Part shown: in pieces, positions 1 to 51,039 of the stretch | Layout of the letters: every line of letters begins with the position of its first letter | Position numbering within the stretch: the stretch's first letter is position 1 | Source: an uncultured Bacteroidales bacterium | Lineage (GTDB): Bacteria; Bacteroidota; Bacteroidia; Bacteroidales; Paludibacteraceae | DNA: 51,039 nucleotides | Assembly: GCA_902771935.1 (NCBI GenBank) | Contig: CACXYM010000010.1 | Location: 1-51,039 of the forward strand | Direction of reading: 5' to 3' | Translations under genes and position numbers: made by a program | The notes under the pieces: generated by a model | Database searches by the model: none | Seen by the model: the letters and a program-made list of their open reading frames with translations, nothing else | Told to the model about the DNA's origin: nothing

Positions 1-110
1 AAAGAGTAGAAGGCATTGTTACGGGCCGCTTGACTACTCGATAGTTATTAACCCGCGAGAGTTACTTCGTAACGCTAACATCGCAAAACTATTACAAATT
101 TAACAAAACT
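1..110 (+). other. 5' flank / leader of rplK
   Basis: No complete gene is visible. The upstream neighbour (in relatives usually nusG) cannot be identified from these bases. A short perfect hairpin, GTTAC-TTC-GTAAC, lies at 61-73, followed by an A/T-rich stretch up to the rplK start. This could be part of an L1/L11 operon leader, but no recognisable L1-binding motif can be assigned and no TAnnTTTG promoter is seen. Confidence 0.4.
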
Positions 111-533
111 ATGGCTAAAGAAATTGCTGGTTTTATTAAACTCCAAATTAAAGGTGGCGCTGCCAACCCTGCTCCTCCTGTTGGACCGGCACTCGGTTCA
201 AAAGGCGTGAACATCATGGAGTTTTGTAAACAATTCAATGCCAGAACGCAAGACAAACCAGGTAAAGTTCTACCTGTAGTTATTACCGTTTACGCTGACA
301 AGTCATTCGACTTCATCGTTAAAACTCCTCCGGTAGCCGTTCAACTCATTGAGGCTGCACGCGTTAAGGGCGGTTCTCCCGAACCTAACCGTAAAAAAGT
401 GGCTTCTATCACCGCTGAACAATGCCGACAAATCGCTGAGGATAAGATGGTCGACCTCAACTGCTTCACTGTAGAATCTGCAGAGAAAATGGTTAAGGGT
501 ACAGCACGTAGCATGGGTATTACCGTTAAATAA
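111..533 (+). CDS. rplK: 50S ribosomal protein L11
   Basis: Encodes uL11 (140 aa), which binds the GTPase-associated region of 23S rRNA and helps form the base of the L7/L12 stalk. The N-terminal domain shows the proline-rich start typical of L11 ([15 protein letters not shown], about residues 15-29) and the C-terminal RNA-binding half ends in [10 protein letters not shown]. Length is normal for the family. It is the first gene of the rplK-rplA-rplJ-rplL cluster and ends 19 nt before rplA. The ATG start is followed by the conserved [12 protein letters not shown]. Assignment is secure. Confidence 0.99.
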
Positions 534-552
534 TTAAACTTCAATCACTATT

Positions 553-1212
553 ATGGCAAAATTGACAAAAAATCAAAAGCTTGCTGCTGAGAAGATTGAA
601 GCAGGTAAGCTCTATACAGTTGCTGAAGCAGCTGCTCTCGTTAAAGAGATCACTACTACTAAGTTTGTAGACCCGCGTAAAGCTAACCAAATGGTTCGCG
701 GCGTCGTTTCTCTCCCGAACGGAACAGGTAAAGTCACTCGCGTTCTCGCTCTCGTTGGTACCGACCAAGAGGCTGCAGCTAAAGAAGCTGGCGCTGACTT
801 CGTTGGTCTCGACGAATATGTAGAGAAAATCAAATCCGGTTGGACAGACTTCGATGTTATGATCACTCAACCCCAATACATGGGTAAAATCGGTGCTCTT
901 GGTCGCGTGCTCGGTCCGCGTGGTTTGATGCCGAACCCCAAAAGCGGTACTGTAACTCCTGACGTTGCTAAAGCCGTTAAAGAGGTTAAACAAGGTAAAA
1001 TAGACTTCAAAGTGGACAAATTTGGTATTGTACACACTTCCATCGGTAAAGTAAGCTTCACTCCGGATGCTATCGCACAAAACGCGAACGAGTTCATCCA
1101 AACGCTTATCAAACTTAAACCCGCTGTAAGTAAAGGTACTTATATCAAGAGTATTTATCTTTCAAGCACTATGAGTCAAGGTATTAAAATTGACCCTAAG
1201 TCAATTGAGTAA
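553..1212 (+). CDS. rplA: 50S ribosomal protein L1, with an internal 11-residue deletion
   Basis: Encodes uL1 (219 aa), the L1-stalk protein that binds 23S rRNA helices 76-78 and, in many bacteria, represses its own operon. Conserved landmarks are [15 protein letters not shown] (about 116-130), the [12 protein letters not shown] strand and the C-terminal SSTMSQG. It is shorter than the 230-235 aa usual in the family: after TTKF (around residue 38) the text runs directly into [12 protein letters not shown], so the beta-strand segment that in relatives lies between these two motifs (about 11 residues, of the type SLDIDVRLG) is absent. The reading frame is intact. The missing piece belongs to domain I, next to the conserved rRNA-contacting Phe. 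It is either a genuine deletion in this lineage or an assembly error; the rest of the protein looks functional. Confidence 0.97.
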
Positions 1213-1219
1213 TCTTTAG

Positions 1220-1226
1220 AAAGGAG
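1220..1226 (+). promoter_or_regulatory. Shine-Dalgarno sequence of rplJ
   Basis: AAAGGAG lies 6 nt upstream of the rplJ ATG in the 20-nt rplA-rplJ spacer. Strong SD sequences are uncommon in Bacteroidota; nearly the same context (TAGAAAGGAGAAWATTATG) recurs before rpmE at 46756. Confidence 0.75.
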
Positions 1227-1232
1227 AAAATT

Positions 1233-1766
1233 ATGAAAAAGGAAGATAAAACCGCTCTGATTAGTGAATTACAAAATAAACTTGGCGAGTACTCTCACTT
1301 CTACCTCACCAATATTGAGGGATTAGACGCTGAGAAAACAAGCGAGCTCCGCCGCGCTTGCTTTAAAGCTGACATCAAACTCATAATGGCTAAAAATACC
1401 CTCCTCAAGAAAGCTTTGGAGGCTAAAGGTATCGACGCTGCTATCTTTGATGCACTGAAAGGCAATACCGCACTCATGCTCTGCAATACAGGCAACGCTC
1501 CTGCTAAACTCATCAAGGAAATCCTTAAGAAAGAGAAGAACAACCCTGATGCAAGACCACAACTCAAAGCTGCTTTCGTTGAGGAAACAGTATACGTGGG
1601 CGCGCAAAACCTTGAGTTCCTCTCCACTATCAAGTCCAAGAACGAACTCATCGCAGAACTCGTTGCTCTCCTGCAATCGCCTGCTAAGAATGTCGTTTCT
1701 GCACTCCAATCCGGAGGTAATACCATCCACGGCGTCCTCAAAACGCTTGGTGAACGCGCTGAGTAA
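1233..1766 (+). CDS. rplJ: 50S ribosomal protein L10
   Basis: Encodes uL10 (177 aa), the stalk base protein that binds 23S rRNA and anchors L7/L12 dimers through its C-terminal helix. The N-terminal MKKEDKTALISELQ and the mid-region IMAKNTLLKKALEAKG are typical of the family; the C-terminal helix (NVVSALQSGGNTIHGVLKTL) would carry the L7/L12 dimers. It lies between rplA (20 nt) and rplL (54 nt). The start is supported by the SD at 1220-1226. With only 20 nt upstream there is no room for a classical long L10 leader in front of it. Confidence 0.98.
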   Translation: MKKEDKTALISELQNKLGEYSHFYLTNIEGLDAEKTSELRRACFKADIKLIMAKNTLLKKALEAKGIDAAIFDALKGNTALMLCNTGNAPAKLIKEILKKEKNNPDARPQLKAAFVEETVYVGAQNLEFLSTIKSKNELIAELVALLQSPAKNVVSALQSGGNTIHGVLKTLGERAE

Positions 1767-1820
1767 TTGCGCATAACTAACTAATTAATTTAAAAACTAA
1801 TCTTATAAAAAAATACAATT

Positions 1821-2204
1821 ATGGCAGATCTTAAAGCTTTTGCTGAACAATTGGTAAACCTTACTGTTAAGGAAGTTAATGAACTCGCTCAAATCCTGAA
1901 AGAGGAGTATGGTATTGAACCCGCTGCTGCAGCTGTTGCAGTTGCTGCTGGTCCTGCAGCTGGCGCAGGTGAAGCTGCTGCCGCTGAAGAGAAGACATCC
2001 TTCGATGTAGTTCTCAAAGAGGCTGGTGCACAAAAACTCCAAGTCGTTAAGGCTGTTAAAGAGCAAACTGGTCTCGGCCTGAAAGAGGCTAAGGACATCG
2101 TTGACGCTGCTCCTGCTACCGTAAAGGAGGGTCTTGACAAAGCTGCCGCTGAAGCTCTCAAGAAAGCTCTTGAAGAGGTTGGCGCTACCGTTGAGCTCAA
2201 GTAA
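1821..2204 (+). CDS. rplL: 50S ribosomal protein L7/L12
   Basis: Encodes bL12 (127 aa), the multi-copy stalk protein that recruits and stimulates translational GTPases. The N-terminal dimerisation domain (about 1-35) is followed by an Ala/Gly/Pro-rich hinge (about 36-57) and the conserved C-terminal domain starting [13 protein letters not shown], with the factor-binding helix [16 protein letters not shown]. Length and hinge composition are normal. It is the last gene before the strong terminator/attenuator at 2233-2270, which fits the usual drop in transcription between rplL and rpoB. Confidence 0.99.
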
Positions 2205-2232
2205 TTATTGACCAGAATAAACACCTGGCCTA

Positions 2233-2270
2233 GGTTTAGATCCCTGAGAAAATGGGGTCTAAACCTTTTT
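2233..2270 (+). terminator. Rho-independent terminator / attenuator between rplL and rpoB
   Basis: A 12-bp stem (GGTTTAGATCCC at 2233-2244 with GGGGTCTAAACC at 2254-2265, one G.T pair) with a 9-nt loop is followed by TTTTT. It stands 29 nt after rplL and 85 nt before rpoB. Partial read-through here would set a lower level for rpoBC than for the stalk proteins, as is known for the E. coli rplL-rpoB gap. I see no convincing TAnnTTTG promoter between it and rpoB. Confidence 0.85.
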
Positions 2271-2354
2271 CTCTGAAAGAAGACATTGGTTAATTAATAT
2301 TAACTTGTGGTAAAAATATAAGATATTTACTTAAAATATCATAAATTATAATTA

Positions 2355-5300
2355 ATGGCTACAAAAAATCAAACACAAAGAGTCAACTTCTCGGCAATGC
2401 AGAAACAATTGCCGTATCCTGACTTCTTGGACATCCAACTCAAGTCCTTCCGCGAATTCATGCAAATGGATGCAACTCCTGAGCAACGACGCAAAGAAGG
2501 TCTGTTTAAAGTGTTCTCGGAAAACTTCCCCATTGCGGATACCCGAAACAACTTTATTCTTGAATTCCTTGACTACCAAGTGGACCAACCGCGTTATTCC
2601 ATCGAAGAATGCCTTCTTCGCGGATTAACCTACTGCGTGCCACTCAAGGCTAAACTCAAACTCTATTGTACCGATCCTGACCACGAGGATTTCGATACCG
2701 TTATCCAAGATGTATTCCTTGGTACAATACCGTACATGACTCCTAAAGGTACATTCGTTATCAATGGCGCAGAACGCGTTGTCGTTAGCCAACTTCACCG
2801 CTCTCCTGGTGTTTTCTTCGGCACTTCAATGCACTCTAACGGTACGAAACTCTATTCGGCTCGTATCATCCCGTTCCGCGGCTCTTGGATTGAATTCGCT
2901 ACCGATATCAACAAAGTCATGTATGCTTACATCGACCGTAAAAAGAAACTCCCTGTAACCACACTCCTCCGCGCTATCGGTTTCGAGTCAGATAAGGATA
3001 TCCTTGACTGCTTCGGACTCGCTGAGGAAATTAAAGTAAACAAGGAGAATCTGCAAAATATGGTGGGACGTACCCTCGCAGGTAACGTCCTCAAATCATG
3101 GGCAGAAGATTTCGTTGATGAAGATACCGGTGAAGTAGTTTCTATCGAACGTAATGAAGTCATCATTGAGCGCGAAACAGAGCTCACAGCCGAACTATGC
3201 GACCGCATCCTTGAGGCTGGCGTTAAAACCATCCTTCTCCATAAAGAAGAGGCTCGCGAGGCTGACTTCTCCATTATCTTCAATACCTTACAGAAAGACC
3301 CGTCACATTCTGAGAAAGAAGCTGTGCTCTATATCTATCGCCAATTGCGCAATGCAGAACCGGCTGATGATGCAACCGCACGTGAGATGATTCAAAACCT
3401 CTTCTTCTCTCAGAAACGTTACGACCTGGGAGATGTAGGACGTTATCGTATTAACCGTAAACTCAATATGCATATCTCTGATGACGTTCGCGTCCTCACT
3501 AAAGAAGATATCATTGAGATTATCAAATACCTCGTCCTCCTTATTAACTCCAATGCCGAAGTGGACGATATCGACCACCTCAGCAACCGTCGCGTTCGTA
3601 CCGTAGGCGAGCAACTATACAACCAGTTCAATATCGGTCTAGCTCGCATGAGCCGTACTATCCGCGAACGCATGAACGTACGCGATAACGAAGTCTTCAC
3701 TCCAACTGACCTCATCAATGCTAAGGCTATTTCCAGCGTTATCAATTCCTACTTCGGAACGAACGCCCTGAGCCAATTTATGGACCAACAGAACCCCTTG
3801 GCTGAGATTACGCACAAACGTCGTATGTCTGCCCTCGGTCCTGGTGGTTTGAGCCGTGACCGTGCCGGATTTGAAGTACGTGACGTACACTACACACACT
3901 ATGGCCGTCTCTGCCCGATTGAAACTCCTGAAGGACCAAACATCGGTCTTATCTCCAGTCTCTGTATCTATGCAAAGATTAATGACCTTGGCTTCATCGA
4001 GACTCCGTATCGTACCGCTAAAGATGGTGTCGTAGATCTCAATAACGAGGATGTCGTTTATTTGACGGCTGAAGATGAAGAAGCAAAGACTATTGCACAA
4101 GGTAATGCTCCACTCGACGAGAATGGTAAGTTTATTCGCAAGAAGGTTAAAGCGCGTTTCGCTGCCGACTTCCCGGTTGTAGCCCCGGAGAAAATCGACT
4201 TGATGGACGTGTCACCTTCACAAATTGCTTCTATCGCTGCAGCACTCATCCCGTTCCTTGAGCACGATGATGCTCACCGTGCATTGATGGGATCGAACAT
4301 GATGAGACAGGCCGTGCCTCTGATTACCAGCGAGGCGCCTATCGTAGGTACAGGTATCGAAGGACAACTTATCCGTGATAGCCGTACACAAATAGAGGCT
4401 GAAGGCACTGGCGTTGTTACCTATGTAGACGCGGAACGTATTCGTATCCAATATGACAGACCGGAAGACGAAGAGTTCATCTCCTTTGACCCGTCTGAGA
4501 AAGAATATCTGCTGCCTAAGTTCCAAAAGACAAACCAAAATACCACCATTGACTTGCACCCAATCGTGCGCAAGGGAGATAAAGTGGAAGCAGGACAAAT
4601 ACTTACCGAAGGTTATGCTACCCAAAACGGTGAACTTGCTCTCGGTAAAAACCTCAAAGTAGCCTATATCCCTTGGAAAGGTTATAACTATGAGGATGCT
4701 ATCGTCCTTTCCGAGCGTATCGTACGTGAGGATATGTTCACTTCGGTTCACGTAGTTGAGCAACTGCTCGAAGTACGCGAAACAAAACGTGGTTTGGAGG
4801 AATTTACATCCGATATTCCGAATATAAGCGAAGAAGCTACTAAAGACTTGGACGAAAACGGTATCATTCGTATTGGTGCACACATCAAACCGGGTGACAT
4901 CATGATTGGTAAAATCACCCCTAAAGGAGAAACCGATCCGAGTCCAGAAGAGAAACTGCTTAAGGCTATCTTTGGAGATAAAGCCGGCGACGTGAAGGAC
5001 GCTTCTCTCAAAGCAAGTCCGTCACTTGATGGTGTCATCATTGACAAAAAACTCTACTCCCGTGCCATTAAGGATCGCAAGCAGAAACAGGAAGATAAAC
5101 AGCAAATCATCAAGATGGACGAAGCTTTCAAAACTAAAACTGAAGCGCTTCGCAACCAACTGGTTGACAAACTGTCTGTTCTTCTTCGTGCTCGTCAGTC
5201 CAACGGCGTTTATGACCTGCTTGGTACCGAGCTCATCGCTAAAGGTCAAACTTTCAGTAAAGAGCGTATCAACCAAATCGACTTTATGTCTGTTATGTTG

Positions 5301-6167
5301 GACAACTGGACGGCTGACGAACATAAATCCGACCTCGTACGTCGTTGCATCATGAACTATATTAATAAGTATAAGGAGTATGATGCAGCCCTCAAGCGCG
5401 ATAAATTCAACCTCACTATCGGAGACGAACTGCCCTCTGGTATCATCCAAACTGCAAAAGTATATGTTGCTAAACGCCGTAAGATCCGCGTGGGTGATAA
5501 AATGGCCGGTCGTCACGGTAACAAAGGTATCGTTTCTAAAATCGTACGCGTAGAAGATATGCCGTTCATGGCAGACGGAACGCCGGTGGATATCGTTCTG
5601 AACCCGCTGGGTGTACCTTCTCGTATGAATATTGGTCAGATCTTCGAAGCCGTTCTCGGTTGGGCTGGTGACGAACTTGGTGTTAAGTTTGCAACGCCTA
5701 TCTTTGACGGATGTACACTCGAATCTCTTGATGAGTGGACAGACAAAGCAGGCCTTCCCCGTGCAGGTAAAACCCAACTCTATGATGGTGGAACTGGTGA
5801 ACCATTTGACCAAATGGCTACCGTCGGCGTAACCTACTTCATGAAACTCGGCCACATGGTCGACGACAAGATGCACGCTCGTTCAATCGGCCCGTACAGC
5901 TTGATTACACAACAACCGCTCGGAGGTAAAGCACAATTCGGTGGACAACGTTTCGGTGAAATGGAGGTTTGGGCACTCGAGGCACACGGTGCTGCTCATG
6001 TGCTCCAAGAAATCCTTACTGTCAAATCCGATGACGTTACAGGACGTGCTCGTACCTACGAGGCTATCGTGAAAGGCGAACCGATGCCTACACCGGGTCT
6101 GCCTGAATCACTTAACGTATTGTTACACGAACTGCAGGGCTTAGCACTGTCGATAAAGATGGAGTAA
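2355..6167 (+). CDS. rpoB: DNA-directed RNA polymerase subunit beta
   Basis: Encodes the 1270-aa beta subunit of RNA polymerase. The rifampicin-binding region (about residues 466-500) reads [11 protein letters not shown], then [15 protein letters not shown]; the positions equivalent to E. coli D516, H526 and S531 are all wild type. The following [12 protein letters not shown] motif (about 521-532) and the C-terminal [28 protein letters not shown] segments are all present. Length is typical for Bacteroidales. It lies behind the rplL terminator and six nt ahead of rpoC, so the two subunits are surely cotranscribed. Confidence 0.99.
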
Positions 6168-6173
6168 AAAACT

Positions 6174-9100
6174 ATGGCTTACAAGAAAGAAAATACCAAT
6201 ACTACAAGAAAGAACGGTTTCTCCAAGATCACTATTGGTCTTGCTTCACCGGACGAGATAATGGCTCTGTCCAGCGGTGAAGTACTCAAACCGGAAACGA
6301 TTAACTATCGTACCTATAAACCGGAGCGTGACGGACTTTTCTGCGAACGCATCTTTGGTCCTACTAAGGATTATGAGTGCCATTGTGGTAAATACAAACG
6401 TATTCGCTATAAAGGTATCGTCTGCGAACGTTGCGGTGTAGAAGTAACAGAGAAAAAAGTGCGTCGTGAGCGCATGGGACATATTCGTCTCGCTGTGCCC
6501 GTAGCACATATCTGGTATCTCCGTTCACTCCCATCTAAGATGGCTGCACTGCTTGGCATTCCTACCAAAAAGCTGGACGCTATAATCTATTACGAGAAAT
6601 ATCTCGTGATGAATGCCGGTGTGCTTAACGGACAAACAATCCGCGATCAAGTCGTTGAAAATGGTATTCTGCTTGACGAGGACGAGTACGAAGAACTCCT
6701 CTCACGTCTGCCGGAGAATAATGCTCAACTTGAAGAAGACGATCCGGATAAATTTGTCGCTAAAATGGGTGCAGAGGCAATCTACGAACTGCTCGCTAAG
6801 ATTGATCTGGATGAATTGAGTTATGAGTTGCGTAACCGTGCAGATACCGATTCTTCCACACAACGTAAACAAGAGGCTCTCAAACGCCTTCAAGTGGTGG
6901 AAGCGTTCCGTGCTGCTAACGGCAAGAACCGTCCCGAATGGATGATTCTACAGGTTATCCCTGTGACTCCTCCCGAGTTGCGCCCATTGGTTCCACTGGA
7001 TGGTGGACGTTTTGCTACCTCTGACCTCAACGACCTCTATCGTCGTGTTATCATTCGTAACAACCGTCTTAAACGACTAATTGAAATCAAGGCCCCGGAT
7101 GTAATTCTCCGTAACGAGAAACGCATGTTGCAGGAAGCTGTTGATAGCTTGTTCGATAACTCTCGTAAGACAACCGCTATCAAGTCCGACGCAAACCGTC
7201 CTCTTAAATCACTCTCTGATTCACTCAAGGGTAAACAAGGACGTTTCCGTCAAAACTTACTTGGTAAACGTGTGGACTACTCTGCTCGTTCCGTTATCGT
7301 TGTTGGTCCTGAACTTAAAATGCACGAGTGCGGTCTGCCAAAAGAGATGGCAGCTGAACTTTACAAACCGTTTATCATCCGTAAACTCATTGAGCGCGGT
7401 ATGGTCAAGACGGTTAAGTCTGCGAAACGAATCATCGACCGTCGCGACGATGTGATTTGGGAAATCCTTGAGCACGTAATGGAAGGACATCCTGTTCTGC
7501 TCAACCGTGCTCCTACCTTGCACCGTCACGGTATTTTGGCTTTCCAACCGCGCATGATAGAGGGTAAAGCTATCCAATTGCACCCGCTTGCTTGCGCCGG
7601 ATTTAACGCCGACTTTGATGGTGACCAAATGGCTGTGCACTTGCCGCTATCTAACGAGGCTATCCTCGAGGCACAACTGCTCATGCTCGGTTCACACAAT
7701 ATCCTTGACCCGGCTAACGGTAACCCGATTACAGTGCCTTCTCAGGATATGATTCTCGGTCTATACTATATCACTAAACCGCGCAAGGGCGTCAAAGGTG
7801 AAGGACTTTGCTTCTATAGCCCAGAAGAGTGCACAATCGCTCTTAACGAGGGCAAAGTGGATATCCATGCCATTGTGAAAGTGCGTATCAATGAAGAACT
7901 CATTGAGACAACTCCTGGACGCTGCATGGTTAACGAATTTGTGCCTGCTGAAGTAGGATTCCAAAACGTGACCATGAAGAAAGGTGCCGTGAAGAAAATT
8001 ATATCTTCCGTTATCAAGACTTGTGGTGTGGCTCGTACTGCCAAATTCTTGGACGATATCAAGGACCTCGGTTATAAGATGGCATTCCTTGGCGGTCTAT
8101 CTTTCAACCTCAACGATATCCTTGTACCGGAAGAGAAAGCAGAATTCATCGCTGAAGGTAACGCAGAAGTAGAGAACATTACCGAACTGTATAACTTCGG
8201 TGAAATGTCTGATGATGAGCGTTATAACAACGTCGTTAACGCATGGAACAAAGTTGACTTGAAACTTACTGACACCCTTATGAAACACATGGAGGATGCC
8301 GACCAAGGTTTCAACTCTGTTTATATGATGATGGACTCCGGTGCCCGTGGTAATAAACAGCAGATTAAGCAGTTGGCAGGTATCCGTGGCTTGATGGCTA
8401 AACCGCAAAAGGCCGGTGCCACTGACAGCCGTCAAACCATTGAAAACCCTGTCTTGGCTAACTTTAAGGAAGGTCTGTCCGTGCTCGAGTACTTCGTATC
8501 AACTCACGGTGCTCGTAAAGGTTTGGCTGATACCGCTTTGAAGACCGCCGATGCCGGTTACCTCACACGTCGTCTTGTTGATGTATCGCACGACGTTATC
8601 ATCACTGAAGAGGACTGTGGTACTCTCCGCGGACTGACAGCACGTGCTATAAAGCAAAATGATACAGTTGTTGCTACACTCACTCAGCGTATCCTCGGCC
8701 GTGTATCCGTTCACGATATTCTGGATAACGAAGGTAATGTTATAGTATATGCAGGCGAGGAAATTCGAGAACCCGAATGCGAGGCTATCGAAGCAGCAGG
8801 TATAGAGGAAGTGGAGATCCGTTCGGTGCTCACTTGTGAGGCTAAACATGGCGTATGCGCTAAGTGCTACGGCCGTAACTTGGCTACCCGTCAGATGGTT
8901 CAGAAAGGTGAGGCTGTCGGCGTTATCGCAGCGCAGGCCATCGGTGAGCCGGGTACGCAGTTGACACTTCGTACCTTCCACTCAGGTGGTGTCGCAGGTA
9001 ATGCTGCTACTGAAAATACCTATTCACTTCCGCGCCACGGACGTATTGAGATTGATGACTTGCGTACGATTACTACCGATAGTGGAGATGTTATCGTGGT

Positions 9101-10451
9101 TAGTCGTCTGAATGAACTCCGTCTTGTGGATGAGAAGACAGGTGTGACTCTCACTACATTCAACATACCATATTCTTCCAAGCTCTTCGTCACTCCGGGT
9201 GAAGTCTATGATAAGGGAACTGTCGTTTGCGAATGGAATCCATATAAGGCTTCTCTTGTACTCGAGCAGGCTGGTACTCTCCACTATGATGATGTTATTG
9301 AAGGTGTTACCGCTAAGACCGAGACTGACGAACAAACAGGTAAGAAAGAGGTATATATCACCGATACACGTGATAAAACAAAGATGCCAATCGCTTCTAT
9401 CGTAGATAAGAATGGCAATGTCCTCCGTTCCTATAACCTTCCGACTAAGGCTATGCTTGTGCATGCTGACGGTGACGAGATTAAGGTTGGAGACCTGCTC
9501 TTCACGATTACACGCGCTCTTGGTACTGCCGGTGATATTACCGGTGGTCTGCCACGTGTAACAGAGCTCTTTGAGGCACGTAACCCGTCCAACCCGGCTA
9601 TCGTGGCTGAAATTGACGGTGAGGTGACCTTCGGTAAAATCAAACGTGGTAACCGAGAGTTGTCTATTACCAGCCGACAGGGTGAAGTCAAGTCCTACCT
9701 TATCCCTCTCACTAAGCAGATTTTGGTACAGGAAGGTGACTATGTTCGCGCCGGTGTTGCACTCTCTGATGGTGCCATTACTCCGGATGACATCTTGGCT
9801 ATCAAGGGCCCGACTGCTGTTCAAGACTATATTGTCAACGAAGCACAAGCCGTTTATCGACTCCAAGGTGTGGAAATCAACGATAAACACTTTGAAATTA
9901 TCGTGCGTCAGATGATGCGTAAGGTGCTAATCCAAGAGGCTGGCGATACACGCTTCCTCGAGGGACAAGTAGTCGATAAGATGGACTTCTTGGACGAAAA
10001 CGACCGTATCTGGGGACGTAAGGTAGTTACTGATGCAGGTGATAGTGAAGTTCTTCGCCCAGGTCAGATTATCACCGCACGTCGTCTCCACGATGAGAAT
10101 TCCTCTCTACGTCGCCGCGATAGAAAACTGGTTGTCGCTCGTGACGCTGTCTGTGCTACTGCTTCGCAGATCTTGCAAGGTATCACACGCGCCGCTCTCG
10201 GTACCAAATCCTTCATGTCTGCAGCATCCTTCCAGGAGACAACCAAAGTCCTCAACGAGGCTGCTATACAAGGTCGCGTAGATACGCTTGAAGGCATGAA
10301 AGAAAACGTTATCTGCGGTAATCTCATTCCGGCCGGTACAGGTCTGCGTGAGTTCCAGAAGATAGCTGTTCATAATGTCGAAGAGTACGCAGCTATCCAA
10401 GCAGCGCGTGAGGCTGCTGAGGCTCGGCTCTACCAAGTATCAGAAGACTGA
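6174..10451 (+). CDS. rpoC: DNA-directed RNA polymerase subunit beta'
   Basis: Encodes the 1425-aa beta' subunit. The N-terminal zinc ribbon ([20 protein letters not shown], from about residue 69) is followed by the catalytic magnesium loop [12 protein letters not shown] (about 476-487) and a second zinc site with [13 protein letters not shown] (about 888-900). The bridge-helix/trigger-loop region ([29 protein letters not shown]) is intact. It starts 6 nt after rpoB. Downstream, mutS follows after 20 nt in place of the rpsL-rpsG-fusA cluster that often comes next in bacteria. Confidence 0.99.
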
Positions 10452-10471
10452 TAACAGTAATTCTGTAGCCT

Positions 10472-13087
10472 ATGGCACAGCGTGAGGCAGAAACTACACC
10501 GATGATGAAGCAGTTTCGGGATATAAAAAATCAATATCCCGATGCACTGCTTCTCTTCCGGTGCGGTGATTTCTATGAGACTTACTGCGAAGATGCCGTC
10601 CGAGCAGCTAAAGAACTCAATATCACTCTCACTCATCGTAATAATGGAGGTAATGCAGCCGCTATTGACATGGCCGGCTTTCCCTTCCACGCCCTCGATA
10701 CATATCTGCCTAAACTTGTACGCGCAGGTCTGCGCGTCGCTATCTGTGACCAACTCGAAGATCCTAAACTGACGAAGAAACTTGTTAAAAGAGGGGTCAC
10801 AGAACTTGTTACTCCCGGTGTTAGTTATTCCGATACAACTCTCAAACAGAAAGAGAATACTTTTGTCGCCTGCGTCCATTTCCATGGACAAGAGATAGGC
10901 GTTAGTTTTCTTGATATCAGTACCGGCGAGTTCCTTGTAGCTCAAGGTAAAGCAGACTATATCGACAAACTGCTCACTAACTTTGCGCCCAAGGAAGTGC
11001 TCTATATGCGCGGTAAGCGCGAACTATTTGAGTCCCATTTCGGTAACCGCTATTTCACCTTCGAATTAGATGATTGGATGATGACGGCGGAAGCTGCTAA
11101 TGACCGACTTACCAAACAGTTCAATACTACCAACCTTAAGGGTTTTGGTATTGACCAACTTCCTGAAGGTGTCATTGCAGCCGGAGCAATCCTCCATTAT
11201 CTTGACATGACTCAGCACCTCCAAAATGGCCATATCCAGCATATTAGCCGCATTGAGGAGGATCGGTTTGTTTGGTTGGATCGTTTCACCCTTCGTAATC
11301 TCGAACTGCTTGGAGGACAGACTGAAGACAGTAAAACGCTTATCGATATCCTCGATAAGACACTCACCCCGATGGGTAGTCGTACCATGCGCCGCTGGAT
11401 GGCTTTCCCTCTAAAGAGTGTCCGTTCTATTCGCAACCGACAGTCCGTTGTAGAGTATTTATTCCGTTATCCTGAAGTACGCGAACAACTCGAAGAGCAG
11501 CTCATCCGCATTCAAGATATGGAGAGACTTGTCAGTAAGGTGGCTACAGGACGTATAAGTCCGCGCGAGGTGGCACAACTTGGTAATGCGCTCTCAGCTG
11601 TAGAGCCTATCAAGAATCTTTGTTTACAAGCCACGGATAATGATTATCTTCATCTCCTTGGCGAGCAACTTGATACATGTGTAACCATACGCGATCGCAT
11701 CATCCGCGAACTAGTTCCTAATCCGCCTGCTGTTCAGGGAAGGCCTAATATTTTCACTTCTGGAGTAGATGCCGAACTAGACGATCTTCGTGCCATTCAA
11801 AACAACGGAAAGGACTACCTCTTGCAAATCCAACAGCGTGAGATAGAAGCAACAGGTATTTCCTCCTTAAAAATAGGCTTCAATAACGTCTTCGGTTACT
11901 ATCTGGAGGTGCGTAATACCTACAAAGATCAGGTACCTGCAGAGTGGATTCGTAAGCAGACGCTCGTTAATGCCGAACGCTATATCACTGAAGAACTCAA
12001 AGAGTATGAGCAGAAGATTCTTACTGCTGAAGAAAAGATAGGTCTGATAGAAACGCGACTTTATACAGAGCTTATGCTTGCTATGGGTGAGTTCGTGCCG
12101 CAGATGCAACTTGATGCTTCTGTACTCGCACAACTTGATTGCCTGCTCAGCTTTGCAAACGTGGCACAGCAGCATAAATACATCTGCCCAGATATTAACG
12201 AGACGCTCGTTATTGATATCCGCCAAGGGCGCCATCCTGTTATTGAACAACAGTTACCCCTTGGTGAACAGTATGTGGCGAATGATGTTCTGCTTGATAA
12301 TAACTCCCAAGAGATTATCATTCTTACCGGACCTAATATGGCAGGTAAATCAGCACTATTGCGTCAAACAGCACTCATCGTGCTCATGGCACAGATGGGT
12401 AGCTTCGTGCCAGCAGAAAGCGCTTCAATAGGCGTAGTGGACAAAATTTTCACTCGCGTAGGTGCTTCTGATAATATTTCGCTTGGCGAATCAACTTTCA
12501 TGGTCGAGATGAATGAAGCTGCGGCTATCCTCAATAACCTGAGTGAACGCAGTCTCGTCCTCTTTGACGAACTCGGACGCGGTACATCTACATATGATGG
12601 TATCTCTATCGCATGGGCTATTGTAGAATATATCCATCAACATCCTACGCATGCAAAGACACTTTTCGCAACCCATTACCATGAACTCAACGAACTGGAG
12701 CATACACTAGAGCGCGTACGTAACTATAATGTTTCTGTTAAGGAGGTAAACGGCAAGGTTATTTTCCTTCGTAAATTGGTTCGTGGAGGATCGGAACACT
12801 CGTTCGGTATTCATGTGGCCAAGCTCGCCGGTATGCCTACATCTATCATCCAGCGTGCCGACCAAGTTCTTGCTTCACTTGAACAAGCTAATTCCGACAG
12901 TCATATAGCTAAGCCAATGCAACAGATTGGGAAGAGTAGGGAAGGTATGCAGTTGTCGTTCTTCCAATTGGATGATCCCGTACTCGAACAAATCCGAGAT
13001 GAGGTTAAGTCTATTGACGTCAATAACCTCACTCCTCTTGAGGCACTTAATAAACTCTCCGAAATAAAATCCCTAGTAGGAAAATAA
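10472..13087 (+). CDS. mutS: DNA mismatch repair protein MutS
   Basis: Encodes MutS1 (871 aa), which recognises base mismatches and small loops and starts mismatch repair. The N-terminal mismatch-reading motif GDFYETY (about residues 32-38) contains the Phe-X-Glu that stacks on the mispair. The ATPase domain has the Walker A GPNMAGKS (about 620-627), Walker [17 protein letters not shown] (about 694-709) and the signature FATHYHEL. Length is typical. It begins 20 nt after rpoC with no terminator or recognisable promoter between, so it probably rides on the rpoBC transcript. A strong terminator follows the stop codon. ATG at 10472 gives the expected [15 protein letters not shown] start. Confidence 0.98.
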
Positions 13088-13097
13088 TTCATAATAG

Positions 13098-13130
13098 AAG
13101 TGCAGGATTTTTGTCCTGCACTTTTTTATT
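13098..13130 (+). terminator. Rho-independent terminator after mutS
   Basis: Perfect 10-bp stem AAGTGCAGGA (13098-13107) and TCCTGCACTT (13114-13123), loop of 6, then a T-rich run. It closes the rplK-to-mutS transcription block. The same stem core recurs between two tRNA genes at 48456-48475. Confidence 0.92.
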
Positions 13131-13195
13131 TTTCATGGTGAGTTGTGGAAATCTAATTCGCTCAGTGGTTTTTTATGACTATCATTATCAGCTTT

Positions 13196-13828
13196 CTATT
13201 TTTTATAGTATCTGCAGAAGGATCGGAGTCCACAGGTGGGGCACTGAGGCTTGCGAGCCTGACAGATATAACGACCATGTAATAGTAGCCAGTGATGGGC
13301 TTTAGGAATAATATCAGCAGGAATATATTTGACAAGCTGTTTCTCGGTCTGAAGCGGGTTCTTACTGTCTGTCGTAAGTCCGAGTCGCTCCGCTACGCGG
13401 AAGATATGCGTATCTACTGCCATTGTCGGCTGATTCCATATCACAGCGCAAACTACATTGGCAGTCTTACGTCCCACTCCGGGAAGGGTCTGCAGGGCGT
13501 CAATATTATCGGGAACGATGCCGTTATATACACTTATGATACGCTTAGCAGTCGCAACAAGATGTTCGGCTTTAGCGTTAGGATAAGATACTGAATGGAT
13601 GTAATGCAGTACATCATCTACAGTGGCTTCAGCCATTTCTTCGGCAGAAGGGTAAGCAGCAAAGAGTGCCGGTGTAACAAGATTGACACGTTTATCGGTG
13701 CACTGGGCACTAAGCATAACGGCCACAAGGAGTTGGAACGGACTGTTGTAGTGCAGTTCGGACTCCGCAACCGGCATGTTGATGCTGAACCAGTTGAGAA
13801 TGGCCTCAAAGCGCTGTTTCGTTGTCAT
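13196..13828 (-). CDS. nth: Endonuclease III (DNA glycosylase/AP lyase)
   Basis: Encodes a 210-aa base-excision repair enzyme that removes oxidised pyrimidines and cleaves the abasic site. The helix-hairpin-helix motif LPGVGRKTANVV (residues 115-126) contains the catalytic Lys121, and the catalytic Asp139 lies in MAVDTH. The C-terminal 4Fe-4S loop has the exact spacing C189-X6-C196-X2-C199-X5-C205. Length is normal. It is the last gene of the minus-strand run that begins at rplY; its ATG lies inside the end of the DUF4924 gene (23-nt overlap), implying translational coupling. No clear terminator follows; it converges with mutS. Confidence 0.98.
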   Translation of the reverse strand: MTTKQRFEAILNWFSINMPVAESELHYNSPFQLLVAVMLSAQCTDKRVNLVTPALFAAYPSAEEMAEATVDDVLHYIHSVSYPNAKAEHLVATAKRIISVYNGIVPDNIDALQTLPGVGRKTANVVCAVIWNQPTMAVDTHIFRVAERLGLTTDSKNPLQTEKQLVKYIPADIIPKAHHWLLLHGRYICQARKPQCPTCGLRSFCRYYKK

Positions 13829-14264
13829 AGTAAGTTTTGCTTAGGAATCGGAGGAGTTGCGTGGCGTCCCTTACGACTACTTCGGTCTCGGGTGAAACTG
13901 TTTTTTTCTGCAATCGTAGCATCATAACCTGGTAGAGCAGCACAAGGCAAGCTTCAACATCAGACATGTCGGGCCGGTTGGTCTTGGATTTGAATATATT
14001 GAGAGTGGGCTGCAGATGCATGATAACTGCACGATAAGGTGCTTCTGTATCGAGCAGTTCGCTATGCAGATCGATGAGTTCATCCAGTGCATTTTTTGCC
14101 AATTGCAAATGTCCACCGTTCATGATGCCTTCGATATGCATCATGTCGAGCAGTTCCATCAGTTCGGTGCTCTCTGCCGCTTTCTCTGGGAATGCACGCA
14201 GATAATCCTCTATTTGCCATAAATATAAGATGTACTCGGCAATATTGTCTTTCTTACTCTTCAT
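13806..14264 (-). CDS. DUF4924 family protein
   Basis: A 152-aa, mostly helical, cytoplasmic protein without signal peptide or membrane segment. The N-terminal NIAEYILYLWQIEDYLRAF is characteristic of DUF4924, a Bacteroidota family of unknown function. The ATG at 14264 (MKSKKDN) is preferred; a TTG three codons further up is possible. It overlaps the preceding S4-domain gene by 11 nt and the following nth by 23 nt, so the three are likely cotranslated. No function can be inferred beyond this conserved neighbourhood. Confidence 0.85.
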   Translation of the reverse strand: MKSKKDNIAEYILYLWQIEDYLRAFPEKAAESTELMELLDMMHIEGIMNGGHLQLAKNALDELIDLHSELLDTEAPYRAVIMHLQPTLNIFKSKTNRPDMSDVEACLVLLYQVMMLRLQKKTVSPETEVVVRDATQLLRFLSKTYYDNETAL

Positions 14265-14667
14265 CGTCGTCAAAATCGTCTAAATATTCATCGTAATCGT
14301 CGGAAAGGAACACTTCCATTTCTCGACGGTCTTTTTTTGTGGGGCGTCCTGTTCCGCGGTCTCGTCCTGACTTGCCGGCAAGTTTAGCCAGTTCGAGCAA
14401 TTCGAGTTGGTCGGGCGTTGTGATATCGCGCATGTACTCTGGCACAAGTTTGGCACCCAAGCGGTTCTCACTGAGACGCAATACTTCGTATGAATAAGTA
14501 ATTGGCCCTTTGCGCACAGAGAACTTATCACCTATCTTGAAGGTGCGAGATGGTTTGAGTTCCACACCATGCATGGTGATGCGTCCTTTCTTGCAGGCAT
14601 CGGCGGCGATAGAGCGCGTCTTGTAGATACGCATGGCGAATAGGTATTTATCGACTCTTTCTTCCAT
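14254..14667 (-). CDS. RNA-binding S4 domain protein (Hsp15-like)
   Basis: A 137-aa protein with an N-terminal S4 RNA-binding domain: RVDKYLFAMRIYKTRSIAAD (about 4-23) followed by the GRITMHGVELKPSRTFKIGD segment. This matches the HslR/Hsp15 family, which in E. coli binds free 50S subunits carrying stalled nascent chains and recycles them. The C-terminus is basic (RDRGTGRPTKKDRRE) and ends in a very acidic tail (DDYDEYLDDFDDDEE). It sits 2 nt after the sulfatase-family gene and near pth, which also acts on stalled peptidyl-tRNA, a functionally sensible grouping. The Hsp15 role is inferred from the family. Confidence 0.88.
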   Translation of the reverse strand: MEERVDKYLFAMRIYKTRSIAADACKKGRITMHGVELKPSRTFKIGDKFSVRKGPITYSYEVLRLSENRLGAKLVPEYMRDITTPDQLELLELAKLAGKSGRDRGTGRPTKKDRREMEVFLSDDYDEYLDDFDDDEE

Positions 14668-14669
14668 AA

Positions 14670-16535
14670 TCAGTGCTCTGCTGTGAGGCGGTTTTCAATC
14701 ATTCGTGTGATATATTGTTGGATATATGCCTGAAGATATAGCTCCATATCGTTGCTGGCGACGCGTTGTCCATCGTAGAGGATGAGCGTGCTGTCTGACA
14801 TGATTTGATACAGAGGGTGGTTATAGCATATTGCATAGGGATGCTGTTTATGTTGGGTAAGTGCGTCTTCGCCAAAAGCGAAGAACGGCTTGTTATAACC
14901 CAAGAAAGCAAGCACGGACGGCATAATATCTACCTGACTGACAGCTTGGGATTGGTCGTAGGGCTCGTCCCATGTCTTTCCTGGGTAATAGAAAGCAATA
15001 GGCACGGAAAATAAACCACGTGCATTATTGTATTGGGGTAACGCATTCTCGTTGGTATGGTCGGCGGTAATAACAAAGAGGGTATGGTCGAACCACGGCT
15101 GTGTCTTGGCATAGTTAAAGAACCGACGAAGCGCATAGTCAGAATAACCGATGCATTGATGAATAGGTAGCGAACCTTGCGGAAAGACACCTTTATAGCG
15201 ATTCGGTACTCGGAACGGATGGTGGCTCGAGGCTGTGAAGACTGCGGTCATAAAAGGTTCGTGCATACGAGACATTGTGCGGGCATAGTACTGAAGGAAC
15301 TCTTCGTCCCATATAGCCCATGTGCCGTCAAAAGCCTCCGGACCATCGTATTCGTTCATGCCATAATAGGCATCGAACCCTGCTGCACGTGCGTAAGCCT
15401 GGAATCCCATTGAGCCATTCGGTGCACCGTGGAAGAACGCAGTCTCGTACCCTTCGCGACCCAGACAGTCCGCAATAGATGAGACTCGGTTGGTGGAGTA
15501 GGGCGTCACAATAAACGGCTCTATCAGCATCGGAATAGAAGAAAGCACAGACGGCATGGCATCAATGGATTTGCGGCCTGAGGCGTATGAATAGCGGTAG
15601 GTCTTGCTATAGGTGAAGAGCGAATCGAGGAAAGGGGCAAAGCCTGCGTCGATATACTCTTTGCCGAAAGACTCGAGAATAAGGATAACGACGTTATCAG
15701 TCGACATTTGACCTTGGTTATTGGCTCTTTGATGGATAGGTGTCATAAGGCGTTCCATCTCTGAGTCAGACATATAATGTGGATGGACATATGTCTCATT
15801 CTCGAGAGACTTCATGAGCGAGAAGGGTGTGTTGAGCACGATGGCCGTCTCACGTGGTGTATTGGTGTACTGTAGTGCATTAGAGATTGTGATAGGACGC
15901 GTGTACTTTCCAAATCCGCCTCGAATTCCGATTACCACAAAGTACGTTGTGATGAGCATGAGTGCCAAATCAATGATGTAATAGGCTATTTGGTATTTGA
16001 TATTTGCTATTTGATAATGGGTGATATGCCATCTCTTGCGGGAAAGAAGGACGAGAATCATGCAGAGTGCAACGGCAAAGAGTGTGACATACCAATAGTG
16101 AAGTGCAGACTGACAGAAGATAGATAAGAGATTGCCTTCATTCTGAAACTCGGAGAAGAAGGTACAAGTGGTTCGCCGGTCAGTGAAGCGGAAATAGACC
16201 ATATCCACGCAGTTGACGAGCAGTCCAATGATATTCGGCACCCAGTAACACCAGTTAACAGCCGTTTGATAGGCTTTTTTATTGCGAATAAATGGTGGCA
16301 GCGGTAAGAGGATAAGAATGAGATATAGTGCATTGAGATAGAGCAAGGCCGTGAGGTCAAAGCGGACACCGCCGCATAACATCTCCCTAAGGTGTGCTGC
16401 GTTGATATCAGGATAGAGATCAGCGTTGACCCATACAAAAACAAATCGTGACAGCGTGTATAACGCCATCACTAATAGGATGTTACATGCTGCAACAATC
16501 CATGGATGCTGCCAAATTGTTTTCAAGCGGTTCAC
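14670..16535 (-). CDS. LTA synthase-like sulfatase-family membrane transferase
   Basis: A 621-aa inner-membrane protein: about five hydrophobic segments in the first 230 residues, then an extracytoplasmic sulfatase-fold domain. Likely metal or catalytic elements are [14 protein letters not shown], the nucleophile region [14 protein letters not shown] and ITADHTNE. The family transfers phosphoglycerol or phosphoethanolamine; lipoteichoic acid itself is not expected in a Gram-negative cell, so the substrate is unknown. The start is GTG, overlapping the pth stop by 4 nt (GTGA). A 7-bp tandem repeat at 15987-16014 lies within the gene and encodes the odd [14 protein letters not shown] stretch near a membrane segment. 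A paralogue is at 24960-26765. Confidence 0.9.
15987..16014. repeat. Heptanucleotide tandem repeat inside the sulfatase-family gene
   Basis: Four consecutive 7-bp units on the plus strand, TATTTGG, TATTTGA, TATTTGC, TATTTGA, inside the open reading frame of the 621-aa transferase. Since 7 is not a multiple of 3, gain or loss of a unit would shift the frame. Confidence 0.9.
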
Positions 16536-17098
16536 TTGTTGTTGTATTGATTCATCGTTCTGTCGATACCTTGCAGGCAGAAGGAAGGTATGATATCTTT
16601 GATCACATTAAGTCGGTCAGGCAACGCTTTCACTTCGTCATCAGTCCATGTGCCAAGGACATAATTGATTTGTGTTCCGCGCGTGTACTCGTTCCCTATA
16701 CCAAAGCGCACGCGTGCGTAGTTAGGTGTACAGAGCACTTGCTCGATATGTTTTAGGCCATTATGGCCTCCGTCACTTCCTTGCTTGCGGATACGAATAG
16801 TGCCGAAAGGCAGATTAAGATCATCCACGAGAACAAGCAGATTCTCCAAAGGTATATTCTCCTTTGTCATCCAATAGCGCACGGCGTTGCCGCTGAGGTT
16901 CATGAAAGTAGACGGTTTGAGCAGGACGAGTTCAGCATTCTTTACACGCCCCCGTCCGACAAAGCCATATCGTTTGTCCTCAAAAGCAATGTTGGACGCC
17001 TCAGCAAAAGCGTCCAACATCTTGAAACCTATGTTATGCCGAGTGTTACAATATTCGTCTCCGATATTGCCCAGCCCGACAATCAGGTACTTACTCAT
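16532..17098 (-). CDS. pth: Peptidyl-tRNA hydrolase
   Basis: A 188-aa cytoplasmic esterase that releases tRNA from peptidyl-tRNAs that drop off ribosomes. The N-terminal [18 protein letters not shown] contains the catalytic His21 and substrate-binding Asn; FMNLSG (65-70) and VDDLNLPFG (91-99) with the catalytic-site Asp are also present. Length is typical. Its ATG shares one base with the rplY stop (TAATG) and its own stop overlaps the next gene by 4 nt. The rplY-pth pairing is widespread in bacteria. Confidence 0.98.
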
Positions 17099-17676
17099 TA
17101 CTCAGCAGCTTCGGTCTCTTCAGCAGTTGCGCTTGCGCGAGTAGCTTTGACTTGAGCCACACAAGCATCTTGCGGGTTCATGAGTTTGCAGTTTTCTACT
17201 TGAACATCGCTAACAGCCAGTTTCTTACCAAGTCCGAGTTCGGTTACGTCGATAACAACGCGCTCAGGAATATTGGTGTAGATACCATTCACTTTCAGTT
17301 TACGCATCTCAAGGCTGAGTTTACCACCGGCTTTAACACCAGCTGCGTGACCAGTTAAGGAAACAGGAATAGCCACGGTAACAGGTTTTTTCTCATTTAC
17401 CTCAAGGAAATCAATGTGGAGAACATTCTCGTTAATCGGATGGAACTGCAACTCTTTGACTACAGCCTTGCAGGTGTCCTTACCAATAGTAAGGTTAACA
17501 ACGAGCGTGTCAGGAGTGTAAATGAGTTTGCGAACATCTTCTTTCTTAACGGTGAAGGTTACGTTTTTGCCCAAACCGTAGAGGTTGCAAGGAACGAGTT
17601 CTTCTTTGCGCAAAGCTTTAGCAGCTTTTTTGCCGTACTCGGTACGAGGAGTACCAACTAAATCAAAAGTTTTCAT
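17098..17676 (-). CDS. rplY: 50S ribosomal protein L25 (CTC/general stress form)
   Basis: A 192-aa bL25 that binds 5S rRNA. It is the long, two-domain CTC type: an N-terminal L25 domain ([20 protein letters not shown], then LVPCNLYG) and a C-terminal TL5-like beta domain (about 100-180), ending in an Ala/Glu-rich tail. It is the first protein gene of the run to nth and lies 68 nt downstream of the tRNA-Gln terminator. No clear promoter of its own is visible, so some expression may come from read-through. Confidence 0.97.
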
Positions 17677-17743
17677 TGTTGATTGTTTTGTTACTTTATT
17701 CGGGCCATTAACTAAAGGTGATGGGCCCTACTTATCATCACAT

Positions 17744-17762
17744 AAAAAAAGCCTTACGGCTT
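17744..17762 (-). terminator. Terminator downstream of tRNA-Gln
   Basis: On the minus strand AAGCC-GTA-AGGCTT is followed by a run of T (plus-strand A run at 17744-17750). The stem is short (4-5 bp) but the U-tract is strong. It separates tRNA-Gln from rplY. Confidence 0.7.
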
Positions 17763-17767
17763 CTTTG

Positions 17768-17838
17768 TTGCCTAACGAGGAGTCGAACCTCGCCCCTCAG
17801 AACCAAAATCTGATGTACTACCGATATACGATTAGGCA
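17768..17838 (-). tRNA. tRNA-Gln (anticodon TTG)
   Basis: A 71-nt cloverleaf on the minus strand. The acceptor stem is TGCCTAA/TTAGGCA, the anticodon arm is TCAGA-TTTTGGT-TCTGA with TTG at the anticodon position, and the T arm contains GGTTCGACTCC. The discriminator base is A and CCA is not encoded. A strong promoter stands 33 nt upstream. Confidence 0.96.
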
Positions 17839-17870
17839 CCGTTTATGCTCCTCCTTGCGGAAAAAGCGTG

Positions 17871-17902
17871 CAAAAGTACTACAATTATTTGAAGTACACA
17901 AA
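17871..17902 (-). promoter_or_regulatory. Promoter of tRNA-Gln
   Basis: Minus-strand -33 TTTG (17899-17902), 20-nt spacer, -7 box TACTTTTG (17871-17878): a full match to the Bacteroidota housekeeping promoter TTTG / TAnnTTTG. It is preceded at 17903-17939 by the AT-rich upstream element also found at glnN and tRNA-Gly. Confidence 0.9.
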
Positions 17903-18018
17903 TAAATTGAACAAAAAATGCAAAAAAAATGTATTTTGGATATTTTTGGCCATTTTTTTCGAATAAAATGACTCAAGCGGAGAAAAAAAGACACAAGGTG
18001 AACGATGGGAAATGAAGT

Positions 18019-18046
18019 AAAAAGAGCGAGGCATGAGCCCCACTCT
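18019..18046 (-). terminator. Terminator-like hairpin after the lipoprotein operon
   Basis: A 10-position stem with two mismatches (AGAGCGAGGC 18023-18032 and GCCCCACTCT 18037-18046, loop ATGA) followed on the minus strand by TTTTTAC. It lies 113 nt past the last lipoprotein stop and would also end any short RNA started at 18101. Confidence 0.65.
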
Positions 18047-18100
18047 GAATGTTTACATAACGGAATAAGCCTTATTGTGTATATCCTTCAAATTGTAGTG

Positions 18101-18134
18101 CAAAGGTACAACTTTTATCTGATCTGTGCCCAAA
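18101..18134 (-). promoter_or_regulatory. Possible promoter for a short minus-strand RNA
   Basis: TACCTTTG (-7 box, followed by the usual C) at 18101-18108 with a TTTG at 18131-18134. The spacer is 22 nt, longer than the 19-20 nt of the other promoters here, so the call is tentative. Confidence 0.4.
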
Positions 18135-18159
18135 CGAGATCTTGTGTAATCACTACCAA

Positions 18160-19011
18160 TTAGTAAATCGGCACGTTCTCAAAACTCATATATAATGGCG
18201 GGCAGCCGTTGTAGTTATAGAAATAAGACATTATATACAAATCCAGTTTCTTCACACTGGCTGGCACACCGTTAATGGATATCTTGAGCTTACGGGTAGC
18301 ATTGACAGGTATTCCTTTTGCGTTGCAATAAGTACTGCCTGAGTACTTATTGCCATTGATCTCATAACTAACCATGGATTCCAAATAATCGGTGTACAGT
18401 TCGTCCTCGAAATGAGTTGTATAGGATTTGCCGTCAACCGTCCGACCTGAGCCGGGGAAATAGATACCAAAATACTCAATTTGCTCAATACGGAGATTCT
18501 TGATGGTAACTTCAGCTACCACTTTATTGCTGCTTACGCGATAACATCCCAGAAAACCTAATTCTACATCATCATTAAGCGGGCTCTTAACCTTAACTTG
18601 GCTAAAGTCTCCTTGTGCATGTGTGGTAAAGGGTTGAATCTCGCCTTGGTAATATTTCTTATTGTCCTTGGTGTAGCAATACAAGCAACCGTAATACGTA
18701 GTATTGGGTTTGAGATCCTCCACATTTCCTGAGAAGTTGTAGTATCCGCTCTTATATTCCGTTCCGTCTTTTATAGCCTCATCAACAGGGACATCCGGTT
18801 TAGTTGAATACATAAAACCATATTCTGCAGGTTGGTGGTCTCCATGCGATTTAAGAATGTATTGGCTTCGCCATGTCATGGATGTGGCCAACACGTCTTC
18901 TATAATCAGCTCATCAAACTGTGGTTTAGATGACTCCGGTTCTTTAACCAGATTGCTGCAACTTGCCATCATCAGCGCGAAAGCGACCAAAAATAAGAGT
19001 GACTTTTTCAT
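18160..19011 (-). CDS. Lipoprotein with a C-terminal module shared with its upstream neighbour
   Basis: A 283-aa predicted lipoprotein: signal peptide ending in MMASC (lipobox), so it is anchored in an envelope membrane. The middle (about 30-125) looks like a fibronectin-III-type beta domain (MTWRSQYILKSHGDH, then AEYGFMYSTKPDVP and LKPNTTYYGCLYCYT). The C-terminal part (about 150-283) resembles that of the preceding 456-aa protein: both have a TYTTQ/SYTTH-FEDELYTDY-like stretch, a NATRKLKISINGVP/NATKKFNLTLKNVP stretch, and end in DNVPIY/ENVPIY. ATG at 19011 (MKKSLL) fits the signal peptide best; an ATG four codons upstream is also possible. The function is unknown. Confidence 0.85.
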   Translation of the reverse strand: MKKSLLFLVAFALMMASCSNLVKEPESSKPQFDELIIEDVLATSMTWRSQYILKSHGDHQPAEYGFMYSTKPDVPVDEAIKDGTEYKSGYYNFSGNVEDLKPNTTYYGCLYCYTKDNKKYYQGEIQPFTTHAQGDFSQVKVKSPLNDDVELGFLGCYRVSSNKVVAEVTIKNLRIEQIEYFGIYFPGSGRTVDGKSYTTHFEDELYTDYLESMVSYEINGNKYSGSTYCNAKGIPVNATRKLKISINGVPASVKKLDLYIMSYFYNYNGCPPLYMSFENVPIY

Positions 19012-19023
19012 ATCTGTAATCAT

Positions 19024-20394
19024 TTAATATATGGGAACATTATCATAGGTTAAATAAGCATACTCAACGGGATAGGCATAGAACATACAAGCCAGATGAA
19101 CGGAGATACGTGTAGCATCTTCCGGCACGTTCTTAAGCGTGAGGTTGAACTTCTTTGTGGCATTCAGCGGAACAGATACTCCGCCCAGACTGTTACCTTC
19201 TTTACCATTAAGAGTCATCTTTAGGTCATACTGTCCATAATCGGTTGCAAAGTCATCGATGATTTGGGTAGTATAAGTTTTGGCTTCCCAAGTATAACCA
19301 GTTCCCACTGCTTGTACACGGAAATCGGTATATTCGTTAATGCCACTATTTAGAATCGTTGTCTCCATTTGGATGTTACCACTGGCGAGCCGTTTACAAC
19401 TCAGGATGGCGATAGACAGATTATCGTTTGTACTTTTCAGTGTTGCCGACGAATAATCTTCGGATCCGCCTCCACCTCCGCCACCATTAGAAGTGGTAAA
19501 GGTTTTTTCTTCGCCATAGTACGTACTTCCTTCGCTCACTGCGTACGCTCTCACATGATATTGCGTTGCAGGAGTCAACCCACTCAGTTGGCAAACGAAA
19601 GACTGTGACGAACTACTTCCTCCACGAGAGATCTTGGTGTTATTAACGGTTGGGTTAGCGGTAGTGGCATAACATACTCCATAATCAGACACGCTGATGC
19701 CTCCTTCGAGTGTGAGCAGGCCATTAATCTTAGCAGATGTTTGTGCCACCTCCGTAATGGATTGAACAGAGATGACAGGTTTAACACCTCCTGCTACCTG
19801 CATATAAACGGGAACAGTCATTTGCTCCGAATTAGCAGAGATGATAATAGAACCGGTATATTTACCTGCTGCAACATTTCTATCCACCATCACATTGAGT
19901 TTGGTAGAAGTACTGACGGTAGCCGAAGTAGGAGTGACAGTAATCCACGTTTCGGACACTTTAACATCGAAGTGCACCGACTTACCGTTCGTTGCAGTAA
20001 CAGTAAGTTCGAGTGAGGCCTTGTCCGTTCCGAAATCCAATGCTGTCGGCAAGACATCGACACCCAAGAGGTTTGGTTTCATTTGAATGTGTGCACTAAC
20101 TGTTTCGCCAGCCAGGACACGTACGGTTTGGGTAGTAGTCAGATAGCCGGCCTTCTCAAAGGAGATAGTGTATTCCTTTGCGTCCAGATTTTCAAAAGAG
20201 AATTGTCCATCCGAGCCGGTAATTTTAGAATCCCCTGTTGACGTGATAGTGACTTTAACTCCCTCAAGAGGATTATTGTTTTGGAAATCCTTAACGATAC
20301 CGGATATACCACCCCATACGTCAGGTTCTTTTTGTGCGCATGCGGAGAATAGTACCGCTAAGATGACTGTTAATAAAAGATATGATTTTCTCAT
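19024..20394 (-). CDS. Multidomain lipoprotein (carboxypeptidase-regulatory-like, BACON, Fn3)
   Basis: A 456-aa lipoprotein. The signal peptide ends in FSAC; the residues after the cysteine (AQKEPD) resemble the Bacteroidota lipoprotein surface-export signal. Domains in order: carboxypeptidase-regulatory-like beta sandwich (about 30-108; GISGIVKDFQNNNPLEGVKV), BACON-type domain (about 115-200; VSETWITVTPTSATVS), fibronectin-III (about 207-302; GVCYATTANPTV, LTPATQYHVRAYAVSEG), a Gly7 linker (about 305-312), then a C-terminal module shared with the downstream lipoprotein. The modules suggest adhesion or glycan binding; no catalytic motif is seen. It lies 12 nt after the 294-aa gene and directly abuts the next. 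Confidence 0.88.
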   Translation of the reverse strand: MRKSYLLLTVILAVLFSACAQKEPDVWGGISGIVKDFQNNNPLEGVKVTITSTGDSKITGSDGQFSFENLDAKEYTISFEKAGYLTTTQTVRVLAGETVSAHIQMKPNLLGVDVLPTALDFGTDKASLELTVTATNGKSVHFDVKVSETWITVTPTSATVSTSTKLNVMVDRNVAAGKYTGSIIISANSEQMTVPVYMQVAGGVKPVISVQSITEVAQTSAKINGLLTLEGGISVSDYGVCYATTANPTVNNTKISRGGSSSSQSFVCQLSGLTPATQYHVRAYAVSEGSTYYGEEKTFTTSNGGGGGGGSEDYSSATLKSTNDNLSIAILSCKRLASGNIQMETTILNSGINEYTDFRVQAVGTGYTWEAKTYTTQIIDDFATDYGQYDLKMTLNGKEGNSLGGVSVPLNATKKFNLTLKNVPEDATRISVHLACMFYAYPVEYAYLTYDNVPIY

Positions 20395-20406
20395 TGTTTT
20401 ATTTGA

Positions 20407-21291
20407 TTAAAATGTTATTCGAGCTGTAAGTGACGGAGTGTAAGGATCCATCATTGTTGGTTCCAACCTAAAGGAGACATCGCGTCTTTGGTCTTTATCA
20501 ACCACTGTATGTCTTGCACCAGGAGCGACACCGGCATCAATAATGTTGTATATCCACAGGGCAGCTAAGGCTCCTATGCACACATAACTACCTGTTCCCC
20601 AGTTGTTCGCATTATTTTGATAAGTAGTCCTTTTAGTGGCATTATGTTCCTTATTAGCTAACGCTTGGTAGCTTGCCTTGTTAGCCTCGCAGAGTACGAT
20701 ACCACCAGCACAAAGCACAGAGCCCCCCATTATGAGTCCACCTTTAAGATACGAGCCTTTATACATTTGTCCTGCACCGGGGATAATAGAAAGCGCGACT
20801 GGTCCAAAGCCGTAGCGGTCAGTTACGCGCACATATTCCTCCGCATACTGAGACGCTCCAGGACGTTTAACCTGATAGAGGACATAGCAGCGATATTGAT
20901 TACGGAAGCCCATTTGCACCAATTCCCAGTATGTGTCTATTAATAGGCAACGCATAGGTAACTGTTGGGCATTTCCGTTAAGACTTCCGACCCGCACGAG
21001 GAGTTCTTCACCGGCATAACCAGAGACCTGCATCTCTGCAGCGGTACCTGTTTGTACGCCCCACTCCTGCGGGACATAATTAGCCAGTTCTTTGAGAGAT
21101 TTTTGTGGTGCTTCGCTCAAATCGTCCACATAGACTTGCACCACTCGATAAGCGATATTTAAGTTCTCCGCTTTTGGAGTATGCTTAACCCATCTAGGCT
21201 CAAGTTTGTCAGATTTCTGGAGTACATTGTTTGCCGCTGCTGCACCAGATAGACATAATAGTGCGGCAAAAAGGAACAACTTATGTTTCAT
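20407..21291 (-). CDS. Secreted/membrane protein of unknown function (DUF5683-like region)
   Basis: A 294-aa protein with an N-terminal signal peptide (MKHKLFLFAALLCLSGAAAA). Residues about 30-160 are a soluble domain without recognised motif. Then comes a hydrophobic region containing SIIPGAGQMYKGSYLKGG (about 170-187), a Gly-rich pattern seen in DUF5683- and TM2-type membrane proteins, and a second membrane segment before NIIDAGVAPGARHT (about 250-263). It is third among the larger genes of the operon, between the WG-repeat lipoprotein and the multidomain lipoprotein. The family similarity is by eye only; the function is unknown. Confidence 0.75.
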   Translation of the reverse strand: MKHKLFLFAALLCLSGAAAANNVLQKSDKLEPRWVKHTPKAENLNIAYRVVQVYVDDLSEAPQKSLKELANYVPQEWGVQTGTAAEMQVSGYAGEELLVRVGSLNGNAQQLPMRCLLIDTYWELVQMGFRNQYRCYVLYQVKRPGASQYAEEYVRVTDRYGFGPVALSIIPGAGQMYKGSYLKGGLIMGGSVLCAGGIVLCEANKASYQALANKEHNATKRTTYQNNANNWGTGSYVCIGALAALWIYNIIDAGVAPGARHTVVDKDQRRDVSFRLEPTMMDPYTPSLTARITF

Positions 21292-21305
21292 GGATTAATA
21301 CACAA

Positions 21306-22460
21306 TTATTTCTTTTTCTTTTTGGTTCTGTTAATGTCCAGTCTGCAACTGTATTTCGGCAGCATGTCGCTTTTGAGCATTGTTTCACTACTACCTGCCC
21401 AGAAATGAGGAATAGAGCCGATATGTAGATATTGGGGCTCTACCACCACATTTCCTTTATGATCAATCAGTCCATATTTGTCGTCAACTACAACAATAGC
21501 GACGCCATCATGGAAGTTAGAGACATTGTCATAAAGAGGATTGATTGCAACGAGTCCCTTTTTGTCAATAAATCCCCACTTTTTTCCAATTAAGACTTTG
21601 CATAGGCCTTCAGAGAATCGTCCCCAATTATCAAATTTTTGAGTAGTAGCCATTAAGTCACCATAATGATTTCGGATGATAGTGTGTTGTTTCTCTGTGC
21701 CTAAGACTAAGCCTTCCGAGATCCAGTCATAATCACAACCTGAGAATTTATCAGAGACATCGACTCCCTGTTTATCTATGATGTCTCCGTAGCCATAGTT
21801 AGATTTTTTAACGTGAGCCTTTCCGAAAGTGAAGGTATAAACTGTTCTGTACTGTGGATTTATCACGAAATGTCCGTCATGACCGATATATCCGCATTTA
21901 TCGCCAAGCATTACTCCTGCTAAGCCTTCTGAGAATAAGTCCACTTGGTCAAATTGAGGTGTGATGACCATTTCACCTTTGTTATTAACGAATCCCCATT
22001 TGTTATTGGAATTGCAGACGGGTGCTAAGCCTTCTGAGAACACTCCGGCTTCAATAATATCAGGCAATTCAAAGACTACTTTTCCCGCTGTATTGAGACA
22101 GACGATTGGTTGTCCCGGTTGATGAGCAAATGCCAGATTCTCAAAGAACATCGTTTCGTTGTCATAGATTGCCGGAATAACGAAACGACCTGTTTCATCA
22201 ATATAGCCGTGTAGGTAGTTGGTATCTACGACCTGCGCTAAACCACATGAGAATGCCCATGCATCAGGGAATCGAGGATTAATGACCACGTTTCCTTTCG
22301 TGTCCAGGTAGCCCAACCACATAGCGCCCTCGTCCGTTTTAAAGACATAAGGAAGGAGGGAATAATTAATTTCCTTAACCTCGGATTTGCCGAAGTGGCA
22401 ACTTGTAAATGTAGCAACGACAACTACTACAGCGAGTAATTTAGCAAGAATATTTTTCAT
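21306..22460 (-). CDS. WG-repeat lipoprotein
   Basis: A 384-aa lipoprotein (signal peptide ending in FTSC) made almost entirely of WG-type beta repeats of the form WGFIDKKGLVAINPLYD. About seven to nine copies can be read, for example at LGYLDTKGNVVINPRF, HGYIDETGRFVIPAIY, WGFVNNKGEMVITPQF, CGYIGHDGHFVINPQY and YGLIDHKGNVVVEPQY. The C-terminus is a short basic tail (NRTKKKKK). WG repeats are found in surface and regulatory proteins and are thought to mediate binding. It lies 18 nt downstream of the small membrane protein. Confidence 0.9.
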   Translation of the reverse strand: MKNILAKLLAVVVVVATFTSCHFGKSEVKEINYSLLPYVFKTDEGAMWLGYLDTKGNVVINPRFPDAWAFSCGLAQVVDTNYLHGYIDETGRFVIPAIYDNETMFFENLAFAHQPGQPIVCLNTAGKVVFELPDIIEAGVFSEGLAPVCNSNNKWGFVNNKGEMVITPQFDQVDLFSEGLAGVMLGDKCGYIGHDGHFVINPQYRTVYTFTFGKAHVKKSNYGYGDIIDKQGVDVSDKFSGCDYDWISEGLVLGTEKQHTIIRNHYGDLMATTQKFDNWGRFSEGLCKVLIGKKWGFIDKKGLVAINPLYDNVSNFHDGVAIVVVDDKYGLIDHKGNVVVEPQYLHIGSIPHFWAGSSETMLKSDMLPKYSCRLDINRTKKKKK

Positions 22461-22478
22461 ATAACGTAAATGATAAAA

Positions 22479-22859
22479 TTATTTTGATTCTTTTTCTTCG
22501 GCATTCTTCATATCGAGTTTAGTCAAGCGATAAGAGATATTGATTTGCACACGGATAGCCGCCCATATCAACAAATGCAGGAAATAAACGATTAAACCAT
22601 ATATAATCAATCCGATTCCCACTCCTATATATATTTCAGCGACTCCGTAACCACGATCAGCTGCAGAAGCATAAAGCATCAGTCCGATACCAACGAGCGG
22701 GAATAACACGCAGAAGATTTTTCCTAACCAAAGGATGATGGTAGCAAGCACATTCAATACTTTTTCGGCTTTGAAATTGTCGGAGTTCTCTAATGCGGAT
22801 ACTGAATTCGGTTTCTCATAGTTGCGTTTGACAACGATTTTCTTTTTTTCGTTTTCCAT
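22479..22859 (-). CDS. Small membrane protein of unknown function
   Basis: A 126-aa protein starting MENEKKKIVVKRNYEKP with a charged cytoplasmic N-terminus, two hydrophobic segments (about 42-64 and 75-100) and a charged C-terminus ending EEKESK. The ATG at 22859 is preferred over an in-frame TTG at 22892, which overlaps the stop of the 36-aa ORF. No family was recognised. It is the first sizeable gene of the operon driven by the promoter at 23021-23052. Confidence 0.75.
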   Translation of the reverse strand: MENEKKKIVVKRNYEKPNSVSALENSDNFKAEKVLNVLATIILWLGKIFCVLFPLVGIGLMLYASAADRGYGVAEIYIGVGIGLIIYGLIVYFLHLLIWAAIRVQINISYRLTKLDMKNAEEKESK

Positions 22860-22888
22860 AATAATTTGAGATTTAATGTTATAATGAT

Positions 22889-22999
22889 TCAAGTAAAGAG
22901 TATTTCGTTTTCAGGAAACTTCGAATCCACTTCTTTTTGCCGATATTTAAGTGACCATGTGATACCTACGCCAAACGGATATTTTTCCTTCTGTTCCAT
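22889..22999 (-). CDS. Putative 36-aa small ORF at the head of the lipoprotein operon
   Basis: An ATG-started ORF, MEQKEKYPFGVGITWSLKYR..., ends with TGA at 22889. It begins 22 nt after the -7 box of the operon promoter and is the first possible coding sequence of the transcript. It is charged, without membrane segment or signal peptide. It could be a small protein or a leader peptide. Support is positional only. Confidence 0.4.
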   Translation of the reverse strand: MEQKEKYPFGVGITWSLKYRQKEVDSKFPENEILFT

Positions 23000-23020
23000 T
23001 GTAAATATTATTTAAGCCTG

Positions 23021-23052
23021 CAAAGATACAAATAAAATTTGATACAACCAAA
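23021..23052 (-). promoter_or_regulatory. Promoter of the WG/lipoprotein operon
   Basis: Minus-strand TTTG (23049-23052), exactly 20 nt, then TATCTTTG (23021-23028), matching TTTG / TAnnTTTG. Transcription would start near 23014 and run through the 36-aa ORF and five larger genes. Confidence 0.85.
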
Positions 23053-23077
23053 TATAATTTGGTTTTTTGTTAGAAAT

Positions 23078-23108
23078 ACAAAAAATCTGCACGTGATGAT
23101 GCAGATTT
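23078..23108 (-). terminator. Terminator reading leftward, downstream of the accessory patch
   Basis: Perfect 9-bp stem AAATCTGCA (23083-23091) / TGCAGATTT (23100-23108), loop of 8, followed on the minus strand by TTTTTTGT. Nothing on the minus strand ends nearby except, 1 kb away, the grpE-to-lpxL operon, whose natural terminator this may be. Confidence 0.7.
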
Positions 23109-23357
23109 ATAGTAGTAAAAGGGGAATGGATATCGAAAAAAGGAACAGATTTTCCATGGTTTTTTGTAAGTTGGTGAAGGATAGTGAGTTAGAGGGCGTA
23201 TTACTGTTGCTTGGGAGTAGATGTGATAAGTAAAAATATGCGAGAAACATGAAATAGGTGGGGTGTTTTTGCATATATATGGAGAGGGAAGGTAATAGGT
23301 AAGAGGTAAAAGGTCCTAGAGGGCTGAAAAAAATATTAACAATTTAATCTTAATTTT
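23109..23357. other. Intergenic stretch with a 7-bp tandem repeat
   Basis: No gene is supported. At 23290-23317 four consecutive heptamers occur: AGGTAAT, AGGTAAG, AGGTAAA, AGGTCCT. The rest is A/G-rich and unremarkable. Confidence 0.7.
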
Positions 23358-23638
23358 ATGGAAATGAAAAATTTGATGAAAGAGGAACAGGAAGACCTCC
23401 GCATTGTTGAGTATCTCGACATGCACAAACTTCCTGAGAGTTTACAACAAATGTTATCGTTGGCATCGACGAGCGAGGAGAAGGACATCTTACTGATGTC
23501 GACTCTCGCGGGTGTGAGCGCGTGCGTTCCCAATGTATATTTCCGTTACGGTCCAACGGGAAAGAAGTACTACGCGAGTTGCGCGTAGTGGATGAGCAGT
23601 ATCCGATGCTGATAGCGGGTGACAGTACGTTAGTGTAG
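23358..23638 (+). pseudogene. Remnant of a DUF3987/VirE-like gene
   Basis: The first 76 codons (23358-23588) read as the start of a Bacteroidota DUF3987-type protein found on mobile elements: HKLPESLQQMLSLASTSEEKD, then the LMSTLAGVSACVPNVYFRYG segment that normally precedes a P-loop ATPase region. The frame then stops. A second piece in another frame, ELRVVDEQYPMLIAGDSTLV (23576-23635), looks like an internal part of the same kind of protein. The gene has thus lost its middle and end and is frameshifted. The family assignment is from memory of the motif pattern and is moderate. Confidence 0.6.
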
Positions 23639-23683
23639 GGGGTATGATGTAGGCTTTGAGTTACGGTGGAGGTATAGTAATAA

Positions 23684-23714
23684 CTAACGAATATCTAACG
23701 AATCACTAACGATT
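23684..23714. repeat. 11-bp-period tandem repeat, locus 1
   Basis: CTAACGA occurs at 23684, 23695 and 23706, that is, three copies at exactly 11-bp spacing, between the DUF3987 remnant and the 104-aa gene. Confidence 0.85.
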
Positions 23715-23774
23715 TGCGGGTATTTCGCGGGAAAAGAAAAGAATTTTATAAACTAATTAAAAAAAGGAAAAAAG

Positions 23775-24089
23775 ATGGCACAGTTTGAAACCATAATGGA
23801 GATTGTCAAGTTTATCGGCAAGTTATCCAGCAAGTCGCGTTTGATAGCGCGTCAGAAAGTGTATCGATATGGTGGTTATATCAAGGGATACGGTCCGAAG
23901 GAGATGTATGAAAAGGAACGGCGTAACTACCGTTATCATCCTCGTCGTGCAGCGGAGCGCGCGCAGTATGAGAAGTGGTGTCGTGCGTGTCGTGAGGCGA
24001 CGGAGATAGTTCATGATGAGCATCATCCGCGTTATGCAGAGTTGCATGCGGCGTGGGAAGCACAGCTAGTAAAGGAGGTACGCCCTTAA
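23775..24089 (+). CDS. Orphan 104-aa protein of the accessory patch
   Basis: A short, strongly basic and Arg/Tyr/Glu-rich protein (ERRNYRYHPRRAAERAQYEKW, followed by CRACREATEIVHDEHHPRYAEL). It has no signal peptide or membrane segment. The C-terminal half has the rhythm of a small helical domain common in uncharacterised Bacteroidales mobile-element genes. It follows an A/G-rich, SD-like stretch (AAAGGAAAAAAG). It is the only plus-strand gene between the two large minus-strand operons and its codon choice (many GCG and CGC) differs from the neighbours, suggesting transfer. The function is unknown. Confidence 0.6.
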   Translation: MAQFETIMEIVKFIGKLSSKSRLIARQKVYRYGGYIKGYGPKEMYEKERRNYRYHPRRAAERAQYEKWCRACREATEIVHDEHHPRYAELHAAWEAQLVKEVRP

Positions 24090-24090
24090 T

Positions 24091-24963
24091 TTATTTGGCA
24101 TCGCGTCCCCATTTCCAGCGGTTGTGAGACCAAAGCCACTGTTCGGGTTGTTCGATGATATTGTTTTCGAGTCGGCGGGCGAACTGCTCGGTGATATAGT
24201 TCTCGGGCGTGTTCGGTGCATCGTCGGTGATTAAGTCCACCCGCGCCACATAATGTCCGCGTTTGGGACAGGTCATGTGGACATAAGTTACGACATAATC
24301 GAACTTTTTGGCGAGCATCTCTCCACCATCGAGGAAGGAAGTCTCCTGATTGAGGAAAGTGGTCCAATAGTGCGCGTTACGTGGAGTAGGTTTCTGGTCG
24401 GCTATCAAGCCAAGCGTAAAGTGTGCATCTCGTTTCTTGAGTAGCACCAGATGGCGCAGAAGATTGTTTTTCTCAATACCGCTATTGGCTCCACTACGCT
24501 TTTCCCGTACGGCTATCATCGCCTTGTCCGAACCGGAACTTTTGAGTTTGCGGTACACGTTGTAATGCTGCATTTCCGGACGTTTGAACCGATGCTGTAC
24601 CTCTGCTGTCCACTCCCAATTACCGAGATGACCAAGCATAAAGATAACGCCTCCTTTGCGCTGCGCCCATTGTTCCACTTTGTCCACATTTATCGATTCA
24701 AAATGCTTGAGCATATCTTGTTCTGTGGCACGGTAGGACCAGATAACTTCTGCAAAAATATCTACGAGGTGATGGTAATAGCGTTTTTCTATTACCTTGC
24801 GCTCTGTGTTCGATTTATCTGGAAAACTGAGACGGAGATTTTTACGAACGATCTTTTTGCGATACCCAAGAATGTAGTACATAAGCGGATAAGTAAAAAT
24901 ATCGCCGAGGAAATAAAGTACCCGTAGCGGCAAGAGGCTTAATATGGATATGCAGAATTTCAT
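24091..24963 (-). CDS. Lipid A biosynthesis-type acyltransferase (LpxL/HtrB family)
   Basis: A 290-aa protein with an N-terminal membrane anchor (LSLLPLRVLYFLGDIF) and the family active-site motif H112-LGNW-E117 (HX4E). KNLRLSFPD (41-49) is also typical. Members transfer a secondary acyl chain to lipid A precursors at the inner membrane. The ATG overlaps the stop of the preceding sulfatase-family gene by 4 nt (ATGA), so it is the last gene of the overlapping grpE-dnaJ-envelope operon. Whether it acts on lipid A or another lipid (for example amino or ornithine lipids) cannot be told from sequence. Confidence 0.9.
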   Translation of the reverse strand: MKFCISILSLLPLRVLYFLGDIFTYPLMYYILGYRKKIVRKNLRLSFPDKSNTERKVIEKRYYHHLVDIFAEVIWSYRATEQDMLKHFESINVDKVEQWAQRKGGVIFMLGHLGNWEWTAEVQHRFKRPEMQHYNVYRKLKSSGSDKAMIAVREKRSGANSGIEKNNLLRHLVLLKKRDAHFTLGLIADQKPTPRNAHYWTTFLNQETSFLDGGEMLAKKFDYVVTYVHMTCPKRGHYVARVDLITDDAPNTPENYITEQFARRLENNIIEQPEQWLWSHNRWKWGRDAK

Positions 24964-26765
24964 TGTTTAGTGAGTTGAGTCATTATATATTGTGTAAATG
25001 CTTTTGCTTTGTATGTTCGGTCAGCAGAAGGACTGCTTTCCAGGATGGGCTTGTCCACCACAGCATCAATAACAGTAGTTCCGGTAGAATCAATAAAGGC
25101 GAAACCATCCACAAAATGATAATAGGCAAAGGCATTGTTTTTAGAGGCCAAAATATCTTTGGCAAATATAAAATCCGATGCGTCAAGATGCATTTGGTGT
25201 AGCAATGTCGGCACCCAATCAATCTGTGAACAAAGAGTTGATATTACACGTGGCTCTTTGACTGCTCCTCCGGTAAAAATGATAGGGATACGATAACGAA
25301 GTGTGTCGTAATTGGTGATGCCGTCAGGATATGGATAACCATGATCTGCGACAAGGACAACCAATGTGCTGTCCCATGCCGGACTTGTTCTCAATGTATC
25401 CACAAATGCTCCGAGACAACTGTCGGTATAGGCTATAGCATTGAGATAAGAGTGCGAGTAATGATGATAATCAACCTCAAAAGGTTCATGTGATGAGAGA
25501 CTAAGGACTACGTTGAACGTCCGATCATCCGTTACTTGGCGTTGAACAATATCGTGTGCAGCGTAGTCAAAGAGTATATGATCCGGCACACCCCATTTGC
25601 TCATTCGTTGTGACATTGGGAAATCGTGGTCGCAGACACGTTGCTCAAAACCGCCAGTGACTAAATATGAGCGCATATTGGTGAAGTCTTCATCTCCGCC
25701 GTAGTAAAACTTGAGGTTATACCCATTGGCTTTGAGTACTTGTCCGACTTGTGGCAATTGTTGTGATTTTGATGGAATCATCATGACAGAAGCATTCGCG
25801 CATCCAGGGAAGGCACCGAGTACAGCCATCACGCCGCGATCCGTCCGATAACTATTCGCGAAAGCTCGATTGAAAAATACTCCTTCTTTTGCGAGGTTTT
25901 GCATGTTGGGCATTACGTCCCACGCATTGGATGAAAAGCTTTCGAGAATACAAAGCACGATGTTCGGGCGAGTGGTTGTGAGAAGTGGTTCTGTTGTGCC
26001 GCAAGAGTAGCCTAACATACGCTTAACATACGCTGCGCATTCGTCATCAGACATATAGGTATATCGCTTGGTATCCAATCTGTTTTCTGAGAGTGATTCT
26101 ACTATATTGAAAATAGGATTAATAGCTGCCAGATTAAGCATGCGATTGTCGGAGTAATAGACTCGCCCTGTGTTCATTGTAGAGACTGTGACGCTGCCGC
26201 GGATGGGAAGAAAAAGTAAGGCGGTCAGCACAACCATTACGGCCGTTGCTGTTATCTTTCTTTTAATACTCATGTGCTGTGCAGGTTCTTTATGAAGCAA
26301 ATATCGATAAACGAACCACCAGCCTGTGAAAAGTAGTGCAAAAGCTAGCGCTCCCAAGCTCCACAACCACCACGGCGCACAGGCCAGAACTTCTTTGGGT
26401 GACTGGAGGTATGCAAAGAGGTCTTTATCCAGGTGATATCCCCAACTAGGGAATGCCCCATTATCACCAAGAACGACCCATAAAGCGATAGTGAGTAGTA
26501 TGCCTGTGACGACATCGGCAATTTTTTCTATTATAGACCATTTTACCCATATGCTTGCAACGAGCAAAAGGCCGAAGATGACAGTTATATATGCCGCGGT
26601 TGACAAGTCCAATGGTAATCCGTGCCATGGAACAAGAAACCAGTCTGACCACGAGACTTCGCCCAATAAACTATGTTGGCATAGCATGAAAAGCGGCTTC
26701 TGTACAATGAAGAACACTATCCAAAATAGATAATATGTGAAGAATAAGTGTATTCTATCTTTCAT
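24960..26765 (-). CDS. Second LTA synthase-like sulfatase-family membrane transferase
   Basis: A 601-aa paralogue of the gene at 14670-16535. Five hydrophobic segments occupy about residues 8-190; the rest is an extracytoplasmic sulfatase-fold domain. Expected metal/catalytic elements are present: IVLCILESFSSNAWD, the nucleophile region NSYRTDRGVMAVLGAFPG and VLVADHGYPY. Likely reaction: transfer of a phosphoglycerol- or phosphoethanolamine-type head group to an envelope acceptor. It overlaps the neighbours on both sides by 4 nt (ATGA). Being coupled to an LpxL-type gene points to lipid or LPS decoration, by inference. Confidence 0.9.
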   Translation of the reverse strand: MKDRIHLFFTYYLFWIVFFIVQKPLFMLCQHSLLGEVSWSDWFLVPWHGLPLDLSTAAYITVIFGLLLVASIWVKWSIIEKIADVVTGILLTIALWVVLGDNGAFPSWGYHLDKDLFAYLQSPKEVLACAPWWLWSLGALAFALLFTGWWFVYRYLLHKEPAQHMSIKRKITATAVMVVLTALLFLPIRGSVTVSTMNTGRVYYSDNRMLNLAAINPIFNIVESLSENRLDTKRYTYMSDDECAAYVKRMLGYSCGTTEPLLTTTRPNIVLCILESFSSNAWDVMPNMQNLAKEGVFFNRAFANSYRTDRGVMAVLGAFPGCANASVMMIPSKSQQLPQVGQVLKANGYNLKFYYGGDEDFTNMRSYLVTGGFEQRVCDHDFPMSQRMSKWGVPDHILFDYAAHDIVQRQVTDDRTFNVVLSLSSHEPFEVDYHHYSHSYLNAIAYTDSCLGAFVDTLRTSPAWDSTLVVLVADHGYPYPDGITNYDTLRYRIPIIFTGGAVKEPRVISTLCSQIDWVPTLLHQMHLDASDFIFAKDILASKNNAFAYYHFVDGFAFIDSTGTTVIDAVVDKPILESSPSADRTYKAKAFTQYIMTQLTKQ

Positions 26766-29113
26766 AATTCTACGCTAAATGTTGCCAAGATACCGGTTGG
26801 TACGTTCAATATAACTGAGGCTCGGTTTGCATAAGGTATATCCTGCGTAAAAGCCAATTCTGCTAAATCGTTGCTGAAATCCCAGACGTTATATCCTTCA
26901 ATGCGCAGCCTCATATCCGTCTCTTTCACACTCCATCGTGCTTGCACGTGCAAGTCACACATGAAAACCGCACCATGGCGCGATCCGAAATTACCATCGG
27001 TGGGATTGGTACCTCTTGAATCCAAAGGACGAATCTGTACGTCCTTGCCGTCGAGTTCGTAGGTATAGGCGGTGAATGGTTTTCCATCGGTCCACTTAAA
27101 GGTAAAGCCAGCTTGTACCCATTTGCAGATATTATACGACAGATAGAAACGCGCCACAAAACCTTTATCCAGATCCATGCGTCCGACGCCTGGATACTTG
27201 CCGTTAGGGTTATGCACCACCCTAGTGGTGTTGGGATTGGCGGTTGATTCTGATAGGACGCCGAGGGTGTTGCTGTTGGGACCGTTGCCCAAACCGGTAT
27301 ATCCTGCGGCCTGCATAGATTGCCAACTGAATGAGAGCATCACTTTCTTTCCTGTATAGGTGTAGCGGGAAAGCTGCGAGAAGAAATATGGAGAGTTCAT
27401 CAGAGGATTATTGCCAAAAGGCGGCGTAGTGCCGACTTCAAATCCATCTTCTGCCGCATAGGTATGCCAGACATTGAAGAACTTCTTGTAGCTGTTTTGT
27501 AGAACTATTTCATGAAGACCATCCTGCTTGTCGCGAAAAGCAAAACGGATAGGGATGTTAACTTCGATATAGGAAGTCTGAGGAAGGTTTTTCTTGTAGG
27601 AATGATATTTGCCTCCTGTAGAAAAAGCAAGGTTCTTCGTGCCGGCATAATAGACATTGCCATTGAGATAATCTGCCGAGAAATAACGGATATAGTCCAT
27701 TGTGTATGGCAAGCGATTATAATCCGCTGTAATACCAATCTCGAACCAGCGGCAAGGATGAAAATCGAAGTTAGCCCCTGCTTGCGCGTAAGGGGATACT
27801 TTGCTTTTATTATGCCTCAAGAGCATAGCATCCAGTGTAAAGTCAATATGTCCGTTAACATCCACCCATGGAGCAATGGCGTAATGGGCTTTGAGGCCGA
27901 CAGTGTTCTCCAAGAGGCCGGCATTGAATGCGTTGGATGTCCACTCGTAACGATAGATATCGGTTGGTGTAGCATCCACAGGCGATTGCAGATAAAGTGT
28001 GTTGGAAAATGATGCTTGACCGGGACGGAAAAGAATTAGTGAGTTATAAGCATCTACAAAAACGGATAGCCAATTCAGCACGGGTTGTTCATAGTTAACT
28101 GCCCAACTGAGCAAATGTGTTTTGCCGTCAGGCACCCACGGTTCAAAACTCTCTCCGTCTTGATCAATGATATTGCGTCGGAAAGCGATGTTGTCGTGCT
28201 GTACCACATTACTCTCCCATGTGAAACCTGTTGTCAAGAAGTCTCGTTTGGCATAAATGGTTCCGCTGTAGTTTTTAAGGTCATACACTTCGTTATGATT
28301 AAAGAGATGCTCACTTCCAGCATCGGTTCTGCCAGAGAAATTTAGGCGGTATCCTAGACGCTTGAAAGCCACGTTGGGTTTCATAGGCAGATAGCCGTCT
28401 GCTTGTGCTATATAGTACGGCGCTGTATAAGAAGGATCATCAAGTATCAATCCGCATTGGTCTTGTTTGGTGATGAGTCGTTGTCCGTATGCGGCGTAGA
28501 CATGCTGTCGGTAGTTGTTCCCTTCCTTATCATGAAACGTGTAGCCTGCGTCAAGTGTTCCTGCACCTTTTTGATGTCGACGGGCGGTGATGTGTTTGTA
28601 GGTATCGGCGCTTTGCACGGCAGAACGATGAAAGAGATTGATAATCTCGGTTGTGCCGGCTGCAGGTGCTCCGTTTCCGACTTGGCCAAAGTTATATGAA
28701 GCCTGTACGTAGTCGCGTGCCATACTATCGTGCTCGAAAAAGATTTGTCCTGTATGGATATTGATGTCCATTCCGTATTGCTCCATGTTTGGCACATAAT
28801 GTGTATTTCCTGCCTGAAAGCGGTCATCCACCCGCATGCCGTCAATATAGTACCTATTATTGGTGCAAGGCAATCCGTCTACCGCTATGGATAGGCGGTC
28901 AGGCATCCACCATTGTCCAGTTGTCAAGTTTTCCACAATAGTGTGATCATTGAGGGCTTCGAGGTAATATACGAGGTCACTGCGATGATACCACTCACGA
29001 AAGAACTCCGCCGGAACGGAATCCATCCCTACCATGGATGTGTGGGTTATTGTAGCGGCATGAGATGACCAAGTCAAAGCCGCGAGCAGGACTATCAGAA
29101 TCTTCTTACTCAT
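26762..29113 (-). CDS. TonB-dependent receptor-like outer membrane protein
   Basis: A 783-aa secreted protein; the signal peptide is MSKKILIVLLAALTWSSHAA. An N-terminal plug-like part (about 30-150) contains RLSIAVDGLPCTNNRYYIDG, then alternating aromatic/polar strands typical of a large beta barrel to the C-terminal LATFSVEL. There is no carboxypeptidase-like N-terminal extension and no obvious TonB box, so energy coupling is uncertain. ATG at 29113 is preferred to one 11 codons upstream, because it places the signal peptide at the start; it overlaps the preceding stop (CATGAGTAA). The end overlaps the sulfatase-family gene by 4 nt. The substrate is unknown. Confidence 0.8.
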   Translation of the reverse strand: MSKKILIVLLAALTWSSHAATITHTSMVGMDSVPAEFFREWYHRSDLVYYLEALNDHTIVENLTTGQWWMPDRLSIAVDGLPCTNNRYYIDGMRVDDRFQAGNTHYVPNMEQYGMDINIHTGQIFFEHDSMARDYVQASYNFGQVGNGAPAAGTTEIINLFHRSAVQSADTYKHITARRHQKGAGTLDAGYTFHDKEGNNYRQHVYAAYGQRLITKQDQCGLILDDPSYTAPYYIAQADGYLPMKPNVAFKRLGYRLNFSGRTDAGSEHLFNHNEVYDLKNYSGTIYAKRDFLTTGFTWESNVVQHDNIAFRRNIIDQDGESFEPWVPDGKTHLLSWAVNYEQPVLNWLSVFVDAYNSLILFRPGQASFSNTLYLQSPVDATPTDIYRYEWTSNAFNAGLLENTVGLKAHYAIAPWVDVNGHIDFTLDAMLLRHNKSKVSPYAQAGANFDFHPCRWFEIGITADYNRLPYTMDYIRYFSADYLNGNVYYAGTKNLAFSTGGKYHSYKKNLPQTSYIEVNIPIRFAFRDKQDGLHEIVLQNSYKKFFNVWHTYAAEDGFEVGTTPPFGNNPLMNSPYFFSQLSRYTYTGKKVMLSFSWQSMQAAGYTGLGNGPNSNTLGVLSESTANPNTTRVVHNPNGKYPGVGRMDLDKGFVARFYLSYNICKWVQAGFTFKWTDGKPFTAYTYELDGKDVQIRPLDSRGTNPTDGNFGSRHGAVFMCDLHVQARWSVKETDMRLRIEGYNVWDFSNDLAELAFTQDIPYANRASVILNVPTGILATFSVEL

Positions 29114-30032
29114 GGGCTTTAGGCTTCTTGTATTGGAGGATATCAATGTTATATGCCAGTCCTACGCGCAGTTGGTGAAAGGGATAATCTTTGATGCCGT
29201 ACTGATAAGTGACGAAAGGCTCAAAGCCTTTAGCATGACCGCTGACCTGAATTTTGATTGTCATGGGTCGGTCGCCATCTTTTTCCCAACCCATATAGCC
29301 ACCCCATGTGGCACGTAGGGACACATATTGCGCTTTGGCAAAGAGTTGCACACCATATAACAAGGCATCATTCTGACGGCTGTTGTCGGTTTGCCAGCAT
29401 AGGAAGCCAAGACTTCCGGCGAGACGTAATTCGACGAGTGTGTTTTCGGACTCTTGACTTTCGACTTTAGCTTCCCGACTAATAAACATCGATTTACCTA
29501 CCGCTAAATCAAACCAATAGCCAGGATCATCAAAGTAACGTGCTTTGTCGAAACTGCCACCGCTGGCGGTTTTGAGTGCCGCACGCAAAGCAATATCCGG
29601 TGTATATTTGCGTGCTTTGAGCAGTTGGATATCCGTGGAGACATAGACATCGCCGGCTTCGTGGCCGCTAATAGGCTCGTTGTCTTGGATACGGCATGTG
29701 CGTTGGCGCTCGGTTGTCATACGATACCACTCCATAATAGGCATCCATAGACTGAGGTTTACTCGGTCAGTCCAAAGCGGTATATTGATTTTGGCAAAGA
29801 TATCCGCCGTTTGGTCTTTCTGAAACCCAAAGTAACCATCTGCTGCAAGTTCTACTCGCAAAGCCCCTTGTACACGTCCGTCCAACATATCCGGTACCGG
29901 TAAGGCGTTAGGGCCGAAATAGGCAGGTGCAATACCTGTACTTTCGCTTAACTTGGGTGCAACAATAGGTACCTCGGCAGCCAAAGGCGTAAGGACTATC
30001 GTAAATAATATGAATAGGCAGATTTTTCTCAA
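29106..30032 (-). CDS. Outer-membrane beta-barrel-like protein of unknown function
   Basis: A 308-aa protein with a signal peptide ([20 protein letters not shown]) and alternating hydrophobic/polar strands such as FAKINIPLWTDRVNLSLWMP and LRATWGGYMGW, ending in the strand-like VGLAYNIDIL. The start is TTG, in a TTGA overlap with the previous stop; no nearby ATG would preserve the signal peptide. It lies in the middle of the grpE-dnaJ-envelope operon. I recognise no family with certainty. Confidence 0.75.
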   Translation of the reverse strand: MRKICLFILFTIVLTPLAAEVPIVAPKLSESTGIAPAYFGPNALPVPDMLDGRVQGALRVELAADGYFGFQKDQTADIFAKINIPLWTDRVNLSLWMPIMEWYRMTTERQRTCRIQDNEPISGHEAGDVYVSTDIQLLKARKYTPDIALRAALKTASGGSFDKARYFDDPGYWFDLAVGKSMFISREAKVESQESENTLVELRLAGSLGFLCWQTDNSRQNDALLYGVQLFAKAQYVSLRATWGGYMGWEKDGDRPMTIKIQVSGHAKGFEPFVTYQYGIKDYPFHQLRVGLAYNIDILQYKKPKAHE

Positions 30033-31129
30033 CGGTACGTTAGTGTTCTCAGTTTAGCGCCTCGTCTGCGTTCAGAGAGCCGCTCGGACTTAGTGAGTTT
30101 GGTATATTGCAACAATGGCTCCAGACTAAAACGGCAAACCACTTGCTGTTGATGGCTTAATCCGTAACCATCTAAATATAGCAAGTTCCATCCGGCGTAT
30201 GCTGTGACAAACGAACGGCGGATGAGGTAGAAGAATATATCCGTGCGGTTATAAATACGTGACTGATAGCGTGGGTCACCTTGATTAAGCAGCGGGCCGT
30301 AACCGACATACAGTGGTAGTTGATTATCTCCAAAATAGAACTCATTGCGCACGCCGATAAAGCGCCAACCTAAATAAAAGTCCGCATGAAAACCATGGCA
30401 GAAATGTTGTTCTTCTTTTCTGCGGTCACGTTGGAAGGAACCGATATATCCTACCTGCAGACTGAGGCTGTCCAGTGGTGTCAAATAACCCAAACTCACG
30501 CCCGCCAAGGGATTGATAACGATATCATCGCACACACCGGGTATCTGCGTCGAGTGACTGAGGTGATTGAGTTGGGCGGTACCGCCGGTGAAAAACCATT
30601 TATACTTGAACTTACCTGAACCGACAATGCGGAACGCCTCGCGTGTATCATTGCTCATCATGCCCCGCCAGTCGCATAATAAATCCGCATAACCCCACTT
30701 GCTGCGGTATTGGAAGAGCACACCTTGTATGTTCGGATAAACGAAAGCAATCGAGTCGCTACGCAGATAATCGGGTAAAGCCTCTGTCAAATAGTCGTAC
30801 GGCACAAAACCAAAATTGAGTCGGAAGCCTTTGGCATCAAACTGATAATAAACAGTCGGAGTTACAAAGCAATCGCGCCACTTGGAGCCAAATGGTTGCA
30901 CGTAACTTGCACCTGCCATTAGTTTGTGTGTACCACCGATAGAATCATTAAATCCGACACCGATAGTTGGCGTTAAACGAATACCGAAAAGTGTCTGTGA
31001 TGGTTCGTAGGGATGATGAATTTCGCGGTTGTCGAAGTTAGTGACAAAGTCTACGTCATACAAAAACTTTTGGGCACTGGCTACACCGGCACCCAAAAGC
31101 AAAAGACATATTATGAGCGATTTTTTCAC
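30029..31129 (-). CDS. Outer-membrane beta-barrel-like protein of unknown function
   Basis: A 366-aa protein with a signal peptide ([20 protein letters not shown]) and many short amphipathic strands, for example [40 protein letters not shown] and [20 protein letters not shown], as expected of an outer membrane barrel. The start is GTG and overlaps the dnaJ stop by 4 nt (GTGA); the stop overlaps the next gene by 4 nt. It therefore links the chaperone pair to the envelope genes. The function is unknown. Confidence 0.78.
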
Positions 31130-32289
31130 GAGAATAAGTTCTTAAAGAAATTCTTCTTGTCGGCACTTCCCGGCACAATATTCGGACTATTTTGTAGTTG
31201 TTCAATCAGTTTCTTCTCGTCCTTATTTAGTTTCTCGGGGATATACACGCCCACATTAATAAGCAGATCTCCTGTACCATATTGGCGTGCATATTGGTCA
31301 ATGATTGGTAGTCCCTTGCCACGCATTCTGAGGACTTTGCCCGGTTGCGTACCCGGAGTAATTGTTATTTTAACATCGCCCGTGAGAGTAGGTATCTGCA
31401 CTTGTCCGCCAAGGATAGCAGTCGGCATATCAAGCAGTAGATTGTAAATCAGGTCATTGCCATCTCGTACGAGATCTTTGTGTTCCTCTTCTTCAACCAA
31501 GACGAGCAAATCGCCTGGTACACCTCCGCGCGGTGCCGCATTACCTTTGCCTTGAACCGGTATCTGCATGCCACCACTCACGCCTGCCGGAATCTTGATG
31601 GTAATGATTTCCTCATCGCGCACCACGCCGTCTCCGTTACAATGGGTACACTTATTCTTGATGATCTTACCTTCGCCGTGGCATGTTGGACATGTTTCTT
31701 GTACTTGCATCATGCCGAAGATACCGCGTTGGGTACGAACAACCCTACCAGTTCCTTTACAAGTCGGACAGGTCTCGCCGCTACTGCCATCAGCACTTCC
31801 TGTGCCGTGACAATGTTTGCATTCAACGAGTTTCTTGACCTTAATTTTCTTCTCTACGCCCGAGTTAATCTCTTCCAGCGTGAGACGCACTTTGACGCGC
31901 AGGTCTGTGCCGCGGCGCACTCTCTGCCCACCGCGACTTCCTCCGCCGCCGAAGAAGGACGAGAAACTTCCGCCTCCCATGCCCCAGCTCTCGAACAAGT
32001 CGCCGAACTGAGAGAAGATATCTTGCATCGAGAAGTCGCCACCACTGAAGCCTCCCGCACCACTCATGCCTGCAAAACCGAACTGATCGTAACGCTGACG
32101 CTTCTGCGGGTCACTCAGTACTTCGTACGCTTCAGCAGCCTCCTTGAATTTCTCCTCAGCTTCTTTGTCACCGGGGTTTTTGTCAGGGTGGTACTGTATC
32201 GCTTTTTTGCGGTACGCTTTCTTTATCTCCTCTGCGCTGGCTTTTTTGTCAACGCCAAGGACTTCATAGTAATCTCTTTTCTCAGCCAT
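31126..32289 (-). CDS. dnaJ: Chaperone protein DnaJ
   Basis: A 387-aa type I Hsp40 that loads substrates on DnaK and stimulates its ATPase. The J domain carries the HPD motif at residues 34-36 (YHPDKNPG). Then follow a Gly/Phe/Ser-rich linker (about 75-120) and four zinc-binding CXXCXGXG repeats ([32 protein letters not shown]). The substrate-binding C-terminal domains are complete. It starts 3 nt after grpE and its stop overlaps the following barrel-protein gene. dnaK is not in the window. Confidence 0.99.
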
Positions 32290-32292
32290 AAT

Positions 32293-32829
32293 TTATTCCC
32301 CCACAACTACTTTGGCGAAACGTATAACCTTGTCTCCGAGTTTATATCCTTTCTGTGTACAGTCAATAATCTTACCTTTCTTGTCTTCACCGGCAGCGAA
32401 AGTTGTTATCGCTTCGTGCTCATCGGTGGAGAAATCCACGCCTTCTGTTTCAATGGCATGCACTTCGTGCTTGTCAAGGAAAGTAAGGAATTTCTGCTGA
32501 ATAAGTCGGATGCCTTCGCGCACAGCGTTGATATCATCGGTTTTGTCCATAGCATCCATAGCGCGCTCAAAATCGTCTATGAGCGGAAGCATTTCCTTAA
32601 AGATATTCTCGCCTGCCGTTTCAATCAAGTCCAGTTTCTCTTTGTTTGTGCGACGACGATAATTGTCAAACTCCGCAATTTGGCGCAGTTTGGCATCTTC
32701 GAGTTCAGCTATTTTTGCTTCTAACTCTGCGATTTTTTCTTCGGGTGTTTGTTCCGCAATCTGTTCTTGTTCTTGCACTTGTTCTTCCTCTTGCGGAAGT
32801 TCTTTTTCTATTTTTTCCTTTTTGCTCAT
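32293..32829 (-). CDS. grpE: Nucleotide exchange factor GrpE
   Basis: A 178-aa DnaK nucleotide exchange factor. A Glu/Gln-rich disordered N-terminus (about 1-28) is followed by a long coiled coil (EEKIAELEAKIAELEDAK, then AEFDNYRRRTNKE) and the C-terminal beta domain with HEAITTFA and GYKLGDKVIRFAKVVV. Length is typical. It is the first gene of the operon; a perfect inverted repeat lies 58 nt upstream. Confidence 0.98.
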   Translation of the reverse strand: MSKKEKIEKELPQEEEQVQEQEQIAEQTPEEKIAELEAKIAELEDAKLRQIAEFDNYRRRTNKEKLDLIETAGENIFKEMLPLIDDFERAMDAMDKTDDINAVREGIRLIQQKFLTFLDKHEVHAIETEGVDFSTDEHEAITTFAAGEDKKGKIIDCTQKGYKLGDKVIRFAKVVVGE

Positions 32830-32886
32830 AATCTTACGTTAATCTAACACCTATCAGTTATCAATAATTGTGCCAATGACATACGG

Positions 32887-32903
32887 ACTGACAAAATGTC
32901 AGT
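32887..32903. promoter_or_regulatory. Perfect inverted repeat upstream of grpE (possible operator)
   Basis: ACTGACA-AAA-TGTCAGT, a 7-bp perfect inverted repeat with a 3-nt centre, in the 73-bp gap between ruvB and grpE. It is not followed by a T-run on either strand, so it is not a typical terminator. It is not the CIRCE heat-shock operator. Its position suggests control of the grpE-dnaJ operon, or a leader hairpin. Confidence 0.45.
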
Positions 32904-33916
32904 TAAAAGAGTGTGCCTTGTGCTTGGACAGGTGTTTTACCGAGGTGTTTGTATGCTAATTCGGTCGCCTCTCTTCCTCGAGGTGTACGCTTTATAAATC
33001 CTTCTTTGATGAGGTATGGTTCGTATACATCTTCAATTGTTCCGGCGTCTTCTGACATGGCCGTAGCTATGGTGTTTAGTCCGACGGGACCGCCTTTGAA
33101 CTTATCAATAATCGTGCATAGCAGTTTGTTGTCCACTTCATCCAAACCAAAGGTGTCTATGTTCAGTGCCTCTAAAGCGTAGCGGGCGATATCAATATCA
33201 ATGCTTCCGTCGCCTTTCACTTGCGCAAAATCACGCACGCGGCGCAGGAGCGCATTGGCGATACGAGGCGTACCGCGGCTACGGCGAGCAATCTCTCTGG
33301 CAGCTTTCGAGTCTATATCAATTCCTAATAGTCCTGCCGAACGAATAACGATACCTGCCAATACATCTGCATCGTAGTACTCCAGGTGACAATTGATGCC
33401 GAAACGTGCACGCAGAGGCGAAGTGAGCAAGCCGGAACGGGTTGTTGCGCCGATAAGTGTGAACTTATTAAGGTCTATCTGTATAGTACGTGCCGAAGGA
33501 CCTTTGTCTATCATGATATCTATCCGGTAGTCCTCCATGGCTGAATACAAGTATTCTTCCACAATAGGGCTTAGACGATGTATCTCATCGATGAACAGCA
33601 CATCGTTTTCCTCGAGCGAAGTTAGCAATCCTGCTAAGTCGCCCGGTTTATCCAACACAGGACCGGAAGTCACTTTAAAGCCTACGCCTAATTCGTTGGC
33701 TATGATGTTACTGAGCGTTGTTTTACCTAAACCCGGAGGGCCGAAGAGTAACACATGGTCCAAGGCTTCGTGTCGCATTTTAGCTGCTTCGACGAAGATG
33801 CGCAGGTTACTTACAATTTTTGTTTGTCCCGCAAAGTCTGCAAAGCGCAGCGGCCGCAAGGCGTTGTCTTGCTCCTTTTCGGACATTTGTTGTCTTATAT
33901 CAAAATCAGTTTCCAT
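32903..33916 (-). CDS. ruvB: Holliday junction branch migration helicase RuvB
   Basis: A 337-aa AAA+ motor that drives branch migration with RuvA. It has Walker [10 protein letters not shown] (about 60-68), Walker [10 protein letters not shown], the sensor region [19 protein letters not shown] and the C-terminal winged helix ([20 protein letters not shown]). Length is typical. The ABC ATPase gene upstream ends 11 nt inside it, suggesting coupling. It is separated from grpE by 73 nt. Confidence 0.99.
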
Positions 33917-34556
33917 CAGTTTTACTACGGAATAATGTTTCTAAGTTATCTATCTCTCCAATAGGGCAATCTGCCTTGATGATGCCGTGGTCCAAAATGA
34001 CAACTCTGTCGCACATCTCGCGCACTTCTTGCAGTATATGGGTAGAGAGAATAACCATTCTATCGCGTCCCAACTGCCGTATAAGTGTCCTTATTTCTAC
34101 CAGTTGGTTGGGGTCGAGTCCGGTAGTTGGTTCATCCAAAACGAGTAAGTCCGGGTCGTTGAGAAGTGCTTGCGCCAGGCCTACACGCTGCCGATAGCCT
34201 TTGCTCAGTTGACCAATACGTTTATGCGCTTCCGGTGTAAGTCCCACTCGTTGAATGAGAATTTCCACCCGTTCTTGAGGACGAATCACTTTGCCCAAAC
34301 GTGCCATGAATAGTAGGTATTCGCGCACAAACATCTCATCGTACAGCGGATTTCTCTCGGGCAGATAGCCAATCCGTTCGGGGACTTGTATTAAGCCCTG
34401 TGCATGCACGAGTCCGACGATAACTTTCATGAGTGTTGATTTACCCGCTCCGTTTGGTCCGAGTAAGCCAAGCACTTCACCGTCTTGCATAGCAAACGAC
34501 ACGTCACTAAGGACATGTTGTTGGCCGTAATACTTATCAATATGTTCTAATTGCAA
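33906..34556 (-). CDS. Compact ABC transporter ATP-binding protein (GldA-like)
   Basis: A 216-aa ATPase with Walker [10 protein letters not shown] (about 34-42), signature [15 protein letters not shown], Walker [14 protein letters not shown] and the switch His in [20 protein letters not shown] resembles GldA-type ATPases. It is smaller than GldA (about 300 aa): the segment between Walker A and RIGYLPE is about 14 residues shorter and the C-terminal domain is missing. No permease gene is adjacent, so its partner and cargo are unknown. The start appears to be TTG ([11 protein letters not shown]), since no ATG fits. Confidence 0.85.
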
Positions 34557-34580
34557 AGCTATTAGTTTTAACTTATCAAT

Positions 34581-35786
34581 TTATTCGCGGTTGATTTTAC
34601 TTCCTCCGACCGCCATATTGCGTTTGAGGGTAGGATGGCCTTTGTAGGTGATTTTGCTTGCGCCGGAAGCTTGTGCCCAAAGTTCTTTGGTGACATTCAC
34701 TTCGGCTTTGGATGCGCCGAGGCAGTTGATATGCATAGCGGTTACGTCGGCTTTTTCTGCGTCGAGTTTGGATGCGCCGGAGAGTGAAATCTGCAGGTCG
34801 TTATATCGTCCACGAAGGGAAACCGTACTTGCTCCGGATATATTGATTGCTGTTAGATCTCGCACGGTGATGGTAGCGTGGCGGTATCCGTTGATGTTAT
34901 TGCCGGAGATAGTTAGTATGCTGTCTTTCACTTGGTAATCCACTAACATCGAGTCGTTGACTGCGATAGCCAGTGTGTCTCCTTGAAGGATATCCACATC
35001 CATTGCGCCGGAGATATTGATGGCATTAAAGGTGGGAACTTCGGCCGTTAAAGCGGCGGGTGTATCTTCGTTATCAATTTGTTGCAAAAGGGCATCTATT
35101 CCGCCGAGGTTTTTGGCTTGGTTGAGCGTAAGTACGGTGAGGCAAACCAAGCTGGCAACCCAACATAGTAGTGATATAAGCCAGAATCGCGCCTTAGGTA
35201 AATGGCGTGTACGGAGAAGAGTGACGATAGCACGCACAATGACAAAGACCGGAGTCGCTATGGCTATAATAATAGCAATAATTCCCAAGAGAATTTGCCA
35301 CCATTCTGCCCCAACAAGGAACGGAACGGACGCAATCGGCATAAGGCTCAAGGAACCCATACCAACGCCAAACACACCGATCAGCAGCGCAAATAGTCCT
35401 GCAAAAAGTGGAATGAGAATAGGCAGCGTAACAAGGATAAGGAAGACGAGCAACGCAATGCCAAAGACGCGACCGCAACCGCTGTTTGCTCTTGCGGCAG
35501 AGTACTTGATATGAGGACGTTTATTGGCACCAAAGTCAGCCGGCTGACCGATACGCTGTGTGATAGCATCGACCATTTTGATATCCACTACCTGCACATT
35601 ACGTGCAAAGAGTTCAGCCTGAAGGAGTTCGCAAACACGGGCTTCGATAGCCGCCATTTCTTTTTCGCGGTCATCGGCAGAGAGTCGTAGTTCAATATCT
35701 TGCAGATAATCATTGAGGGCTTGATAAGCATCATTATCGATGTGGAATACGACCCCATTAACGTTGACAGTTCTTGTTACTTTCAT
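34581..35786 (-). CDS. PspC-like/DUF2807 membrane protein
   Basis: A 401-aa protein in three parts. The N-terminal cytoplasmic region (MKVTRTVNVNGVVFHIDNDA) matches the N-terminus of Bacteroidota PspC-type proteins. The middle has about four hydrophobic segments (about 110-230). The C-terminus (about 250-395) is a DUF2807-type beta-helix domain with repeating FNAINISGAMDVDIL and AINISGASTVSLRG units. It may sense envelope state; the function is unproven. ATG at 35786 is chosen because it lies just downstream of the TATCTTTG promoter; an upstream in-frame start would overlap the promoter. Confidence 0.85.
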   Translation of the reverse strand: MKVTRTVNVNGVVFHIDNDAYQALNDYLQDIELRLSADDREKEMAAIEARVCELLQAELFARNVQVVDIKMVDAITQRIGQPADFGANKRPHIKYSAARANSGCGRVFGIALLVFLILVTLPILIPLFAGLFALLIGVFGVGMGSLSLMPIASVPFLVGAEWWQILLGIIAIIIAIATPVFVIVRAIVTLLRTRHLPKARFWLISLLCWVASLVCLTVLTLNQAKNLGGIDALLQQIDNEDTPAALTAEVPTFNAINISGAMDVDILQGDTLAIAVNDSMLVDYQVKDSILTISGNNINGYRHATITVRDLTAINISGASTVSLRGRYNDLQISLSGASKLDAEKADVTAMHINCLGASKAEVNVTKELWAQASGASKITYKGHPTLKRNMAVGGSKINRE

Positions 35787-35816
35787 TGTTTTATCTTTAT
35801 TTGTCCAAAAATCGCG

Positions 35817-35848
35817 CAAAGATACTGCTTTTTTGTGGATTACGCAAG
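35817..35848 (-). promoter_or_regulatory. Promoter of the PspC-like/DUF2807 gene
   Basis: -7 box TATCTTTG (35817-35824), 20-nt spacer, CTTG in place of TTTG at 35845-35848. It is a good match to the promoter type used throughout the window. Confidence 0.7.
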
Positions 35849-35896
35849 AAAAAAGCAGAAATTATATTAGGATTCCGATTGGATCAGGCTTCTAAC

Positions 35897-35990
35897 ATAG
35901 TAACAATATAGTAGAAACATAGTATAAATATAGTAATAACATAGTAACCACATACTAATCACATAGTAATCACATACTAATCACATACTA
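35897..35990. repeat. 11-bp-period tandem repeat, locus 2 (nine copies)
   Basis: ATAGTA or ATACTA occurs at 35897, 35908, 35919, 35930, 35941, 35952, 35963, 35974 and 35985, every step exactly 11 bp; the last five copies share a longer unit (ACATACTAATC type). It lies upstream of the DUF2807 promoter. No gene is present here. Confidence 0.95.
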
Positions 35991-36045
35991 ATTTCTCGAA
36001 TTAATGGGGGAGAGAGAAGGATGGGATGGAAGGGAGAAAGGGGAG

Positions 36046-36250
36046 AGATAATGTGTAATGTGTAATGCGTAATGTGTTGTGTGGGCTGTGTAATATGTAA
36101 TGCGTAATGCGTAATGTGTTGTGAAGGCTGTGTAATGTGTAATGGGTAATGTGTAATGTGTAATGTTGTGAGGGCTGGGTAATGTGTAATGTGTAATGCG
36201 TTGTGAGGGCTGTGTAATGTGTAATGTGTAATGCGTATGGTGGGCTGGGT
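36046..36250. repeat. Composite 7-bp tandem repeat array
   Basis: Runs of 3-5 heptamers of the type TGTAATG / CGTAATG are separated by a GTTGTGAGGGCTG-like spacer. The GGCT marker recurs at 36084, 36126, 36173, 36208 and 36243 (spacings 42, 47, 35, 35), reflecting different numbers of heptamers per block. No gene is supported between 35825 and 36297. It is a likely variable-number repeat. Confidence 0.9.
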
Positions 36251-36297
36251 AAGAAGAAAGAGTGGATGGGTTAATGGATTAATGGATGAAGGGGGTA

Positions 36298-38409
36298 TTA
36301 TAGTCGGTAGGTGAGGGAGAGCTTGAACCAGGCGCCGGGTTGGAGGATGCCTCCGTAGTCGTAGTAGTGTCGGTTGGTCATATTAGTGCATGACGCCATA
36401 ATGCGGCATTGAGGGAAGTCGTAGAATATAGCGCCGTCAAGCAGTACGACAGGACGGAAATCCTGCACATCGCCTTGGGCATTATTATACTGCCCAACCC
36501 GGTCACGGTAGGTGAGTGTCCACGACGCACCAAGACCTTTGTAGATACCATGTTCTATTCGAGCGACCAGTTTGTGGCGCAAGTAATCGAGATAGCGTGA
36601 CTGTGCTTCTTGGAGGTTCAAGTCCAAATAGGTGTAACCATATGATAGTTGCACAAGCTTGAGCCAGTGATTCCAGCGGTAGGTAATGATAGCTTCAACG
36701 CCTAAGGTGTTGATACGTTGCTGGTTAGCGGCGTGATATGGCCGTTTGGTATCAGAGGCGACATAGACCCAGTCGATGATATCTTGTCCTAATCGGTAAA
36801 AGCCGTCCAATTGTGCGTTGAGTGTGCCTGCTTTATCCCAGTGGTGCTGATAGGCAGCTCCGATAGAGGCGGTGACTGCTTTCTCAGGGCGCAGATTGCG
36901 ATCGCCTAACTGATTGCCCGCGTTATAGTAAAGGTCGGTGAAAGTCGGCATTCGCACGGAGCGATTGGCGTTAGCGTAGATGTTCCATCCGTCAATTGAG
37001 TAACCTAAGTCCACTCCCGCTGTCCAATGGTGTCCGAAGTATGAGTTATAGATGCCGCTCGCAGCTAATGAAGCCGAGAAGCCATGCGTGTGGAACGTCT
37101 GTTGTGCGAAGTAGGTGATGTTGTAGCGATTAGCACCTTTGACTAAGTTCAAAACGCGGACGTCCGCCAACTTAAATCCTTCTATATTAGGCACTTGTCC
37201 GTTTGGATTGATGGTATCGCCGAGATTGGTAGAGTGGATGTTCTCGTTGCGGAGATGAATGCCGAAAGAGGTTTTTCCTATAGCGGAGGCATAGTGTGCA
37301 CTCAAGGCAGCTGAACTATTCTGTGCGAAGTGAAAATTGCCGTATAGCCGTTGTCCGCGATGCCATTCGTAGCGGTCGTAGTTGGCGCGATAGGAGGCTT
37401 GTGCTTCAATGCTCCAGTTGTCCCAGCTGTGTCCGTAATGAGCAGAGCCAAACGCCGTGCGTGTAGCATCAAATTGGTCTTGTGAGCCGAAGCCGTAGAA
37501 CATTCCGGCTCCTGCGTCTTTGTACTGTGCGCCGAGATGAATGTCTAATCCGCGATAGGAAACGGAGGAAAAGAGATTGACGATGTTTAAGTCGGAGTTA
37601 GTGAGTGCTGTTTGCTCTTTCTCGGATGGGTTTGGGGCATAGTATCCATTCGCATGGCTGTAGTTGCCGGAGGCGATGACGTGGCAATCTTTGCGCTTCC
37701 AACCGCCTGTGAATTCCACGTGCCCGTATTTATTCATACCCAATTGCAGTTCGGTGTGGTATCTGTCGTTTTGCGGTTGAATGGTAACGATATTGATTGC
37801 TCCGGTGAAGGCACTACCGCCATTGAGTGAAGCCGCTGCGCCTTGCAGCACTTCAATGCGCTCAATAGATGAAAGCGGAACGGGAAGATTGAGTGCATAG
37901 TGTCCGGTTTGTGCATCGCTGAGAGCGATACCATTGAGACAAATAAGCACTTGGTCGAACGTGCCTCCTCTCATCGAAACATCCGCCTGCGAGCCGTTAG
38001 TGCCTCGTGTGCGGATGTCTAAACCCGGTAAGGTGGCGAGAATGTCGGACACCGAATTGACGGGTAAGGAAGCAATAGAAGTACGGTCGATAACCGATAC
38101 CAACCGATACGCTTGCGAATAGATTTCAGTTTGTTGGGATATAACCTGCACCTCTTGTAAGGTGAGGTCTGGCACTTCGTCGGGAACGTCCGACTGCTCG
38201 GCCCAAATAGTAATCGGTGAGATACAGCCTAATACGACGGCATTGAGGATAGCGACTCCCGACTTGAGGAGTTCTTTGTCGCAAATGGCACGGCAAACGC
38301 GACCAATAGTGACTTGACGGTGCATAGATGCAAAAACGGCGTAAGCCTTGCGGCTGAAATGCTTAAAACGCAGCACCGAAGATGAGAAGAAATTACGAAT
38401 AGATTTCAT
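36298..38409 (-). CDS. TonB-dependent receptor (BtuB-like)
   Basis: A 703-aa outer-membrane active transporter. The long N-terminal region (residues 1-70) carries FKHFSRKAYAVFASMHRQV and a hydrophobic segment ending ISPITIWA, an extended signal-peptide-like start seen in some Bacteroidota receptors. The plug follows with SVSDILATLPGLDIRTRG, then GTFDQVLICLNGIALSDAQTG and SIERIEVLQGAAASLNGGSA. The barrel ends in FKLSLTYRL. The ATG at 38409 lies 1 nt after the ddh stop (TAACATG), so it is coupled to ddh. The ligand is unknown; a BtuB-like (cobalamin) label is only general similarity. Confidence 0.88.
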   Translation of the reverse strand: MKSIRNFFSSSVLRFKHFSRKAYAVFASMHRQVTIGRVCRAICDKELLKSGVAILNAVVLGCISPITIWAEQSDVPDEVPDLTLQEVQVISQQTEIYSQAYRLVSVIDRTSIASLPVNSVSDILATLPGLDIRTRGTNGSQADVSMRGGTFDQVLICLNGIALSDAQTGHYALNLPVPLSSIERIEVLQGAAASLNGGSAFTGAINIVTIQPQNDRYHTELQLGMNKYGHVEFTGGWKRKDCHVIASGNYSHANGYYAPNPSEKEQTALTNSDLNIVNLFSSVSYRGLDIHLGAQYKDAGAGMFYGFGSQDQFDATRTAFGSAHYGHSWDNWSIEAQASYRANYDRYEWHRGQRLYGNFHFAQNSSAALSAHYASAIGKTSFGIHLRNENIHSTNLGDTINPNGQVPNIEGFKLADVRVLNLVKGANRYNITYFAQQTFHTHGFSASLAASGIYNSYFGHHWTAGVDLGYSIDGWNIYANANRSVRMPTFTDLYYNAGNQLGDRNLRPEKAVTASIGAAYQHHWDKAGTLNAQLDGFYRLGQDIIDWVYVASDTKRPYHAANQQRINTLGVEAIITYRWNHWLKLVQLSYGYTYLDLNLQEAQSRYLDYLRHKLVARIEHGIYKGLGASWTLTYRDRVGQYNNAQGDVQDFRPVVLLDGAIFYDFPQCRIMASCTNMTNRHYYDYGGILQPGAWFKLSLTYRL

Positions 38410-38410
38410 G

Positions 38411-39268
38411 TTATACAAGTTGAGATATAAGTTGTTCTTTTTCGCCGAAGAGTAAGTCAATTGGAGCGAGTTCAATCATGGTGAATACGCCGTATTGCTG
38501 GCGCGCTTTCATCTTATATGCCGCTCGCGCGCAAGCGACTAAGACTTGACCTGTGAGAGCCGGGTTATTGATGGTCATGTTGAACTCGAAACGCTGGTTA
38601 TGGGTTGTTCCGCTGACGCCCGAACGTACGAGATTGACGCCATGTGCCACATTATTGAGTGCAGCAACGGACGGCACAGCAATAACGTGCGTTTCGTCGT
38701 GTGCGAAGTAATCATCTGCGAGAATAGCTGCTTCCACGGTTTTGAAGTTCGCCCCGTCTTCGAGTTCGATATAGACCATGCGGCGATGGATGCCTGTTCC
38801 GAGTGGAATAGTCATCGACAGCGCGTTTCGTACACCCTGTATGGCTTTGGCAGCGACGGTGTGACCCATCGAACGACCGGGACCGAAATTGGTGTATGTG
38901 ATACCTTCCGGCGCGATAGCGGAGAGAAGTGCGCGAACCATTGAGTCTGAACCTGGATCCCAACCTGCAGCGATGATGCTGACCGTCTTGTTGGCTTTGT
39001 CCTGCGGATCCAACTGATGGCGCACCTCGTTGATACGCGTGTGGATATCAAAAGAGTCCACGGTAGCTATACCCTGTTTGATGAGGCGTTCTGCATAAGC
39101 CGGTGTCTCGCGAGTCGGTGTGCAAAGCACAGCCACATCGGCTTTGATAGCATCTATGTTGTCATTGTGGTGATAGATACCTGCTAACTCCATGTCCGGT
39201 GCCGTCTTAACGGCTTCTTCTACGGCGCGGCCAATATTGCCGTAACCGATAATAGCGATTTTAATCAT
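38411..39268 (-). CDS. ddh: meso-diaminopimelate D-dehydrogenase
   Basis: A 285-aa NADPH-dependent enzyme that aminates tetrahydrodipicolinate directly to meso-diaminopimelate. It has an N-terminal Rossmann motif (IAIIGYGNIGRAVEEA), LCTPTRETPAYAERL, and the conserved AAGWDPGSDSMVR and FGPGRSMGHTVAAK segments of the substrate site. Length is slightly short for the family (about 300-330) but all landmarks are present. It lies 27 nt downstream of glmS. The genes for the alternative route (dapL, dapF) are 2-4 kb away in the same orientation. Confidence 0.95.
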   Translation of the reverse strand: MIKIAIIGYGNIGRAVEEAVKTAPDMELAGIYHHNDNIDAIKADVAVLCTPTRETPAYAERLIKQGIATVDSFDIHTRINEVRHQLDPQDKANKTVSIIAAGWDPGSDSMVRALLSAIAPEGITYTNFGPGRSMGHTVAAKAIQGVRNALSMTIPLGTGIHRRMVYIELEDGANFKTVEAAILADDYFAHDETHVIAVPSVAALNNVAHGVNLVRSGVSGTTHNQRFEFNMTINNPALTGQVLVACARAAYKMKARQQYGVFTMIELAPIDLLFGEKEQLISQLV

Positions 39269-39295
39269 ACGTTGATAATGATTAATGTATATTTT

Positions 39296-41140
39296 TTATT
39301 CTACAGTTACTGATTTGGCGAGATTACGCGGCTGGTCCACGTCGCAGCCCTTGACAACAGCAATATGGTAAGCGAGAATCTGCAGCGGAATAACCGTCAG
39401 CAGCGGCGTGAGACATTCTTCGGTCTCCGGCACTGTGATGGCGAAATCAGCCATTTCACGCACCTGCTTATCTCCTTCTGTCACGACTGCGATAACGCGA
39501 CCCTGACGGGCTTTGATTTCCTGGATGTTAGACACTATCTTCTCGTATGTGCCGCAATGAGGTGCCACTACTACAACGGGCATCTGGTCTGTGATAAGGG
39601 CAATAGGGCCATGTTTCATCTCGGCTGCCGGATAGCCTTCGGCGTGTATGTAGCTGATTTCCTTTAGTTTAAGCGCTCCTTCCAGCGCAACCGGATAATT
39701 GTATCCACGGCCGAGATAGAGTGCGTTTTGGGTTTCGATAAATGTCTTTGCGAACTCCGCAATGGCATCGCTCTGCTCCAAGATATGTGCAATCTTTTGT
39801 GGGATGAGGTTCAGCTCGCTAATAATTCGCAAGTACTTGTCGTACCGGATAGCGCCTTTTGCATGTCCGATGCAGACAGCCAACATCGTGAGTGCGGTCA
39901 CTTGTCCTGTGAATGCCTTGGTGGATGCAACGCCGATTTCCGGTCCTACGTGGGTATAACAACCGCTGTCTGAAACACGCGGAATAGATGCACCGATGAC
40001 ATTACAGATGGAGAAGATAAACGCTCCTTTGGACTTGGCGAGTTGGATGGCCGCGAGTGTGTCTGCTGTTTCACCTGATTGCGAGATGGCGATGACAACG
40101 TCATCCTTGTTGATAACGGGTTTGCGGTAACGGAACTCGGACGAATACTCCACTTCAACCGGTATATGCGCGAACTCCTCAATGGCATATTTAGCAATGA
40201 GGCCGGCGTGCCACGAAGTACCACAAGCGGTGATGATAATGCGCGGGGCTTTGAGAAAACGTTCTTTATTGTCAATGAAACCGGATAACGCGATGTTGTT
40301 CATGTCCACGTTCACACGTCCCCTCATCGAATCTGCCAAAGTGCGTGGTTGTTCAAAAATCTCCTTGAGCATGAAGTGCGGAAAACCGCCTTTCTCAAGC
40401 TGCGAAAGCGTCATCTCCAACTTCTTGATTTCCGGCGTTTTAGGCACATTGTGGATAGTGGTTATCTCAATGTCTTTGCCCAATTCAAGGCACACAATCT
40501 CTTGGTCCTCAACATAAACGACCTGGTCGGTATATTCGACAATCGGTGTGGCATCGGAAGCAAGGAAAAACTCGTCTTTACCAATACCGATAACCAGCGG
40601 ACTGCCTTGTCTGGCAGCAATGATACGAGTTGGGTTGTTGCGGTCCAAAACGGCGATAGCATATGCGCCAACTACTTGTTGCAGAGCAAGTTGAACTGCT
40701 GTCTTTAGGTCCACATTATCCGTGCGTTTCGTGTATTCTATCAGTTGGATAAGCACTTCCGTGTCTGTGTCCGACTTGAAGGTGTAACCATGCTGCATCA
40801 AACCTTTCTTGAGGACAATGTAGTTTTCAATAATACCGTTATGGATAATGGCGAGTTCCTCCGACTCGGAGTAATGGGGATGAGCGTTGACTTGATTGGG
40901 TTCTCCGTGAGTAGCCCATCGTGTATGGGCAATGCCGATATAACCCGATGTATCCTTGTCGGCAACTGCTTGTTCAAGGTCGGCCACCTTACCTTTGGCC
41001 TTGTAAACATTGAGTTGGCCATGGTCATTGATAAGCGCAACGCCGGCGCTGTCATAACCGCGATATTCCAAACGGTGCAAGCCTTTAATCAAAATCGGAT
41101 AGGCTTTGCGTTTACCGATATATCCTACTATTCCACACAT
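39296..41140 (-). CDS. glmS: Glutamine-fructose-6-phosphate aminotransferase
   Basis: A 614-aa enzyme making glucosamine-6-phosphate, the first step to UDP-GlcNAc for peptidoglycan and LPS. The glutaminase domain begins with the catalytic Cys (MCGIVGYIG) and includes HTRWATHG; two SIS domains follow (TACGTSWHAGL, SQSGETADTL and GRGYNYPVALEGALKLKE). The C-terminus ends DQPRNLAKSVTVE, as expected. It has its own promoter, at 41158-41189. There is only an 18-nt leader, so no glmS ribozyme is present. Confidence 0.99.
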   Translation of the reverse strand: MCGIVGYIGKRKAYPILIKGLHRLEYRGYDSAGVALINDHGQLNVYKAKGKVADLEQAVADKDTSGYIGIAHTRWATHGEPNQVNAHPHYSESEELAIIHNGIIENYIVLKKGLMQHGYTFKSDTDTEVLIQLIEYTKRTDNVDLKTAVQLALQQVVGAYAIAVLDRNNPTRIIAARQGSPLVIGIGKDEFFLASDATPIVEYTDQVVYVEDQEIVCLELGKDIEITTIHNVPKTPEIKKLEMTLSQLEKGGFPHFMLKEIFEQPRTLADSMRGRVNVDMNNIALSGFIDNKERFLKAPRIIITACGTSWHAGLIAKYAIEEFAHIPVEVEYSSEFRYRKPVINKDDVVIAISQSGETADTLAAIQLAKSKGAFIFSICNVIGASIPRVSDSGCYTHVGPEIGVASTKAFTGQVTALTMLAVCIGHAKGAIRYDKYLRIISELNLIPQKIAHILEQSDAIAEFAKTFIETQNALYLGRGYNYPVALEGALKLKEISYIHAEGYPAAEMKHGPIALITDQMPVVVVAPHCGTYEKIVSNIQEIKARQGRVIAVVTEGDKQVREMADFAITVPETEECLTPLLTVIPLQILAYHIAVVKGCDVDQPRNLAKSVTVE

Positions 41141-41157
41141 ATTGTATAAATTTGGCG

Positions 41158-41189
41158 CAAAATTACAAAGAATTTTCTAACTATGCAAG
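41158..41189 (-). promoter_or_regulatory. Promoter of glmS
   Basis: -7 box TAATTTTG (41158-41165), 20-nt spacer, CTTG at 41186-41189. The -33 region overlaps the last codons of dapL. It gives a leader of only about 10-15 nt before the glmS ATG. Confidence 0.65.
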
Positions 41190-42344
41190 ATTTTTTATCC
41201 TTTTTAACGCTTCTTCGCAATCTTTGCGGTCGGAGAAAGCGGAAAAACGTACATATCCTTCACCCGCCGGTCCAAATCCTACGCCCGGCGTACATGCCAC
41301 TTGGCATTGATTAAGCAGATAGTCGAAGAATGTCCAAGAGTCCATGTTTTGTGGTGTCTTGCACCAAATATATGGTGCATTGATGCCGCCATAGACCTGA
41401 TAGCCAAGAGCTTGCAATCCGTTGCGAAGCAGTCTGGCTGTTTGTTTATAATAATTCACATTGGCTTGTGCCGCCTTTTTGCCTTGCGGCGTATAGGTTG
41501 CTTCAGCCGCCCTTTGCGAGACATAGGCCGTTCCGTTATACTTGGTACACTGCCGTCTGAGCCACATAGCTTGAAGGCCGGTTTGTTTAGGCACGATCGT
41601 ATAACCGCAACGAACGGAAGTGAAACCGGCTGATTTGCTGTAACTGCGCACCTCAATAGCCACTTCCTTCGCACCATCTATTTCATAGATGCTATGCGGA
41701 ATATCGTTGTCTTCTATATAGGCTTCGTAGGCACCGTCATAGATGATGATCCCGTGATGCTCTCGTGCATAATCGACCCAACGCTGCAGTTGTTCACGTG
41801 TCAGCACTGTTCCGGTTGGGTTGTTGGGATAACAAAGGTAAATGATATCCGCTGGTTCCTTAGGTAAATCGGGCACGAAAGCATTATCCGACGAACAGGG
41901 TAGGAAAGTGATGTCTCTTCCGGCCATGAGACTTGCATCTACATAGGCAGGATAAGAAGGGTCGGGAATAGCCACGCGGTTATGTTGGTCAAACAGTTCG
42001 CTCAGGTTGCCCAAGTCGCTTCCCGCACCATCGGAAACAAAGACTTCATCCAAGTCCAATTGGATGCCACGTGGGGTATAGTCGTTATCTATGATGGCTT
42101 TGCGCAACCATGGATAGCCTTCCTCCAAACAATATCCGCGGAATGATTCTGCATGCCCTAATTCCTCAACGGCTTGATGCATTGCGTCAATAATAGGTGC
42201 GGGTAGAGGTAATGTGACATCGCCAATGCCTAAACGCAGAATGTGTGCCTGCGGATGCATTATTTGATATGTCTCAATGCGGTGCTGGACTTCTGAAAAC
42301 AGATAGTTGTTCTGCAGATGTTGAAAAAAAAGGTTCGAGCGCAT
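41181..42344 (-). CDS. dapL: LL-diaminopimelate aminotransferase
   Basis: A 387-aa PLP-dependent enzyme converting tetrahydrodipicolinate to LL-diaminopimelate. LRLGIGDVTLPLP, FRGYCLEEGYPWLR, VSDGAGSDLGNL and CYPNNPTGTVL are typical of DapL; the PLP lysine is in RSYSKSAGFTSVRCGY. ATG at 42344 is supported by GGGAGG 9 nt upstream; a TTG five codons further up is less likely. It starts 2 nt after dapF, whose product acts next in the pathway. Confidence 0.96.
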   Translation of the reverse strand: MRSNLFFQHLQNNYLFSEVQHRIETYQIMHPQAHILRLGIGDVTLPLPAPIIDAMHQAVEELGHAESFRGYCLEEGYPWLRKAIIDNDYTPRGIQLDLDEVFVSDGAGSDLGNLSELFDQHNRVAIPDPSYPAYVDASLMAGRDITFLPCSSDNAFVPDLPKEPADIIYLCYPNNPTGTVLTREQLQRWVDYAREHHGIIIYDGAYEAYIEDNDIPHSIYEIDGAKEVAIEVRSYSKSAGFTSVRCGYTIVPKQTGLQAMWLRRQCTKYNGTAYVSQRAAEATYTPQGKKAAQANVNYYKQTARLLRNGLQALGYQVYGGINAPYIWCKTPQNMDSWTFFDYLLNQCQVACTPGVGFGPAGEGYVRFSAFSDRKDCEEALKRIKNLA

Positions 42345-42346
42345 AA

Positions 42347-43111
42347 TTATTCCTCCCAATTATAAGTGCCTCTGAAGACCTCTGTTGCGGTTCCTGTGAG
42401 GTATAGGATACCTTTTTTGTCGCGTTGCACATCCAAATCGCCGCCGCGCAGGTGAACGGTTACGCGGTTCTCGGTCAGTCCTGCATTCATGGCAGCTGCG
42501 GCTGATGCACATGCTCCTGTTCCGCATGCCATGGTTTCGCCAGTTCCACGTTCGCACACGCGCACCTTTATCTCATGACGATTGAGGACATATACGCACT
42601 CTATATTTGCTTTTCTACGTAGTTCTTCCCATTGAGAACCGATTTGTAGTTCTTCAAACTTTGAATCGAACTGGTCCGTTGTATCTACTATGAACACTTC
42701 ATGGGGATTGCCTGTGCTTATGCCTATTTCGACAGTCACTTGTTCGACTTTATTTTGTGTATTCGTTTGTAGAGTCAAGCGCTTTACCCCTGCGAGTGTT
42801 TCCAAGGTCATGTTTCTGCCACATAGTCCCTGTTCGTATGCATATTTAGCTATGCATCGTGACGCATTTCCGCACATCTCAGCTTCGCTTCCGTCAGCAT
42901 TAAACATGCGCATGCGTAGGTCTGCACAAGTGCTTGGCAGAATGAGAACCAGTCCGTCTGAGCCTACGCCCCAATGTCTATCGCTCATTCGGCGAGCCAA
43001 CACGGATGGGTTTATATTGGCTATGATATCGGCAGTCTCTTTCCGGGTGGCGTCTATGTACACATAGTCGTTACCCAAACCATGCATTTTGATAAACGGA
43101 ATAGTCTTCAT
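42347..43111 (-). CDS. dapF: Diaminopimelate epimerase
   Basis: A 254-aa cofactor-independent epimerase interconverting LL- and meso-diaminopimelate. The start MHGLGNDYVYID is typical. The two active-site cysteines are visible: C80 in EMCGNASRC and the second in MACGTGACA (about residue 205). It starts one base downstream of the glnN stop and ends 2 nt before dapL, so glnN-dapF-dapL form one unit. Confidence 0.98.
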   Translation of the reverse strand: MKTIPFIKMHGLGNDYVYIDATRKETADIIANINPSVLARRMSDRHWGVGSDGLVLILPSTCADLRMRMFNADGSEAEMCGNASRCIAKYAYEQGLCGRNMTLETLAGVKRLTLQTNTQNKVEQVTVEIGISTGNPHEVFIVDTTDQFDSKFEELQIGSQWEELRRKANIECVYVLNRHEIKVRVCERGTGETMACGTGACASAAAAMNAGLTENRVTVHLRGGDLDVQRDKKGILYLTGTATEVFRGTYNWEE

Positions 43112-43112
43112 T

Positions 43113-45302
43113 TTAATGGATGAACATCAATTCACGATATTTAGGCAGCGTCCATAATTCGTCGTCCACTATCATTTCCAGGTCATCTACGTGCTCGCGG
43201 ATTGCGGCCATAACTGGCAGGACATGGTCGTGATAAGCAATGGCCTTGTCGCGTTCTGTCGGACTCTCATGGTTGGCTTTGTGTCGTGCTGTAGTCATTT
43301 TTTCCACTTTCTCAATGATTGCTGCGGCATGGTGCTCGATGCGGCGAATGATGGAGTAGTCTTGCTCATTGAGGCTGCGCACTTCGTCTTCAGCAAAGAC
43401 TTGTTTGACAGCCAGAACGTTCTGCAGGAGCATGGTTTGATAGCGTTTAGCGGCAGGCAGAATATGGTTGATAACGAGATCACCAAGCACGCGGCTTTCT
43501 ATTTGTAACTTCTTTGAATAGGTCTCCCACTTTACTTCGCAGCGGCTCTGTAGTTCCGCTTCAGTAAGAACTTCCGTTGTCTTGAACATGTTGATGACGT
43601 CGGGATTGAGGTAGCGGTCGAAGATGAGTGGTACACTTGTTTCGCAATCCAGGCCGCGTTTAGCAGCTTCGGTTTTCCATTCATCAGAATAACCGTTTCC
43701 ATCAAAACGTATCGGTTTGGAGGTGACGATATATGATTTGATGACTTTGAACAGAGCACGCTCTTTGGGTTCGCCCTTTTCGATGAGTTTATCCACTTCT
43801 GCTTTGAATTGGAACAATTGGTTTGCAACGGCAGCATTCAGGGCCAACATCGCAGCGCCGCAGTTAGCCGAAGAACCAACTGCGCGGAACTCAAAGCGGT
43901 TGCCGGTGAAGGCAAAAGGTGAAGTACGGTTGCGGTCGGTATTGTCCAACAGAATCTCCGGTATATTCGCCACGCCGAGTTTCATCTCTTTCTTGGCGTT
44001 GATGATGATACCTTTCTCGGCGGAAGCATGCTCTAATTTATCCAGGACTTCGCTTATCTGTTTGCCGAGGAAGACCGAGATAATTGCAGGAGGAGCTTCA
44101 TTTGCGCCGAGACGATGTTCATTCGTAGCGCTGGCAATGGATGCTTTCAGTAGACCGTTATACTTATATACTGCCATCAGTACATTGACGAGGAAAGTAA
44201 CGAACTGTAGGTTTTGATATGGGTTTTTACCCGGAGCAAGCAAATTAATGCCTGTATTGGTCTGCATCGACCAGTTACAATGTTTACCGCTACCGTTAAC
44301 GCCTGCAAATGGTTTCTCATGCAGCAGTACGCGGAAGTGATGCTTACGCGCAACGCGTTCCATAATAGACATGATGAGCAGGTTATGGTCATTGGCTAAG
44401 TTCACATCCTCAAAGATGGGAGCCATCTCAAACTGGTTAGGTGCCACCTCATTATGGCGAGTACGAATAGGAATTCCTGCGCGCAACGCTTCAAACTCCA
44501 AGTCCATCATAAAATTGCGCACGCGCTCTGGGATAGCACCGAAATAATGGTCCTCAAGCTGTTGGTTTTTGGCTGACAGATGTCCCATCAAAGTGCGTCC
44601 GGTCAGTAACAAGTCAGGCCGTGCGTCATATAGCGCTTCGTCCACAAGGAAATATTCCTGTTCCCAACCTAGATTGGCGTGCACGTGGCGGACTTGCTTA
44701 TCGAAGAACTGACACACCTCGCGTGCAGCTTTACATAGTGCAGCCGTCGAGCGAATAAGTGGCGTTTTGTAGTCCAATGCTTCGCCTGTGTATGCTACAA
44801 ATACAGTTGGAATACAGAGCGTGTCGCTGATGAGAAAAACGGGTGACGATGGATCCCAAGCTGAATAACCTCTTGCTTCGAAGGTGTTGCGGATACCTCC
44901 TGAAGGGAAAGATGAGGCATCCGGTTCCTGTTGATAGAGCGCGTCACCAGTAAATTCTTCCATCAGCAATCCGTCTTTGTTCAGCGTAAAGAAAGCATCA
45001 TGCTTCTCCGCTGTGCCGCCTGTCAAAGGCTGAAACCAGTGCGTGTAATGTGTGGCGCCATGATCCATGGCCCATTTGCGCATGCCAATAGCTACTGTAT
45101 TGGCGATGTCACGGTGAATAGTTCTGCCGTTGTCGATGTCGTCAAACAGCTGGTTCAGCACATCCTCCGCGATATATTCTTTCATTCGCTCACGAGTGAA
45201 AACGTCCGCGGCGAAATAATCTTTCACTTTTCCTTCCGGTTTAGAAGGAACTACCGGCAAATGCGATGTTGCCTTGTTTAATGCTTCAAAACGATTGTTC
45301 AT
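43113..45302 (-). CDS. glnN: Glutamine synthetase type III
   Basis: A 729-aa GSIII, the large glutamine synthetase typical of Bacteroides relatives, catalysing ATP-dependent ammonia assimilation. Conserved parts: FQPLTGGTAEKHDAF, then GGIRNTFEARGYSAWD, LGWEQEYFLVD, TRHNEVAPNQFEMAP and the catalytic-core AFTGNRFEFRAVGSSANCG. ATG at 45302 (MNNRFEAL) gives the normal family length; an ATG four codons upstream (45314) is possible. Longer forms are excluded because the promoter lies at 45367-45398. The leader contains two perfect inverted repeats that may regulate it. Confidence 0.97.
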   Translation of the reverse strand: MNNRFEALNKATSHLPVVPSKPEGKVKDYFAADVFTRERMKEYIAEDVLNQLFDDIDNGRTIHRDIANTVAIGMRKWAMDHGATHYTHWFQPLTGGTAEKHDAFFTLNKDGLLMEEFTGDALYQQEPDASSFPSGGIRNTFEARGYSAWDPSSPVFLISDTLCIPTVFVAYTGEALDYKTPLIRSTAALCKAAREVCQFFDKQVRHVHANLGWEQEYFLVDEALYDARPDLLLTGRTLMGHLSAKNQQLEDHYFGAIPERVRNFMMDLEFEALRAGIPIRTRHNEVAPNQFEMAPIFEDVNLANDHNLLIMSIMERVARKHHFRVLLHEKPFAGVNGSGKHCNWSMQTNTGINLLAPGKNPYQNLQFVTFLVNVLMAVYKYNGLLKASIASATNEHRLGANEAPPAIISVFLGKQISEVLDKLEHASAEKGIIINAKKEMKLGVANIPEILLDNTDRNRTSPFAFTGNRFEFRAVGSSANCGAAMLALNAAVANQLFQFKAEVDKLIEKGEPKERALFKVIKSYIVTSKPIRFDGNGYSDEWKTEAAKRGLDCETSVPLIFDRYLNPDVINMFKTTEVLTEAELQSRCEVKWETYSKKLQIESRVLGDLVINHILPAAKRYQTMLLQNVLAVKQVFAEDEVRSLNEQDYSIIRRIEHHAAAIIEKVEKMTTARHKANHESPTERDKAIAYHDHVLPVMAAIREHVDDLEMIVDDELWTLPKYRELMFIH

Positions 45303-45310
45303 AGTTTTAT

Positions 45311-45325
45311 GCATCAAAATGATGC
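45311..45325. promoter_or_regulatory. Inverted repeat at the glnN translation start
   Basis: GCATCA-AAA-TGATGC, a perfect 6-bp inverted repeat. In the mRNA it would fold 9-10 nt before the glnN ATG at 45302 and covers the alternative ATG at 45314. Confidence 0.5.
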
Positions 45326-45336
45326 TATTTTTTAGT

Positions 45337-45351
45337 TTTAATCGGATTAAA
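45337..45351. promoter_or_regulatory. 15-bp palindrome in the glnN leader (candidate operator)
   Basis: TTTAATC-G-GATTAAA, a perfect palindrome between the transcription start (about 45360) and the glnN ATG. It is placed where a repressor could block transcription, fitting nitrogen control, but the binding protein is unknown. Confidence 0.5.
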
Positions 45352-45366
45352 TTTGATTTTCGACCG

Positions 45367-45398
45367 CAAAAGTACAATAAAATATTGAAACGACCAAA
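45367..45398 (-). promoter_or_regulatory. Promoter of glnN
   Basis: TTTG (45395-45398), 20-nt spacer, TACTTTTG (45367-45374) on the minus strand. Upstream, 45399-45434 carries the shared AT-rich element (CCAAAATATAT, T7, GCAC, T5, AGCAAATTTA). Confidence 0.9.
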
Positions 45399-45433
45399 TA
45401 AATTTGCTAAAAAGTGCAAAAAAATATATTTTG

Positions 45434-45494
45434 GCGTAGTATTAGCGTATCTTGGGCGTATGTTATGCGTATCCTTAGCCTATCCTTTGCTGAT
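45434..45494. repeat. 11-bp-period tandem repeat, locus 3
   Basis: GCGTA at 45434, GCGTAT at 45445, 45456 and 45467, GCCTAT at 45478 and a weaker GCTGAT at 45489: six steps of exactly 11 bp, placed between the two divergent promoters of glnN and rpsF. Confidence 0.92.
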
Positions 45495-45537
45495 TTTGAC
45501 GATTTTTGCTAGAAAATGCATTTTTTTATAAAAAAAA

Positions 45538-45569
45538 TTTGTGTATTCCAAATAAAAGCAGTACTTTTG
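45538..45569 (+). promoter_or_regulatory. Promoter of rpsF-rpsR-rplI-rpmE
   Basis: TTTG (45538-45541), 20-nt spacer, TACTTTTG (45562-45569) preceded by AAGCAG, the same context as the rRNA and tRNA-Gly promoters. Confidence 0.9.
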
Positions 45570-45572
45570 CGC

Positions 45573-45622
45573 GCTTTTTGTCGAGCGGTTCGACACCCAT
45601 TAAGCCGTTCGGGTCAAAAAGC
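45573..45622 (+). promoter_or_regulatory. Structured leader of rpsF (possible S6:S18-binding element)
   Basis: Starting at the predicted 5' end of the transcript, GCTTTTTG (45573-45580) pairs perfectly with CAAAAAGC (45615-45622). Inside lie a hairpin GTCGA-GCGGT-TCGAC (45580-45594) and a second, ACCC (45595-45598) with GGGT (45611-45614), whose 12-nt loop contains CCG. Known S6:S18 autoregulatory leaders in front of rpsF also present a conserved CCG. Pairing is seen directly; regulation is inferred. Confidence 0.6.
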
Positions 45623-45654
45623 ATAGTACAAACTAATTAAAAAACAAATTATTT

Positions 45655-46017
45655 ATGTTAAATCATTACGAAGCCGCTTTCGTTCTTACTCCCGTTTTGT
45701 CTGAGCCACAGATGAAGGAAGCGGTAGCAAAATTCGAGAAACTTCTCACAGAGAATGGTGGCACCATTCTTGGTCACGAGGAGTGGGGTCTGCGCAAACT
45801 CGCATATCCTATCCAAGGCAAGACTACGGGATTCTATGCTTTGCTTCAATTTGATGTAGAACCTGCTGTTATCGCAACGCTCGAAACTGCATTCCGCCGT
45901 GACGAACGCATTCTGCGTTTCCTCACTACTCGTCTCGACAAGTATGCTTTTGAGTATTCAGAGAAACGCCGTCACAACAAAACGGCAAGTGTTGAACCTA
46001 AAGTAGAGGAGGCTTAA
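45655..46017 (+). CDS. rpsF: 30S ribosomal protein S6
   Basis: Encodes bS6 (120 aa), which with bS18 binds the central domain of 16S rRNA. The N-terminal [15 protein letters not shown] and the [22 protein letters not shown] core are typical; the C-terminal tail is charged ([16 protein letters not shown]). It is the first gene of the operon and ends 2 nt before rpsR. Its own leader may bind the S6:S18 complex. Confidence 0.98.
46006..46012 (+). promoter_or_regulatory. SD-like sequence before rpsR
   Basis: GAGGAGG, 7 nt before the rpsR ATG. It overlaps the last codons of rpsF (Glu-Glu-Ala), so part of the match may be due to coding. Confidence 0.55.
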
Positions 46018-46019
46018 TC

Positions 46020-46283
46020 ATGGCACAAGAAGAAGTTCGTTACCTGACTCCGCAACAGACTCAGGAGAAAAAGAAAAAGTACTGCCGTTTCAAGAAAAGC
46101 GGTATCAAGTACATCGACTACAAGGATCCAGAATTCTTGAAGAAGTTCCTCAACGAGCAAGGTAAAATCCTCCCTCGTCGTATCACCGGCACTTCGTTGA
46201 AATTCCAACGTAAAGTTGCTCAAGCTGTTAAGAAAGCGCGTCACTTGGCACTGCTGCCATATGTAACCGACATGATGAAGTAA
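46020..46283 (+). CDS. rpsR: 30S ribosomal protein S18
   Basis: Encodes bS18 (87 aa). The basic core [18 protein letters not shown] and [20 protein letters not shown]-like region (here [16 protein letters not shown]) are conserved, with the typical [12 protein letters not shown] end. It sits between rpsF and rplI. In Bacteroidota, bS18 is one of the proteins reported to cover the 16S anti-SD, so the strong SD in front of this gene is notable. Confidence 0.98.
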
Positions 46284-46311
46284 TTGTTTAACCCTTTAAA
46301 AGAACAAGATT

Positions 46312-46752
46312 ATGCAAGTCATTTTGGTACAAGACGTAGCAAACTTAGGCTACAAGAATGATATCGTTAAGGTAAAAGATGGTTACGGACGTAACTACCT
46401 TATTCCTAATAAATTGGCTATTATTGCCAATGAGAGCAACGTAAAACAACTCAACGAGAACCTCAAACAACAAGCTAAGAAAATGGCTCAACAACTCGCT
46501 GATGCTCAAGCTCTTGCTGAGAAACTCGCTGCTACTGTGATCAATGTTGCTGTTAAAGCTAATGAGGATGGCAAAATCTTCGGTACAGTTACTACTGCAC
46601 AAATTGCTGACGCACTTGCTGCTCAAGGATTTGACATCGACCGCAAGATTATCACTATTGAACCTGTGAAGGAACTTGGCGAAGCTATTGCTACTGCACG
46701 TCTCCACAGAGAGGTTAAAGCTGAAATTAAACTCAACGTTGTTGCTGAATAA
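46312..46752 (+). CDS. rplI: 50S ribosomal protein L9
   Basis: Encodes bL9 (146 aa), an elongated protein binding 23S rRNA near the L1 stalk. The N-terminal domain MQVILVQDVANLGYKNDIV and GYGRNYLIPNKLA is diagnostic; a long connecting helix (about 42-75) and the C-terminal domain (IFGTVTTAQIADAL) follow. Length is typical. It lies 28 nt after rpsR. Confidence 0.98.
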   Translation: MQVILVQDVANLGYKNDIVKVKDGYGRNYLIPNKLAIIANESNVKQLNENLKQQAKKMAQQLADAQALAEKLAATVINVAVKANEDGKIFGTVTTAQIADALAAQGFDIDRKIITIEPVKELGEAIATARLHREVKAEIKLNVVAE

Positions 46753-46755
46753 TAG

Positions 46756-46762
46756 AAAGGAG
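46756..46762 (+). promoter_or_regulatory. Shine-Dalgarno sequence of rpmE
   Basis: AAAGGAG 7 nt upstream of the rpmE ATG in a non-coding 17-nt spacer; nearly the same sequence context stands before rplJ. Confidence 0.75.
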
Positions 46763-46769
46763 AATAATT

Positions 46770-47024
46770 ATGCGTAATGGAATTCATCCCGATAACTACC
46801 GCGTTGTAGTTTTCAAAGATATGTCTGACGGAACTCAGTTCTTCAGCCGCTCTACCGCTGCTACTAAGGACACTATCACTATTGATGGTAAGGAGTATCC
46901 GCTCATAAAACTTGAGATTTCGAACACCAGCCACCCATTCTATACGGGTAAATCCAAACTTGTGGATACTGCTGGTCGCGTAGATAAGTTTATGTCTCGT
47001 TACGGTGATCGTAAAAAGAAATAA
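46770..47024 (+). CDS. rpmE: 50S ribosomal protein L31 type B
   Basis: Encodes bL31 (84 aa). It begins MRNGIHPDNYRVVVFKDMS and contains STAATKDTITIDGKEYPLI and the conserved SNTSHPFYTGKSKLVDTAGR. It lacks the zinc-binding cysteines of type A L31, so it is the zinc-independent (type B, YkgM-like) form. It is the last gene of the operon, followed by a strong terminator. Confidence 0.97.
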   Translation: MRNGIHPDNYRVVVFKDMSDGTQFFSRSTAATKDTITIDGKEYPLIKLEISNTSHPFYTGKSKLVDTAGRVDKFMSRYGDRKKK

Positions 47025-47042
47025 TATAGCTACGTATCAAAC

Positions 47043-47074
47043 AAAAAGAGTCCGGATTCCGGACTCTTTTTTTT
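47043..47074 (+). terminator. Bidirectional terminator between rpmE and the DUF486 gene
   Basis: 13-bp perfect stem AAAAAGAGTCCGG (47043-47055) / CCGGACTCTTTTT (47059-47071), loop ATT, with further T on the plus strand and A on the other side. It can serve both converging operons. Confidence 0.93.
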
Positions 47075-47092
47075 GTAATATAGACAGAAAGA

Positions 47093-47464
47093 TTACTTAA
47101 ACCCGAAAACAAAATATACCGCCGCCACTAAACACAATGCCGCCATTACATGATTCCAACGTAAGTGCATATGGAAAGCAATTATCGAGAAGAGAATAAA
47201 GACAATCATCGTTATCACTTCTTGCATCACTTTGAGCTGCATTAAACTAAACGGACCACCCGTTCCTTCAAAACCGATACGATTAGCAGGAACTTGTAAG
47301 CAGTACTCAAAAAAGGCGATGCCCCAAGAGAAAACGATTACGGCTATTATCGGCCATTTCTGAAACCACGGATATTCCGCCATTTTGAGATGAGCATACC
47401 ACGCAAGCGTCATGAACACATTTGACGCAATCAATAATGCAACTGTTTGAAAAGCTTGTGTCAT
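47093..47464 (-). CDS. DMT-family/DUF486 membrane protein
   Basis: A 123-aa integral membrane protein with four hydrophobic segments. FMTLAWYAHLK, the loop ANRIGFEGTGGPFSLMQLK and VMQEVITMIVF are characteristic of the DUF486 family. The function is unknown. ATG at 47464 (MTQAFQTV) overlaps the ttcA stop by 4 nt (ATGA) and is preferred over an in-frame start 16 codons upstream inside ttcA. Confidence 0.9.
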   Translation of the reverse strand: MTQAFQTVALLIASNVFMTLAWYAHLKMAEYPWFQKWPIIAVIVFSWGIAFFEYCLQVPANRIGFEGTGGPFSLMQLKVMQEVITMIVFILFSIIAFHMHLRWNHVMAALCLVAAVYFVFGFK

Positions 47465-48216
47465 ATTTTTTTGGGTAAATAAGTTGGTTTGATATTTTCC
47501 ATAGCTGCCCACATGTTATCTTTTACTTCGGGATTTAACTCAGCCAGTACTCCTAATATATTTTTCGTGCGCGCACGCGAGGACTCTTTTTCGAACGGAC
47601 AGGACTTCACCTGTTTCTGATAACCCGCCATCTCTGCGTAACGCCGAATATCGGCTTCGTCGCATAAGCAGAGCGGACGAATAATGCGCAGGGGCATTTT
47701 ATCCAGTTGTAGCATCGGGGGCATGGTAGATATGTTACCACCAAAGACCATATTCATGAGCAGCGTTTCCAATATATCGTCACGATGATGCCCTAATGCA
47801 ATCTTATTGCAGCCTAACTCTTGTGCCGTGTCGAATAAGGCCTTGCGACGATACCATGAGCATAAAAAACAATGGTTCTTATTACGATGTTCTGACGGAA
47901 GTTCGTCGTAATGTGTCACTTTATGCGCAAATGGTACGCCAACTTGGTCGCAGAACGCTTGCAGATACTCAACGTCCGTTTCGTAGCCAATATTACTCAC
48001 GCTCACATAAACGGCCGTGACGCGAAAAGAAGGCTTGTGGATTTTTGCCTGACGCCCGAGCAACTCTGTCAATGCCAGCGAGTCCTTGCCTCCGCTAAGC
48101 CCAATCAGCACGTGGTCTCCGTCTTCTAACAGACCATAATCAGCACAGGCCATATGGAAACGACGCGTCAAACGGACACGTTGTTTCTCTAATGCTATTT
48201 GTTCAGCTGTTTTCAC
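47461..48216 (-). CDS. ttcA: tRNA 2-thiocytidine biosynthesis protein TtcA-like
   Basis: A 251-aa PP-loop ATPase. SGGKDS (about 41-46) is the PP-loop, followed by HCFLCSWYRRKALF with the CXXC pair, ALGHHRDDILET and a third cysteine in VKSCPFE: the TtcA pattern for an iron-sulfur-dependent thiolase of tRNA C32. The GTG at 48216 is chosen; a longer version starting at 48288 would run through a terminator and into tRNA-Leu. It follows the tRNA cluster, a natural setting for a tRNA-modifying enzyme, and is coupled to the DUF486 gene. Confidence 0.88.
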   Translation of the reverse strand: MKTAEQIALEKQRVRLTRRFHMACADYGLLEDGDHVLIGLSGGKDSLALTELLGRQAKIHKPSFRVTAVYVSVSNIGYETDVEYLQAFCDQVGVPFAHKVTHYDELPSEHRNKNHCFLCSWYRRKALFDTAQELGCNKIALGHHRDDILETLLMNMVFGGNISTMPPMLQLDKMPLRIIRPLCLCDEADIRRYAEMAGYQKQVKSCPFEKESSRARTKNILGVLAELNPEVKDNMWAAMENIKPTYLPKKI

Positions 48217-48226
48217 TTTAAAGCAT

Positions 48227-48260
48227 AAAAAAAGAGACAGATTCTTGCGAATCTGCCTCT
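48227..48260 (-). terminator. Terminator after the tRNA cluster
   Basis: 12-bp stem AGAGACAGATTC (48233-48244) / GAATCTGCCTCT (48249-48260), loop TTGC on the plus strand, followed on the minus strand by TTTTTTT. It lies directly after tRNA-Leu(GAG). Confidence 0.9.
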
Positions 48261-48263
48261 CAG

Positions 48264-48347
48264 TGCGCAGGATGAGACTCGAACTCACACGACATTGCTG
48301 CCACTACCCCCTCAAAGTAGCGTGTATACCAATTTCACCACCTGCGC
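48264..48347 (-). tRNA. tRNA-Leu (anticodon GAG)
   Basis: 84-nt minus-strand tRNA with a long variable arm. Acceptor GCGCAGG/CCTGCGC, anticodon arm CTACT-TTGAGGG-GGTAG, T arm with GAGTTCGAGTCTC, discriminator A, no encoded CCA. Confidence 0.95.
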
Positions 48348-48366
48348 ATTTTAAAGATCACTCTTG

Positions 48367-48448
48367 TGCCCAGAACAGGACTCGAACCTGCACACCTCGC
48401 GGCATACGCACCTGAAACGTACGCGTCTACCAATTCCGCCACCTGGGC
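48367..48448 (-). tRNA. tRNA-Leu (anticodon CAG)
   Basis: 82-nt minus-strand tRNA with long variable arm. Acceptor GCCCAGG/TCTGGGC (one G.T), anticodon arm TACGT-TTCAGGT-GCGTA, T arm with CAGGTTCGAGTCCTG, discriminator A. Confidence 0.95.
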
Positions 48449-48450
48449 TA

Positions 48451-48477
48451 AAAAATGCAGGACGTTGGTCCTGCACT
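48451..48477 (-). terminator. Terminator-like hairpin between tRNA-Gly and tRNA-Leu(CAG)
   Basis: 8-bp perfect stem TGCAGGAC (48456-48463) / GTCCTGCA (48468-48475), loop of 4, followed on the minus strand by TTTTTT just before tRNA-Leu(CAG). It would attenuate the two leucine tRNAs relative to tRNA-Gly. The stem core equals that of the mutS terminator. Confidence 0.7.
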
Positions 48478-48482
48478 TTCGG

Positions 48483-48555
<73 letters not shown>

Positions 48556-48593
48556 AAATGTGTTAGAACACTGCTTTCTTCCAAAAGCGGCTG

Positions 48594-48624
48594 CAAAAGT
48601 ACTGCTTTTTTTTGAACTGACAAA
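48594..48624 (-). promoter_or_regulatory. Promoter of the tRNA-Gly/Leu/Leu cluster
   Basis: TTTG (48621-48624), 19-nt spacer, TACTTTTG (48594-48601), preceded by AGCAG. Upstream 48625-48661 carries the shared AT-rich element (GAAAAATGCAT, T7, GCAT, T6, GCTAAAAAAT). Confidence 0.9.
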
Positions 48625-48691
48625 ATTTTTTAGCAAAAAAATGCAAAAAAATGCATTTTTCTGACCTTATGCCCCTTTGGAATAACAATAA

Positions 48692-50491
48692 TCAACGAAT
48701 TGGACGACCTAAAAGATCATAACCATGACCCTCATGCAGAATGATTATCTGTTGTCCATCAAATACCTTAACCGGCTTTGTTTCTACTGCCGGGAGGAGA
48801 AGATTTGCCGTTGGTGGTTGATAGTTGTCCGGTTTGATACCTTCGCCCCATTGCGTGTATAACCAGTTAATGCGCCAGTTATAGTTATTGAGAAAGGTGT
48901 TCTTTTGGTTTGTCATATTACTGTTGTCTCGGTAATTTTGAGATCCGTTCCACCGCTTGGCGTCCAGCACTGCCGCTGCACTAACTTGCGAGGCAAACTG
49001 ATTGATATAATCACGGACGCGATCTTGATAGTCATGGTAGAAGATATACCAGTATTCCTTCACTTTCTTCTGGAATGTCGGCCAGGTGGCTAACTGACCT
49101 ATCAAATATTGTTCCCATTGCGGTTCAATGTAAATAAACCGTTCTTGGTGACTGTCATAACTGTTGCCGAAATCCCAAACTGGTCCGAAGCACCATTTCT
49201 TCTGCGCCTCACCTGCTTTATCACGGTCTTTATATAGATAGCAACTGCCATGATATGACTCACAATCATCCATAATCTCCTGTATAACGTAGAACTTCGC
49301 TGCTTCGTCAAAGTCCAAAATAGCTTGTAGCTCACTCTCCGACGAGCCGTACAACTTGTCGGAGAGGTTGTTCAGTTGGGATGTTACGTAATTGCGCTCG
49401 GCCTTCGAAAGCACTTCCGGTGACTTGGGAGTGAACCATACTTCTTGTTGACCGCCTGCCCAGAGGGTGATGTTCCCATCCTCGAAGTAATTGTCGATCT
49501 CCACTAACCAGCCTCCTGTAATTGAATCCGGATTGGAACAATTGTCTTCTAACTCTTTAATAGGCAGCCTATTCTTGCCGATGCGAATCTGCTCCGTTAA
49601 AAAATATAAACCCCAGTATTTACCATTTAGAAATACTTCCACTGGAACTTGGTGCGGTGTCCATAATAATCCCAACGACTCGGAAAGTTTAAAACCAACC
49701 GGATTTTTGAGGTAACCCAGATAGTCGTCAGCATGCGCCATCAAACACCAGTGTTTATTGGCCGGCATGCCTAACAAGGCATACTTGTCGGCAAACTTTA
49801 TTTTGTATGGTTTCTTGTCAAAGCCGTTCCATGTCCAATTGCCACGACCTTTTATTTGTATGGATAAGGGCGCGCTCGGTGAAGCAAAATTGTCATAACC
49901 AGTATTTAGTGCATTGATATAGACTATTCCGTTGATATAGTCTTCTTTGGACGTAATGGAAGCGTGGTTCTGCGTTTCAATATACATAACGGGCAATGTC
50001 CCGGAATATTCGGTTGATACTCCTCCGCCCCCCGTTTGCTGGGCTTCCCAGTCGCTCATACTTATCCAAGTGCCTTGCGCCCAGTTGTCTCCTGACTCAG
50101 GAACAAAGACATAACCGGCTGTGATATAGTCGTCCCGTGTTGCCGTGCGGTAACAATTTATGGTATAACTTATATAGTCTTTTAAGTTTGGAAAGGTTTG
50201 TTCGTGATAGCCTTCGCTGAGCGTAGTGTTCGAGAACGTAAAACGATACATGCTCGTCATGGTTGAGGGAATAGTAATGGACCAAAGACCTTTATTGCCA
50301 TACTTGCTCATTGTATAAACATAGGACTCGGCCTCCGTTTCTTTGCCAAAAACAAATTGCACATGGCTGTAATTCGTCTTGGTGTTGTCGAAATATAGCG
50401 TCCCTTTCGGTATGTCCAATGCCCAACTGTTGGTGGACAATAAACATATTATGGCCGAAACGACGATATGTGGAATTGCACGATTTTTCAT
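48692..50491 (-). CDS. Secreted CotH-kinase family protein with a C-terminal sorting-like tail
   Basis: A 599-aa exported protein (signal peptide to about residue 24, NSWA-LD). Residues 25-110 (GTLYFDNTKTNYSHVQFVF) resemble a starch-binding-type beta module. From about 180 follows a CotH kinase-like domain: LSIQIKGRGNWTWNGFDKKP, then HADDYLGYLKNPVGFKLSE, GKYWGLYFLTEQIR and the likely catalytic GPVWDFGNSYD. CotH-type proteins phosphorylate secreted partners. The last 25 residues (KVFDGQQIIILHEGHGYDLL and GRPIR) look like the short C-terminal tails of type IX-secreted Bacteroidales proteins. It is a single gene with its own promoter. Confidence 0.85.
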   Translation of the reverse strand: MKNRAIPHIVVSAIICLLSTNSWALDIPKGTLYFDNTKTNYSHVQFVFGKETEAESYVYTMSKYGNKGLWSITIPSTMTSMYRFTFSNTTLSEGYHEQTFPNLKDYISYTINCYRTATRDDYITAGYVFVPESGDNWAQGTWISMSDWEAQQTGGGGVSTEYSGTLPVMYIETQNHASITSKEDYINGIVYINALNTGYDNFASPSAPLSIQIKGRGNWTWNGFDKKPYKIKFADKYALLGMPANKHWCLMAHADDYLGYLKNPVGFKLSESLGLLWTPHQVPVEVFLNGKYWGLYFLTEQIRIGKNRLPIKELEDNCSNPDSITGGWLVEIDNYFEDGNITLWAGGQQEVWFTPKSPEVLSKAERNYVTSQLNNLSDKLYGSSESELQAILDFDEAAKFYVIQEIMDDCESYHGSCYLYKDRDKAGEAQKKWCFGPVWDFGNSYDSHQERFIYIEPQWEQYLIGQLATWPTFQKKVKEYWYIFYHDYQDRVRDYINQFASQVSAAAVLDAKRWNGSQNYRDNSNMTNQKNTFLNNYNWRINWLYTQWGEGIKPDNYQPPTANLLLPAVETKPVKVFDGQQIIILHEGHGYDLLGRPIR

Positions 50492-50512
50492 AATTTAAAC
50501 TCTTTTCGCCTG

Positions 50513-50544
50513 CAAAAGTACAACAATATTTCGGTTCGTGCAAA
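50513..50544 (-). promoter_or_regulatory. Promoter of the CotH-like gene
   Basis: TTTG (50541-50544), exactly 20 nt, TACTTTTG (50513-50520) on the minus strand, ending 22 nt before the ATG. Confidence 0.88.
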
Positions 50545-50707
50545 TAAAACATGTTTTTTTTACACAATTAAAGGTGCTTCTTCCCTCCTTATATATTTTT
50601 GCACGCGCTAGTGCGCGCGCTCGCGCGCGATAGTATGGTTAATTTGCTATTTCCAAGTAGCAAAATAATGAAAAATGACAAAAAAAACGCAAAAAGCGCA
50701 AAAATAT
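50545..50707. other. Spacer between the CotH-like gene and the rRNA promoter
   Basis: No gene. It holds a (GC)4-T-(CG)4 tract at 50613-50629 in an otherwise AT-rich region, a perfect 7-bp inverted repeat TTTGCTA / TAGCAAA (50643-50649, 50658-50664) and A-tracts directly upstream of the rRNA promoter (50677-50705). Confidence 0.7.
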
Positions 50708-50738
50708 TTTGGCAGTCCAAAAAATAGCAGTACTTTTG
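50708..50738 (+). promoter_or_regulatory. rRNA operon promoter
   Basis: TTTG (50708-50711), 19-nt spacer, TACTTTTG (50731-50738), preceded by AGCAG and by phased A-tracts. Transcription would begin near 50745. Confidence 0.9.
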
Positions 50739-50744
50739 CAGCCG

Positions 50745-50952
50745 GTTTCGCCAAAAAAACGACGGAACGACCAAAAAACGGTCTTTGAAAGATTGAAAAA
50801 CAATAGATGTAGTACAAGTGAAAATTGTACGGAGGCTAATCGAGGCTTCGGCCGAGAATAGACATCTGTACAATAAATTGGGATAAATTTGTCCCCCATC
50901 AAAGTACGATATCAATAAATCGGTTATTCTGAGCTAAGTAATAATTTTTTTT
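50745..50952 (+). promoter_or_regulatory. rRNA leader with boxA-like motif and processing stems
   Basis: CGGTCTTTGAAA (50779-50790) is a boxA-like antitermination motif of the kind seen in Bacteroidota rRNA leaders. AGATGT (50805-50810) can pair with ACATCT (50862-50867); inside, GTACAA (50812-50817) pairs with TTGTAC (50825-50830), and GGC-TTCG-GCC forms a tetraloop hairpin near 50845. A second GTACAA at 50868 allows an alternative fold. Confidence 0.6.
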
Positions 50953-51039
50953 ACAACGAAGAGTTTGATCCTGGCTCAGGATGAACGCTAGCGACAGGCC
51001 TAACACATGCAAGTCGAGGGGCAGCGCGGAAGTAGTTTA
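50953..51039 (+). rRNA. rrs: 16S ribosomal RNA, 5' end (partial)
   Basis: GAGTTTGATCCTGGCTCAG at 50961 is the universal 5' 16S motif, followed by GATGAACGCTAGCGACAGGC and the ACACATGCAAGTCGA stretch before variable region V1. The AGCGACAGGCCTAACACATG form is typical of Bacteroidales. The 5' end is placed 8 nt before GAGTTTG by analogy with E. coli. The gene runs off the right edge of the window. Confidence 0.97.

Follow-up and report, generated by a model that had tools for sequence, protein, structure and literature searches.

The window (the whole stretch of DNA analyzed, 51,039 nucleotides; contig C10 in the genome searched, which comprises 2.06 Mb in 46 contigs) includes three representatives of a group of mostly non-coding elements that resemble satellites, lie dispersed in the genome, and consist of rows of 11-bp units. 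We infer, with a probability of about 0.4, that these are lineage-specific elements whose units are bound head to tail by protein. The features concerned are listed below.

35897 to 35991, plus strand: F1 array, nine (C)ATASTAANNN units at exact 11-bp steps (direct reading and Tandem Repeats Finder)
35862 to 35896, plus strand: F1 head, TTATATTAGGATTCCGATTGGATCAGGCTTCTAAC, with a similar head at 9 of the 11 F1 loci
35992 to 36010, plus strand: F1 tail, TTTCTCGAATTAATGGGGG, after the array, common to two other copies (alignment of loci L001, L002, and L003)
35817 to 35824, minus strand: TATCTTTG, candidate Bacteroidota-type -7 box of the gene at 34581-35819, 37 bp from the F1 head
45434 to 45494, plus strand: F6 array, six degenerate GCSTAT-type units with an 11-bp period, between glutamine synthetase III (43113-45419) and rpsF (45655)
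23679 to 23712, plus strand: F5 array, three AATNNCTAACG units with an 11-bp period, 62 bp upstream of the ORF at 23775-24089

Direct reading placed the ATASTA starts of the F1 array at 35897, 35908, 35919, 35930, 35941, 35952, 35963, 35974, and 35985, the F6 units at 45434 (GCGTAG), 45445, 45456, and 45467 (each GCGTAT), 45478 (GCCTAT), and 45489 (GCTGAT), and the CTAACGA starts of the F5 array at 23684, 23695, and 23706. The initial annotation had reported nine ATA(G/C)TA copies at exact 11-bp steps from 35897, units at the same exact step over 45434-45494, and three CTAACGA copies from 23684, all outside genes; each statement was borne out, with six units in the second array, the end of the third moved from 23714 to 23712, where its last copy ends, and all three arrays outside called ORFs. 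Tandem Repeats Finder likewise returned period 11 for all three, with 69% matches and 11% indels for the array at 45434. The description of the loci as unrelated did not survive, as none is a singleton and each has related arrays elsewhere in the genome. The F1 head of the window is in phase with its array, its own ATATTA at 35864 lying 33 bp (3 × 11) before the first array core. The assignment of TATCTTTG to the Bacteroidota promoter type is our assumption; the stretch around it is common to three F1 copies on alignment, and it may therefore be part of those copies. The known RNA families in the window are four tRNAs and one rRNA end. Two further repeats were noted: a heptamer block (TAATGTG-type, with a higher-order unit of 35-42 bp) at 36049-36252, ∼60 bp beyond the F1 array, and a two-copy 11-bp repeat, TAACATACGCT, at 26010-26043 inside the ORF at 24960-26765, so that the period is not strictly intergenic.

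The period was assessed in a blind sample of 20 stretches of this genome away from known matches (389,802 bases, of which 30,570 were intergenic by a crude longest-ORF call), and a match was defined as at least 17 of 22 identities at a given lag after filtering of low-complexity windows. Intergenic matches at periods 7, 8, 9, 10, 11, 12, and 13 numbered 18, 2, 2, 0, 14, 1, and 0, respectively, and those at periods 14, 16, 21, and 22 numbered 13, 4, 8, and 12. The 14 matches at period 11 stood well above the shuffled control that had been suggested, ten dinucleotide shuffles giving at most 0.1 matches per period. After merging and clustering by unit, period 11 comprised 13 arrays in eight families, compared with two arrays of one family at period 9, one array of one family at period 12, and none at periods 10 and 13; with five equal periods as the null, P was 2e-7 for 13 of 16 arrays and 8e-5 for eight of ten families. 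Heptamers alone rivaled period 11, with 17 arrays in five families at period 7 and 12 arrays in seven families at period 14. At thresholds of 19/22 and 21/22, 10 and 4 arrays were retained at period 11 and 8 and 2 at period 7. The called ORFs, covering far more DNA, held 3 arrays at period 11 and 23 at period 7.

The sample of genus mates comprised 20 stretches, including two picked for F1 matches, and with F1-like arrays excluded it yielded nine arrays at period 11 (eight places, six families), one at period 10, and none at periods 9, 12, and 13; among short periods, seven arrays were found at period 8 and five at period 7. Three genus mates (G004, G007, and G008) gave no period-11 match in 0.6, 3.3, and 2.7 kb, respectively, and seven genomes from other families of the order gave none in 32.1 kb of intergenic DNA. 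A broader set of 25 other Bacteroidales genomes, sampled around F1 loci (16 titled Paludibacteraceae, 7 Bacteroidales, one Colicola, and one Alistipes), gave F1-masked window counts of 23, 11, 10, and 29 at periods 11, 10, 9, and 7. When windows were merged, a stricter F1 mask was applied, and 68 F1-like arrays were dropped, the recount was 10 arrays (eight places, eight families) at period 11, 8 (seven places, five families) at period 10, 9 (six places, four families) at period 9, 1 at period 12, and 0 at period 13. Because this recount erased the apparent excess at 11, we weighed the protein-binding reading and that of a single 11-bp machinery lower, and the neutral alternative higher. Outside the sampled genus mates, and with F1 left out, period 11 has no clear lead over periods 9 and 10. 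The proposal of the initial annotation that the arrays have their spacing in common and not their sequence holds in this genome (eight families) and in the sampled genus mates (six families against one array at period 10). The result it had named as damaging, that periods of 9, 10, 12, and 13 bp are equally common, was not seen in these genomes; in the 25 the proposal does not stand up to it, 8 places at period 11 comparing with 7 at 10, 6 at 9, 1 at 12, and 0 at 13.

F1 was found at 11 places in the genome with a 121-bp query, and a spaced F1 pattern (three mismatches or fewer) gave 48 + 29 overlapping matches, every one on or next to those 11 loci, versus 10 + 7 for the reversed control. In the nine copies that open with the similar head, TTATAYTAGGATTCCGATGGAATCAGGCTTC, about 6-10 units follow. 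Distances between successive ATASTA cores at the 11 loci were multiples of 11 in 81 of 82 cases, as were 192 of 196 steps within clusters of at least four cores at other Bacteroidales loci, so the phase is retained even where the units have undergone numerous base changes. The 92 in-phase units consist of a near-invariant 8-bp core, CATASTAA (column counts C80, A91, T91, A87, S89, T92, A90, and A84), and a 3-bp variable spacer. Core position 5 was G in 49, C in 40, A in 1, and T in 2 of these units; the counts for 163 interior units, taken from 43 chains outside these loci, were G80, C77, A2, and T4. An exchange of C and G is normally a rare change. Here S occupies the center of TASTA, a palindromic pentamer, which would allow the core to be recognized on both strands. 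Deviations were distributed very unevenly across the columns (chi-square p = 5e-38, a value that is indicative only, as the units are kin-related), and the conservation partly reflects descent and data selection, because the units are kin, exact cores served as anchors for the chains, and the loci of other species were fetched using the core itself. CRISPR arrays have repeats of more than 20 bp separated by unique spacers, and the contiguous 11-bp F1 units with three variable bases do not belong to that class. A hairpin in the F1 head (GATTCC-GAT-GGAATC) was considered and rejected; the stem is compensated as CCC/GGG in two copies, but its pairs are broken in several others as judged by eye. 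Near the end of the F1 array in L070 (near 9940) and L147 (near 1050) we also observed an inverted turn, ATATCACTATAGTGATAT, beyond which units continue, and the orthologue L210 is without exactly 44 bp at this site.

Within 774 kb of this genome (targeted stretches included), families F2, F3, F4, and F5 occupied 5, 7, 3, and 5 places, 4 of these 20 falling within crudely called ORFs. The further F5 places lie in L076, L080, L081, and L082, and of these one is located within a called ORF. The F6 array at 45434 shares its unit and 3' flank with L069:10253-10289 and resembles L083:7413, and a DNA search of the genome returned no significant copy of it. An almost invariant 8-bp run with three variable positions is also present in F2 (23 units) and F4 (12 units), in a frame chosen by the analyst; F5 and four Flavobacterium arrays have no clean pattern of eight fixed and three variable positions. 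The units of F3, GTCGGGTGACC, are GC-rich, and four F3 copies have ∼150-205 bp in common and end abruptly in unrelated flanks, as do MITE-like elements. Their ends carry at most a 5-bp CTCAT match by eye and no clear target-site duplication, and none of 26 F3 matches was an autonomous partner. At the right ends of L094 and L099, two F3 copies run into a common promoter-like stretch, GTGCAAAAGTAGTACAAA, and the F3 element may carry or abut a promoter. A common core, NRTRNTWA, derived from F1, F2, and F4, was tried on 38 held-out units and discarded; its mean score was not clearly enriched (p = 0.11), with 7 perfect matches versus 2.8 expected (p = 0.01). A candidate motif, AGGCWT, precedes the F1, F4, and F7 arrays and some F3 arrays.

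In orthologous F1 arrays of three genomes (L070 from this genome, L147 and L210 from two related ones), the alignment gaps inside the arrays were 11 and 44 bp and of no other length, and the orthologues L069 and L205 differ by 11 bp. The comparison of repeat number that had been recommended for strains, made here between relatives, revealed variation in whole 11-bp units. At one orthologous gap the family differs, with an F4 array in this genome (L104:14346-14387) and an F1 array in a relative (L213, CAMOJP, ∼5676-5737). No 11-bp array was present in the gap upstream of rpsF (up to 420 bp) in any of 27 relatives, a comparison drawn from 30 loci of 38 matching genomes out of 41, less two with starts not located and one that was the locus of this genome itself. 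On the basis of the dispersed F3 copies, the 11- and 44-bp gaps, and the absence of the rpsF-gap array in relatives, we conclude from sequence comparison that these elements are scattered through the genome, gain or lose entire units, and are replaced over time. They show both hallmarks of dispersed satellites, namely related copies at unlinked loci and a unit number that varies between relatives.

The distribution of F1 itself is narrow: it was found in this genome, in 7 of 12 genus mates, and in none of eight genomes of other families, and among 296 genomes of the phylum two, this one included, had the exact pattern. A pattern derived from F1 matched 95 stretches in public genomes, and 64 of the 80 listed were titled Paludibacteraceae or Bacteroidales MAGs, many from herbivore gut; the present genome appears to be that of a Paludibacteraceae member, probably a gut bacterium. 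Elsewhere, Chitinophaga E66 gave four matches at period 11 in 38 kb (three from one locus) and none at 7-10 or 12-21, Flavobacterium orientale gave five at period 11 in 7.0 kb (two of its four stretches were picked for matches), and Roseithermus and Colwellia gave none at that period in 3.6 and 10.5 kb, respectively. Blind intergenic DNA of Flavobacterium amniphilum (24.6 kb) yielded 1 match at period 11, 6 at period 7, and 10 at period 14. At nine targeted loci, two of them within an ORF of the crude call, the same species has long 11-bp arrays of at most 38 units, as follows.

L270:4809-5231, L266:4994-5202, and L265/L269: Flavobacterium amniphilum 11-bp arrays composed of sub-arrays, up to 38 units

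The sub-arrays (ATACTACTTTG, GTATGGCTTTA, GTATGGGTCAA, and GTACGGGTCAA) recur in order, with extra blocks at some loci, and L265 and L269 are identical over the ∼600 bp compared save for exactly one 11-bp unit. The F1 pattern also matches two viral contigs, and near-perfect intergenic 11-bp arrays (ACTAATTACAT and AACTTCATACT) were located on viral contigs at L243:8541-8600 and L242:2340-2381. A phage origin was considered and set aside, 10 proteins scanned from the two viral contigs giving RecT and a sub-threshold DnaA-like match; for a plasmid origin no match was found.

Arrays were present in 29 of the 169 intergenic regions in the 774 kb. These gaps were convergent in 4, divergent in 7, and tandem in 18 cases, versus 5.2, 8.9, and 14.8 expected from gap length (p = 0.49), and in the blind stretches alone the numbers were 2, 2, and 6. 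The placement next to promoters or accessory DNA noted earlier is nothing special as regards promoters, the gap types being represented about as their length predicts. A promoter-like box was found within 300 bp of 8 of the 11 F1 copies, at varying distance and in varying direction. Proteins encoded beside or near arrays were scanned (38 in total, 8 from the window and 30 from a list of 53 ORFs) and included an SRP54 GTPase, an Mfd-like helicase, a Mur ligase, an RsmG-like methyltransferase, RecX, a disulfide oxidoreductase, TonB receptors, and surface and other proteins. No common function, transposase, integrase, or partition gene was detected among the 38, and no parM or parR among 20 of the 22 ORFs of at least 100 aa that flank F1 arrays. 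The PhoB-type DNA-binding domain PF00486 had two matches in the genome, neither linked to an array; the Bacteroidota arm-binding domain PF17293 had none, and the Bacteroides control was positive.

The reading that we prefer is one in which each unit would be a site for a sequence-specific DNA-binding protein, with one protein (or dimer) per helical turn arranged head to tail, as modeled on ParR on parC and PhoB-type regulators on direct repeats. Neighboring proteins in contact would fix the step at 11 bp, and the protein or its specificity would vary from family to family. As the scanned neighbors and gap types look random, a bound row would be expected to anchor, loop, or mobilize the element, an effect on the DNA as such, and not to serve as a promoter switch. 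Rows of proteins bound head to tail would impose just such a constant register on freely varying sequence, and we count in favor of such rows the dominance of 11 across unlike families, the register of 81/82, the 11- and 44-bp gaps, and the 8+3 units. The helically phased protein binding first suggested would fit the register and the unit layout; phased curvature, suggested beside it, is unlikely as a general cause. Against binding we count the weak common motif, the 0/27 relatives at rpsF, the lack of a wider excess at 11, and the blind DNA of Flavobacterium amniphilum; no array has a linked protein, and the two PhoB-type domains found in the genome are too few for at least eight families unless other proteins are involved. 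A protein that reads one unit per turn might tolerate a step of 10 as well as 11. Neutral satellites are a serious contender that we hold nearly as credible: tandem duplication in this lineage would favor steps of about one turn, recombination or some transposase would spread the arrays, and nothing would bind them. The unrelated neighbors scanned, unbiased gap types, array positions that are not conserved, gain and loss of whole units, sharp-edged dispersed copies, and arrays of period 7, 8, 9, and 10 in relatives are all consistent with neutrality, which nevertheless leaves unexplained the near absence of out-of-phase F1 steps, the nearly exclusive C or G at position 5 (89/92), and, in this genome and the sampled genus mates, the gathering of unlike sequences at 11 and hardly at 9, 10, 12, or 13. 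On this balance we narrowly prefer protein rows to neutral satellites.

The remaining alternatives are weaker. Some integrase arm sites are ∼11 bp long, as is DR2 of Tn916, and arrays that served as arm-type or end-type sites of a mobile element, with the dispersed copies as its non-autonomous remnants, would match the sharp bounds of the four F3 copies and the recurrence of the F1 head; as the 38 proteins scanned include neither enzyme, the 26 F3 matches no autonomous copy, and the genome no match to PF17293, we think it unlikely that the arrays are sites of a transposase, integrase, or other recombinase. Still less probable are regulatory boxes, that is, 11-bp direct repeats for activators of OmpR/PhoB or similar type upstream of regulated promoters. 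PhoP (PMC4832192) and SARP (PMC10936776) repeats have the same period, promoter-like boxes lie within 300 bp at most F1 copies, and two PF00486 domains exist, but gap types follow length, the scanned neighbors are unrelated housekeeping and surface genes, promoter distance and direction vary, and Flavobacterium arrays reach 38 units. Intrinsic curvature, in which A-tracts spaced at 11 bp bend the DNA, is very improbable: the period is near the helical turn and F2 units contain AAAA, but the consensus units of F1, F4, and F5 have no run of four A or of four T by eye (single deviant units have one), and the GC-rich F3 consensus is free of A-tracts. On these grounds curvature is an unlikely general cause.

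What stands out is the sharing of one helical period, with gain and loss of units in exact steps, by unlike sequences in this genome and its genus mates. Should a protein prove to read the arrays, they would lead to a previously undescribed family of proteins that bind DNA cooperatively, and to a gut-bacterial system that organizes the chromosome or is mobile; arrays read by nothing would point to duplication geared to a single turn of the helix. A bolder and rather doubtful extension is that a single machinery in some Bacteroidota (either an enzyme that writes repeats or a family of DNA-binding proteins), tolerant of sequence and fixed in its 11-bp geometry, might maintain dozens of sequence-distinct arrays per chromosome as chromosome-wide parC-like sites, with the long Flavobacterium amniphilum arrays as the same system.

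Several known systems have an 11-bp step, among them RepB iterons and PhoB boxes, the latter being direct repeats of 11-bp period with a short core and spacer. Multi-family 11-bp arrays in Bacteroidetes, Paludibacteraceae, Flavobacteria, or bacterial genomes did not appear in the best-ranked open-access titles and abstracts, and exact 11-mer pairs are given a normal median representation in Bacteroidetes in the portion of PMC4060949 consulted. According to excerpts of PMC9426499, R1 parC consists of 11-bp direct repeats, two of which are needed by R1 ParR, and the C. perfringens ParRB site has imperfect 8-bp direct repeats 3 bp apart. As in our arrays, the parC centromeres of ParMRC plasmids described there are head-to-tail direct repeats whose unit sequence differs between systems, and the 8-bp core and 3-bp spacer of F1 reproduce the layout published for one ParR site. 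F1 has the fixed short-period direct repeats of parC (81/82 steps) and no adjacent parM and parR; parC is a plasmid site upstream of parM, whereas the arrays are many and chromosomal, with no such gene among the neighbors scanned. PhoP recognizes 7-bp motifs with a 4-bp spacer, for a period of 11 (PMC4832192, in part), and SARP regulators recognize 11-bp direct repeats (PMC10936776, in part). The OmpR/PhoB/PhoP and SARP boxes resemble the arrays in their 11-bp period and short core with spacer but have two or few units in a fixed place at promoters; the arrays are longer, occur also in convergent gaps with no regulon seen, and have no fixed upstream position, as the absence of a gap-type preference and the variable distance indicate. 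Heptameric TAACTGA arrays are described in the sections of PMC4679880 consulted as intergenic, with up to 43 copies and an unsettled role, in Beggiatoaceae, Cyanobacteria, and five Bacteroidetes, and two sets of heptamer arrays are given for Paludibacter propionicigenes. They differ from the 11-bp arrays in having period 7 and a single unit sequence, and the heptamer block of the window (36049-36237) recalls them. The Chloroflexus aurantiacus satellite family, with period 14 and related arrays scattered over the genome, is thought to have transposed (PMC6749651, as excerpted). That survey, in the part seen, sorts satellites by sequence and describes prokaryotic dispersed satellites as one sequence per family, whereas in this genome and its genus mates the quantity shared by unlike families is the length of the step.
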